48,113 nucleotides of DNA from Trueperaceae bacterium (lineage in GTDB: Bacteria; Deinococcota; Deinococci; Deinococcales; Trueperaceae): contig JACFNR010000018.1 of NCBI GenBank assembly GCA_019454765.1, positions 1 through 48,113 of the forward strand, read 5' to 3'. The position numbers were made by a program, and so were the translations under genes. Shown here one piece after another: positions 1-48,113 of the stretch (the stretch's first letter is position 1; the number at the start of each line of letters is the position of its first letter). Below the pieces are notes generated by a model. The model ran no database searches. It saw nothing but the letters and a program-made list of their open reading frames with translations, and was not told the DNA's origin.

Positions 1-8
1 GCGGCGGC

Positions 9-836
9 TCAGCCCTTGTAGGTCACGACGCGACCCCACACCTGCTGCGTGCCCCACAGGCCACGCCTCAGCGCCTCCAACTGCACGATCTGGCTGTGGT
101 CGACGAAGAGGTTGACCTCCGGGCCGTAGTTCTGCACGTACCAGGTGAACACCCGCGGGTCCGACGCCTCGAACATCAACTTGTCGATGCCCAGGCGACT
201 CGCGAACCGAGCGATGATGTCGGTTCGCCAGTTCGTGACGTCCTCGGTCAGCCCCTCCGACTCAAGCTGGATGAGGTACGCGCCCGCGTCTAGGAAGCGC
301 TCCGCGCGGGCCAGGGCCCACTCCGGGTCCTGGAGGGCGTCGCTCGCCAGGGCCTCCGGCGTCGCGCCGCCCGCGCCGAACAGAACACCGACCTCCGGCT
401 TGGCGCGCATGCCGGCCTTCTGCACCTTCTCCACCAGGCGCAGCCAGTCGTCGGTAGGGAGGGTGATGAAGCCGGCCGAGAGCTCGATGACGTCGAAGCC
501 GACCTTCTTGCAGGCCGCGACGTACCTGTCGACCGCGTCCCTGCCCTGGGTCAGGACCCGTTCGATGAAGCCGCCCGTCGACACGAGGACCCCGTGGTCG
601 TGAGCGGTGTTCATGACGGTCGTGAGCGCCTCGTCTGGGTAGAGGACGAACGAGCCGCCCGCGAACTTCAGCGAGTCGACGTATGGGTGCATGGTCTCGA
701 GCACGTCCGCCAGGTAGCGTGGCCCGACCGGCGTGTAGTAGGCGGCGCGGATCTCCGTCAGCCCCGTGGTGCGCGGCTTTCCCGGCCGCTCGTTCACTTG
801 CAGGAACCCGAACTCGCTGTTCATGACGCCACTCAC
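9..836 (-). CDS. Phosphosulfolactate synthase (ComA)-family protein
   Basis: The 275-residue product resembles the ComA family of TIM-barrel enzymes, which in methanogens join phosphoenolpyruvate and sulfite to give phosphosulfolactate. Visible family features are GLTEIRAAYY near residue 26, the LKFAGGSFVLYP block near residue 56, STGGFIERVL near residue 86 and an ELSAGFITL strand near residue 118. Residues after 170 (IQLESEGL, MFEASDP) continue the barrel. The start is GTG at 836, overlapping the stop of the MmgE/PrpD gene as GTGA; an ATG at 824 is the alternative. Bacterial homologues outside coenzyme M makers mostly have unproven roles, so the substrate here is unknown. The pairing with an MmgE/PrpD enzyme suggests catabolism of a small carboxylate, which is inference. 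The operon may continue left of the window. Confidence 0.8.
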   Translation of the reverse strand: MSGVMNSEFGFLQVNERPGKPRTTGLTEIRAAYYTPVGPRYLADVLETMHPYVDSLKFAGGSFVLYPDEALTTVMNTAHDHGVLVSTGGFIERVLTQGRDAVDRYVAACKKVGFDVIELSAGFITLPTDDWLRLVEKVQKAGMRAKPEVGVLFGAGGATPEALASDALQDPEWALARAERFLDAGAYLIQLESEGLTEDVTNWRTDIIARFASRLGIDKLMFEASDPRVFTWYVQNYGPEVNLFVDHSQIVQLEALRRGLWGTQQVWGRVVTYKG

Positions 837-2215
837 CTTCCCGCCGGCACGGCCGCGCCGGCCCTCGCCAACAGTCCCGTCAGGTCGGTCACCTGCCGGT
901 TCTCGAGGTCGCGCACGACCTCCACCAGCGCGCCCCGCAGGTCGCCGCCCACGTGCGGCGCCGCCAAGCGCTCGAACTTCGCCACCACCCCGTCCCAGCT
1001 CATCTGTCGGGTGGTGAACCCTTCGTAATCGCGCTTCACCACGACGAACTCATCGCCTCCCTGGAGCCTCACCGTCACCCTGCACCCGTGCTCGGCGGGG
1101 AAGCGCGCGCTGAACTCGGCCGCGGGTCTCACGTGCACCCGCCGCAATAGCGCCTGGACGTCGTTCCTCACGATGCGAGCCGGGTCGTACTGGGCCGGCA
1201 GCACCTGGTCGTCGAGCAGGGCCACTGCCACCATGTACTGCAGGCTGTGGTCCGCCTCCTCCTTGGTGCTAACGCGAGTCTTGTCGCCTTCCTCGCCACC
1301 CCCGATGATGTCGAACGCCACGTCGAAGATGTCGATCTCCACGCTGTCGATGTCGCGGGCCGCGAAGCCGTGCCGGCGCTTGAGGTCGAGGGCCCCCTCG
1401 ATGGCCGACTGCGAGTGGATCTCGGCGTCGTACTTCTTCAAGATGGTGCGCCGCACGACCTCGAGGTCCTCCGCGCGCCAGTCGATGTCGAACGGCCCGC
1501 TGATGGCGTCCATGAAGCCCTTGTTGCCCTCGAACACCGCGGCGGGACCGGTGATGCCCTTCGCGGCCAGGAACGCGGCGTGCGTGCCCGCGAACGCCGT
1601 GTGGGGGTACGCCAGCCCCTTCCAGTTGGAGAGCGCGCCCGTGCGCGTGACCCGCAGGGCCGGCAGGGCGGTGCCGGCGATGGCCACGGCGTTGGCCGTG
1701 CGCTCGGTGTCGAGGCCCAGCGCGCGCGCCGCGCCGGCGGCGACCGCGAACGCCCCTTGGGTCGTGTGATCGAACCCCTTCGCCCGCACCGGCGCGACCT
1801 CCGACAGGCGGCACTGCACCTGGTAGGCGACCGCCAGCGCCGTCAACAGCCGCCTACCGTCCGCGTCCGCGTACTCTGCCGCCGCCAGCACGGGCGCCAG
1901 GTTGTCGCTCGGGTGGCAGGTCTCGCCGGGCGCCAGGAAGCTGTCGTTGAAATCGAGGTAGCGCACCAGCGCGCCGTTGTATAGCGCCGCCCGGTCCGGC
2001 GCGGTGCGCCCACCGCCGATCAGGGTGGTCAGCGGCCTGCCCCCGAACTCCTCCACGAGGCTCCTGACCGCCCTCACGGGCGGACCGGCCAAGGCTCCCA
2101 GGGCGCAGCCGAGGCTGTCCAGGACCCGCACCTTCAATGCCTCCACGGCCAGCGCCGACAACATGTCGTAGCTCGCGCTCGCGGCGAACGAGGCCAACTG
2201 CTTCGCTTGCGTCAT
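833..2215 (-). CDS. MmgE/PrpD family protein (2-methylcitrate dehydratase-like)
   Basis: This 460-residue protein has the length and pattern of the MmgE/PrpD family, whose members include 2-methylcitrate dehydratase, cis-aconitate decarboxylase and other carboxylate-handling enzymes. Typical features are the N-terminal helical domain with VLDSLGCALGAL near residue 31, YNGALVRYLDFNDSF near residue 78 followed by HPSDNLAPVLAAAEY, and the central KGLAYPHTAFAGTHAAFLA block near residue 200. The start ATG at 2213-2215 has a good ribosome site (GGAGGT, about 5 bases away) and a -10 box, TACCCT, about 20 bases up. The family is too broad to name the substrate, and no methylcitrate synthase is nearby. 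The downstream ComA-like gene is translationally coupled to it. Confidence 0.85.
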   Translation of the reverse strand: MTQAKQLASFAASASYDMLSALAVEALKVRVLDSLGCALGALAGPPVRAVRSLVEEFGGRPLTTLIGGGRTAPDRAALYNGALVRYLDFNDSFLAPGETCHPSDNLAPVLAAAEYADADGRRLLTALAVAYQVQCRLSEVAPVRAKGFDHTTQGAFAVAAGAARALGLDTERTANAVAIAGTALPALRVTRTGALSNWKGLAYPHTAFAGTHAAFLAAKGITGPAAVFEGNKGFMDAISGPFDIDWRAEDLEVVRRTILKKYDAEIHSQSAIEGALDLKRRHGFAARDIDSVEIDIFDVAFDIIGGGEEGDKTRVSTKEEADHSLQYMVAVALLDDQVLPAQYDPARIVRNDVQALLRRVHVRPAAEFSARFPAEHGCRVTVRLQGGDEFVVVKRDYEGFTTRQMSWDGVVAKFERLAAPHVGGDLRGALVEVVRDLENRQVTDLTGLLARAGAAVPAGR

Positions 2216-2234
2216 GACGACCTCCTTCGACCGC

Positions 2235-2240
2235 AGGGTA
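2235..2240 (-). promoter_or_regulatory. -10 box of the MmgE/PrpD operon
   Basis: TACCCT on the minus strand lies 19 bases before the ATG, leaving a short leader that carries GGAGGT. This is a conventional, leadered promoter, unlike most others in the window. No clear -35 box is visible. Confidence 0.4.
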
Positions 2241-2314
2241 GACCCGACCGACCGGACGCCGAGGCCCAGGAATCATGTAGGGGAGGGCGCCGCCGGCGGC
2301 GCGTGGGGCGGGCC

Positions 2315-2320
2315 TATGAT
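2315..2320 (+). promoter_or_regulatory. -10 box for a leaderless start (inositol monophosphatase-like gene)
   Basis: TATGAT ends 7 bases before the ATG at 2328, so transcription would start at or next to the start codon. It argues for 2328 rather than the ATGs at 2316 and 2319, which fall inside the box itself. Confidence 0.5.
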
Positions 2321-2327
2321 GGCCCCC

Positions 2328-3113
2328 ATGACCGAGTTCCTCGACGTCGCCATCGAGGCGGCCCGCGCGGCCGCCGCCATCCACCGCTTCCACGCCGCCG
2401 ACACGGACAAGCAGGTGGGCACCAAGGCCAACTTCGCCGACATCGTCACCAAGGTGGACAAGCTGAGCGAGGAGCGGATCCGCGCGGTCCTGACCGGCGC
2501 CTACCCGGACCACGCCGTGCTGGGCGAGGAAGGGGGCGACCAGGGCCGCGAGGGCGCCACCCACCGCTGGATCGTCGACCCGCTCGACGGGACCACCAAC
2601 TACGCCAGCGGCTTCCCGTTCTACTGCGTGTCGATCGCGTTGGAGGTGGCCGGGACGGTCGAGGTAGGCGTCGTGCTGGACAGCGTGCGTGACCGCCTCT
2701 ACACGGCCGTTCGGGGGAGGGGCGCGCGGGTCGACGGCGCACCCCTCCGCGTGAGCCGCACGCCCACGTTGGCGCAGGCCCTCGTGTCGACGGGCTTCAA
2801 CGCCGTGGAGGCCGACATCCGCGTCAACGAGGTGAAGTTCGCCCGCGCCCTGCGCCGGGCGCGAGCCGTACGCCGCGCCGGCGCCGGCGCCCTCGATCTC
2901 TGCACCGTGGCCGCCGGGAACGCCGACGGTTTCTGGGAGCTGACCCTCCACCCGTGGGACGTGGCCGCCGGGGTCCTGATCCTCCGCGAGGCCGGCGGCA
3001 CCGTGACGGACGAACATGGCGGCGTGTACAGCATCGATAACCCGTACCTCGTCGCCAGCAACGGCCTCATCCACGCGGAGCTGCTGCGGCTCCTCGCCGG
3101 TCAGGCCGACTGA
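2328..3113 (+). CDS. Inositol monophosphatase family protein
   Basis: The 261-residue product carries the metal-dependent phosphatase signatures of the IMPase/FBPase/CysQ superfamily. These are GEEGG near residue 68 (first metal ligand glutamate), DPLDGTTNYASGFPF near residue 84 (the hallmark aspartates), and WDVAAGVLILREAGG near residue 210. The family dephosphorylates inositol-1-phosphate, fructose-1,6-bisphosphate or PAP, and sequence alone does not choose between them. The start at 2328 gives the usual N-terminus for the family, without the disordered extension that upstream starts would add. The gene stands alone, with its own near-leaderless promoter, divergent from the MmgE/PrpD operon. 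Confidence 0.88.
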   Translation: MTEFLDVAIEAARAAAAIHRFHAADTDKQVGTKANFADIVTKVDKLSEERIRAVLTGAYPDHAVLGEEGGDQGREGATHRWIVDPLDGTTNYASGFPFYCVSIALEVAGTVEVGVVLDSVRDRLYTAVRGRGARVDGAPLRVSRTPTLAQALVSTGFNAVEADIRVNEVKFARALRRARAVRRAGAGALDLCTVAAGNADGFWELTLHPWDVAAGVLILREAGGTVTDEHGGVYSIDNPYLVASNGLIHAELLRLLAGQAD

Positions 3114-3157
3114 CGAACGCGGCCGGGCGCTAGGCACCGCCGCGTGGCGCGGCGCAT

Positions 3158-3163
3158 TATGCT
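3158..3163 (+). promoter_or_regulatory. -10 box for a leaderless start (beta-lactamase-like gene)
   Basis: TATGCT ends 7 bases before the ATG at 3171. The ATG at 3159 and the GTG at 3144 lie inside or before the box, so 3171 is the likely start. Confidence 0.5.
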
Positions 3164-3170
3164 GCCGCCC

Positions 3171-4613
3171 ATGACGCAGCTGGACCTCGACCTCACGCCG
3201 TTCGTGGAGGACCACGCCGGCAGCAACCTCAGCCCCAGCGGGATCGTGGCCGTAGCCGAGCGCGGCGCCTTGGTCAGCTCGCTCGCCTGGGGCGACGACG
3301 GCTACGGCGAGTCCACCAAGTTCCGCGTGGCGTCGTGCACGAAGAGCTTCACGGCCCTCGCGCTACTGGCACTTCGCAGGGCCGGCAAGCTGACGCTCGA
3401 CGACGAGGTGCGCGCCCACCTGCCCGAACTCACGCTCGAGGCGCCCGCCGGTTGGCCCACCCTCCGCATCCGCCACCTGTTGTCGATGTCGGGCGGGCTG
3501 GCCACCGACAACCCGTGGGGTGACCGGCAGGAGGCGGCGAGCCGCGAGCGACTGGGCGCCTGGATGAGCGCGGGCGTGCGGCTGCTGTTCCCACCCGGCA
3601 GCGCCTACGAGTACTCGAACCTGGGGTACGCGCTGCTGGGCGAGATCGTCACGCGTGCGGCCGGCCGGCCGTACCGCGACTACATCATGAGCGAGATCGT
3701 CGTCCCGCTCGGCTTGAGCGACACGGCGTTCTCGGCCGCCGACCTCGACGGGGTCGTGCAGGGTTACCACCGCGAGCCGCCGCTACCCGGCCGGCCTGGC
3801 GGGTGGACCCCGCAGCCGCAATCGGCACCCGGCGCCTTCTCGCCCATGGGCGGCCTCTACTCGAGCGTGCGCGACCTGGCGCGCTGGGCCGACCTCCACC
3901 TCGGCCGAGAGGCGCCCGAGGGCGCCGCCTTCACGTCGGCCGACCTTGTCGAGGCGCAGGAGCCGCTCTGCCTGATAGCCGCTTCCCATGCCGAGGCGCC
4001 GCTCTGCGGCACCGTCGTGACCGGCTACGGTTACGGGCTCAAGGTCGAGCGCTTCGAGCGGCACGGCACTCTCGTCTCCCACGCCGGCGGCTACCCGGGC
4101 TTCACCGCCTACATGTGCTGGCACCGGCCGACGGGACGCACGGTCATCGCCTCCGCCAACGGCACCCACTCGGCCGCGCCGACGCTCGCCCGCAAGGTCA
4201 TGTTCGAGCTCATGGCAGGCGCGAACGGCGCCCCGACCGAAGCGCGTCCGTGGCCCGAGACGGTGGCGGCGGTGAGCGCCATCGACGCCCTGGTGGCGGG
4301 CGCCGGGGAGGGCGACGCGAGGCAGCTGGCGGCGCGCCACGCCGAGCTGTTCGCAGACAACGTGGAGCTCGACTTCCCGCTCGTCGACCGCATCGACCAC
4401 CTGCGCCGGGCGCTCGTCAACCTCGGCAGAGTCGACGCGGCCGGCCCACACGCCCCGCCCCGGTTCGAACGGCCATGTCGGGCGAGCTGGCAGGTGCGCG
4501 CCGACCACGGCCGCCTCGAACTGTTCCTCGAGCTGGCGCCCGTGGCGCCATTCAAGGTGCAGACGTTCTCGGCGGTGGCCGTCAACGGCCCCGGCAGGGT
4601 GACCCTCTTCTGA
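3171..4613 (+). CDS. Serine hydrolase of the beta-lactamase / class C penicillin-binding protein family
   Basis: The 480-residue protein has the serine beta-lactamase fold motifs. SCTK near residue 54 is the SxxK nucleophile, YSN near residue 145 is the YxN motif, and HAGGY near residue 305 stands where KTG or HxG is found. The Gly-rich stretch SPMGGLYSSVRDLARWADLHL is typical of the esterase/D-peptidase subgroup (family S12). The last 120 residues are a separate C-terminal beta-rich region, often seen in this subgroup. I see no signal peptide, so it is probably cytoplasmic. The substrate is unknown; esterase or peptidase activity is more likely than antibiotic resistance. Confidence 0.85.
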   Translation: MTQLDLDLTPFVEDHAGSNLSPSGIVAVAERGALVSSLAWGDDGYGESTKFRVASCTKSFTALALLALRRAGKLTLDDEVRAHLPELTLEAPAGWPTLRIRHLLSMSGGLATDNPWGDRQEAASRERLGAWMSAGVRLLFPPGSAYEYSNLGYALLGEIVTRAAGRPYRDYIMSEIVVPLGLSDTAFSAADLDGVVQGYHREPPLPGRPGGWTPQPQSAPGAFSPMGGLYSSVRDLARWADLHLGREAPEGAAFTSADLVEAQEPLCLIAASHAEAPLCGTVVTGYGYGLKVERFERHGTLVSHAGGYPGFTAYMCWHRPTGRTVIASANGTHSAAPTLARKVMFELMAGANGAPTEARPWPETVAAVSAIDALVAGAGEGDARQLAARHAELFADNVELDFPLVDRIDHLRRALVNLGRVDAAGPHAPPRFERPCRASWQVRADHGRLELFLELAPVAPFKVQTFSAVAVNGPGRVTLF

Positions 4614-4620
4614 AGCAACG

Positions 4621-4638
4621 CGCCCGCCTCAGCGGGCG
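4621..4638 (+). terminator. Hairpin after the serine hydrolase gene
   Basis: A perfect 7-bp stem (CGCCCGC / GCGGGCG) closes a 4-base loop 8 bases after the stop codon. There is no T-run, so it is a weak or partial terminator. Confidence 0.4.
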
Positions 4639-4716
4639 GCGGTGGCGGCGAGTCCCGCTAGCTCGGCGACCGCTGCCCGCGTCCCCACCGCCCTGCGCGT
4701 GCATGACGGGTTCCCT

Positions 4717-4722
4717 TATGGT
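4717..4722 (+). promoter_or_regulatory. -10 box of the aldo/keto reductase gene
   Basis: TATGGT lies 7 bases before a GTG at 4730 and 21 bases before the reductase start at 4744. It would give either a 14-base leader carrying GGAGGT or a leaderless micro-ORF starting at 4730. Confidence 0.45.
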
Positions 4723-4729
4723 TAGGCGC

Positions 4730-4747
4730 GTGGAGGTGCGAAGGTGA
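4730..4747 (+). CDS. Possible 5-residue leaderless micro-ORF (MEVRR)
   Basis: The reading frame GTG GAG GTG CGA AGG TGA begins 7 bases after the -10 box. Its stop overlaps the aldo/keto reductase start as GTGA. The same bases also contain the ribosome site GGAGGT (4732-4737) correctly spaced for GTG 4744. A plain short leader is therefore an equally good reading. Confidence 0.25.
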
Positions 4748-5616
4748 TCACGCCCAACGCCATAAGCTCAGGCAGCTTCCTCTTGGGCGGCGAGGTCGAG
4801 GTCAACCGCCTCGGTTTCGGCGCGATGCGGGTCACCGGGCCCGGCACGTGGGGCCAGCCCGCCGACCGCGAGGAGTGCCTCGCCACCCTGCGGCTCGCGC
4901 CGGAGCTCGGGATCAACCTGATCGACACGGCCGATTCCTACGGCCCCCTCGTCTCGGAACCGCTCGTCCGCGAGGCCCTCCACCCCTACCCGCCCGGCCT
5001 GGTGATCGCCACCAAGGGGGGCCAGGTCCGCACCGGACCCGACAGGTGGGTGCCGCTTGGTCGGCCGGAGTACCTGCTGCAGCAAGTCCAGATGAGCCTG
5101 CGCATACTCGGCCTCGACCAGATCACGCTGTGGCAGCTCCACCGCATCGACCGGAACGTGCCGCGAGACGAGCAGTTCGGGGCCATCAAGCAGATGCTCG
5201 ATGTCGGGTGGATCCGACTCGCCGGCCTGAGCGAGGTAAGCGTCGAGGAGATCGAGGCGGCCAGGCGCGTGTTCCCGGTGGCCACGGTGCAGAACCGCTA
5301 CAGCATCACCCACCGCGCCCACGACGACGTCCTCGCCTACTGCGAGGAGCACCGCATCGGCTTCATCCCGTGGCACCCGTTGGCGGCGGGGAAGCTCGCC
5401 GCCGCCGGCACGCCTCTGGCCGAGGCCGCGCGCCGGCATGGCGCTACGCCCTCTCAGGTCGCCATCGCCTGGCTCTTGGCGCGCAGCCCGGTGATGCTGC
5501 CCATCCCCGGCACCTCCAAACGAGCGCACCTGGTCGAGAACGTGGGCGCCGCCGGGGTGACGCTCACACCGGCCGAGGTCGAGGTACTCGGGCGCGCCTC
5601 ACGAAGGGGCCGATGA
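4744..5616 (+). CDS. Aldo/keto reductase
   Basis: The 290-residue (alpha/beta)8 oxidoreductase has the catalytic tetrad in order. Asp and Tyr lie in IDTADSYG near residue 60, Lys in ATKGG near residue 90, and His in LWQLHRID near residue 130. [15 protein letters not shown] near residue 250 is the NADP(H)-binding end. The overall pattern fits the AKR11-like group of general bacterial reductases. The start is GTG at 4744, set by GGAGGT six bases upstream. The substrate cannot be read from the sequence. It sits alone between the hydrolase and the MFS gene, all on the same strand but each with its own -10 box. Confidence 0.9.
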
Positions 5617-5685
5617 CGCCACCCCCTGCGCCACCGGGCGGCACCGCCGGTCGGCGACCCGGGCAGGCGCGGCGGCGGCGTGGGG

Positions 5686-5691
5686 TAGATT
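5686..5691 (+). promoter_or_regulatory. -10 box upstream of the MFS transporter
   Basis: TAGATT is followed by 11 bases and then the ATG of a 19-residue ORF (5703-5762) that overlaps the transporter start. No clear -35 box is seen. Confidence 0.4.
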
Positions 5692-5702
5692 CACCTGTCC
5701 GC

Positions 5703-5762
5703 ATGGGCCCCCGCCGCCGAGGCCGCGCCCGCGGCGCACGGACGGGAGCACCAGGTGGCTGA
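5703..5762 (+). CDS. Possible 19-residue leader ORF overlapping the MFS gene
   Basis: An ATG 11 bases after the -10 box opens a 19-codon Arg/Gly-rich frame. Its TGA at 5760 lies 8 bases inside the transporter gene, which starts with GTG at 5755. The layout would allow translational coupling. Its composition is unremarkable, so protein function is doubtful. Confidence 0.3.
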   Translation: MGPRRRGRARGARTGAPGG

Positions 5763-6963
5763 GGCAGCCAGGGCCCGAGCAGCAACGGCCACGACCGACG
5801 CGGTCAGCGCGACCGCCGTCGGCGTCATCGTCGCCATCAGCTTCTCCCACTTCCTGAACGACCTCATGCAGGCGCTGCTGCCCGCCATCTACCCGATGCT
5901 GAAGGACGATTACGGCCTGACGTTCACGCAGGTCGGGTTCCTGACGCTGACCTTCCAGTTCACGGCCTCACTCCTGCAACCCGTCGTCGGCATCGCCGCC
6001 GACCGCCGCCCGCTGCCGTACTCGATGGCGGCGGGCATGGGTTCCACGCTGCTCGGGCTGTTCATCCTCGCCGGCGCCACGCGCTTCCCCGTACTCGTCG
6101 TGGCGGCGGCCCTCATCGGCCTCGGTTCGGCCGTGTTCCACCCCGAGGCGTCGCGCGTGGCGCGCATGGCGGCGGGGCTGCGGCCCGGCTTCGCCCAGTC
6201 GGTGTTCCAGGTGGGCGGCAACTTCGGCTCGGCGTTGGGCCCGATCCTCGCCGCTTTCGTGGTGTTGCGGTTCGGACAGTGGAGCATCGGCTGGTTCTCG
6301 CTCCTGGCCGTCCTCGCCATGTGGGTGCTTTTCAAGGTTGGGACCTGGTACCGCGGCCACGTCGCCAACCTGCTCGTGCGGCGCCCCGCCGTGCTCGGTG
6401 GCGCCGCCCACTGGCGCGTGACGGTGTCCATCCTCATCCTCGTGGTCCTGACGTTCTCGAAGGCCGTCTACGGCGCGGCGCTCGGCAGCTACTACACGTT
6501 CTTCCTCATCGAGCGGTTCGACGTCTCGATCCGCGATTCCCAACTGCTCCTCTTCGTCTACATGGCCGCGGTGGTGGTCGGCACCCTCATCGGCGGACCC
6601 CTCGGCGACCGCTTCGGCCGCAAGCTCGTCCTGTGGGGAAGCGTCCTGGGTGCCCTGCCGTTCACGCTGCTGCTGCCGTGGGTGGACCTGCGCTGGACCG
6701 TCGTCCTCACGGCCGTCATCGGAGTCATCATGGCGTCCGCCTTCCCGGCCATCGTCGTGTACGCGCAGGAGCTCCTGCCGCGCGGCGTGGGGATGGTGTC
6801 GGGACTCCTCTACGGCCTGTCGTTCGGCGCGGCGGGGATAGCCGCCGCCTTCCTCGGCGGGTTGGCCGACACCCACGGCATCACTTTCGTCTACCAGCTC
6901 TGCGGCTGGCTGCCGGCGGTGGGACTGTTCGTCGTGTTCCTCCCCGACGCCAGGACGCGTTAG
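5755..6963 (+). CDS. MFS transporter, fosmidomycin-resistance (Fsr) type
   Basis: The 402-residue integral membrane protein shows about twelve hydrophobic segments and the Fsr pattern. SHFLNDLMQALLPAIYPMLK near residue 31, the LLQPVVGIAADRRP loop near residue 75 (MFS motif A region) and VFHPEASRVARMA near residue 122 all fit. A second motif-A-like loop, GGPLGDRFGRK, is near residue 281. The Escherichia coli prototype exports fosmidomycin, but homologues are widespread and may move other small anions. The start is GTG at 5755, preceded by GGGAG. The gene ends 10 bases from the end of the convergent diguanylate cyclase gene. Confidence 0.88.
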   Translation: MAEAARARAATATTDAVSATAVGVIVAISFSHFLNDLMQALLPAIYPMLKDDYGLTFTQVGFLTLTFQFTASLLQPVVGIAADRRPLPYSMAAGMGSTLLGLFILAGATRFPVLVVAAALIGLGSAVFHPEASRVARMAAGLRPGFAQSVFQVGGNFGSALGPILAAFVVLRFGQWSIGWFSLLAVLAMWVLFKVGTWYRGHVANLLVRRPAVLGGAAHWRVTVSILILVVLTFSKAVYGAALGSYYTFFLIERFDVSIRDSQLLLFVYMAAVVVGTLIGGPLGDRFGRKLVLWGSVLGALPFTLLLPWVDLRWTVVLTAVIGVIMASAFPAIVVYAQELLPRGVGMVSGLLYGLSFGAAGIAAAFLGGLADTHGITFVYQLCGWLPAVGLFVVFLPDARTR

Positions 6964-6973
6964 GGCGTGCCGG

Positions 6974-8755
6974 TCAAGAGCGCTTGGCCGCCCGCTTCGC
7001 CTCGTACATGCGGGAGTCTGCCAGGCGGAGGAGGCGATCCGGGTCGCCACCGTCGAGCTCGTGGCTCGCCACGCCGACGTTGATGTGAAGAGCGCCAAGG
7101 CCGGTGTCGAGCTCGGCCACCTTCCGCTCGATGCGTTCCTTCACCCGCTCCGCCTCGGAGGCGGGCGTGTCGACAAGCAGGCCGAGGAACTCGTCACCGC
7201 CGCGCCTGGCCGCCAGGTCGACGGCGCGCAGGCTCCGCCGCAACACCGTCCCGACGGCCACCAGCACCTCGTCCCCCTTGGCGTGCCCGAACCGGTCGTT
7301 GACGGCCTTGAACTCCTTGAGGTCCATCAGCAGGACGCTCGGCCCAACCCCGCCGCGCGCGGCTCGCGTAAGTTCGCGCTCGAGAGCCTGATCGAAGGCG
7401 CGGCGGTTCGCTAGGCCGGTCAGCTCGTCGGTGAGCGCCGCCCGGCGCAGGACGTCGCGGGTCTGTTGGCGGTGCAGCAGGCTCGCTAGCGGCGCGCCGA
7501 AGAGGTAGGCGAGCTGGCTCGAGTCGCGCGCCAAGCCGCCACCCTGGTGCAGGTCGTCGAGGTTGAGGACCGCCATGACCTTGCCGTCGCGCAGGACCGG
7601 GAGGCAGAGCGTCGACTGGATGAGGTGGTAGTTGGTGACGTCCGGGTCCGTGTCCGGCGTGCTGGCCGCCCCCAGGCGCTCGATGTCGGCGTCCTCGCGG
7701 TGGAGAATGCGCGGCAGGCCCTGGTGCCAGCCAGGACTCTCCTCCCCGTACCAGGCGCGGGCCGCCGCCTCCGTGATCGGGTTCTCCCGCAGCTGCTCAA
7801 GGTCGAACCCCTCGGCCGCGCGGTACACGAAGGGGGCGTCCGGGTCGGTGCGCGTCAGGAGGGTACCGCCGTCTGCGCCAGGCACGAGCCGCAGCGCCGT
7901 GCGCAGCACGCGGCCGTACATCTCGGTCGTGGACGTCTCCTCCGAGGCGTTGTTGAGCTCCAGCAGCTCGGTCAGGACGCTGTCGCGCCAACGCGCGTCG
8001 AGGAACGGCGCCGCCACGCTGGCGAGCTCCGTGAGCAGTGGGAGCGAGAGGCTGTGAAGCCGCCGCTCGGCAGCGAAGCGCAGGAGCAGCACGCAACGCG
8101 CCGGGGGGCTGGACGCGATGGGCACGGCGACGAGGCCGTCATCCAACCGGAACGGACCGGGGGCGTGGGTGGCGTCGAACGCGATCCGCCGCCGACGCGC
8201 CACAGCAGCGTCATCCAGGTCCCACGCTCCGAGGGTCGCGAGCGGGGCCGGTCCGTCCGGGCCGCCCAGGAGCAACATGGCGGCGTCGGCGTCCACGAAG
8301 CGTGCCGCCAGGTCGACCGCGCTGGCCGTGAAGGCGCCCAGGTCGGGGGCTGAGGACATGGCGTCGCGGAGCGCGCGGAGCGTGCCCCGCAACCGCCTGG
8401 TGCTCGACGCGTCGATCACGCTCGTCAAGTCGTGGGCGAGGTGCGCGAGCGCCCAGGTCACCTCGGCCGGCAGCGCGCCCGCCGCGGTCACCTCGAGCAT
8501 GGCGAACGGTTCGTCCTGATGCCTAAGCCGGAGCGTCAGGCGGTCCGCCGAACGAGGGGGCTCCCCGCCCACCTCGTCCGCCCACCTGAGCGTCACGGCG
8601 TGACCCAACAGCTCCTCCAGTCGCACGGCCGCGTCTCGCGCCAGGTCCTCGGGCGAGACGTCGACGCGAAGCGAGCGCGGCATGTCCAACAGGGCCTGGA
8701 CGAGGCGGAGCGCGGCCGGCCCGGTGCTGGTAACGCTGTCGTCGGTGCTTGTCAC
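6974..8755 (-). CDS. GAF-domain diguanylate cyclase (GGDEF)
   Basis: This protein of about 593 residues should make cyclic di-GMP from two GTP. The C-terminal GGDEF domain covers roughly residues 430-590. It has RRGGDEFLGLL as its active loop, a preceding DLKEFKAVND metal-binding block, and RAVD five residues before GGDEF, which matches the inhibitory I-site. The middle (about 260-420) looks like a GAF sensor domain with LCLPVLRDGKVMAVLNLDD. A weaker GAF-like region lies before it. No EAL domain or membrane segment is seen. I favour GTG at 8755, with GGGGAG six bases before it. ATG 8779 in the same frame directly abuts the likely -10 box (TAGCCT), so it may not be in the transcript. Confidence 0.88.
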   Translation of the reverse strand: MTSTDDSVTSTGPAALRLVQALLDMPRSLRVDVSPEDLARDAAVRLEELLGHAVTLRWADEVGGEPPRSADRLTLRLRHQDEPFAMLEVTAAGALPAEVTWALAHLAHDLTSVIDASSTRRLRGTLRALRDAMSSAPDLGAFTASAVDLAARFVDADAAMLLLGGPDGPAPLATLGAWDLDDAAVARRRRIAFDATHAPGPFRLDDGLVAVPIASSPPARCVLLLRFAAERRLHSLSLPLLTELASVAAPFLDARWRDSVLTELLELNNASEETSTTEMYGRVLRTALRLVPGADGGTLLTRTDPDAPFVYRAAEGFDLEQLRENPITEAAARAWYGEESPGWHQGLPRILHREDADIERLGAASTPDTDPDVTNYHLIQSTLCLPVLRDGKVMAVLNLDDLHQGGGLARDSSQLAYLFGAPLASLLHRQQTRDVLRRAALTDELTGLANRRAFDQALERELTRAARGGVGPSVLLMDLKEFKAVNDRFGHAKGDEVLVAVGTVLRRSLRAVDLAARRGGDEFLGLLVDTPASEAERVKERIERKVAELDTGLGALHINVGVASHELDGGDPDRLLRLADSRMYEAKRAAKRS

Positions 8756-8890
8756 GCCATCTCCCCGTGGGTTGGCCATAGGCTACCTCGCGTCCGGATG
8801 ACGATCCGCTCGCTCTTGCTCTCGCCACGGTAACAGGTCGTTCCACCGCATGTGAACCACGGGAGCTTCACGCCCCTGCGCCCGATGACG

Positions 8891-8896
8891 TAACCT
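8891..8896 (+). promoter_or_regulatory. -10 box for a leaderless micro-ORF
   Basis: TAACCT ends 7 bases before the ATG at 8904, the same spacing as the other leaderless starts here. An identical TAACCT box serves the small gene at 9998-10135. Confidence 0.45.
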
Positions 8897-8903
8897 CCGA
8901 GGC

Positions 8904-8948
8904 ATGGGCGAACACGGCGGCGACGCCGAGGCGGTGGCCGGCGGGTGA
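8904..8948 (+). CDS. 14-residue leaderless micro-ORF coupled to the PH-like gene
   Basis: The frame encodes MGEHGGDAEAVAGG and ends in a TGA that overlaps the next gene's GTG as GTGA. The downstream start has no convincing ribosome site of its own. Translation of this ORF may therefore deliver ribosomes to it. It is too short for any homology claim. Confidence 0.4.
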   Translation: MGEHGGDAEAVAGG

Positions 8949-9277
8949 CGGGGATCCCGCCAACCGAGGGGTTCGCCTCCAAGGTCTGGATGCTGGAGGG
9001 CCTGACCCACAGCGTGCCCGGTGAGCTGAGCTTCAGGGCGGGACGGCTCACGTTGCGTGCGGATGCCTGGCGGTGCTTCGACGTCCCGCTCCGGGACGTG
9101 CAGGAGGCGGTCTTCCCCTGGTACTACTTCGGCGGCGGCGTCCACCTGACGGTGGCCGGGCAGCGCTGGCGGCTGGGCTTCGTCCGCCCGACGGCCGAGG
9201 GCGGTTCCGTTCTCGACATCCGCGAGGGCCTGGCACGGGGCCGAGCGTGGCGCGCGCTGCTCGAGCGGCGGCCGTGA
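8945..9277 (+). CDS. Small PH-like domain protein of unknown function
   Basis: The 110-residue protein starts with GTG at 8945, overlapping the stop of the micro-ORF. Residues 28-80 form alternating short beta strands (GELSFRAGRLTLRAD, FDVPLRDVQ, FPWYYFGGGVHLTV, RWRLGFVRP) ending in a helix. This is the pattern of bacterial PH/GRAM-like domains, which are membrane- or protein-binding modules. There is no signal peptide or membrane segment. The call rests on strand pattern only, and function is not known. Confidence 0.55.
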   Translation: MTGIPPTEGFASKVWMLEGLTHSVPGELSFRAGRLTLRADAWRCFDVPLRDVQEAVFPWYYFGGGVHLTVAGQRWRLGFVRPTAEGGSVLDIREGLARGRAWRALLERRP

Positions 9278-9290
9278 GGGCGGGGGCCGC

Positions 9291-9905
9291 TCAGCCCACC
9301 GTGCCGGTCGCCACCGCGCCGCTCTTGCGGTAGTGCGCCAGCGTGACGCCGTTCGGGGTCACTTGCCCGGACGTCATCACGAACGCCGCCGGCGCGGCGT
9401 CATCGGCGAAGATGCGCTTGCCGGGGCCGAGCACAACCGGGAACGTCATCAAGACCATCTCGTCGACCATGCCGTGGGCGAGAAGCGACCGCGCCAGGAC
9501 GCTCGACCCGATCACCTTCAGTTCCGACCCTGCAGCCTCCCTCAGGGCCTTGACGTCGTCCAGCCCCGTGAGGAGGACGGAGTTGCTCCAACCGCTCGCG
9601 GCCACCAGCTCGGGTGTCCAGGTGGAGCTGACGACGTACTTCGTCACGTCCTCGATGCCGGGCCACTGGTCGGCGTGGTGCGGCCAGTAGGCCGCGAAGA
9701 TCTCGTAGGTGCGGCGACCGAGGAGCAGGTCGGCGGGCTTCAGGTGTTCCGCCATGAACGCGCCCGCGGCCGCGTCGGCGGCTGCGAAATGGGGCGCCGT
9801 CCAACCCCCGTACGCGAAGCCGTCGGCCCTGTCCTCATCCGGGCCGCCCGGCGCCTGCATGACGCCGTCGAGCGTCAGGAACTCCTGCATGGTCACCTTG
9901 CGCAT
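9291..9905 (-). CDS. Dihydrofolate reductase family protein (RibD C-terminal-like)
   Basis: The 204-residue protein matches the RibD_C / DHFR-like family, NADPH-binding reductases often found as small accessory enzymes. Features are QEFLTLDGVMQAP at the start, LLGRRTYEIFAAYWP near residue 60, KYVVSSTWTPE near residue 87, KVIGSSVLARSLLAHGMVDE near residue 130, and FPVVLGPGKRIF near residue 155. The ATG at 9905 fits the family N-terminus and has TACCAT 5 bases before it. A longer frame starts with GTG at 10001 and overlaps the stop of the 45-residue gene as GTGA, but its extra 32 residues look like low-complexity noise. A paralogue lies at 10749 and a relic at 19459. Confidence 0.85.
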   Translation of the reverse strand: MRKVTMQEFLTLDGVMQAPGGPDEDRADGFAYGGWTAPHFAAADAAAGAFMAEHLKPADLLLGRRTYEIFAAYWPHHADQWPGIEDVTKYVVSSTWTPELVAASGWSNSVLLTGLDDVKALREAAGSELKVIGSSVLARSLLAHGMVDEMVLMTFPVVLGPGKRIFADDAAPAAFVMTSGQVTPNGVTLAHYRKSGAVATGTVG

Positions 9906-9910
9906 GGCGC

Positions 9911-9916
9911 ATGGTA
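9911..9916 (-). promoter_or_regulatory. -10 box of the DHFR-like gene
   Basis: TACCAT on the minus strand ends 5 bases before the ATG at 9905, supporting a leaderless start at that codon. Confidence 0.4.
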
Positions 9917-9997
9917 GTGGGCCGCAGGCCCGGTCGTGGGCGCAGGTGCACATCGGGCCTCGCGCGGCGGCCGCGGTCGCCGCGCGGGTTGCGGTCC

Positions 9998-10135
9998 TCA
10001 CCCGGCGGCGCCTGCCTCCTCGACCGGCAGCGCCTCCAGGCGGAGTCCGTCTGCCTTGTACGTGAGGCGCAACGGTCGTCCCGCCTCGAGTCCGCTCGCT
10101 TCGGCGGCTAGCCCTTCCGTCCGGTCGTTGGCCAT
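9998..10135 (-). CDS. 45-residue small protein gene
   Basis: This short gene reads MANDRTEGLA at the start and continues through acidic and basic residues (GRPLRLTYKADGLRLEALP) to AGAAG. The LRLTYKADGLRLEA stretch looks like two short beta strands. A leaderless-type promoter, TAACCT at 10141-10146, ends 5 bases before its ATG, like many full-size genes here. Its TGA overlaps a GTG at 10001, in frame with the DHFR-like gene. I recognise no family. The real-gene call rests on the promoter, start codon and plausible composition. Confidence 0.5.
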   Translation of the reverse strand: MANDRTEGLAAEASGLEAGRPLRLTYKADGLRLEALPVEEAGAAG

Positions 10136-10140
10136 GTTCG

Positions 10141-10146
10141 AGGTTA
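10141..10146 (-). promoter_or_regulatory. -10 box of the 45-residue gene
   Basis: TAACCT on the minus strand, 5 bases before the ATG at 10135. No -35 box is evident. Confidence 0.4.
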
Positions 10147-10153
10147 CCTCGGC

Positions 10154-10687
10154 CTACCGCGTTGCGGCCGCGTGGATCTTCCTCAACGTGTGGAAGAAGC
10201 GCGTCGTGTTGCGTGTCGGCAACACGTCCGGCGGGAACCTGCCCGACGGCGGGCGGCCGGCGAGGATGCGCCAGACGACGAACGCCTCGTGGGGCGCCAC
10301 CGCCACGATCTCCATGTCGTTCTTTGAGGAGGCGAGCGGCAGCGGCAGGTCAGGTGGGATGGGGTCGGCCGTGAACGTCACGCAGAAGCGGAGGTCGTCG
10401 CGGGGCTCCGTGGCGGCGAACGGGTCGCGCTCTAGGATGCTCGCCAGCTCCGCCGGCGTGCGCAGGAACGTGGGGACGGCGTAGCCGAGCGCGGCCTCCA
10501 GCGCCGCCTCGATGGTGCCGGTGAGCGCCTCGCGGTCGCCCTCGGTGGAGTCGAAGAACACGTTGCCGCTGTTGATGTAGGAGGCGACGTTGTCGAACCC
10601 CACGGCCTCGAAGACCCGACGCAGGGCCTCCATCGTGACCGTGTGCCCGCCGACGTTGATGCCGCGCAACAGGGCGACGTACCTCAT
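10154..10687 (-). CDS. DUF1697 family protein
   Basis: The product of about 177 residues begins MRYVALLRGINVGGHTVTM, the hallmark N-terminus of DUF1697. It continues with SYINSGNVFF near residue 38 and a family-typical end, LPTRNTTRFFHTLRKI. The function of this widespread family is not established. The start at 10687 aligns with the family; an in-frame ATG at 10723 would add 12 residues. It lies 61 bases downstream of the DHFR-like gene at 10749 on the same strand, so the two may be co-transcribed. Confidence 0.85.
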   Translation of the reverse strand: MRYVALLRGINVGGHTVTMEALRRVFEAVGFDNVASYINSGNVFFDSTEGDREALTGTIEAALEAALGYAVPTFLRTPAELASILERDPFAATEPRDDLRFCVTFTADPIPPDLPLPLASSKNDMEIVAVAPHEAFVVWRILAGRPPSGRFPPDVLPTRNTTRFFHTLRKIHAAATR

Positions 10688-10748
10688 CGGTCCGCGCGTC
10701 CCGCTTGGCGCGGGCACCTCCATGCTTCGAGCAGCGCGGGCGCGGGGA

Positions 10749-11306
10749 TCACTGCTGCCGCCGGTAGTGCACCGCGACGACGCCGTTACTCAGGGACGTC
10801 GCCGAGCGAAGTTCGAGCCGCCGAGCGCCGGCGAGCGCGCCCTGGAACAGGGTCGGACCGTGGCCGGCGATCAGTGGTTGAACGAGGAACTTGTACTCGT
10901 CGACGAGGTCCAGCCGGTCGAGCGCGGCCGCGAGCGTGGCGCTGCCGAGCAGGACGCCTTCCGGCGTCGCGTCCTTGAGTCCCTGCACCGCCGTGCGCAG
11001 GTCGCCCGTGAGGTGATGGCTGTTGTTCCAGGGATAGTCACTGCGCGTCGACGACACGACGTACTTCGGCTTGGCCTCCAGCTTGATGGCCCACTCGCGC
11101 ATGGCGGGGGGCGCGTCCTCGTCGCCGCGGGCGACGGCGGGCCAGTAGCTCTCCATCAGCTCGTAGGTGACCCTGCCCCACAGCATCGCGCCACCCCTGT
11201 CCATCAGTCCCGTGAAGTAGGCGTGCGTCTCGTCGTCGGCGATCCCCACGCGGTGGTCGATGCAACCGTCGAGTGTCAGGTTGAGGCTGAAGGTCATGAG
11301 GCCCAT
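10749..11306 (-). CDS. Dihydrofolate reductase family protein (second copy)
   Basis: The 185-residue product belongs to the RibD_C/DHFR-like family. It shows SLNLTLDGCIDHR at the start, AMLWGRVTYELMESYWP near residue 40, KYVVSSTRSDYPW near residue 78, GVLLGSATLAAALDRLDLVDE near residue 113, and VQPLIAGHGPTLF near residue 140. The ATG at 11306 follows TACACT by 6 bases; MTFSLN at 11297 is the alternative. It differs clearly from the copy at 9291, so the two are diverged paralogues rather than a recent duplication. Substrate unknown. Confidence 0.87.
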   Translation of the reverse strand: MGLMTFSLNLTLDGCIDHRVGIADDETHAYFTGLMDRGGAMLWGRVTYELMESYWPAVARGDEDAPPAMREWAIKLEAKPKYVVSSTRSDYPWNNSHHLTGDLRTAVQGLKDATPEGVLLGSATLAAALDRLDLVDEYKFLVQPLIAGHGPTLFQGALAGARRLELRSATSLSNGVVAVHYRRQQ

Positions 11307-11312
11307 GGCGTG

Positions 11313-11318
11313 AGTGTA
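11313..11318 (-). promoter_or_regulatory. -10 box for a leaderless start (DHFR-like gene 2)
   Basis: TACACT on the minus strand ends 6 bases before the ATG at 11306. Confidence 0.45.
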
Positions 11319-11428
11319 GACCCGGGGTGGGAGCGCCCGTGGCGAAGACAGCACGTGCCGGGCGCGGCCACGAATGCTCAAGACGCGGTTCGCTATGCAC
11401 CAACAGCCGTCGTTGCCGCTCTTCGGGC

Positions 11429-12623
11429 CTACGACCAGCCCGAACCCGTCGAACCTACCGGTCGCCGGTCGGATCTCGGCGGGCATGGGTGGCCTCCGGG
11501 CCGTGTGCGCGCTCGCCACACGGGGTCGCGGCGCATGTGGCCCGACCAAGCGCCTTCCCGCCCCGATGTCGCTCCGGCGCCGCCGTAGTACTGCCAAGCG
11601 ACAAGCGACCACGGGTGGCCCGTTAGCTCCAGCCGCAGCGTCGCAGGTAGGGGTCCCCTCGTCTGCGGCGCGAGGTAGCGTTGGGTCTCGTTGCCCACCA
11701 CGGCTTCCGAGAAAGCGATGGGCGCCCCACCGTCGATGCTCAGGGTGCCGGCCACGTCGTAGGTGGTGGCGTCGACGTAGGAAGGCTCGGCCTGGAGCTC
11801 GAGCCCGTATAGATGACCCTTGGCGAGATCCCCTGCCACGCCCATGTCGTCCGCTCGCAGGAGCTACGTACCTGCGAGCAGGTAGCGGCCGTCGGCGCTC
11901 CACTCCGCGCCGCTGCGAGCGGCGTGGGGGAACTCGACCAGGACCTCGCGCGTATCGACGTCCACGATCTCCAACCTGATCCGGTTCCCGTTCGGCGCCG
12001 CCAGGACCACGGCGCCACCGTCCGGACCGAGGGCACTCGACCGGCTCTCGGGTTGCGGGTAGGGAAGGGTGAGGGCACCGCCCGACAGGTCGAAGACGCG
12101 CACGTCGGTGTCCGAGCCGACCGCCAGGCGGCCACCGTCGGCGCTGAAGGCGAAGTCCGGGACCCGACCGTAACCGACGTGGCCGTCGCGCTCGAACACC
12201 ACGTCGTAGGTGGCCGTGTCCCAGACCCGCAGGAAGTAGCGGACGCCCGCCGAGCCCTGGGAGGTCGAGGCTGAGGCAAGCCGCGTGCCGCCGGCGCCGA
12301 ACGCCACGAGACCGGCCTGATCACCCTCCACCTCGAGTTCCTTGACGACGGCGCCCGTGACCGGGTCGACGAGGAGCACGAAGGGGGGCGTCGCCGGCGA
12401 CCGCCATGACGTCACCGGCCGGCCCGACGGCGAGCTTCTGCGCGCCGCAGTAGGTGCAGGCTCCGAGCCGTGTCCCGGGGTCGAACTCGGCCAGCGTCGA
12501 CCCGTCGCGGCCGTCCCACACCCTGACCTTACGGCCGACGATGCCGGCCACGAGCGAACCGGTGCCATCGAGCGCCAGGCCGCCCACCAGGGCGTCCGGG
12601 GAAGCGTGTGGGTCGAGGCTCAA
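11429..12623 (-). pseudogene. WD40-type beta-propeller protein, broken by a frameshift and an in-frame stop
   Basis: Three pieces on the minus strand form one protein. The first (12623 downward, TTG start) has propeller blades such as GLALDGTGSLVAG and VRVWDGRDGS. The frame is lost at a run of six G on the plus strand (12383-12388); removing one base would join it to a second piece with FVLLVDPVTGAVVKELE, FLRVWDTATYDVVFERDGH and FAFSADGGRLAVGSDTDVRVFD. That piece ends in TAG at 11864-11866, and the same frame continues with LYGLELQAEP and GGAPIAFSEAVVGNETQ. Homology-like reading upstream of 12623 runs back to the stop at 12726, so the N-terminus and any signal peptide may be missing. A sequencing error in the homopolymer cannot be excluded for the frameshift, but not for the TAG as well. 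Confidence 0.65.
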
Positions 12624-12725
12624 CCTGAGCGATTGGACCTCATCAGGGGGGTCGCGGCTCCGGTCGGTGGCGGGACGCTCCCACGCCCAGAAGAGGCCCG
12701 CCGCGTGAGTCGACCGTCTAGGGGG

Positions 12726-14210
12726 TCACTGCCTCACCTCGAAGCTCAGGCGGAACGCGGGCAACTCCTCACCCGGGTGGTCGACCCAGTTGAGCATGGG
12801 GAGCTGCAGGAAGGTGCCATTGGCGCCCGGCAGGAGGGACGCGTCCTGTCCGGGTTCGAGGCGCGGGGCGGGCGGCGCTCCCGGCGCCGTGATGACGCCC
12901 CGGTAGATGGACGGGTAGAGGTCGACGTAGTGCACTCCAGGCTGGCCCGGCGCCTTCAGGTGGATCGTCACGTCGCCCTGGCTGTTGACCCCGCAGCCGT
13001 AGCCGAGGTAACCGTTGTCCATGACGAGCGTGTAGATGTTGGCCGTGTCGCTCCAGCCGACGCCCTTGATGGTGATCGTGATGTCGCCGGTCGGCGCCAC
13101 CACGCTCGGCGTGACTGCCGCCACGCTGGGCGTGATCGTGTAGCGCGCCGAGGCGCTGACGTCGCCCACGGTCGCCAGGAGCGTGTGACCGCCACCGAGG
13201 TCGTCGGGGGTCGCGAGGCGCATGTCGAACGTACCCGCGGCCGTCGCCGTCACGCTTCCGAGGTCGAGAGTGGCGTCGACGAGTCCGGAGATGATGTCGT
13301 TGCCGCGCGTCGTCGTCCAGCCGAGCTCGACCTCCGCGCCGGCCGAGAAACCCTCGCCGTGCACGCCGATCTCGCTGCCAACGGTGCCGGAGCCGTAGTC
13401 GAGTACGAGCGACGGGCCGGCGCCGGCGGGTTCGGGCAAGAACGGCGCGCGGGGGAGGGCCTGCGCCTCAGGCGCGCCGGGCAACACCGCGTCACCACCA
13501 GTGATGACGAACGTGGCGGCCAGGACCGTGGGCACGTTCGGGTTGAACGTGGGCGCTTGCTGCTGGTTCAGGTACGGCACCGGGTGCGTGCCGGAGAGGA
13601 CCTGGAGGGAGTGAGGGCCGACCGCGCCCGTCGCCGGGATCACGGCGGTGGCCGTGCCGCGCGTGGTGATGGCGGAGAGCCAGCCCGTGTGCGCGCTGTC
13701 GTAGAGGAGGTGCCACGCCAGCTGCCAGAACGTGTACCCGACGCCGGTAAGCGTCACGGTGATCGGGGTGCCCACCGGCCCCGAGGTCGGGTTCACCGTC
13801 AGTTGCGGCAGCACGGTGAAGCCCTGACGCGCCACCGTCTCGTCGCCGGCGACGACGAACACGTTGTGCATGTACCCGAAGTCCTCCGGGACCTGGAAGG
13901 TGAAGGCGACGGTGCCGTCCGCGCCAACCACCCCTTCGCTCAGGGGCGTGAGCGTCTGCTCTGCGGACACGCCGAGGAAGCGGCCCTCGTCGGTCACGTT
14001 CCAGGAGGCGTTCGCGCTCTCCCACACGAGTGCGACGCGGGTTCCGGGCTCCAGGCCGGAGGCCGTGGCCGTGACGGAGCTTGCCACGACGCCGGCGGCC
14101 GGTTCCAGAGTCAGGCGACCGGGGAGTTGCGCGGACGCGGTTCCCAGGAGCGCCAGCAGGACCGTCGCGAGCACTACTGATACCCGCGGGCTCACGTTGC
14201 TTCGGTTCAT
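12726..14210 (-). CDS. Secreted protein with Ig-like/IPT-type repeats
   Basis: The protein of about 494 residues has a clear signal peptide (MNRSNVSPRVSVVLATVLLA then a GTASA-Q cleavage region). At least three repeated beta-sandwich units follow, each opening with a phrase such as LTLEPAAGVVASSVTATASG, LTVNPTSGPVGTPITVTLTG or PSVVAPTGDITITIKGVG. That pattern is typical of IPT/TIG or Big-like extracellular domains. No membrane anchor or enzymatic motif is seen, so it is probably a periplasmic or surface protein. The ATG at 14210 has GGAGGT five bases before it. The broken WD40 gene follows directly on the same strand and may once have formed an operon with it. Confidence 0.75.
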   Translation of the reverse strand: MNRSNVSPRVSVVLATVLLALLGTASAQLPGRLTLEPAAGVVASSVTATASGLEPGTRVALVWESANASWNVTDEGRFLGVSAEQTLTPLSEGVVGADGTVAFTFQVPEDFGYMHNVFVVAGDETVARQGFTVLPQLTVNPTSGPVGTPITVTLTGVGYTFWQLAWHLLYDSAHTGWLSAITTRGTATAVIPATGAVGPHSLQVLSGTHPVPYLNQQQAPTFNPNVPTVLAATFVITGGDAVLPGAPEAQALPRAPFLPEPAGAGPSLVLDYGSGTVGSEIGVHGEGFSAGAEVELGWTTTRGNDIISGLVDATLDLGSVTATAAGTFDMRLATPDDLGGGHTLLATVGDVSASARYTITPSVAAVTPSVVAPTGDITITIKGVGWSDTANIYTLVMDNGYLGYGCGVNSQGDVTIHLKAPGQPGVHYVDLYPSIYRGVITAPGAPPAPRLEPGQDASLLPGANGTFLQLPMLNWVDHPGEELPAFRLSFEVRQ

Positions 14211-14433
14211 CGGGACCTCCAGGCTGCGGGTTTCCGTGGGGGATCGGGGCCGCTGCCTGCTCACCGTAGCGCTCCGCACGACCTTCACCAGGTGCGGGCG
14301 CCCCGTCCAACCTGCTTCCAGGTCGTTCCTTGGGCGGCTCGGTGTGGCTGACCGAGGGGCCACGCGGGGACGGCGGTGGTCGGGCGAGCCTCGCGGACCG
14401 GGTCCTATGTGTCTTGGTGTCTGTTGGCGGTCG

Positions 14434-15222
14434 TCACGGCTCGGACACTAGCGCCCGCGCCCTCGCCTGCTCGAAGGCATCGGCAGCGGTGCGCACGGGC
14501 AACGCGAGCGCCATGTCAACCTGCTCCCGTGCCTCGGCATCTCGGCCGAGCCCGAACAACACGCGAGCGTACTCGACTCGCAAGTTGATCTGCAGCGGCG
14601 CGGCGGCAACCCCGCGCTCGATCATGGGTAGGACCTTGTCGCGCCTGGCACCGAACAGCCAACCGACGCCGAGCTCGGTGAGGGCGTAGTGCCAGGAGGC
14701 GTAGGAGACGAGGGCGTCGGCGTTGTCCGGATCGAGGTCCAGCGCGCGCTCGAACAGCTTCCTCACGTCTCCGGCCATCCGTGCTCTGGCGAGAGCTCCT
14801 TGGTGGAAACCAGCTTCGCCCTTGGCTCGCGCCAGGGCCATGGTGGCGGTCGCGGCCCACGGCCCGTTCGGCTCGAGCTCCAGGCTCCTCAGGGCCGCCG
14901 TTTGGGCGCGGTCGAGCCAGTCACGGGCGGCCGCGCTCTCGGTGGTGAGGTAGACGGCTTGATCGGTGGCCGCGCGCGACGCCAGCAACTGCGCCGTGGC
15001 CGTCTGGACGGGCACGGCCTCCTCGTAGGCTGCGGCGAAATCGCCCGCCAGCCACGCGGCGCCGCCTGGTACGCCTTGGTAGGGCACCGGCTGAGCCTGA
15101 CCCAGAGACACCGTGAAAACGAGAAGCAAGGCCACCGCGAAGCCGCGCACTACCGACGACGTGAGCGAGGGATGTGCGACTGACCGGTGTGACCTTGGGG
15201 GCTGCGGGAGTCCTGCCAGCAC
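14434..15222 (-). CDS. Exported TPR-like protein
   Basis: The mature part is built from helical repeats resembling TPRs (SLELEPNGPWAATATMALARA, ALDLDPDNADALVSYASWHY, RVEYARVLFGLGRDAEAREQ), so it probably scaffolds protein contacts in the periplasm or at the envelope. A signal peptide is seen at RGFAVALLLVFTVSLGQAQ. The open frame starts with GTG at 15222 (262 residues). A second GTG at 15150 puts the signal peptide at the very start and is a better-shaped N-terminus. Neither has a good ribosome site. Its partners are unknown. Confidence 0.65.
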   Translation of the reverse strand: MLAGLPQPPRSHRSVAHPSLTSSVVRGFAVALLLVFTVSLGQAQPVPYQGVPGGAAWLAGDFAAAYEEAVPVQTATAQLLASRAATDQAVYLTTESAAARDWLDRAQTAALRSLELEPNGPWAATATMALARAKGEAGFHQGALARARMAGDVRKLFERALDLDPDNADALVSYASWHYALTELGVGWLFGARRDKVLPMIERGVAAAPLQINLRVEYARVLFGLGRDAEAREQVDMALALPVRTAADAFEQARARALVSEP

Positions 15223-15329
15223 GCGCGCCAGCTTACCGGCAATCTGCTTTCAAGGGCCTATCGAGTGTGTCAGAGCCGATATGCGCCCGTTCCGCCAGCC
15301 ACTTGCCCGAGGATCCGGTTGACGCCGCC

Positions 15330-15485
15330 CTAGACCTCGGCGGACGCGGACGGATCCTCTTGAACCATGGGCTCCGCCCTAAGACGGATTCCCGACGCGA
15401 TCAGCACCTTCATGACGGTTGCTAGGCTTGGGTTCCCGCTATCGCCGAGCGCGCACTTCGTCTTCTTCCTACCGTGCGCCCTGAG
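15330..15485 (-). pseudogene. C-terminal relic of a helix-turn-helix antitoxin-like protein (copy 1)
   Basis: Reading from about 15485 to the TAG at 15330-15332 gives GDSGNPSLATVMKVLIASG followed by IRLRAEP. This is the C-terminal half of the HigA-like / addiction-module antidote HTH pattern (GNPSxATVxKVLxALGxRL). No start codon or DNA-binding first half precedes it before the LysM gene's stop. The Met-to-stop tail is exactly 27 residues, as in copy 2 at 16998. Confidence 0.55.
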
Positions 15486-15504
15486 GCGCCGACGCCTTCT
15501 CCGC

Positions 15505-16869
15505 TCAGTCCTTCTGCTGCGGGATGATCAGGACCATGCCGGGGAAGATGAGGTCGGCGTCGTCTATCAGGTGGGAGTTGGCCTCCAGCAGGAGCGGCCA
15601 CAGAGCACCCTCACGGTAGAAGAACCGCGCGATGCTCGACAGCGAGTCCGCCGGCTGCACCGTGTAGATGCCCCGGGCGCCCGTCAGGAAGGCGACCCGC
15701 TGTTGCGCCTCCTCCAGGTCGCCGCGGACCCGGGCGAGTTCCTCCTGGTGTTGGGCGCTGAGCTCGCGCAGGCCTGACTCCTCCTCGGTCAGGCTCTCGA
15801 GCTGCCGCGTCAGGTCCGCCGCGCGAGACCGGGAGCGGTCAAGGTCCGAAGCGGCGGTGTCGAGGCGGCGTTCCAGCGCAGCCACGCGCTCGTTCGCTGC
15901 CTCGAGCTTCGTGGACAGCTCGTCACGTTCGGCGGTCACTTCCTCGAGCCAATTTCCCGCGGCGGTCAGGGCGGCCTGCGCCTCGTCTCGCTCCCTGGTG
16001 ATCCAGGCGAGGGCCGCTTCCGCCGCCGAGAGGGCCGCGGTGGTCTCATCGCGCTGCCGCTGCGCCTCGATGAGCTCCGCGCCGGCCGCATCGCGCGAAC
16101 CGGTTGCCTCGGTGAGCGCCGCGACGGCCTCGTCGGCCCGGCTCTGGGCTCCGGTCAGGGCCGCCTGCGCCGCCTCAGCGGCGGCCTCGGCCTCGTGCTT
16201 GCCGGCCTCAGCTGCGGCAAGCGCCGTCTCGGCCGTCTCTAGCTTCCCTTGGGCCTCGGTGAGCGCCGCCTGCGCCGCCTCCGTGGCCGCTTCGGCGGCC
16301 CGCTTGCCCTCGTCCGCCTCAGCTAGGGCGATCTGCAACCCCTGGCGTTCCGCCTGGCCCGAGGTCACCAGCTCTTCGGCGTGCGCCAGCGCAGCCTGCA
16401 GTTCGCTGACCTGGGCGGCTGCAGCCTCGTGCTGAGCCTCTGCATCTAGAAGGGCTTTCACCTGTTCTTCGAGCTCCGCGGCGTGGGCCGTGAGCTCGAC
16501 GTGCCGCGCTTCGAGCGTGCCCAACTGCTCTCTTAGGTCCGACGCCCCCTCGAGGGCTGCGTCGCGGCCGGCCTGCGCCTGCCCCAGCTCTACTGCGGTC
16601 TTGGCCGCGTCTGCCTCAGCGGTGGCGAGGTTAGCCTCAGCAGCTGCGGCCGCGGCTTCCGCGGCGGCGCGCGCACCGTCCAGTCGCTCGACATCAGCCT
16701 CTAGGGTGGCGACCCTGCCCGCCAGCGTCTGGTTCTGGGCCTCCAGGTCCTTCTCGTGCTGGCTCGGGCCGCAGGCGCCGAGCACCGCGGATAACAGGAT
16801 GGCCGCGAAAGCCACGGTGAGCCGTGAGGCGCGCCGCCGCGCGCGAGCCTCGTGGTCCTTGCTTCTCAT
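15505..16869 (-). CDS. Coiled-coil lipoprotein with C-terminal LysM domain
   Basis: The 454-residue protein has a basic N-terminus, a hydrophobic stretch and the lipobox LGAC near residue 33, so it should be a lipoprotein. Residues 40-390 are almost entirely Ala/Glu/Gln-rich heptads (repeats of the type AAEAAQAALTEAQ and AERDEL) predicted to form one long coiled coil. The last 50 residues (YTVQPADSLSSIARFFYREG through IFPGMVLIIP) are a LysM domain, which binds peptidoglycan. The layout suggests a rod that spans the periplasm from a lipid anchor to the wall. The ATG at 16869 follows TACTAT by 6 bases. Function beyond wall tethering is unknown. Confidence 0.85.
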   Translation of the reverse strand: MRSKDHEARARRRASRLTVAFAAILLSAVLGACGPSQHEKDLEAQNQTLAGRVATLEADVERLDGARAAAEAAAAAAEANLATAEADAAKTAVELGQAQAGRDAALEGASDLREQLGTLEARHVELTAHAAELEEQVKALLDAEAQHEAAAAQVSELQAALAHAEELVTSGQAERQGLQIALAEADEGKRAAEAATEAAQAALTEAQGKLETAETALAAAEAGKHEAEAAAEAAQAALTGAQSRADEAVAALTEATGSRDAAGAELIEAQRQRDETTAALSAAEAALAWITRERDEAQAALTAAGNWLEEVTAERDELSTKLEAANERVAALERRLDTAASDLDRSRSRAADLTRQLESLTEEESGLRELSAQHQEELARVRGDLEEAQQRVAFLTGARGIYTVQPADSLSSIARFFYREGALWPLLLEANSHLIDDADLIFPGMVLIIPQQKD

Positions 16870-16875
16870 GAGGAC

Positions 16876-16881
16876 ATAGTA
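16876..16881 (-). promoter_or_regulatory. -10 box for a leaderless start (LysM lipoprotein)
   Basis: TACTAT on the minus strand ends 6 bases before the ATG at 16869. Confidence 0.5.
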
Positions 16882-16997
16882 GTCCGCGATAGGCCGCGGC
16901 CGGCCGGAGACGTCCGGAGAGCCACCGAGCAGGCGGAGGGGCCTCCGGTTGACGCGTCACCTTCTACGCGCCGATGCAAGTTGGGGCCGCTAGACAC

Positions 16998-17170
16998 TCA
17001 CTCGGTGACGGGGGAAGGCGCCGCTTCCGGACTCACCAGCTCGGCCCTTAGACGGATACCCATGGCGGTCAGCACCTTCATGACGGTAGCGAACGTCGGG
17101 TCGTGACGCCGGCCGAGTTGAGAAGGGTGCTCGGGTCGTAGCCGCTAGCTCGTGGGCAGCTTGAGCACGG
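16998..17170 (-). pseudogene. Frameshifted relic of a helix-turn-helix antitoxin-like protein (copy 2)
   Basis: The end of the relic reads RRHDPTFATVMKVLTAMGIR then LRAELV to a TGA at 16998-17000. Upstream, pieces of the same protein type lie in other frames: RRAQAAHELAA in one and SGYDPSTLLN in another. Together they follow the order of an XRE/HTH_3 repressor (helix, recognition helix, RGRxDPTFATVxKVLxALG). At least two frameshifts separate them. The tail after the Met of MKVL is 27 residues, identical in length to copy 1 and similar in sequence. It fills most of the 313-base gap between the LysM gene and the next pseudogene. Confidence 0.55.
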
Positions 17171-17183
17171 CGTCTGCCCACGG

Positions 17184-17899
17184 TTAGAACACGGTTGCGG
17201 GCAGCGACCCCTGTGAGACCAGCTGTACGGCGGCCTCGTCGAACGCCCGCCAGGCGGTCCTGGCCAGCAGCGAGCCCACGCTGGCGCGACGCACGCCCAG
17301 CCGCGCAAGGCGCTCGGTGGTCATGCCTGGCCCGCGGAACAGGACGTTGACGGCCTTGGGCGCCACTGCCTGGACGATGGTGCTCATCTGGTCGTCCTCG
17401 GTGATCATGGGAGCGGAGAGGCAGTCGGCGCCGGCTTCGGCGTAGGCCACCAGGCGCGCCACCGTGTCGTGGAGGTCGTTGCGCCCGATGAGGAACCCCT
17501 CGGAGCGACCGACGAGGATGATGTGAGGTGGTCGCCTGCGAGGTCCTCGATCGACAGGCCGGCGACCCCGGTGGCAGCGGCGCGCGCCACGTTGGCGGCG
17601 AGCTCGTCGGGCTCGTCCGCGTAGCCGCTCTCGAAGTCGGCGTTGATGGGCAGATCGGTGGCCTCGCACAGGTGCTGCAGGTGGCCCAACATCCGCTCGA
17701 GACCGACCTCCCTGTCGTTCACGCCGAGTGACCAGGCGTAGCCCGCACTGGTGGAGGCCAGGGCGCGGAACCCGAGCCGCTCGAGGCAGCGCACGCCGCC
17801 GTTGTCCCACGGGTTGGGCAGGGCGAAGAAGCCGCTGTCGTGCATGGCTTGGAAGGCTAGGCGGCGCGCGGCGAAGCGTGCGTGATGGTCCTGGTTCAC
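17184..17899 (-). pseudogene. Isocitrate lyase / PEP mutase family pseudogene
   Basis: The first frame (start GTG 17899) reads FQAMHDSGFFALPNPWDNGG, ALASTSAGYAWSLG and LPINADFESGYA, then GLSIEDLAGD. These are the phosphoenolpyruvate mutase / 2-methylisocitrate lyase superfamily motifs. Near 17525 the frame shifts and resumes with ILVGRSEGFLIGR, VAYAEAGADCLSAP and VNVLFRGPGMT to a stop at 17184. Family members have roughly 25-30 residues between IEDxTGD and GRSEGF, but here only a few remain. The lesion is therefore a deletion combined with a frameshift, not a base-calling slip. The enzyme is almost certainly inactive. Confidence 0.75.
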
Positions 17900-17943
17900 G
17901 GCCTCGGCGCCAGACTGGGTTCGGTAGCGCCGCGGCTTGGGGT

Positions 17944-17972
17944 CATGCCCACATCATGCCCACATCATGCCC
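17944..17972 (+). repeat. 11-bp tandem repeat, 2.6 copies
   Basis: The unit CATGCCCACAT occurs twice in full (17944-17954, 17955-17965), followed by a partial CATGCCC. It lies in non-coding sequence between two pseudogenes and looks like a slippage product. Confidence 0.8.
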
Positions 17973-18070
17973 GCCGTGCGCGAGTTGCGCGGTGGCCGAT
18001 GGCCGCAGGGGCCCATTCATCATGCCGAGCGCACCGTGACCTCACGCGTGCGCCTGCCAGGCTCTTGCCG

Positions 18071-18451
18071 ATGCGCGAACTCCACGACCGCCTGATCGTC
18101 AGCGCGGGTCAGGCCGGGCTCGCCACCAGCCACGTTCTGGCCCACCGCGGCGTGCCTCACGGGGTGCTCGAGAAGGTGCGAGTGGGGCAGGCGTGGCGGG
18201 GGAGACGGGCGAGCTTCTGCCCGGTGACGCCGAACTGGACGATGCGTCTTCCGGAGCGGCCGCATGACGGCGAGGATCCCAGGGCCTTCTGCTCGCGTGT
18301 CGAGATCGTGGGCTTCCCCGAGCGCTACGCCCATGCCAGCCGAACCCCGCCCCGCGAGGGCGTCAAAGCTCCATGGCGCCCACGTTCACCCGTTGGGGCA
18401 CTCCGCCGTGGCGGCGGGCCGCCGCGCCCGCTTCCTCGCCGTCGAGCGTGA
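18071..18451 (+). pseudogene. N-terminal relic of a CzcO-like flavin monooxygenase
   Basis: From ATG 18071 the frame reads LIVSAGQAGLATSHVLAHRG, then VLEKVRVGQAWRGRRASFCP, VTPNWTMRLPE and FPERYAHASRTPPREGV. This follows the first 110 residues of the FAD/NAD(P)-binding putative flavoprotein monooxygenase family, where an intact protein reads GAGQAGL, LEKxRVGxxWRxRWDSF, VTPNW and so on to about 400 residues. The first Gly of the nucleotide-binding motif is Ser, and the frame degenerates after about residue 110. No remaining C-terminal part is visible. This relic and the tandem repeat are all I can see in 17900-18541. Confidence 0.65.
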
Positions 18452-18541
18452 GGAACCCTTGGCCATGACCCCGCGCACGGGGCGTGTCAGGGGCTGTTGA
18501 GGTCAGATCAGGCTGCCTCGTCACGCTGCGCCGAGCGTGGC

Positions 18542-18955
18542 CTATGACTCACTTGACGGCGCCACGTAGGAACGCTCGACGTCCGTGTGGACGAAGTCCG
18601 ACCCGACGAAGAGCAGCGGCTCCGAGGCCGCTACCGCCAGCGCGTACGAGAAGCAGTCGCCGAGGTTCAGCTGGGCGGGGTGTCCGCTCCCTTTGCCGAA
18701 GTCGGCGTAGGCACGGCTTGCGATGTTCGCCTGTTCCTCATCGAAAGGCACGATCTGGACGTTCCAGACTTGTAGCAATCGGCCCACTAGTCGGACTTTC
18801 TCGGGCGGCAATCGGCGCGTGAGCACGGCGTTGAGCTCCACCGCCGTGGCCGCCGACAGCTTCGGTGCCCCGTTGGCGACGATCAACTCCACTAACCGTT
18901 GCGCATCCGGCTCATCGCTGATCACGGCGAGGATGGCCGACGTGTCGAGGATCAT
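18542..18955 (-). CDS. vapC: PIN-domain toxin, VapC type
   Basis: The 137-residue protein is a PIN-domain ribonuclease toxin. Acidic residues of the metal site are visible: Asp in MILDTSAILAV at residue 4, Glu in TAVELNAVL near residue 40, Asp in LNLGDCFSYALA near residue 99, and Asp in LLFVGSDFVHTD near residue 119. VapC toxins usually cut tRNA or rRNA. The ATG at 18955 overlaps the TGA of the antitoxin gene as ATGA, so the two are made together from the promoter before vapB. All key residues are intact, in contrast to the decayed genes around it. Confidence 0.92.
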   Translation of the reverse strand: MILDTSAILAVISDEPDAQRLVELIVANGAPKLSAATAVELNAVLTRRLPPEKVRLVGRLLQVWNVQIVPFDEEQANIASRAYADFGKGSGHPAQLNLGDCFSYALAVAASEPLLFVGSDFVHTDVERSYVAPSSES

Positions 18956-19230
18956 GCGGGCAGGCCGGACTCGTCGTAGAGCTCGGACTCGGTGGTGCGC
19001 AGAGCATGCCGCTCGCTAGCGGTCAAGTTGGCGCGGATCCGTTCGATCAGACGTTCTGAGCTCTTGACTCGGTCCTCCAGGGAGCCGGACTCGTTCGAGT
19101 CGCCCGCGTCCAGTGCCGCCAGTCGTTCGCGCACCGCCACTTCCACGGCCTCGGTCTGAGACGTCCCCGTGCGCTCGGCGAGCTCGCGCACCAGGGCGGT
19201 CGTCCGTGGGTTCTTGATGTTCAGACTCAT
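18952..19230 (-). CDS. vapB: Antitoxin, VapB type (Rv0623-like)
   Basis: The 92-residue protein begins MSLNIKNPRTTALVRELAER followed by TGTSQTEAVEVAVRERL. This is the ribbon-helix-helix DNA-binding half of the Rv0623/PSK-type VapB antitoxins. The C-terminal part (RTTESELYDESGLPA) is the tail that normally wraps the VapC active site. It precedes vapC with a 4-base overlap. The ATG at 19230 lies 6 bases after TAGACT, and a palindrome covers that box, so self-repression with VapC is expected. Confidence 0.9.
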   Translation of the reverse strand: MSLNIKNPRTTALVRELAERTGTSQTEAVEVAVRERLAALDAGDSNESGSLEDRVKSSERLIERIRANLTASERHALRTTESELYDESGLPA

Positions 19231-19257
19231 GGTAGAAGTCTACCACTTGGTGGTAGA
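19231..19257 (-). promoter_or_regulatory. vapBC promoter and palindromic operator
   Basis: The -10 box TAGACT (minus strand, 19237-19242) ends 6 bases before vapB. Overlapping it is a perfect inverted repeat, TCTACCAC (19239-19246), TTG, GTGGTAGA (19250-19257). A third half-site, GGTAGA, lies at 19231-19236. VapB proteins bind such repeats as pairs of ribbon-helix-helix dimers, so this is the expected site of autorepression. Confidence 0.75.
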
Positions 19258-19458
19258 TGCTACATACGAGGGCTGCGAGTCGCTGGCGATACCAGGTTGA
19301 CGCAGGTGAGGGCGTCCAGCACGGACGTGGCGTGCGGACCGCATGGGAGGATCACGGGCCCGGACCCGGATGGGCGCAAGACTCCCGGTGACATTCCTCT
19401 TGGCCGCGCCTCTGGACGGCGACCAGGGCGGCCCGAACGGCGCCAGCGTTCTCGTAAT

Positions 19459-19679
19459 GGGCGAAGGCGCCATGAAGCCCACCGTCATGCGGACGCCTGC
19501 CGGCCTTGAGCCTTCGGCGTACAGTCGGTCGCCCGAGCCGATCACGACCCGTACCGTCATGAGCACCAGCGCGTCGACTAGCCCGTGCGTCAGGAGGGCT
19601 CGAGTCAGGGCACCGCTGCCGAAGGCATCGGGCCCCGAGCCTTCCGAACCTTTCAGCGCCTGATGAGATAGGTCGGGGA
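19459..19679 (-). pseudogene. C-terminal relic of a DHFR-family protein
   Basis: The minus strand reads FGSGALTRALLTHGLVDALV, LMTVRVVIGSGDRLYAEGSR and PAGVRMTVGFMAP. These match the end of the RibD_C/DHFR-like family, as in KVIGSSVLARSLLAHGMVDE and FPVVLGPGKRIF of the gene at 9291. The N-terminal two thirds are missing and the frame ends without the last strand. The relic stops within ten bases of the dif-like site. Confidence 0.6.
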
Positions 19680-19686
19680 GTATGAA

Positions 19687-19714
19687 AAACCTGATAACTC
19701 GTCTTATCCGACTA
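19687..19714 (+). other. Candidate dif site (Xer recombination site)
   Basis: A 28-bp sequence in an AT-rich island has the 11-6-11 layout of dif. The left arm is AAACCTGATAA, the centre CTCGTC and the right arm TTATCCGACTA. The inner bases form the inverted repeat GATAA / TTATC, as in known dif sites (ATAA, six bases, TTAT). The arms match each other at 7 of 11 positions, the imperfect symmetry usual for dif. It lies 15 bases before the recombinase ATG and next to its promoter. Single-recombinase systems (XerS/difSL, XerH/difH) also place the site beside the gene. Confidence 0.5.
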
Positions 19715-19717
19715 AGC

Positions 19718-19723
19718 TAAGCT
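19718..19723 (+). promoter_or_regulatory. -10 box for a leaderless start (recombinase)
   Basis: TAAGCT occurs twice, overlapping by one base (19713-19718 and 19718-19723). The second ends 6 bases before the ATG at 19730. The first overlaps the right arm of the candidate dif site, so recombinase binding could repress its own gene. Confidence 0.5.
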
Positions 19724-19729
19724 ACCCCG

Positions 19730-20794
19730 ATGGACCACGCGCTCGACCTCTACAAGGACCGCGGCGCCCTCGCCCGCGCCGAGGCGTGGGCGCAGCTGCC
19801 GCCCGAGGAGCTCCGTCGCCGCGCGGCGGCGGCCGCCCGCGACCGCGACGCGGAGCAGCTCTGGGCGCTCACCGAAGCGTACCTGTTCCTGCACGGCTCG
19901 CGCGGTGCCAAGGTCAGTCTGCACACGCTGCGGACGTACCGCCGCGGCGTCCGCGACCTGGTCGAGGCGTGGGCGTCGGAGAACCTGCTCCGGCCTAGCC
20001 GCGACGCCGGCGTCGTCTACATGAGGCGCCTCGAGGCCGGGAACGGCAGCGCTCCCGCGGAGGTCCCGCGGCGCGGCAGGGCGACCGCTGCGCGAGAGGT
20101 GCCCGCGTCGCCCGGGAGGCCGCTGAGCGCCGCGTCCCTGCAGGTGAAGCTGGCCGCGGCCCGCACGCTCTACAAGGCGCTGCGCTGGGCGGGCGCTTCC
20201 GACGCCAGGCCGTTCGACGACGTGCGTGTAGCCAAGGACCCCACGCCGCCGTGGGAGAAGCGGCGCCCGTACGCTGACCACGAGGTCGAGGCCCTCCTCG
20301 CGCTGGCGAGCGGCGCGGAGAAGGTCATGGTGCTGCTCGGCGCGCACGCGGGGCTCCGGATCGGCGAGATGGCGTCCCTCCGCTGGGACGACCTCGACCT
20401 GGAGCGCGGCAAGCTCCGCGTGCGCTCCGGCAAGGGCGGCAAGGCGGCCACGGTCAGCGTCACGCGAAGGCTCCGCGACGCCCTCGCCGAGCTGCGGCTC
20501 GTGAGCGCCGGCGGGGGTCGCGAGGCGCACCGGCAGCGCGACGCCGCCCTCGTCCTCCCGTGGGCCGCCGACCACGCGCGTAGGCGGTTCCGGCGGCTCT
20601 GCGCACTTGCCGGCGTCGAGTACCAGAACGCCGGCGTGCACGGGCTCCGCCACGGCGCCGGCACGCGCTACTACCGGCAGACCGGCGACCTCGGCCGCGT
20701 GGCCGCGCACCTGCGGCACGCCGACATCCAGACGACCCGCATCTACGCCAAGATCGGCGCGGCCGAGATCGGCGACGACATCGAGGACTGGTGA
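19730..20794 (+). CDS. Tyrosine recombinase, Xer type
   Basis: The 354-residue protein has the full catalytic set of tyrosine recombinases. Arg lies in GAHAGLRIGEMASLRWDDLD near residue 210, Lys in the beta-hairpin SGKGGKAATV near residue 240, HGLRH near residue 305, the second His in LRHADIQTTRIY, and the nucleophile Tyr in RIYAKIG near residue 340. Residues 1-170 form an alpha-helical core-binding domain with a Pro/Ala/Arg-rich insertion near residue 110. The length is nearer the single-recombinase XerS and XerH proteins (about 355) than XerC/XerD (about 300). A dif-like site lies directly upstream. A phage or island integrase is the alternative, but no other phage gene is present. Confidence 0.85.
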   Translation: MDHALDLYKDRGALARAEAWAQLPPEELRRRAAAAARDRDAEQLWALTEAYLFLHGSRGAKVSLHTLRTYRRGVRDLVEAWASENLLRPSRDAGVVYMRRLEAGNGSAPAEVPRRGRATAAREVPASPGRPLSAASLQVKLAAARTLYKALRWAGASDARPFDDVRVAKDPTPPWEKRRPYADHEVEALLALASGAEKVMVLLGAHAGLRIGEMASLRWDDLDLERGKLRVRSGKGGKAATVSVTRRLRDALAELRLVSAGGGREAHRQRDAALVLPWAADHARRRFRRLCALAGVEYQNAGVHGLRHGAGTRYYRQTGDLGRVAAHLRHADIQTTRIYAKIGAAEIGDDIEDW

Positions 20795-20835
20795 GCGTGT
20801 GGCCGGTTCCGGTGCGTCCGTCACGTGGGCGCGCC

Positions 20836-22224
20836 TCAACCTAGGCTGCGGCGCGTCATCTGGCCCCACTTGCCACGGCTGCTCCCGATCCTGAACATGG
20901 CCACGACGCGCACGACCGCCAACCACTGCCTGTACCCGAGGTTCTCCGTGATCACGGCGATGAACATCCGGTAGCGATCGCCCAGGCGCCGCGGCGAGTG
21001 CGGTAGCGCCTGATCCAGCGCGGCGCTCGTCAGACCCACGAGCATGCCGTAGAGCACGGAGAGTCCGAGGAAGGCCGCCACGAACGGGGCGTCGAGGTTG
21101 CCGGTGAGCCACAACACCAAGATCGTCAGGTAGCCCGTCACCTCCAGGATCGGCGAGACGCCCTCCACGAACCAGGCGTAAGGCAGGGCCACCAGCCCGA
21201 TGCGGCCGTAACGCGGGTTCAGGAGCATGTCGCGGTGCACCCACAAGGTCTCCCACAACCCGCGGTGCCACCTGTCGCGCTGACTCCTCAACACCTTCGC
21301 TTCGTCCGGGACCTGCGTCCAGCACACGGGGTCGATCATGAACTCGAGGCGGTGCTCCAGTCGGGCGTCACGGAAGTGACGGTGAAGCCGAACCGTCAAC
21401 TCGAAGTCCTCCCCCACCGTGTCCACCCTGAGGCCGCCAACCGCCAGGAGCGCGCTGCGGCGGAAGAGGCCGAAGGCGCCCGAGATGGAGATGAGGCACC
21501 CCACCTGGCTCATCGCCGCCCGAGCCGCGATGAACGCGCGCAGGTACTCGAGTTGCTGCCATCGGGCGATGAAGTTGCGTGGCGTCCGCGGCTCCTTCAC
21601 CGCACCACCCACGACCTTCGCCTCGTTCACGACGCGGATGGTGCCGCCCATCCCCATCAGGCTCGGTACGTCGAGGAAGCGCGTGCCCGCCTTCTGCAGG
21701 GCGGCGGGATCGATGAGGCTGTCCGCGTCGGTCAGCACCACCACCGGGTACCGCGCCTGCTCCAGGGCGGCGTTGAGGGCGTCCGCCCTGCCGCCGTTCT
21801 CCTTGTCCAGGACGAGTAGGCCCGCGTGGGTCGTGCTGCGCCAGGCGGAGCGCACCGGCGCGTGTTGCGTGAACCTGCGGGGGCCCGGGAGGCTCTCGAC
21901 GAGGTCGAACGCCTCCTTCAGCACCGTCAAGGTCGCGTCCTTGGAGCCGTCGTTCGCCACGATCACCTCGAACTCGGGGTAGTGCATGGCGAGCAGGCTC
22001 TCGAGGCTGCTCACGATCGTGGCCTCCTCGTTGTAGGCGGGGATGAGGAAGCTGACGGGCAGGTAGGTCGAGGCCCGCGTCAGCAGCGTCTGCTCCAGAG
22101 CCGACAGGCGCCGCCCGCGCATCAACACCGCCCTGGACGCCAGCGCCAACGCGGCCGCGTTGCTGCCGTTGATGACGAGGAAGGCCACGAGGACGAAGGC
22201 CTGCAGGCCGTCGACGACGCTCAA
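20836..22224 (-). CDS. Family 2 glycosyltransferase, membrane-bound (polysaccharide synthase-like)
   Basis: The 462-residue enzyme has the processive GT2 signature: FLIPAYNEEATIV near residue 55, NDGSKDAT near residue 90, the DxD-type TDADS near residue 150, SGAFGLFRR near residue 225, GEDFELT near residue 248 and QRDRWHRGL near residue 296 (the Q..RW motif). An N-terminal membrane segment and three or four C-terminal ones frame the catalytic domain. Such enzymes extend cellulose, poly-N-acetylglucosamine or hyaluronan-like chains from UDP-sugars; the sugar is not predictable here. The start is TTG at 22224, overlapping the stop of the HEAT gene as TTGA. It is the last gene of the response regulator-HEAT-GT2 operon. 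Confidence 0.88.
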   Translation of the reverse strand: MSVVDGLQAFVLVAFLVINGSNAAALALASRAVLMRGRRLSALEQTLLTRASTYLPVSFLIPAYNEEATIVSSLESLLAMHYPEFEVIVANDGSKDATLTVLKEAFDLVESLPGPRRFTQHAPVRSAWRSTTHAGLLVLDKENGGRADALNAALEQARYPVVVLTDADSLIDPAALQKAGTRFLDVPSLMGMGGTIRVVNEAKVVGGAVKEPRTPRNFIARWQQLEYLRAFIAARAAMSQVGCLISISGAFGLFRRSALLAVGGLRVDTVGEDFELTVRLHRHFRDARLEHRLEFMIDPVCWTQVPDEAKVLRSQRDRWHRGLWETLWVHRDMLLNPRYGRIGLVALPYAWFVEGVSPILEVTGYLTILVLWLTGNLDAPFVAAFLGLSVLYGMLVGLTSAALDQALPHSPRRLGDRYRMFIAVITENLGYRQWLAVVRVVAMFRIGSSRGKWGQMTRRSLG

Positions 22225-23441
22225 GCGCCTACCCCGGGCGCGGGCCGCGCGGGTTGGGGTCGGGGGATGGAGCCGGTCACCGCGGCGATGTCCCGGGCGA
22301 AGGCGTCCTCGTGAGACGCGGCGGCGCGCCGGAGGGCGTCGTCGCCCGGCGGGCCGAGCCTGACCAGCGCCGTGGCCGTCGCCAGGCGCACCTCGTAGTT
22401 CGGGTCGCCGAGTAGCCGCCACAAGACCGGCAGGGCAAGCCGCGACGGGGCGCCCACCAGCGCGTGCGCCGCCTGCACGCGAGTGCCGACGTGCGTCGCG
22501 TTCGCGGCCGCAGCCACTGCGGCCGTCCCGGCGGGGCTCACCACCCCGATGCGCGCGAGGGCCCGCAACGCGGCTGCCGCCGTCTCCCCCACCAACCCAT
22601 AGGCGAGGGCCCGCTCCACCAGGTCGCCTGCGGCGGGCGGTTGGACCGCGCCGAGCGCGTCGAGCGCCGCGGCACGCACCGCCTCGTGAGAACCGGCCGC
22701 CAGGAGTTCCGCGCAGAGCACCGCGACGTTCTGGCCTCCCGCGCTGATGGCGGCGGCCACGAACGGCCTCGCCGAGTCCGCGTCACGCAACGACCCGGCG
22801 TGGTCGCGGATGGTCGCGGCGACGTCCTTGACGGCGGCGTCACCGTAGGGCAGCCGCGCCAGGATCTTGCAGGCGCCCAGCAGGGCGGCGTGCGCTGTCC
22901 GCCGCTCGGGACCCCGGGCGGCCTCCACGAACAGCGGCAACGCCTCGAGCGGCGCGATCCACGCCAACCGCTCCATCGCCTCCACGGCCGCCATGCGCGT
23001 CCCGCCCCGCCGGGCGGCGACGGCCAGGTCGGCGCGCAGCACGCCCGTTACGGCGAGCCCCACCCGCACCGACTCCGCCCCCTCGCCGACCAGGTCCTGG
23101 AGGACCTCCGCCGCCGCCTCCGCCGCCGCCACCCGCTCCGCCGCCGGCACCACCGGGGGTGGCGCGCCGGCGGCGACCTCGCTCCAGGCGCGCGTCCACA
23201 CGGCGACGGCCGCGGCCCGGTTGCCGAGCGAGTCGCTAGCGGCCGCCAACGACAGGTGCACGAGAGCCACTAGCGTCAACGCCGCACCGGCCCCCGCCAG
23301 GGCCACCGTCAGCGACCCCCACGCGGTCGCCACGCTCGCGCCCGAACGGAGCTGCAACACGAGCGTCATCATCGTCACGGTGACGACGGTGGCAGCGACC
23401 AGGATGGTCACGAACATCGCCGCGACCCTGGTGCCCGCCAT
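22221..23441 (-). CDS. Membrane-anchored HEAT-repeat protein
   Basis: The 406-residue protein has two N-terminal membrane segments (residues about 8-30 and 45-68). A long run of alpha-helical HEAT/armadillo-like repeats follows (ALLGACKILARLPYG, AAALDALGAVQPPAAG, AALRALARIGVVSPAG, VRLATATALVRLGPPGDDAL). The repeats should face the cytoplasm and bind a partner protein. Its start codon overlaps the response-regulator stop and its stop overlaps the glycosyltransferase start, so all three are made in step. An adaptor role linking the regulator to the synthase is inference. Confidence 0.82.
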   Translation of the reverse strand: MAGTRVAAMFVTILVAATVVTVTMMTLVLQLRSGASVATAWGSLTVALAGAGAALTLVALVHLSLAAASDSLGNRAAAVAVWTRAWSEVAAGAPPPVVPAAERVAAAEAAAEVLQDLVGEGAESVRVGLAVTGVLRADLAVAARRGGTRMAAVEAMERLAWIAPLEALPLFVEAARGPERRTAHAALLGACKILARLPYGDAAVKDVAATIRDHAGSLRDADSARPFVAAAISAGGQNVAVLCAELLAAGSHEAVRAAALDALGAVQPPAAGDLVERALAYGLVGETAAAALRALARIGVVSPAGTAAVAAAANATHVGTRVQAAHALVGAPSRLALPVLWRLLGDPNYEVRLATATALVRLGPPGDDALRRAAASHEDAFARDIAAVTGSIPRPQPARPAPGVGA

Positions 23442-24307
23442 CAGAGCCTCAACGCGTCCAGTCGCTGCCTATCGTCGACGGGTGGCACCACCACCTGCAG
23501 GCGTACTCCCTCCTGGCGACCCTGCTCCACCCACCGCACCGCTCGGGTCACGCGCGCCACGAGGCTCCGCATGTCGACGGGCTTGGCCACGATGTCGGCG
23601 GCGCCCACCGCGAAGGCGCGCTCCACCTGGTCGGGCCCAGCCAGGTTGGACATCATCACGACGGCCGCCCCGGCGGCGACGAAGTTGGCGGCGTGATCGA
23701 GTCCGTTGCCGTCGGGGAGGAAGATGTCGAGAAGCACGGCGGTGGGCCTGGCGCCCGCCGCCAAGGCGGACTTGGCCGACTGGAGCTCCCCGAACTCGGC
23801 GGCCTGCCAGCCGGCCCGCTCGAACGCGCGGCGCGCGAGTAGCCTGATGGCAGGCGTGTCGTCGACGATCCAGACACTGGACGTCTCGGTCGCGGCGGGC
23901 GCCCGCTCGCGGGGCGGTGGCGTCGCCACCGGGGCCGCCGACGTGGCGGCGTCGCGCGGCACCAACGCTATGCGGTAGGCCCCGGCGGCCGCGGCGAGGG
24001 TGGAGACCCTCGCGTCGACCTGCGCCGCCACCAGTACGAGGCGTGGCGGCTGGCCGCCCTTGCCGCCGCCGCGGAGGGCCACGGCGGGGTGCAGGCCGGA
24101 CGGGAGGTTGGGCAACTCGGCGTCCACGACGACGAGGCCCAGCTCGGTCGTCGCAGCCAGGTCCCGCGCCGTTCGCGGCGTCGGAGCGACGGTCACGGTC
24201 CAGCCGGCGCAGGCCAGCGCGTGCCTGAAGGGCTCGGGGTCTCTGCCGGGTGCGAGGACCAGGAGCGCGGCCGTACCGCCGGGGGAAGCGGAACCGACGA
24301 GGGACAT
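23441..24307 (-). CDS. Double receiver-domain response regulator
   Basis: The 288-residue protein has two receiver-like domains and no DNA-binding or enzymatic output. The first (about 1-120) is degenerate, though LVVVDAELPN keeps a phospho-acceptor-like Asp. The second (about 140-265) is canonical: VWIVDDTPA (acidic pair), AVLLDIFLPDGNG (phosphorylated Asp), MMSN, and VAKPVD (Lys). It probably acts by protein contact, most likely on the co-expressed HEAT protein or synthase. No histidine kinase is in the window. The ATG at 24307 follows TAGCGT by 6 bases. Confidence 0.85.
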   Translation of the reverse strand: MSLVGSASPGGTAALLVLAPGRDPEPFRHALACAGWTVTVAPTPRTARDLAATTELGLVVVDAELPNLPSGLHPAVALRGGGKGGQPPRLVLVAAQVDARVSTLAAAAGAYRIALVPRDAATSAAPVATPPPRERAPAATETSSVWIVDDTPAIRLLARRAFERAGWQAAEFGELQSAKSALAAGARPTAVLLDIFLPDGNGLDHAANFVAAGAAVVMMSNLAGPDQVERAFAVGAADIVAKPVDMRSLVARVTRAVRWVEQGRQEGVRLQVVVPPVDDRQRLDALRL

Positions 24308-24313
24308 TGGCGG

Positions 24314-24319
24314 ACGCTA
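24314..24319 (-). promoter_or_regulatory. -10 box for a leaderless start (response regulator operon)
   Basis: TAGCGT on the minus strand ends 6 bases before the ATG at 24307. It is the only promoter I can see for the three-gene operon. Confidence 0.4.
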
Positions 24320-24449
24320 GCTCCACGGGGCACCGGCCGGCAGCCGACTTCCTCACACACGGCGCGCCCAGGTCGCCGTCTGGTGCGGCAAGCGCGGCGT
24401 CGGAGCCCGCCGCGACGCCCCGTTCTCGAGCGCCGACCAGCGCGACCGG

Positions 24450-25274
24450 CTAGCCGACGGCCTCGACGGCCACCACGGTCCCCGCGCACACCGCGATCGG
24501 CGCTTCCGACGTCGCGGACGACAACAGCAGGCAGCCGCGCTCGTCGATGCCCCGAGCCACGCCGCTCACGCGCCACCCCTCGCCGGCGCCGGCCGCGGAG
24601 CCGGGCACGGGCGCGGCGGTGCCGACCGCCTCCGCGTCGCCCACCGTGACGCGCTTGCCGGCCAACCAGTCGAGGGCCGCGTAGCGCCGCCTCAGAGCGG
24701 CGGGGACCGGGACGGCGCCCTCGTCGCTCACCGCCGCGGCCAGCGCGCCGCCGACCGCCTCCAAGACCAGCTCCTCGACGGCCGGCAGCGACCAGGACCG
24801 CAAGGCGGTGGCGGTGGGAGGCACGTCGTTCTCGACGTTGATCCCCACGCCCAGGAGGAGGTGCTCCCTCACACGCTCGACCAGGACGCCGCCGAGTTTC
24901 CTGTCGCGGTAGTAGAGGTCGTTCGGCCACTTGACCTTGCACCTCGCCCCGGCCGCACCGAGCGCTTCTGCGAGCGCCACCCCGACCGCCAGCGTCAGGC
25001 CGGCCCCGCCCGCCGGGAGGCGCGCCGCCGGCGTCACGAACGTCTGATAGCTTCCGCCGTCGCCGCTGCGCCAGCTTCCACCGCGACGACCACGCCCCGC
25101 CGACTGCGACCGCGCCCGCACCACCGTGCCGGCCGCATCCACGCCGCTAGCCAGCATGCGCTTAGCCACCTCCTGCGTCGAGTCGACGTCGCCGAGCAGC
25201 ACGACGCGCCAAGCCGGCGGAGCCGCCGGCGACTGCGCAGCCAATCCGGCCGGACCGTCGCTCTCCGTCGTCAC
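24450..25274 (-). CDS. birA: Biotin-[acetyl-CoA-carboxylase] ligase
   Basis: The 274-residue enzyme should attach biotin to carboxylase carrier proteins through biotinyl-AMP. Visible motifs are DSTQEVAKRM near residue 31, SAGRGRRGGSWRSGDGG near residue 58 (the biotin/ATP loop, GRGRxGR-like), KWPNDLYYRDRKLGGVLVE near residue 115, and GVGINVEND near residue 142. There is no N-terminal helix-turn-helix, so it is the non-repressor (group I) type. The GTG start at 25274 overlaps the smc stop as GTGA. The longer open frame upstream of this GTG is a shadow of smc. Confidence 0.9.
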   Translation of the reverse strand: MTTESDGPAGLAAQSPAAPPAWRVVLLGDVDSTQEVAKRMLASGVDAAGTVVRARSQSAGRGRRGGSWRSGDGGSYQTFVTPAARLPAGGAGLTLAVGVALAEALGAAGARCKVKWPNDLYYRDRKLGGVLVERVREHLLLGVGINVENDVPPTATALRSWSLPAVEELVLEAVGGALAAAVSDEGAVPVPAALRRRYAALDWLAGKRVTVGDAEAVGTAAPVPGSAAGAGEGWRVSGVARGIDERGCLLLSSATSEAPIAVCAGTVVAVEAVG

Positions 25275-28200
25275 GCGGGCAACTCCGCCTCCTTGCGGAT
25301 GCTGAAGACGCGGCTGACGCCCTGCTCGGTCGTGATGCCCCACAGGGTCTCGGCGATCTCGAAGGTCGCCTTCTGGTGGGTGATGAGCACGAACTGGGTC
25401 CCCTGCGCGGCGAGGCGCGCCACGAACTGGCCGTAGCGGCGGATGTTGGCCTCATCGAGAGGGGCGTCGACCTCGTCGAGGACCGCCACCGGCAACCCGC
25501 CACCCTCGTCGGCGATCAGCGAGAACAGGAACGCGAGCGCGCCCATGGTGCGCTCCCCGACCGACAGCAGGTGGAGCGAGTGCGTCTGCTTGCCGGGAGG
25601 CTGCAGCCGGATCCGCACGCCCACGGGTCGGCTGCCCTCGGCGTCCACCTCGATGGCGCCTCGCGCATCCGGGCCGAAGAGCTGCTTGACGTGACGCGAG
25701 AACGCCGTCTGCAGGCGCTCGAGCGCCGCGTTCAGCCGCGCGCTCGTCTCCTTGTCGATCCGGTCGAGCGTCGACTCGAGCTCGGCGACGGCCAGCGTGG
25801 CCTGCACCGCCTCCACCTCGAGGTTCTCCTTGCGCTCCGTCACCTCGGCCAGGTCGATGGCGGCGCGGTGGTTGACGGCCCCGAGCGCATCGAGCTCGTC
25901 GGTGACCTCGCGCAGCCGGGCGCGACCGGCGCGCTCGGTGATGTCCAGCGCTTCGATCCCGGCAGGGAACGCCCGCAGCTCCTCCTGCGCCAGCTCCAAC
26001 GCGGCGTCGCGCCTCGCCGCCTGGAGCCTCACGTCCTCAAGCTCCTGCGCGCGCGTCGCCTGCGCCGCAGTCTCCGCCGTCAACTGCTCCTCGAAGGCAG
26101 CCAGCGCCGCGCGCGCCGCGGCCACCTCTCCCTCTTCGGTCGCCAGGTCGGCGGGAACGGCCGCCTGGGCGGCGTCCCTCTCGGTTTCCGCCGCCGCCAG
26201 CTCGACCGCCTGCTCGGCGGCGGCCCGAGCGAGCTCCTCGTGTTCGGCCGCCAGCTGGACGGCGCGCGCGGCGCCCGCCTCGTAACGCGAGAGCGCCTCC
26301 TCGTGCTGGCGCCACCGTTCCCGCGCCAGAGCCGCCGCCTGCTCGGCCCGGGCGGCCTCGCCGCGCGCCTCGGCGAGCGCCGTTCGCGCCGCGTCGAGCG
26401 CGGCGACTGCCCCGTCGAGGTCCGCCTCGGCGGTCGCGACGGCGGCAACGAGGTCGGTAGCGGCTGCGTGCGGCACTTCCGGCAGGGCGGCGGACTCCGC
26501 CGCGAGCCGTTCCCGCCGCGAACGCAGGTCGATGAGGAGGCGCTCCCGCCCCGCGCCGCGCTCGCGCGCCTCGGCCAGCGCCAGCGCCGCACCCCGGTTC
26601 GCCTCCGCCGCCGTGCGCACTGCCTCGAGCAGCTCGCGCATCACCGCCTGCTCGGCGTTGAGTTGGCGCTGCGCCTCCTGCGCAGCGTCGGAGCTGCTCC
26701 GCGCCGCCGCCTCGGCCTCCTCGAGGTCGGCGGCGGCCCCCAGCACCGTGGCGTGCTGCGAGCGCTTGCCGCCGCTCATGGCGCCGCTGGGCTCGACCAC
26801 GTCGCCCTGCAGGGTGACCAGCCGCGGGCGCGCCCCGGGGCGCCGGGCGATCGCGGTGGCGGCATCGATGTCGGTGACCACGAGCGTGCCACTCAGGAGG
26901 TTGTCGAACAGCGTGGCGTACTCCCCGTCCACCTCGATCAGCGCCGTGGCGGGGGCGATGACGCCGGGGTGGGAGGCGCCGGGCCGGCCCCGCTCGCCCT
27001 GCGGCCTCAGGAGGTCCAGCGGGAGGACGGTCACGAAGCCGCCCGAGCGCCGCACGTGTTCCAGCACCTTCTTGCCCGCCTCGGCGGTCGCTACCACCAC
27101 ATACTCGGCGCGCCGACCGAGCGCCCCCGCGATGGCCTCTTGGTACTCGGGCGCCACCTTCACCAGGTCGGCGACGGCGCCGATCACGCCTTCGATGCCA
27201 GAGGCGAGCGCGTTGCGGGGCCCCTGCGCGAAGCCGCGCCTGGCCTCGAAGGCCGCGCGGCTGCGCGCGGCGGCGGCCCCGCGCGAGACCGCCTCGGCCG
27301 CGGCCAACGCGTGGCGTTCGTGCGCGCGCTGCAGCGCCGCGCGCTGGGCTTCGGCCTCCCCCTCCGCCCGTGCGAGGTCCGCGGCGGCGGCGGCCTGGCG
27401 CGCGCCGAGCGCTTCCAGGTCGGCGCCGCTCGTGTCGGCCTCCATGGCCGCCACCTGGGCGTCCACCTGGGTGAGTTGCGCCCGGAGCGCCTCGCGGCGC
27501 GACTCGAGTGCCGCCCCTTCGCGCTCTACAGTGGCGTGATCGCGCCTCAACCGCTCGAACGCCTCGCGCGCCGCGCGTTCACGATCGGCCGCCGCGGTCA
27601 ACGCGGCCTCGCGGTCGGCCGCGCCAAGCGCCGCGGCGGCCGCACGTTCGGCCGCCGCCTGCGGCGCCTCGTCGGGCGGGGTTGGCCTCGCGGCCTGGGC
27701 GAGCCTGTCGCGCTCCGTGCTCACCGCGCGGGCGCGGGCGGCGAGCGCGTCGGCCCGCTCCGTCAGCCGCTCCAGGCGTTCCTGCGCCAGCCTGAGGTTG
27801 CCGCGGCGGTACTCGAGCCGCGCGGCAGCCTCCCTGTAACGCTCCTCCGCCCCGTCGCGGTCGGTGGCGAGCCGCCTGCCGCCCTCGCGGAGGTCGAGCA
27901 GCCGCTGCCGACCGTCGGCGAGGGCGGCCTCGAGCAGCCCGCGCCGGCCGTCCAGCTCGGCGATCTCGGTAGCCAGGCCCGCTTCGCGCAGGCGCGCGAG
28001 GGTGAACCGCAGGCGCAGTTGCAGGGCGCTCAGCTCGGCGTGGCGCTTGGCGCCGGCCGCCTCGCCCTCCAGCGACCGGCAGCGGGCCGCCAGCTCCGCG
28101 AGCACGTCCTGCAGCCGAGCCAGGTGCTGTCCCGCCGTCTCGAGCCGCGCCACGGTCTGGTCGCGCCTGCCGGCGAGCCGGGCCACGCCGGCCGCCTCGG

Positions 28201-28663
28201 CGACGTGCTCGAGGAGCTTGGCGGGGTCGGCCATCAGCACCTGGCTCACCTCGCCCTGCCCGATGATCGCCAGGCCCGACCGGCCGAGTCCCGTTCCAGC
28301 CAAGGCCTCCTCCACGTCCAGGAAGCGTGCGCTGCGCCCGTTGAGGCGTAGGCGCGTGGTGCCGTCACGGTCGATGCTGCGGTAGACCTTCACGCCGGCC
28401 CCGCCGTGCTTGAGCTCGAGCTCCACCTCGGCGAGGCCGACCGAGCGCTTTCCGCTCGCGCCGTGGAAGATGAGGTCCGTCTTGTCGGTGGCGCGGAACT
28501 CGCGCGCCCGGCCGCCGCCTGTCGTCCAGCGCAGCGCGTCGAGCACGTTCGACTTGCCCGACCCGTTCGGGCCGATGATGGCGGTGACGCCGGGGGCGAA
28601 CTCGAGGGTGGCGCGGTTGCCGAAGCTCTTGAAGCCCTGCAGCGTCAGCGAAGCTAGTCGCAC
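25271..28663 (-). CDS. smc: Chromosome segregation ATPase SMC
   Basis: The 1130-residue protein has the SMC plan. Walker A GPNGSGKSN is at residues 31-39, followed by a long coiled coil, a hinge around residues 490-620 (GVIGAVADLVKVAPEYQEAI), a second coiled coil, the signature LLSVGERTMGALAF near residue 1035, and Walker B VLDEVDAPLDEANIRR near 1060. The signature has Val where most SMCs have Gly (LSGGE); Deinococcus-type SMCs are also known to vary here. It loads with ScpA/ScpB to fold and separate the chromosome. The GTG at 28663 lies 13 bases after hspR. No ScpA/B genes are in the window. Confidence 0.95.
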   Translation of the reverse strand: MRLASLTLQGFKSFGNRATLEFAPGVTAIIGPNGSGKSNVLDALRWTTGGGRAREFRATDKTDLIFHGASGKRSVGLAEVELELKHGGAGVKVYRSIDRDGTTRLRLNGRSARFLDVEEALAGTGLGRSGLAIIGQGEVSQVLMADPAKLLEHVAEAAGVARLAGRRDQTVARLETAGQHLARLQDVLAELAARCRSLEGEAAGAKRHAELSALQLRLRFTLARLREAGLATEIAELDGRRGLLEAALADGRQRLLDLREGGRRLATDRDGAEERYREAAARLEYRRGNLRLAQERLERLTERADALAARARAVSTERDRLAQAARPTPPDEAPQAAAERAAAAALGAADREAALTAAADRERAAREAFERLRRDHATVEREGAALESRREALRAQLTQVDAQVAAMEADTSGADLEALGARQAAAAADLARAEGEAEAQRAALQRAHERHALAAAEAVSRGAAAARSRAAFEARRGFAQGPRNALASGIEGVIGAVADLVKVAPEYQEAIAGALGRRAEYVVVATAEAGKKVLEHVRRSGGFVTVLPLDLLRPQGERGRPGASHPGVIAPATALIEVDGEYATLFDNLLSGTLVVTDIDAATAIARRPGARPRLVTLQGDVVEPSGAMSGGKRSQHATVLGAAADLEEAEAAARSSSDAAQEAQRQLNAEQAVMRELLEAVRTAAEANRGAALALAEARERGAGRERLLIDLRSRRERLAAESAALPEVPHAAATDLVAAVATAEADLDGAVAALDAARTALAEARGEAARAEQAAALARERWRQHEEALSRYEAGAARAVQLAAEHEELARAAAEQAVELAAAETERDAAQAAVPADLATEEGEVAAARAALAAFEEQLTAETAAQATRAQELEDVRLQAARRDAALELAQEELRAFPAGIEALDITERAGRARLREVTDELDALGAVNHRAAIDLAEVTERKENLEVEAVQATLAVAELESTLDRIDKETSARLNAALERLQTAFSRHVKQLFGPDARGAIEVDAEGSRPVGVRIRLQPPGKQTHSLHLLSVGERTMGALAFLFSLIADEGGGLPVAVLDEVDAPLDEANIRRYGQFVARLAAQGTQFVLITHQKATFEIAETLWGITTEQGVSRVFSIRKEAELPA

Positions 28664-28676
28664 TCGGGGCGGATCC

Positions 28677-29150
28677 TCACCCGCGCTCGTCGGGGTCGCC
28701 GTCGCCCGGCCGCGGGAGCGCCCGGCCCCTGAGGGTGTCGAGCCGGTCGCGGAGCTGGCTCTGCAGGTCGGTGATCCGCCCCTCCATCGTCGTCTGGAGC
28801 TGATCGAGGCGGTGCCGAAGCCGGATTATCTCCTCCACGCCGGCCAGGTTGACGCCCAACTCCTGCGTAAGGCGCCTGATCTCGCGGAGTTGCTCGATGT
28901 TGCGCTGCGAGTAGAGTCGCGTCTTGCCCGCGCTGCGGCTGGGCTCGATGAGGCCCTTGCGCTCGTAGAGGCGGAGGGTCTGCGGGTGCATGTCGACCAG
29001 TTCGGCCGCGACGCTTATCACGTATAGGGGCTTGTCCTGGTCGATGCCGCGCGGGTCTTCGCCGGCGTCGTCCACCCCGTGGCCGGGGCCGCCTTCCGAC
29101 ACGTCCTCGACGGGTGCCAGCAGCTCGGAACCTTGCAACCGGTCGTTCAC
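28677..29150 (-). CDS. hspR: MerR-family heat-shock repressor HspR
   Basis: The product of about 157 residues carries the HspR variant of the MerR helix-turn-helix: [20 protein letters not shown] then [20 protein letters not shown] coiled coil for dimer formation follows ([20 protein letters not shown]). HspR represses chaperone operons and works with DnaK in actinobacteria and Deinococcus. It follows dnaJ directly. I prefer the GTG at 29150, seven bases after the dnaJ stop with AGGGTG upstream; a TTG at 29183 would overlap dnaJ by 26 bases. A HAIR-like operator lies before dnaJ, so HspR probably controls its own operon. Confidence 0.88.
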
Positions 29151-29157
29151 GTTCGCG

Positions 29158-30186
29158 TCACCCTGCCTCGCCTCCAACGCCAAGTCTACGCAACCAGCGG
29201 CCCGCGGCGCGAGCCGCGCCCTCGAGCCAGGCAGTGGCGAGCGTGAGCCTCAGGTCGCCGCGCGACCCGCCCGGTCCCGGCAGGCCCATGCCATGGGCGA
29301 CCACCGTCGCGCCGGCGGCGCTGCCGGGCGGGATGGTCACGGCGACCCCGCTGTACTCGGCCGCGCCACCCCGCGTCGCCTCCCAGGGCGTGACCGTGAG
29401 CGGCGCGTGGACGTCGAAGTCGCGCACCTGGGCGTCGGCGGGCTTGGACCAACCGACCTGCACCATCACGTCGCCGGGTGGGTTGCCGGGCCCGCCGGCG
29501 CCGGCCAGCCGCAGCCGGGCGCCGACCGGCGTGTTGGGCGGGACCGTTACGTCCAGCTTGGCGCCGCCGCGCCTCACGCCGCGACCGCCGCAGTCTGGGC
29601 AGGTGGCGTCCGCGGTGCGCGCTCCGGCCTCGAAAGGTCCGAGGGGCCGCACCACCCCGGCGCCAGGCGCCAGGCGCCCCGTGCCCTTGCACGTGGGGCA
29701 GACGCACGGTCCCGGCACGGCGACGACCCTGTTGGTGCCGGCGTGCAGCTCGCCCAGCGTCAGCGCCGCCGTGAGCTCGTACGTCCGGCCCGCCACCAGG
29801 CCCGCGCCTCGCAACACTCCCGTCATCATGCCGAAGAGCGCGTCGAAGACGGCGTTGCCGGTGTGGGGCACGCCGCCCTGAGAGCCCCAGTCGACGTGGA
29901 TGTCCGCGTCGCGGAAGACGTCGCGCCAATCGACCTGGCTCGTGTCGTGGCGGTACCCGGCAGGGCCCTGCCCGCCGAAGCGGTCGTAGCGGGCGCGGGA
30001 CGCGGGGTCTCGCAGGACGGCGTAGGCCTCCGACAGCTCCTTGAAGCGTTCCTCCGCCTGGCGGTCGCCGGGGTTACGGTCCGGATGGTAGCGTAACGCC
30101 TTCTCGCGGTAGGCGGCCTTGAGTGCGTCGGCGTCGGCGTCTCGCGGGACGCCTAGCACCTCGTAGGGGTCGCGGGCCACTGTCAC
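29158..30186 (-). CDS. dnaJ: DnaJ-family co-chaperone with reduced zinc finger
   Basis: The 342-residue protein starts with a full J-domain ([20 protein letters not shown], then YHPDRNPGD with the essential HPD). A Gly-rich stretch follows, then only two zinc-binding repeats, CPTCKGTG and CPDCGGRG, instead of the usual four. The C-terminal peptide-binding domains follow ([28 protein letters not shown]). One zinc site rather than two should remain. The start is GTG 30186, 7 bases after TATGCT; an ATG at 30198 lies within that box. It stimulates DnaK, which is not in the window. Confidence 0.9.
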
Positions 30187-30193
30187 AGGAGCA

Positions 30194-30199
30194 AGCATA
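30194..30199 (-). promoter_or_regulatory. -10 box for a leaderless start (dnaJ-hspR)
   Basis: TATGCT on the minus strand ends 7 bases before the GTG at 30186. The HAIR-like element lies 5 bases upstream of it. Confidence 0.5.
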
Positions 30200-30204
30200 C
30201 GTTT

Positions 30205-30225
30205 TTTGAGCGCCGGAGACTAAAG
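30205..30225 (-). promoter_or_regulatory. HAIR-like operator for HspR
   Basis: Read on the minus strand, CTTTAGT, seven bases, GCTCAAA compares with the HspR operator consensus CTTGAGT-N7-ACTCAAG. Eleven of 14 fixed positions match and the 7-base spacing is exact. It covers the -35 region of the dnaJ-hspR promoter, the right place for a repressor encoded by the second gene. Confidence 0.6.
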
Positions 30226-30287
30226 TCCTGGCTGCAGCCGGGCGGTGCTATCTTGGGAACCGGCCGGCGGTACCATCGACGCCTGCC

Positions 30288-30308
30288 GTGACCGGAGGTG
30301 TCGCGTGA
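30288..30308 (+). CDS. Possible 6-residue micro-ORF overlapping a lipoprotein gene
   Basis: A GTG 11 bases after TACCAT (30271-30276) opens the frame GTG ACC GGA GGT GTC GCG and a TGA that overlaps the lipoprotein start as GTGA. The frame contains GGAGGT well placed for GTG 30305, so a normal short leader explains it equally well. Confidence 0.25.
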   Translation: MTGGVA

Positions 30309-30649
30309 CGCGAAGGAAGAGGCTGGCGGTCGCCTTCGTGGCCGCCGCGCTGCTCGTGATGGGGCTCTCGGCGTGCCGCAACGAGACCCAGAACCGCATC
30401 CGGCGGAGCATCCAGGAGTACACGGCGCAGCGCATGTACATCACCATCTACTCGTACGACGGGAAGGTCGTCTTCACCGGGCTCGTGGACGGGAAGGTCA
30501 CGCGCAGCGGCAACGCCTCGGAGGGCGGCTCCGGCTCCGAGTCGCTGGGCGACTACATCTACTGGTACGACGAGCGCGGCCGCTACCTCCAGACGGACCT
30601 CCCCTACCTCGTCTCCACCTACGACAGGAACGTACCCGCCGCCCCCTGA
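30305..30649 (+). CDS. Small lipoprotein of unknown function
   Basis: The 114-residue protein has a basic start (MTRRKRLAVAF), a hydrophobic stretch and the lipobox LSAC near residue 23, so it should be lipid-anchored. The mature part (RMYITIYSYDGKVVFTGLVD, GDYIYWYDERGRYLQTD) is beta-rich and Tyr-rich. I recognise no family. The start is GTG 30305, set by GGAGGT six bases upstream. It diverges from dnaJ across a shared 118-base region. Confidence 0.7.
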   Translation: MTRRKRLAVAFVAAALLVMGLSACRNETQNRIRRSIQEYTAQRMYITIYSYDGKVVFTGLVDGKVTRSGNASEGGSGSESLGDYIYWYDERGRYLQTDLPYLVSTYDRNVPAAP

Positions 30650-30696
30650 GGCCACGCCTTGCCGGGGCTCCGCCGCACGGTTAAGGAACGGTGTCC

Positions 30697-30724
30697 TTGC
30701 CGGCTGGGGGAGCGTTGCTACACT
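30697..30724 (+). promoter_or_regulatory. Promoter of the DUF4384 lipoprotein gene
   Basis: TTGCCG (30697-30702), 16 bases and TACACT (30719-30724) form a fair -35/-10 pair. The leader would be about 15 bases with AGGAGG before the ATG at 30746, a conventional leadered gene. Confidence 0.5.
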
Positions 30725-30745
30725 TGTGTCAGCTAGGAGGCACAC

Positions 30746-31252
30746 ATGAACCTCAAGTCGCTCCGCCTCGCCCTGGTAGCCGCCGCCGCCACGCTGCTCG
30801 TGTCGGCGTGCACGATCACCGTGCGGCCCGGCGGCTTCACCAGCTCCGACCTGACGTTGTCGGGCGTGATCCAGGACTTCCAGCCCACGCGCGGCAACGG
30901 CGCGGCCTACTACGTCGGCGAGAACGTCGAGTTCAGGCTCGTGACCGACCGGTCTGGTTACGTCACCCTCACCGCGCTGGATCCCGACGGCAAGGTCTAC
31001 GTCTTCGAGCGCAACATCCCCGTTCAGGCCGGGGTCAACTACCTACCGGTCGCCGGAGCCCGTCACGTCTACTCCGTCAACCCGCCGCTCGGGCAGCAGC
31101 GCGTCAGGGCGAGCTTCACCGTCGGGCGCACGGACGGGAGCGTCAAGTACGTCGGCCGCTACGGTGACGGCGACTGGACGAGCGCCATCCAGATCGAGAT
31201 CCGCCCCTCGCCCGTGCGGGACGTGGCGGAGACCTACTTCTACATCCGCTGA
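30746..31252 (+). CDS. DUF4384-domain lipoprotein
   Basis: The 168-residue protein has a signal peptide with lipobox VSAC near residue 22. A DUF4384-type beta domain follows (YYVGENVEFRLVTDRSGYVT, LDPDGKVYVFERN). The domain is found in many envelope proteins of unknown role and in some S-layer-associated proteins. It ends VAETYFYIR. A strong ribosome site, AGGAGG, precedes the ATG. A long perfect hairpin lies just after the stop. It and the lipoprotein before it may form an envelope pair, but each has its own promoter. Confidence 0.8.
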   Translation: MNLKSLRLALVAAAATLLVSACTITVRPGGFTSSDLTLSGVIQDFQPTRGNGAAYYVGENVEFRLVTDRSGYVTLTALDPDGKVYVFERNIPVQAGVNYLPVAGARHVYSVNPPLGQQRVRASFTVGRTDGSVKYVGRYGDGDWTSAIQIEIRPSPVRDVAETYFYIR

Positions 31253-31274
31253 CCCGCTGCTCGCCGGCGGTCTG

Positions 31275-31310
31275 GCGCGTCACGGCACCCCGTCAGGTGC
31301 CGTGACGCGC
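31275..31310 (+). terminator. Strong hairpin terminator after the DUF4384 gene
   Basis: A 15-bp perfect stem (left arm 31275-31289, right arm 31296-31310) encloses a 6-base loop, CCGTCA. No T-run follows, as is common in GC-rich genomes. Confidence 0.65.
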
Positions 31311-31321
31311 TGTCGGTGGAG

Positions 31322-31327
31322 TAGAAT
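31322..31327 (+). promoter_or_regulatory. -10 box of yebC
   Basis: TAGAAT follows the terminator hairpin by 11 bases and would give a leader of about 95 bases before yebC. A second TAGACT (31422-31427) directly abuts the start and cannot serve as its promoter. Confidence 0.4.
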
Positions 31328-31427
31328 GAGCGGGCCGCCTAGCGCGTCCAGCGCAGGTCCGGGCCCGACGGCGCCCGCCCTGCCTGCAGCGCGGGCGCGG
31401 CGGTGCCCTTCGAAAGGAAACTAGACT

Positions 31428-32168
31428 TTGGCAGGACATAGCAAGTGGGCCCAGATCAAGCGTAAGAAGGGCGCGCTCGACAAGCAGCGCGGCAAGGTCA
31501 TCAGCAAGCACGTGCGCGCCATCCAGTCCGCCGTCAGGAGCGGCGGTAGCGGCGACCCTAGCGTGAACCTGCCGCTCAGGAACGCCCTGTCGGCCGCCAA
31601 GGTCGACAACGTGCCGATCGACAACGTCGACCGGGCCATCGAGCGCGCGCTGGGTGGCGGCGAGGGAGGCAACTTCGAGCCTGCCTTCTACGAGGGCTAC
31701 GGCCCCGCCGGAGTCGCCATGCTCGTGGAGACCCTCACCGACAACAAGAACCGCACGGCGGGCGAGGTGAGGCACGTCTTCAGCAAGCACGGCGGCAACA
31801 TGTCGGGTTCGACCGCGTGGCAGTTCGACACGAAGGGCATGATCACGGTGGATCAGGTCGGCGACGCCGTCGAGGAGGCGGCCATCGAGCTCGGGGCCGA
31901 CGACATCGAGGTCGACGACGGCACCTCCGTGCTCTACACCCCGCCGGCCGAGCTCTACGCCATCGTCGAGGGCCTGCAGGAGCGAGGGTTGCCGGTCGAC
32001 GTCGTGCAGCTCACCAAGCTGCCGCAGACCCAGACCGCCCTGACGCCCGAGGAGGCGCGCAAGGTCATGAACTTCCTCGAGAGCTTGGAGGACCTCGACG
32101 ACGTGCAGAACGTCTACACCACGGCAGCTCTCGACGACGTCGAAGAGGACGTCGACGCGATCGGCTGA
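31428..32168 (+). CDS. yebC: YebC/PmpR-family protein (TACO1-like)
   Basis: The 246-residue protein begins MAGHSKWAQIKRKKGALDKQ, the family hallmark, so the TTG at 31428 is the true start (GAAAGGA lies about 10 bases before it). Other family blocks are GYGPAGVAMLVETLTDNKNR near residue 87 and a C-terminal domain with LVPxxx-like strands. YebC proteins bind the ribosome and help translation through difficult motifs such as proline runs, and some were described as transcription regulators. The next gene, a YjeF-N protein, follows 17 bases later and is probably co-transcribed. Confidence 0.95.
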   Translation: MAGHSKWAQIKRKKGALDKQRGKVISKHVRAIQSAVRSGGSGDPSVNLPLRNALSAAKVDNVPIDNVDRAIERALGGGEGGNFEPAFYEGYGPAGVAMLVETLTDNKNRTAGEVRHVFSKHGGNMSGSTAWQFDTKGMITVDQVGDAVEEAAIELGADDIEVDDGTSVLYTPPAELYAIVEGLQERGLPVDVVQLTKLPQTQTALTPEEARKVMNFLESLEDLDDVQNVYTTAALDDVEEDVDAIG

Positions 32169-32185
32169 GCCGAGAAAGGGTGCCA

Positions 32186-32893
32186 ATGAGCTTTCCGCTC
32201 GTCCGCTGGGACGACCTGCCCGCCATCACCTCCAACCAGATGCAGCAGCTCATCATGCTGGCGACAGGCAAGTTCGGTCTCGACACGCGCGTCCTCGTTG
32301 AGCACACGGCGAGGAACCTCGTCGCCCTGATCGAGGCGTTCGGCGGCGACGGTCCCGTGCTCGTGGTTGCCGGCCGCGGCAACAACGGTAGCGGCGGCTT
32401 GGCGGCGGCGAGGCTGCTGGCGGCGCGCGGCCGCCGGGTGTGGGTGGTGCCCACCCACGAGGCGGAGAACTACTCTGGCACCCCCAAGGAGCAGCTCGAG
32501 CACCTGCGGCACTTCGAGCGCGTGAAGGTGCGCACGAGCCTCCCCAAGATGAAGTTCGGCTGCGTCATCGATGCCGCCATCGGCACCAACCTCGAGGGAC
32601 CGCCGCGCGGCCGCACCCTCGACGTGATCACCGTCCTCAACAACCTGACCGACAGCCTGGTCGTCTCGCTCGACACCCCCACCGGCATGCGCGCCGACGA
32701 CGGCACCACCCCGGGCGACGTGGTGCGGGCGACCATCACCATGAGCATCGGCCTGCCGAAGGTGGGCGTCAAGCCGGGGGGCAACGTCGGTCGCCTGTTC
32801 GTGGGCGACCTGAGCCTGCCGCCTGGACTCTACGAGAACCTGCAGCTCCCTCCTGTCGACCTTCCCGCATACGTGACCGAGGTGGCCGACTAG
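32186..32893 (+). CDS. YjeF N-terminal domain protein (NAD(P)HX epimerase-like)
   Basis: The 235-residue protein is a stand-alone YjeF-N Rossmann-like domain. It has GRGNNGSGGLAAARLLAARG near residue 66 (the GxGNNGGDG phosphate loop, slightly altered), CVIDAAIGTNLEGPPRG near residue 129, SLDTPTGMRADDG near residue 163 and GLPKVGVKP near residue 190. The family repairs damaged NAD(P)H hydrates by interconverting epimers; the matching dehydratase domain is absent here. The altered loop makes the exact reaction less certain. Ribosome site AAAGGG precedes the ATG. A bidirectional terminator follows. Confidence 0.85.
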   Translation: MSFPLVRWDDLPAITSNQMQQLIMLATGKFGLDTRVLVEHTARNLVALIEAFGGDGPVLVVAGRGNNGSGGLAAARLLAARGRRVWVVPTHEAENYSGTPKEQLEHLRHFERVKVRTSLPKMKFGCVIDAAIGTNLEGPPRGRTLDVITVLNNLTDSLVVSLDTPTGMRADDGTTPGDVVRATITMSIGLPKVGVKPGGNVGRLFVGDLSLPPGLYENLQLPPVDLPAYVTEVAD

Positions 32894-32946
32894 GGGCCGC
32901 GAGACGGCGGGCCTAGCGCCCGCCGCGTGACCGAGCGCGAAGCGGA

Positions 32947-32980
32947 AGGCCCGCCCCGGCGAACCGGGGCGGGCCTCTTT
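32947..32980 (+). terminator. Bidirectional terminator between the YjeF-N gene and the tRNAs
   Basis: A 12-bp perfect GC stem (GGCCCGCCCCGG at 32948-32959, CCGGGGCGGGCC at 32964-32975) with a CGAA loop is followed by TCTTT. It lies between convergent units and ends at the tRNA-Val CCA. Confidence 0.8.
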
Positions 32981-33054
32981 GGTAGGCGCGGACAGGATTG
33001 AACTGTCGACCTCTACAGTGTCAGTGTAGCGCTCTCCCACTGAGCTACGCGCCT
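32980..33054 (-). tRNA. tRNA-Val (anticodon GAC)
   Basis: On the minus strand the acceptor AGGCGCG pairs with CGCGCCT. The D arm is GCTC/GAGC, the anticodon stem CTACA/TGTAG with loop CTGACAC (anticodon GAC), and the T arm GACAG/CTGTC with TTCAATC. The discriminator is A and CCA is encoded (32980-32982). All stems pair fully. Confidence 0.97.
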
Positions 33055-33098
33055 GCGGTGCTGCCGTCCGGGCGGGTGGCCGCCGGTCGGGTGGGATG

Positions 33099-33173
33099 TG
33101 GAGGCGCCGACCGGAATCGAACCGGTGAATCGAGGTTTTGCAGACCTCTGCCTTACCGCTTGGCTACGGCGCC
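33099..33173 (-). tRNA. tRNA-Cys (anticodon GCA)
   Basis: On the minus strand the acceptor GGCGCCG pairs with CGGCGCC. The anticodon stem is GAGGT/ACCTC with loop CTGCAAA (anticodon GCA), and the T arm ACCGG/CCGGT with TTCGATT. The discriminator is U, the main cysteine identity element, and CCA is encoded. It is probably transcribed with tRNA-Val, 44 bases downstream. Confidence 0.97.
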
Positions 33174-33183
33174 AAGCTCACAG

Positions 33184-33213
33184 AAAGTACCACGCGCGCT
33201 TCCGGGGCGTCAA
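33184..33213 (-). promoter_or_regulatory. Promoter of the tRNA-Cys / tRNA-Val unit
   Basis: Read on the minus strand, TTGACG (33208-33213), 18 bases and TACTTT (33184-33189) make the best -35/-10 pair in the window. It ends 10 bases before the tRNA-Cys 5' end. It diverges from dnaE. Confidence 0.7.
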
Positions 33214-33276
33214 CGTGCACGAAACGCGCCCCACACGTGGTGACGCGGTGAGGCGGGAGGCCGCGGCGGCAGGCGG

Positions 33277-33282
33277 TAAGCT
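33277..33282 (+). promoter_or_regulatory. -10 box for a leaderless start (dnaE)
   Basis: TAAGCT ends 6 bases before the ATG at 33289. The same hexamer at nearly the same spacing precedes the recombinase and the shikimate-dehydrogenase-like gene. Confidence 0.55.
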
Positions 33283-33288
33283 CGGACG

Positions 33289-37071
<3,783 letters not shown>

Positions 37072-37102
37072 CCCTGCACCTGCGGCGGCCGGGCGCGGGA
37101 GG

Positions 37103-38197
37103 TCAGTCGGCGGCGGCCAGGCGCCGCTCGACGTCGATCTGCGTGGCCGCCATCTTGAACGCCTGTGCGCTGGTGGCGGCGTTGTGGCCCGTGCCGTAGT
37201 CGATGATCCCCGCGCCGTACAGCTCCGCCAGGTGCGCGTCGAACGAGCGCATGCCGTCGAGCGTCGCCTCCTTCAGCACGTCGTAGAGCTCCGGGGTGCG
37301 CTCCGGGTCGCGCACGAGGTCCTTCACGCGCAGCGTGCCCTTGAGGATCTCCGTGGCGGCGACGCGGCCGCGCCCGCCCGCGCGCGGTAGCAGGCGCTGC
37401 GAGACGATGCCCACCAGCGACTCGGCGAACAGGACGCGCGCCGTGTCGCGCTCGTAGGGCGGGAACAGCTCCATCACGCGGTTGATGGTCCTGACCGAGT
37501 CTTGCGTGTGCAGCGTGCTGAAGACCAGGTGTCCCGTCTGCGCCGCGCTCAGGGCCGCGGCGGCGGTGGCGTGATCCCTGATCTCGCCGATGAGGATGAC
37601 GTCGGGGTCCTGGCGCATGGCGGCGACGAGCGCCTCGGCGAACGAGGGGGCGTCGACGCCCAGCTCGCGCTGCACCACGATGGAGTTGCGGGAGCGGTGC
37701 AGGTACTCGATGGGGTCCTCCACCGTCACGATCATCTTCGAGTGCGCGGCGTTGATCTCGTGGACGATACGTGCCAGCGTCGTCGACTTGCCGGAGCCGG
37801 TCGGGCCGGTCACGAGCACGAGCCCCTTCTCCTGGTCCCGCAGGTAGTCGATCGTGTCGGCCGGGAGGTCGACGACCTGCAGCGACTCCTCGTCGGAGTT
37901 CACCACGCGCAAGACGGCGCTGACGCTCCCCCGCTGCCTGAACAGGTTGACGCGGAAGCGCCCCAACCCGGTCACGGCGTACGCCAGGTCGACCTGGTGC
38001 TTCGTCTCGAACGCCGCCTTGTGGCGCTCGTCGCACATGAGGTCGATGAGCGCCGCCGTGAACTTGGGCGTGATGCGGGCCTCCGTCACGGGCGTGAGCC
38101 TGCCGCTAACGCGGGCCATGGCGGGCAGGCCCACGTGAAGGTGAACGTCGGAGGCCCCCTGTTCGACGATCTGTCGCAGCAAGTCGTTGAAGTGCAT
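37103..38197 (-). CDS. pilT: Twitching motility ATPase PilT
   Basis: The 364-residue ATPase retracts type IV pili. It has the PAS-like N-terminal domain (FNDLLRQIVEQGASDVHLHV), Walker A GPTGSGKSTT near residue 131, the Asp box IVTVEDPIEYLH near residue 157, Walker B DVILIGEIRD near residue 193, the His box TGHLVFSTLHT near residue 213, and the PilT-type GMRSFDAHLAELYGAGII near residue 313. The lack of a long N-terminal domain separates it from PilB. Other pilus genes are not in the window. Start ATG 38197 lies 6 bases after TAGAGT. It converges on dnaE with a 31-base gap. Confidence 0.95.
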   Translation of the reverse strand: MHFNDLLRQIVEQGASDVHLHVGLPAMARVSGRLTPVTEARITPKFTAALIDLMCDERHKAAFETKHQVDLAYAVTGLGRFRVNLFRQRGSVSAVLRVVNSDEESLQVVDLPADTIDYLRDQEKGLVLVTGPTGSGKSTTLARIVHEINAAHSKMIVTVEDPIEYLHRSRNSIVVQRELGVDAPSFAEALVAAMRQDPDVILIGEIRDHATAAAALSAAQTGHLVFSTLHTQDSVRTINRVMELFPPYERDTARVLFAESLVGIVSQRLLPRAGGRGRVAATEILKGTLRVKDLVRDPERTPELYDVLKEATLDGMRSFDAHLAELYGAGIIDYGTGHNAATSAQAFKMAATQIDVERRLAAAD

Positions 38198-38203
38198 ACT
38201 CGG

Positions 38204-38209
38204 ACTCTA
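38204..38209 (-). promoter_or_regulatory. -10 box for a leaderless start (pilT)
   Basis: TAGAGT on the minus strand ends 6 bases before the ATG at 38197. Confidence 0.5.
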
Positions 38210-38331
38210 TCGACGTCGCCTGACGGCGTTCTTTCTTGAGCGGAGCCGCCCGGCCCCCGCGATGTGCCCGGCGGGGTGCCGGCCGCCCGCGTAGTGAACG
38301 CGGGCGACGCCACGTGGTGGCCGCGAGCCGG

Positions 38332-38337
38332 TAGACT
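38332..38337 (+). promoter_or_regulatory. -10 box before the cyclophilin leader ORF
   Basis: TAGACT ends 8 bases before the ATG of a 23-codon ORF, which in turn overlaps the cyclophilin gene. Confidence 0.5.
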
Positions 38338-38345
38338 GCTGCGTC

Positions 38346-38417
38346 ATGACGGAACCCACCCACGAACTCACCGGCGCCCGACCGGTCGCCGCTGCCGTCG
38401 CGGGGGGCGCAGCGTGA
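38346..38417 (+). CDS. 23-residue leaderless leader ORF coupled to the cyclophilin gene
   Basis: From ATG 38346, 8 bases after a -10 box, the frame reads [20 protein letters not shown] then three small residues, and stops at TGA 38415-38417. The next gene starts with GTG 38414, so the two share GTGA. The downstream start has only a weak G-run as a ribosome site. This is the clearest case in the window of a leaderless short ORF feeding a coupled gene. Whether the peptide itself matters is unknown. Confidence 0.45.
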
Positions 38418-39451
38418 CCCGCGTCGCCGCCCTCGTGATCCTCCTCGTCGTCATCGTCGCGAGCGGCTTCTGGCTGGCGCGCGACCGCTCGACGCCGACG
38501 GGTGGGGGCGCGGACGGGGAGGTCGCCGCTGACGCGGCACCCGCCGCCGCCCAACCGGGAACACCCACCCCCGCGGCGCCCGAGGCCGGGCAGGCGGAGG
38601 TCGCCGCGGGCGGTGAGCCCGTGGGGGCGCCGGCCGCCGCGGGCGAGGCCGCGAGCGATCCGGCACCGACCGCGTTGACGCTGCCGGCGGGCTACGAGCA
38701 GGTGCCCTACCTCGTGGACGAGCCGCAGCAGGCGTTCGACGCCCCGCAGCAGGTGCTCGATCCCGACCTCGACTACGTGGCCGTGCTCCGCACCAACCGC
38801 GGCGACCTCACCGTCGACCTGTACTCGCGCCGCGCGCCGAACACCGTAAACAACTTCGTGTTCCTTGCGCTCAACCACTTCTACGACGGCGTGCCGTTCC
38901 ACCGGGTCTTGGAGGGCTTCATGGCGCAGACGGGCGACCCGACGGGCACCGGCCGCGGCGGCCCCGGCTACCAGTTCGACGACGAGATCGCGGCCGACCT
39001 GCACTTCGACGCTCGCGGCATCCTCGCCATGGCCAACGCAGGCAAGGCGGCCGACGGCAGCGGCACGAACGGGTCGCAGTTCTTCATCACCTTCGAACCC
39101 ACGCCCTGGCTCGACGGCAACCACACGATCTTCGGCCACGTCATCGCCGGCGACCCGGTGCTCGACGCGATCACGCGCGTCGATCCGGGCACCCCCAGCG
39201 TGATCGCCTACGTCGACGAACCCGCGACCGACCTGGCCGCCAAGGGCATCGACCTGCCCGCGGCCGAAGGCCAGACCGTGGGGGACGCGGTCGAGGCCCT
39301 GCTCGGCACCATGCCGGTGGCGGGGCAGTCGTTCAACCTCGCAGGCTACGTCGTGGCCGTCGGGCAGGCCGGCGGGGAACCCGCCTTCGGCTTCTTCCGG
39401 GCGCCCGACCAGTTGGAGACCGTCGTCATCGCCGCGCGACCGCGCGAGTGA
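38414..39451 (+). CDS. Membrane-anchored cyclophilin (peptidyl-prolyl isomerase) with an inserted segment
   Basis: The 345-residue protein starts with a membrane anchor ([19 protein letters not shown]), then an Ala/Pro/Gly-rich linker of about 70 residues, then a cyclophilin domain from about residue 115. The domain has [32 protein letters not shown] and NGSQFFITF. It isomerises X-Pro bonds, here outside the membrane. Compared with the next gene, about 65 extra residues are inserted after ITRVDPG and before the last strand ([14 protein letters not shown]). The start is GTG 38414, not the longer upstream frame, because the anchor then lies at the N-terminus and the GTGA overlap fits. Confidence 0.88.
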
Positions 39452-40083
39452 CCGAGCGAACGGAGGTCCGCGTGGCGCCAGTCGCGCGTGCCGGAAAGGT
39501 CCACCCCATGAACGAACTGTTGACCGGTTTCAGGAGCGTCGAGCCGCTCGCCGCCGAGCGCCGCACGCGCTTCGAGCGGGCCGAGGACGTGCTGGAAGAC
39601 GGCGCGGAGTACCGCGCCGTGATCACGACCAACAAGGGCGAGCTCGTCCTCGAGCTCTACCCCGACCAGGCGCCGCGGACGGTGAACAACTTCGTCTTCC
39701 TCGCCCTGAACCGCTACTACGACGGGGTGGTCTTCCACCGCGTCCTCGAGGACTTCATGGCGCAGACGGGCGACCCGACGGGCACCGGCACCGGCGGTCC
39801 CGGTTACACGTTCGCGGACGAGTTCCACGCCGACCTGCGCCACCGCGGCGTCGGCGTGCTCAGCATGGCGAACGCCGGTCCCGGCTTCAGGGGCGAGGGG
39901 ACGAACGGGTCGCAGTTCTTCATCACCTTCACCGACACGCCGTGGCTCGACGGCAAGCACAGCGTGTTCGGCAAGGTCATCGGGGGAGCGGACGTGCTCG
40001 ACCGGATCCAACGGATCGACCCCAGCCGGCGCGGCGGCCCGGATCCCGACCGGATGGAGTCCGTCGTCATCTACACCCGCTGA
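39448..40083 (+). CDS. Cytoplasmic cyclophilin-type peptidyl-prolyl isomerase
   Basis: The 211-residue protein has the same cyclophilin core as its neighbour: [20 protein letters not shown] near residue 75, [20 protein letters not shown] near residue 105 and [20 protein letters not shown] near residue 152. It lacks the membrane anchor and the inserted segment. Its GTG at 39448 overlaps the stop of the membrane form as GTGA. An ATG at 39508 with GGAAAGG upstream is an alternative start that trims 20 residues. The pair looks like a tandem duplication in which one copy works inside and one outside the cell. Confidence 0.9.
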
Positions 40084-40115
40084 CCCCCTAGCCGAGCCAC
40101 GGCACCTTCGCGAAC

Positions 40116-40147
40116 GGCGCGCGACGACCCGCGAGGGGTCGCGCGCC
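40116..40147. terminator. Bidirectional hairpin between the cyclophilin and thrS genes
   Basis: A 10-bp perfect stem (GGCGCGCGAC / GTCGCGCGCC) with an inner CCC-GCGA-GGG extension lies between two convergent genes. No T-run is present. Confidence 0.55.
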
Positions 40148-40173
40148 AGGGCCTTCGGGGGCGCCGCCCCGCG

Positions 40174-42159
40174 TCAGGCCAGAGGGTTCACCTTGAGGAG
40201 GCGCCGCACGTGAGCGTCGCGCAGGTGCGCCACGAACGCCTCCGCCGCCACCCCGTGGCGCTCCGGCTCCTGGCGGCTCCGGAACGACACCTGCCTGGCA
40301 GCCTCCTCCTTGTCGCCGACGACGACGATGTAGGGCACCTTGTAGAGCTCGGCGTCGCGGATCTTGGCGTTCATGCGCTCGTTGCTGTCGTCGACCTCGC
40401 TGCGGAGTCCCGCGGCCTCCAGCAGCTCCTGCAGGCCACGCGCGTAACCGGCGTGACGGTCCGCGATGGGCACGATCCTCACCTGCTCGGGCGCCAACCA
40501 CACCGGGAAGTCGCCTGCGAAGTGCTCGATGAGGAAACCGATGAAGCGTTCGTGCGTGGAGAGGGGCGCCCGGTGCAGGCACAGGGGCGTCCGGCGTTCG
40601 TTGTGCTCGTCGACGTACGTGAGGTCGAAACGTGCTGGCTGCGCGAAGTCGACCTGGTTGGTGGCCAGCGTGAACTCGCGCCCGATGGCGCTCTTGATCT
40701 GCACGTCGATCTTGGGTCCGTAGAAGGCCGCCTCGTCCTCGGCCTCGACGAACGGCACGCCCGCCGCCAGCAGCGCGTCGCGGACCATGGCCTCCGTCTT
40801 CACCCAGAGCTCGGGCTGATCGACGTACTTCTTCCCCAGGCCTTCGACCGAGTGCTTCGAGAGCCGCATCACGTAATCGTCGATGCCGAACAGGTCGAAG
40901 TACTTGGTGTAGAGGTCGATGACGGCTAGGAACTCCGCCTCGAACTGCTCCTCCGTGCAGTAGATGTGCGCGTCGTTCATCTGCATGGAGCGCACGCGCA
41001 TCAGGCCCATGAGCGCCCCGGAGTCCTCGTAGCGGTAGCAGGTGCCGTACTCCGCCAGCCTGAGCGGCAGGTCGCGGTAGCTGTGCTGGCGCGCCGCGTA
41101 GATCTTGTGGTGGAACGGGCAGTTCATGGGCTTGACGTAGTACTTCTCCCCATCCTCCAGGACCATGGGCGGGTACATCGAGTCGGCGTAGTAGGGCAGG
41201 TGCCCCGACTTCACGAAGAGCTGCTCCTTGGTGAGGTGAGGGCTGCGCACGCGCTTGTAGCCGGCGGCCTCCTCCGTCTCCTTCGCCAGGCGCTCGATCT
41301 CCTCCACCATGATGGCGCCGCGCGGCAACCATAGCGGCAGTCCGGGGCCGACGTCCTCGTCCAGCACGAAGATGTCGAGCTCGGCGCCGAGCTTGCGGTG
41401 GTCGCGCCGCTTCGCCTCCTCCAGCTGCCAGAGGTGACGCTCGAGCTCCTCCTTGGTCGCGAACGCCACGCCGTAGATGCGTTGCAGCATGGGACGCGAC
41501 TCGTCGCCGCGCCAGTACGCGCCCGCCACGCTCATCAGCTTGAAGCTGGCGGGGACCGCCCCGGTGCGGGGCAGGTGCGGGCCGCGGCACAGGTCGGTGA
41601 AGCCGCCGGCGCCGCCCTGCTCGTAGAAGCTGATCGCCTCGCCGACCGGCAGGTCGGTTATGAGCTCCACCTTGTACGGGTCGCCTTGCGCTTCGAAGCG
41701 CGCCAACGCCTCGGGCCTTGGCAGCTCGTACTTCACGAGCGGCAGGTCGGCGGCCACGATGGCGCGCATGCGCGCCTCGATGGCCGTCAGGTCCTCGGGC
41801 GTCAGGGAGCGCGGCAGGTCGAAGTCGTAGTAGAAGCCGTTGTCGATGACCGGTCCCACACCCATCTTGACCGACTCCGCCGGGTGGCCCTCGGCCACGA
41901 ACAGCTCGCGGACGGCCTGCGCCATCACGTGCGCCAGCGTGTGGCGCGCCAGGAAGATGGCGTCGTCGGCGTCGCGCTTCGTGACGATGGCCACGTGTGC
42001 CCCTGCCGGGACGGCGCTCTGGAGGTCCGACAGGCGCCCGTCGACGCGGACGCCGAGGGCGGCCTTGGCTAGGCCCGGGCCGATGGCGCCGGCAACGTCG
42101 GCGCCGGTGGCGCCGGCGGGGACGTCGAGCCGCTTACCGTCGGGAAGAACCACGAACAT
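40174..42159 (-). CDS. thrS: Threonine-tRNA ligase
   Basis: The 661-residue synthetase has all expected parts: a TGS domain (1-62), the editing domain beginning HTLAHVMAQAV near residue 73 and ending TDLCRGPHLP near residue 190, the class II core with MNCPFHHKIYAARQHSYRDL near residue 345 (zinc-binding Cys), motif 2 CYRYEDSGALMGLMRVRS near residue 378, and a C-terminal anticodon-binding domain from about residue 545 (VRIVPIADRHAGYARGL). It charges tRNA-Thr. There is a leader of nearly 190 bases with no T-box sequence (NGGTGGNACCGCG) that I can find, but it contains a leaderless ORF. Confidence 0.97.
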   Translation of the reverse strand: MFVVLPDGKRLDVPAGATGADVAGAIGPGLAKAALGVRVDGRLSDLQSAVPAGAHVAIVTKRDADDAIFLARHTLAHVMAQAVRELFVAEGHPAESVKMGVGPVIDNGFYYDFDLPRSLTPEDLTAIEARMRAIVAADLPLVKYELPRPEALARFEAQGDPYKVELITDLPVGEAISFYEQGGAGGFTDLCRGPHLPRTGAVPASFKLMSVAGAYWRGDESRPMLQRIYGVAFATKEELERHLWQLEEAKRRDHRKLGAELDIFVLDEDVGPGLPLWLPRGAIMVEEIERLAKETEEAAGYKRVRSPHLTKEQLFVKSGHLPYYADSMYPPMVLEDGEKYYVKPMNCPFHHKIYAARQHSYRDLPLRLAEYGTCYRYEDSGALMGLMRVRSMQMNDAHIYCTEEQFEAEFLAVIDLYTKYFDLFGIDDYVMRLSKHSVEGLGKKYVDQPELWVKTEAMVRDALLAAGVPFVEAEDEAAFYGPKIDVQIKSAIGREFTLATNQVDFAQPARFDLTYVDEHNERRTPLCLHRAPLSTHERFIGFLIEHFAGDFPVWLAPEQVRIVPIADRHAGYARGLQELLEAAGLRSEVDDSNERMNAKIRDAELYKVPYIVVVGDKEEAARQVSFRSRQEPERHGVAAEAFVAHLRDAHVRRLLKVNPLA

Positions 42160-42255
42160 CTCTCACCTGAACCGATCTGGTGGTCGCGCCGGGGCGCGTT
42201 ACCGTGCATCCGTCTTTGGGGGTGCCGGGAACCCCGGCAGGCCGGTGGGCGTCGA

Positions 42256-42348
42256 CTAGGCAGTCGAGGCGGCCCGCACCGGCGTTCGCCGCGCGTGGGC
42301 GCGCGGGGCGCCGTCGCCGGTGTCGCCGTGCCGGACCGCGTGCTGCAC
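42256..42348 (-). CDS. Possible 30-residue leaderless leader ORF before thrS
   Basis: A GTG six bases after TAGTAT opens a 30-codon frame ending in TAG, about 97 bases before thrS. It encodes three Thr, four Arg-rich blocks and several His, and no obvious Thr run. Regulation by leader-peptide translation is possible but not shown. It may be chance. Confidence 0.25.
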   Translation of the reverse strand: MQHAVRHGDTGDGAPRAHARRTPVRAASTA

Positions 42349-42354
42349 GGGCCG

Positions 42355-42360
42355 ATACTA
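42355..42360 (-). promoter_or_regulatory. -10 box of the thrS transcript
   Basis: TAGTAT on the minus strand starts a leader of nearly 190 bases, one of the longest in the window. It sits 33 bases from the divergent TAAGCT box at 42393. Confidence 0.5.
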
Positions 42361-42392
42361 CCACGAGGCTCAGGCCCCGGCCCGAGCCTTGG

Positions 42393-42398
42393 TAAGCT
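42393..42398 (+). promoter_or_regulatory. -10 box for a leaderless start (shikimate-dehydrogenase-like gene)
   Basis: TAAGCT ends 7 bases before the ATG at 42406. The open frame upstream of that ATG is therefore not translated. Confidence 0.5.
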
Positions 42399-42405
42399 CT
42401 CGTCC

Positions 42406-43185
42406 ATGCATATCGTGGCACTGGTCACGGAAGACGCCGACCTCAGACACGCGCTCCGCGACTTCCATGACGGGGCCGGGCGCTTCCTGCTCCACCCCGT
42501 CCCGGACGGCTCCATGAGCGACCTGGTCAGGGCCCTTCCCAGGCTCGACTTCGCCGGCGCCCTCGTGCTCGACGAGGCGCGACAGGCCGAGGCGAAGGCG
42601 CTGGCGGCCCGGAGCTCGCTGGACGCGGCGGACCTGGGGGTTGCCGACACCTTGACGGTCACGCAGGCCGGTGTGATGGCGGACCACTCGTTCGGGCGCG
42701 CCCTCACGGCCATGCTCGCCGCCCGGCGCTGGCACGCGGACGGCGCCCACGCCGTCGTCCTCGGGGCCGGCCCGTACGCCAGGGCCACGGCGCGCGAGTT
42801 GGTGCGGCTCGGCGTGGCCTCCCTGGCCATCCTCGCGGCCGACCGCGTGACGGCCGAGCGGGCCAAGCCGGAGGCCGCCGGCACCAACGTCTACGCGCGC
42901 TCGCTGCACGACCCGCTCTGCACGACGCTGCTCGAGCGCGCCGACCTCGTCGTGAGGCTGGACGCGTCCGCGCGCGTGCCCGACGAGCTGCTCGGCCCAC
43001 ACCTCACGATCGTCGACCTGGCCGACACTGCCGTCTCCGAACTCCGGAGCCGGGCCCTCGCCCTGGGAGGGCTGACCTTCAACCGCCGCGACCTCGAGGC
43101 CTACCGCTTCGAGCTGGCGCTCAGCCAGATCCTGGGCGGTTCGGTCGGCCTGGAGCCCATCCTCGCCCTCTTCCACGGCCTGTAA
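42406..43185 (+). CDS. Shikimate dehydrogenase-like protein
   Basis: The 259-residue protein has a nucleotide-binding half like that of AroE: VLGAGPYARATARELVRLGV near residue 119, then SLAILAADR, and a C-terminal helix pair with FELALSQILGG. The N-terminal half has the general AroE order, with AGVMADHSFGRALTAML in the position of NTDGxGF. It lacks the Lys-Asp catalytic motifs and the SxS shikimate-binding start. It is either a strongly diverged dehydrogenase for another substrate or a non-enzymatic relative. No aromatic pathway genes are nearby. Start ATG 42406 follows its -10 box. Confidence 0.6.
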   Translation: MHIVALVTEDADLRHALRDFHDGAGRFLLHPVPDGSMSDLVRALPRLDFAGALVLDEARQAEAKALAARSSLDAADLGVADTLTVTQAGVMADHSFGRALTAMLAARRWHADGAHAVVLGAGPYARATARELVRLGVASLAILAADRVTAERAKPEAAGTNVYARSLHDPLCTTLLERADLVVRLDASARVPDELLGPHLTIVDLADTAVSELRSRALALGGLTFNRRDLEAYRFELALSQILGGSVGLEPILALFHGL

Positions 43186-43244
43186 CCGCGCCACTGTCGG
43201 CTGCTTTCATCAAAGACTCGGCGCGGCCTGCGACACTCGGCAGG

Positions 43245-44810
43245 ATGCGTCGGCACCTCCTCCGTCCGGTCCTCTTCCTCCTCGTAGCCGCCGCGGCCGC
43301 CATGGCCGGCGCCGAGGCCGCCGGGGCGGCGGGACCCTACTACCGGCTGCCGGGCGCCACGGCCGGCGTGGCCGAGGACGCCATCACCATCGTGTACGGC
43401 CCCTACCACGAGACGTACGTCCCCGGCCTCGGCTGGTTGTCCAACATGAACGCCGACCCGCCCCTCCTCGTCGACGGCGAGGTGCTCGTCAACGGCTCCG
43501 TGCTGGACGCCCTCGGCGTCACCACCCCGCGGCTGGAAGGGATCAGGTCGGCGGGCGGCGCCGAGGTCCGCATCGTGCTCGACCTCCCCGGCCTGGCGCC
43601 CGAGGCGCTGACCGGGCTGCGGCAGGGGGGATCGCGGGAGGCCGGCACGCCGCTCGGCCTCGACCTGCCGCCGCTGCTCCTGCCCGCCGCCGCGCCGGAC
43701 GACGTCGCGGGGCTGGAGCTCACGCTGGACCAGGGCCCGCAGGGAACCCGGCTCCAGCTAGCCGGTCCCGCCTTCGACTACGCCGTGTTCCCACTCGCCG
43801 ACCCGACGCGGCTCGTCATCGACGTCGCCCCCCGGCGCGACCTCAGCGACCTGGTCGAGGTGGAGCGGAGCGTCGCTCCCGGCGTGACCTACCGGCGTTA
43901 CCGTGTCTACTCGGCCAGCGGCCCGAGCGTCGTGCACCTCGTGAGCATCGCGCCAGGCAGCGGCGAGCTGAGGGTCGTCGGTGAGAGCCGGGTGCCGCGC
44001 ACGGTCTCCCAGCTGGGGGCCGGGGCGCTGGTGGCGCTCAACGCCGGCTACTTCGACACGAGCGACTACGCCGCCATCGGCCTCCTCAAGGTCGACTACG
44101 GACTCCTGTCGCTGCCGAGCCGCGGGCGCGCCGGCGTGGCCTTCTCCCCCGCCGCCCCTCCGCTCATCGACCGGCTCGACGCGGACGTCCTCCTCTACAC
44201 GGCGAACGGCCCCATCAGGGTCGGAGCCGCCAACGGCGACGGCGTGGTCGTGACCACGACCCCTGGCGCCCTGACGGGCACGGCGTCGCAGGGGGTACTC
44301 GTCGTCGAGGACGGCGTGGTGGTGGAGAACAAGGTGGGGCCGCGCCTGGCACCCGTCGGGGGCTTCGCCCTCGCCTACCCGCCCACCAACCGGCAACTGG
44401 CGTTGCTGGACGCCGGCGACGAGGTGGCGCTCGACACCAACCTCAAGCCGAGCGCCTTCGAGGGGGCGCGCTACGCCGTGGAGGCCGGGCCACTACTCGT
44501 GCGTGACGGCGTCGCCGCCTACGACCCCAGCGCGGAGGGGTTCGCCTCCGGTCAACGCATCCTCGACGGCCTCACGCAGCAGGCCGCCATCGGGGTGATG
44601 CCCGACGGTACGACGCTCTTCGTGGTGGCCGAGACCATGCGGGCCGAGGACCTCGTGCAGCTCTTCCTCGGGCTGGGCGTCGACCGCGCCATGCGCTTCG
44701 ACAGCGGTAGCAGCACTACCCTGGTGATCGACGGCGAGCTGATGAACCGGAAGACCGAACGCAAGGTCGTGAGCGCCGTCGTGCTCGTTGCGCCCACCGC
44801 CGCGCGCTGA
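43245..44810 (+). CDS. Secreted phosphodiester glycosidase-domain protein (NAGPA / DUF2233)
   Basis: The 521-residue protein has a signal peptide (MRRHLLRPVLFLLVAAAAAM to AGA). The N-terminal half of about 230 residues includes an AMIN-like beta region (EVRIVLDLPGLAPEA, RLVIDVAPRRDL). The C-terminal half is the phosphodiester glycosidase domain, with LVALNAGYFDTSDYAAIGLL near residue 265, GARYAVEAGPLLVRDG near residue 405 and MRFDSGSSTTLVIDGELMN near residue 483. This domain cleaves phosphodiester-linked sugars and is common in exopolysaccharide or spore-coat contexts. AMIN-type domains bind the cell wall, so it probably acts on wall or capsule polymers. A strong hairpin follows the gene. Confidence 0.87.
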   Translation: MRRHLLRPVLFLLVAAAAAMAGAEAAGAAGPYYRLPGATAGVAEDAITIVYGPYHETYVPGLGWLSNMNADPPLLVDGEVLVNGSVLDALGVTTPRLEGIRSAGGAEVRIVLDLPGLAPEALTGLRQGGSREAGTPLGLDLPPLLLPAAAPDDVAGLELTLDQGPQGTRLQLAGPAFDYAVFPLADPTRLVIDVAPRRDLSDLVEVERSVAPGVTYRRYRVYSASGPSVVHLVSIAPGSGELRVVGESRVPRTVSQLGAGALVALNAGYFDTSDYAAIGLLKVDYGLLSLPSRGRAGVAFSPAAPPLIDRLDADVLLYTANGPIRVGAANGDGVVVTTTPGALTGTASQGVLVVEDGVVVENKVGPRLAPVGGFALAYPPTNRQLALLDAGDEVALDTNLKPSAFEGARYAVEAGPLLVRDGVAAYDPSAEGFASGQRILDGLTQQAAIGVMPDGTTLFVVAETMRAEDLVQLFLGLGVDRAMRFDSGSSTTLVIDGELMNRKTERKVVSAVVLVAPTAAR

Positions 44811-44820
44811 GCGCCCACGA

Positions 44821-44853
44821 CCTAGCGGGGCGGTGTCAGCCCGCCCCGCTAGG
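44821..44853 (+). terminator. Hairpin terminator after the glycosidase gene
   Basis: A 13-bp perfect stem (CCTAGCGGGGCGG at 44821-44833, CCGCCCCGCTAGG at 44841-44853) encloses a 7-base loop 10 bases after the stop. No T-run follows. Confidence 0.65.
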
Positions 44854-44894
44854 CAGCAGCCCACGCCGCTACCCGCGCCGGCTCGGGCCGCCCG

Positions 44895-44900
44895 TATACT
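44895..44900 (+). promoter_or_regulatory. -10 box of the three-gene membrane operon
   Basis: TATACT is the best match to the -10 consensus in the window. It ends 11 bases before the ATG at 44912, leaving a leader of only a few bases. Confidence 0.6.
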
Positions 44901-44911
44901 TCCAGTCCCAG

Positions 44912-46441
44912 ATGCCATCGCCCCGCGCCCAGCTAGTGACCACGGCTCGGCGGCCCCCGCGCGCGCGAGCCGCGCTGGCCGCGTGCGTCGCCCTCCTGGC
45001 CGGCGCCTGGGCCGGGGCGCTGGCGGCAGAGCCGCAGGCGAGCGTCGTTCTCGGGGTCGGCAACCAGGTCGTGGCGGGCGCCTGGAACCCCTTGAGGGTG
45101 GTGACGCGCGACCTGCCGGCCAGCACCTTCACGGCGGTGCTGGACGTCGGCACGCTCAAAGGTGGCGCGGTGGACGTGACCATCACCCACGAGCTCCCCG
45201 GCGGCGGTGGGGTGCACGCCCTCGAGACGGACCTGTTCGTGCCGCCCTTCCGCTCGGTGGCTTGGCGTGTCGTCTCGGGCGACCGCGTGGTGGCCAGTGG
45301 CTCGCTCGGCAGCCGCGATTCCGACGAGCGCCCCCTCGCCCTCCTCCTGCAGGAGCGGGGCGCCGCCCTGCCCGACCTCGCCGGTGCCGCCGGTTGGCCC
45401 GACGCGCGCCTGGTGGAGGTCGCGCCGTCCGACCTGCCCATCACCCCGGCGGCGTACGGCGGGGTCGTGGGGCTCATCGTCGACCACCCCGCGCCGCCCC
45501 TGGAGGCCCTGGTGGCCGCCGCCGTCGCGGGGGTCAAGGTCGTCCTCCTCGAGGCGCCCGCGGCGTACCCCGCCCCGGTGGCCAGCTTGGTGGGCGAGCG
45601 CGGCGCGGCGCGGTTGGGCGCCGGCTGGCTCGTCGCCGGCGCGGCGCGCGGCGCGCCGGCGACCGGGCTGGTGACCGTGCGGCCCCTAGAGCTGCTCACG
45701 GCTGCACTCGCCGAGCCGCTCGTCGCGCCCCCGGAACCCGTACCGTTCCGGACCGTGCTGATCGGCGCCGCCGTGTACGCGGCCGCGCTGCTGGTGCTCC
45801 TCCGCTTCGGCGGGCAGCAAGGCCTGATCTCCGCGGTGCTGGTGGCCGGCCTGGCCGGGGCGCTCGCGTGGGCGCTCGCCCGGCCGGCGGCCGCTCAGTT
45901 CGAGGGCGGCGTCGCCGTTGGGGTGGTCGGAGGCCCGCTGGCCCTCGTGCACGAGGCGCGGGAGCGCCTCACCCTGCCGTCTGCGCGACTGGAGTTCGAA
46001 CCGACCGCCGCGCCCGCCCTGCCGCGCGGTTACGACGCCGACGACAGGCGGGTGAGCATCCCGACCGACGCCTGGCGCAACGTCATCGTGTGGCTGCCGC
46101 CGCGCGCGGTGGCGAGCCCGCTGACGGTGAGCGGGACCCGCCTCGTCAACGTCTCGGCCGCGCCCCTCGTCGGGGTCTACGTCGTCGGCCTGGGGGCGCA
46201 ACCCGACGTTGCGCCCGGTGCGGTCGTCACGCTGGCGCCGGGCGAGGAGGGCGCTTTCCCCCCGACTCCCCCCGGCGTCTACGCCGCCCTGACGCAACTG
46301 CTTCCGGCAGGCACGGTGCTGGCCACCAGCGGCTGCGAGTCGGGCGCCTGCGTGGTGTGGCTCGCCGACACGGACCTGGGCGGCGCACCCGGTGGCCCCC
46401 ACGCGGGCGCGGGCGCGGCCGGGCCGGGAGCTGAGCCATGA
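44912..46441 (+). CDS. Exported membrane protein of unknown function (operon gene 1)
   Basis: The 509-residue protein has a cleavable-looking signal peptide (residues about 20-40, ending GALAAE). An outer part of about 240 residues follows, rich in beta strands (VVLGVGNQVVAGAWNPLRVV, LDVGTLKGGAVDVTITHE). Two membrane segments lie near residues 280-330 (TVLIGAAVYAAALLVLLRF, LISAVLVAGLAGALAWALA). A second soluble part of about 170 residues, also beta-rich, ends in a Gly/Pro tail. I recognise no family. Its stop overlaps the next start as ATGA. The layout resembles envelope proteins encoded near MoxR/DUF58 genes, which may lie beyond the window. Confidence 0.65.
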   Translation: MPSPRAQLVTTARRPPRARAALAACVALLAGAWAGALAAEPQASVVLGVGNQVVAGAWNPLRVVTRDLPASTFTAVLDVGTLKGGAVDVTITHELPGGGGVHALETDLFVPPFRSVAWRVVSGDRVVASGSLGSRDSDERPLALLLQERGAALPDLAGAAGWPDARLVEVAPSDLPITPAAYGGVVGLIVDHPAPPLEALVAAAVAGVKVVLLEAPAAYPAPVASLVGERGAARLGAGWLVAGAARGAPATGLVTVRPLELLTAALAEPLVAPPEPVPFRTVLIGAAVYAAALLVLLRFGGQQGLISAVLVAGLAGALAWALARPAAAQFEGGVAVGVVGGPLALVHEARERLTLPSARLEFEPTAAPALPRGYDADDRRVSIPTDAWRNVIVWLPPRAVASPLTVSGTRLVNVSAAPLVGVYVVGLGAQPDVAPGAVVTLAPGEEGAFPPTPPGVYAALTQLLPAGTVLATSGCESGACVVWLADTDLGGAPGGPHAGAGAAGPGAEP

Positions 46442-47118
46442 ACCGCCTCGAGGCCGTGTCGGCACGCCTCCTGCGGCCGGACCTCTCCCAGGGCGGCACG
46501 CTGCTCCTGGCCGTCCTGGCCGTGGTCCTGGTCGCCAACTGGCCTAACGGCGGCGCCAGGGTGAACGAGTCATGGGCGGTGGTCGGGCCGCTGCGCAGTA
46601 GCGCCCTGGCGCTCCTCGCCGTCGTGCTAGGCGCCAGGCAGGCGGGCGTGGCCGGCGCCTGGGGCGCTGCCGGTCCGGCGGTCGGGCGCACCGCCGGGAC
46701 CCCGGGCGCGGCCGAGCAGGGTGCCGACACCCTGCTCGACACTTGGCTCGCGCTCCTCGCCGTGGCCCTCCTCAGCTGGCCGCTCGAGCTCGTGGCGCAG
46801 GCGGGCAGCTACCCCGCCGTCCCGGGCTACTGGCCGGCGCTGCTGGCGCCCATCACGATGAGTGGGTACTACGGGCTCGGCCTGCTCCTCGGCAGGCTCG
46901 TGCGGGGGCGGTTCGCGGGGGCCCTGTTGCTGCTCCTCGTCCCCGCGACGTGCGCGCTGCTGGTGTGGACCGACCTCGCTCTGGGGCTCGTGGTCACCAA
47001 CCCGTGGACGGCGCCCGCCGCGGTGGCGCCCGCCTACCCTCCCGCCATGGTGGCCCTGGCCCTCGTCGGCCTGGCGGTCAGCCGGTGGCGCCGCCACCCG
47101 AGCGGGGTGCCATCGTGA
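46438..47118 (+). CDS. Polytopic membrane protein (operon gene 2)
   Basis: The 226-residue protein has about five or six membrane segments (GTLLLAVLAVVLVANW, SALALLAVVLGA, TWLALLAVALLSWPLELVA, GYYGLGLLLGRLV, FAGALLLLLVPATCALLVW, PAMVALALVGLAVS) with short loops. No enzymatic motif is visible. Its hydrophobic plan is like an ABC-type permease or a small scaffold, but there is no family signature. It starts with ATG 46438 in the stop of gene 1 and its TGA overlaps the GTG of gene 3. The three proteins must be made together and may form one membrane complex. Confidence 0.65.
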   Translation: MNRLEAVSARLLRPDLSQGGTLLLAVLAVVLVANWPNGGARVNESWAVVGPLRSSALALLAVVLGARQAGVAGAWGAAGPAVGRTAGTPGAAEQGADTLLDTWLALLAVALLSWPLELVAQAGSYPAVPGYWPALLAPITMSGYYGLGLLLGRLVRGRFAGALLLLLVPATCALLVWTDLALGLVVTNPWTAPAAVAPAYPPAMVALALVGLAVSRWRRHPSGVPS

Positions 47119-48113
47119 TCAACCCGAGCCGCCTGCGCCGCGAGGAGGCGCCGGCCGACGCCGCGTTCACCCTTCACCTCCGGACCGCCGGGCGCCTGGC
47201 GCTGGCGCGGCGCGGCACGCGCGCGGCCCTGGGCGCGCTGCTGGCCTCCTGCGCGGCCACGCTCGTCGCCGCCCGGTTCGGGATGCCCCTCCCCTACCAC
47301 CTGGCGGCCGTGCTGCTCGGCGGCCTGGCGGGAGCCCTCGCGCCGCTCGCGCCGCCCACGCGCGAGGCGCTCGCCCACATCTCGCGCCGCACCGGTTGGG
47401 CGTACGAGGCGGCGCTCGAGCTGCTGGCGCGGCGCGCCTCCGCATCCGCAGCGGGGGGAGGAGCCGCTCTAGCGGGCGACGAGGCCGACGAGTTCGGGCT
47501 CGAAGCCGACCTCCTCGCGCGGGCCCGCCGCGCAGTGGCCGACTACTCGCCCGCCCCCACCCCGCGCTGGTGGCTGCCGCTGGCCGTCGCCGCGCTGGCA
47601 CTGACGGCCTTGCCGCCGTTGCTCCGCGCCGCCGCGCCGGCCGCTCCCACCCACAGCACGGCCGACTCCACGAGCGGCTCGACCGACCGCTCGCCGTTCT
47701 CCCCCGCCGATGATCTCCTCGGCCTGCCAAGGACCGCCGGCCGCGCCGAGGACCCGGCCGCCGCGGGGGCTGCGTCGGGGCGGGTAGACGCGCCCGACGT
47801 TGCCCCACCCGCGGGCGCGGGCGGCGATGGCGACGCCCTCTCGCGCTACCTCGAGGCGTTGCGGCAGGGCCAGGGCTCCTCGGCGCCGCCCGGCGCGGCG
47901 GGCGCCGCCGGTGGCGGCGCCGGTGGGGCCGCCGGTGGCGGGGCGGGTCAGGGGGGCGAGGGCGCGGCCACACCACCGGCCGGGCGGGCGCCGGCCGAGC
48001 TCGAGCCCGGCCGGGCGACGGGCGCCACCGGCGGGGGCTCGGCCGTCCCCGGAGCGCCCGCGGCCCCCGACCGCGAATCCGCCTCCGCAGGTGACGCCGC
48101 GGGTGAAGCCGCG
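47115..48113 (+). CDS. Membrane protein with Gly/Ala/Pro-rich region, runs off the window (operon gene 3)
   Basis: The frame opens with GTG at 47115 in the stop of gene 2 (GTGA) and stays open for 333 codons to the window end. It begins INPSRLRREEAP, then has two adjacent membrane segments (residues about 35-80: ALGALLASCAATLVAAR and YHLAAVLLGGLAGALAP). A charged helix (ALAHISRRTGWAYEAALELL) and another membrane segment near residue 160 (WWLPLAVAALALTALPPLL) follow. From about residue 180 it becomes a low-complexity Gly/Ala/Pro/Asp stretch, probably disordered and exported. The C-terminus is missing. No family is recognisable. Confidence 0.65.
   Translation, partial: MINPSRLRREEAPADAAFTLHLRTAGRLALARRGTRAALGALLASCAATLVAARFGMPLPYHLAAVLLGGLAGALAPLAPPTREALAHISRRTGWAYEAALELLARRASASAAGGGAALAGDEADEFGLEADLLARARRAVADYSPAPTPRWWLPLAVAALALTALPPLLRAAAPAAPTHSTADSTSGSTDRSPFSPADDLLGLPRTAGRAEDPAAAGAASGRVDAPDVAPPAGAGGDGDALSRYLEALRQGQGSSAPPGAAGAAGGGAGGAAGGGAGQGGEGAATPPAGRAPAELEPGRATGATGGGSAVPGAPAAPDRESASAGDAAGEAA

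Follow-up and report, generated by a model that had tools for sequence, protein, structure and literature searches.

The Xer/dif machinery separates chromosome copies that have been accidentally joined before the cell divides. Forms of it with a single recombinase and an adjacent site are already known. In streptococci and lactococci, one recombinase of ~356 aa, XerS, is encoded immediately beside the terminus site difSL, which is 31 bp long with an 11-bp centre (PMC5357621). XerH of Helicobacter and Campylobacter is also single, has 354–362 aa, and has difH near its gene (PMC5357621). In the Legionellales, XerL is a divergent single recombinase that was missed by homology searches, and in Coxiella a plasmid-borne XerL copy has an adjacent site (PMC9765430). 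Archaeal XerA has been reported to be independent of FtsK (PMC5357621). Kono et al., surveying dif sites, mention neither Deinococcus nor Thermus (PMC3025954), and in D. radiodurans a canonical dif or KOPS pattern was not confidently identifiable, according to PMC13342612. No earlier identification of a dif in the Deinococcota was found in the open-access literature, a description in a subscription journal being possible.

The window, the whole 48,113-nucleotide stretch of DNA that was analysed, is an entire contig (C18) from the 2.91-Mb draft genome (G000) of a Trueperaceae bacterium. It contains the 28-mer AAACCTGATAA-CTCGTC-TTATCCGACTA, a candidate dif with an 11-6-11 layout, called difA here (Table 1). 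The original prediction put this site, with its inner GATAA/TTATC symmetry, 15 bases before the ATG of a 354-residue tyrosine recombinase (recombinase A, XerA-type here), and its coordinates and sequence were exact. The recombinase has a PF02899 (SAM-like) N domain in addition to PF00589, and its catalytic set is complete: R210, K235, H304, R307, H330 and Y339, as aligned with E. coli XerD and XerC. GATAA-N6-TTATC, with one mismatch allowed, has a single match in the 48 kb (mean of 0.03 in shuffled sequence), and ATAA-N6-TTAT has two in the whole genome – difA and a site near a second recombinase. Sequence comparison makes it highly probable that difA is the dif of the main chromosome and that the adjacent gene encodes the one recombinase acting on it.

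Table 1. Features of the difA locus and copies of the word GGGGGAG in the window
Feature	Position	Strand	Basis
dif candidate difA, 28 bp	19687..19714	+	sequence, conservation in 8 orthologues, single copy, GC-skew maximum in relatives
difA left arm AAACCTGATAA	19687..19697	+	mean pairwise identity 0.88 over 8 orthologues; GATAA invariant
difA centre CTCGTC, putative crossover region	19698..19703	+	kept as nTnGyC in difA sites
difA right arm TTATCCGACTA (consensus TTATCAGACTT)	19704..19714	+	alignment of 8 orthologues
Putative -10 element TAAGCT, 6 nt before ATG, leaderless type	19718..19723	+	recurrence in orthologues
Tyrosine recombinase gene (XerA-type here), 354 aa	19730..20794	+	PF00589 E=3e-23; A clade 98/90
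birA, biotin-protein ligase	24450..25343	-	PF03099
smc, chromosome-segregation ATPase, 4.5 kb from recombinase	25271..28663	-	PF02463, PF06470
GGGGGAG left of site, site-directed	18198..18204; also 2713, 13451	+	word search
GGGGGAG right of site, site-directed	21409..21415; also 22584, 27356, 33396, 37926, 44144, 46266, 47699	-	word search
GGGGGAG, contrary copies	30706, 34392, 39982, 47454	+	word search

Like XerS/difSL, this locus has a single recombinase of similar length whose gene adjoins a site at the terminus; unlike difSL, the site is 28 bp long with a 6-bp centre, and the protein scored 45.5 bits against the XerS model NF003462, below the cut-off of 267. XerH/difH is similar in protein length, in its single recombinase and in the nearness of site and gene, but it comes from an unrelated phylum, its arms are different and the similarity is weak (PDB 5jjv, E=2.5e-6, catalytic part only). 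The likeness in length and adjacency to both systems, which was part of the original prediction, agrees with their published descriptions (PMC5357621). XerL, likened by description alone, is also a divergent single recombinase, with a plasmid-borne copy beside a site in Coxiella, but in another phylum. The E. coli XerC/XerD/dif system shares the 28-bp 11-6-11 layout, the inner ATAA-N6-TTAT, the terminus position, the FtsK gamma domain and polar words like KOPS; it differs in that the arms here are symmetric, one recombinase would probably suffice, and the protein has 354 rather than 298 aa. Scores against the XerC (TIGR02224, 68.2 bits) and XerD (TIGR02225, 45.9 bits) models were both far below the cut-offs, 335 and 330. 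Archaeal XerA works as one recombinase, as recombinase A probably would, and gave the best match among solved structures (PDB 5hxy, E=1.2e-11), but the score against NF040815 was 69.5 bits, below the cut-off of 220, and polar words and an FtsK gamma domain are present here. The locus appears to represent a new single-recombinase Xer/dif lineage that would work like XerS and XerH while belonging to neither, XerH having been compared through one PDB match.

The site was found directly upstream of the gene in eight Trueperaceae orthologues from five genera. As the original prediction required, the 28 bp are conserved among them. Pairs of sequences are on average identical at a fraction of 0.83 of the positions in the site, against 0.28–0.36 in the preceding 60 bp and 0.39–0.43 in the DNA that follows, so the flanks have diverged. 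The consensus is AARYCTGATAA-nTnGyC-TTATCAGACTT, in which GATAA and TTATC are invariant. The centres of the orthologue sites are CTCGTC, CTAGTC, CTAGCC or GTGGCC; as the centre is asymmetric, it could set the orientation of the site. In G001, a closed genome from this genus, the arms have 11/11 mirror symmetry. The difA pattern with up to three mismatches has one match per genome, always beside the recombinase gene (G000, G001, G003, G004, G005, G009 and G021). The exact 28-mer has no match among the contigs of the relatives, because these differ from it at 1–3 bases. ATAA-N6-TTAT alone gave hundreds of chance matches in the AT-richer members of the family and was uninformative there.

GC skew was tested in relatives, the window's own genome being a 93-contig draft. 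The site of G001 (2,919,400 bp) spans 1,309,818–1,309,845 and lies opposite dnaA (2,790,554), giving chromosome arms of ~1.48 and 1.44 Mb. The cumulative skew of a contiguous 458-kb stretch of this genome has its maximum at 1,308,859, 1.0 kb from the site; sparse samples of the remainder, one block excepted, agree with this, the skew being mainly positive to one side of the site and mainly negative to the other, though not in every sample. In two contigs of the same genus, G005:C2 and G004:C6, site and maximum are separated by 1.9 and 4.4 kb. The skew turns at the site, as predicted, and a switch elsewhere with another dif, named beforehand as evidence to the contrary, did not occur in these same-genus relatives. 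In G017 (3,260,398 bp, dnaA at 493), a homologue from a sister lineage is at 1,629,307, half-way round the chromosome, and the skew reaches its maximum 31 kb away from this gene. G021 was set aside as a third closed-genome test because it is a gapped scaffold; its skew is confused, and its A-type pair does not lie opposite dnaA.

One copy of the FtsK gamma domain is encoded in G000, and one each in 8 of the 9 relatives searched. In G001 and G017, all octamers were ranked by how consistently they point to the site. The top octamer common to both was GGGGGAGA, with 28/32 and 54/64 copies directed to the site. As this was a selected word, GGGGGAG was tested on contigs outside the selection, which are of the same genus as G001 and hence not wholly independent: 37/45 copies were site-directed in G005:C2 (p=1.5e-5) and 35/44 in G004:C6 (p=1.1e-4). 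In the window, 11 of the 15 copies are site-directed, which is not significant alone. The KOPS words of E. coli and other organisms (GGGAGGG, GAGAAGGG, GAAGAAG) had weak or absent polarity. GGGGGAG, which points strongly to the terminus in G001, G017, G004:C6 and G005:C2, is a KOPS candidate for the Trueperaceae.

The symmetry of difA suggests that each site would be bound by two recombinase protomers, on its mirror-image 11-bp arms. The two sites of a dimer would be brought together at the septum by FtsK as it moves along polarised words like GGGGGAG, and there the neighbouring recombinase would act as a homotetramer on the two delivered sites. By the chemistry of the family, Tyr339 would cleave at either border of the 6-bp centre; strand exchange would then yield monomers. 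Binding, recombination, dimer resolution and activation by FtsK are all predictions from sequence.

The idea of a single-recombinase locus holds for each site but not for the genome, since the search for a second xer gene and a second dif-like site found both. Recombinase B, 45% identical to A, is encoded at 14831–15823 of contig C21, and difB, CGATTTGATAA-GTCGTC-TTATCAAACAT, is at 18561–18588 of the same contig, 2.7 kb from the B gene. With both proteins in one genome, and with difA and difB sharing the inner GATAA-N6-TTATC and having similar centres, the site might be a heteromeric dif like that of XerC and XerD, A and B binding one arm each. The arms make this improbable – both difA arms are A-type (TCTGATAA), while both difB arms are B-type (TTTGATAA). 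The distribution of the recombinases also argues against it: in the closed genome G001 only A was found, with no B at close similarity, yet the site is perfectly symmetric; genera with B only retain a B-type site; and B or its site shares a contig with a second ParB in G019 (C54) and G020 (C65). In a tree with E. coli XerC and XerD, A and B form separate clades (support 98/90 and 100/99), which long branches part from the E. coli proteins, the deep order being unsure. The symmetric A-type arms and the presence of A without B in G001 both suggest that one recombinase would suffice at difA.

The linkage to a second ParB in relatives, seen also for a B-like fragment in G004 (C14), suggests that B serves a second replicon. 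G017 has one ParB. Contig C21 carries polA, ligA, polX and dinB, and two neighbours of B that were searched for in G001 were both missing. B probably serves a second, chromid-like replicon, which for G000 itself is a prediction. A third integrase in G000 (C31, 3–128) is a C-terminal fragment at a contig end and looks phage-like. In one B-only genus, g16, there are two sites with the same arm type and different centres (GTTGTC; TCTGCC or CCTGCC), at 53935 of C22 and 73744 of C65 in G020, and likewise in G033, G027, G030 and G036. One recombinase may serve two replicons in this genus, kept apart by the centre.

TAAGCT or TAAACT recurs between the site and the ATG in L005, L006, L007, L010 and L013. 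In the window there are two copies of TAAGCT, and the original prediction had the right arm overlapping this tandem promoter. The overlap is real for the first copy (19713–19718), by two bases only; the second copy starts four bases past the right arm, outside it, and is more likely to be the -10 element. Because site and promoter overlap, autorepression is plausible: recombinase on the site would lie over the -10 element of its gene, or right against it, and hinder RNA polymerase. In every close orthologue, site and promoter overlap or adjoin, which would also be expected if the 28-mer were purely an operator, bound by the recombinase or another protein to regulate the gene, with recombination taking place elsewhere. 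Little weight can be given to this reading, as an operator needs neither a position at the terminus, nor a conserved 6-bp centre, nor a single copy. There is also no further dif-like site in the genome besides difB, and the site of the B lineage is about 3 kb from its gene and so not tied to a promoter there.

It is very improbable that an integrated mobile element has its attachment module (an integrase and its att site) here: the PHROGs label is integrase, 39% identical homologues are found in the Thermus phages Lalka and homologues are common on Deinococcus plasmids, but these matches are distant (<60% identity), there are no phage or transfer genes in the ten neighbouring ORFs scanned and no tRNA within 12 kb, and the pair recurs at the chromosome terminus in five genera without duplicated flanks. 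The contig can be assigned to the main chromosome because it carries smc, birA, dnaJ, tRNA-Val and tRNA-Cys. With these genes nearby and the pair of site and gene recurring across genera, a strain-specific integrated element, the other contrary outcome considered at the outset, was not borne out.

The 3’ end of birA adjoins the recombinase in G019 and G021 as well (sequence read by eye). The title of a reference cited in PMC13342612 has XerD unloading SMC at dif in B. subtilis, and the linkage of smc to the recombinase is possibly of interest for that reason. On the other side of the site, a PIN-domain protein (18542–18955, minus strand) is a candidate VapC-like toxin. With a short ORF just upstream (18952–19230, minus strand), it likely forms a toxin-antitoxin pair adjoining the dif locus.

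The locus is not distinct to one genome, or even confined to the genus, as there are palindromic sites by homologues across the Deinococcota. A palindromic 11-6-11 site was found within 200 bp upstream of the homologue at 21 of 37 Deinococcota loci, where 0.56 were expected from random windows at the same loci; the 37 loci are related and not 37 independent events. The other 16 had no qualifying site within 200 bp by this fixed criterion (one, G009, was missed through the gene-end setting), so adjacency is common but not universal. The arms, however, are not the same from lineage to lineage, as they should be had a single sequence simply been inherited. Upstream sites in other Deinococcota families include ATTCCCGTTAA-GGGAAA-TTAACGGGAAT in G038 and ATTTCCCATAA-GTAAAA-TTATGCGAAAT in G047. 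In G046, the site of the chromosome is ATTCCCGTTAA-TAACCC-TTAACAGGAAT, with the gene at 50% of 2,303,940 bp, and that of a 135-kb replicon is ATGTCCACTAA-TACTTG-TTAGTGAACAT. The Deinococcus plasmid pDAETH-1 has CCCATAGATAA-GGTGTG-TTATCTATGGG, and further plasmids have others. On D. radiodurans MP1 (NC_000958.1; L230), TGCCGTGATAA-TTCAAG-TTATACCGCTG at 124339–124366 precedes the gene of a 42% identical recombinase by 31 bp and is the sole ATAA-N6-TTAT in 177,466 bp. It fails the symmetry criterion, its outer-arm symmetry being weak, and is a candidate dif for MP1.

The sister recombinase lineage is found in G017 (C1, 1629307–1630781; L014, L090) and in G021 (C1, about 3581430–3582878; L117), in the latter ~43 kb from the point opposite dnaA. 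Its proteins are extended at the N terminus by a stretch with a sigma/HTH-like motif, GVSRERVR, and the site upstream has inner arms ACCTAA/TTAGGT. The sole ATAA-N6-TTAT in G017, at 451,635, was rejected as its dif because it is 1.18 Mb from the terminus. A better candidate is CCCCCACCTAA-GGCTGA-TTAGGTGGGTA, 130 bp upstream of the long ORF, whose inner arms recur upstream of the related G021 recombinase. The Thermus phages Lalka8, Lalka27a and Lalka27b (PQ109075–PQ109077) encode a recombinase with 39% identity, which they may have borrowed to resolve phage-plasmid dimers or to integrate at a host dif.

The balance of these comparisons tips slightly towards replicon-specific Xer/dif modules in the Deinococcota. 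The chromosome and the large secondary replicons would each have their own recombinase and a differently armed cognate site. This site would lie at the terminus, within the promoter of the recombinase gene or close to it, and FtsK would deliver it by following words like GGGGGAG. In some genera, such as g16, two replicons may depend on one recombinase, their sites having shared arms but different centres, which would prevent exchange between the replicons. The Deinococcota mend shattered genomes through extensive homologous recombination and commonly carry several replicons, which should make dimers a real difficulty for them. A site, its enzyme and a candidate guide word for FtsK are now named and are directly testable, and concrete dif candidates follow for D. 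radiodurans MP1 and other Deinococcus plasmids.
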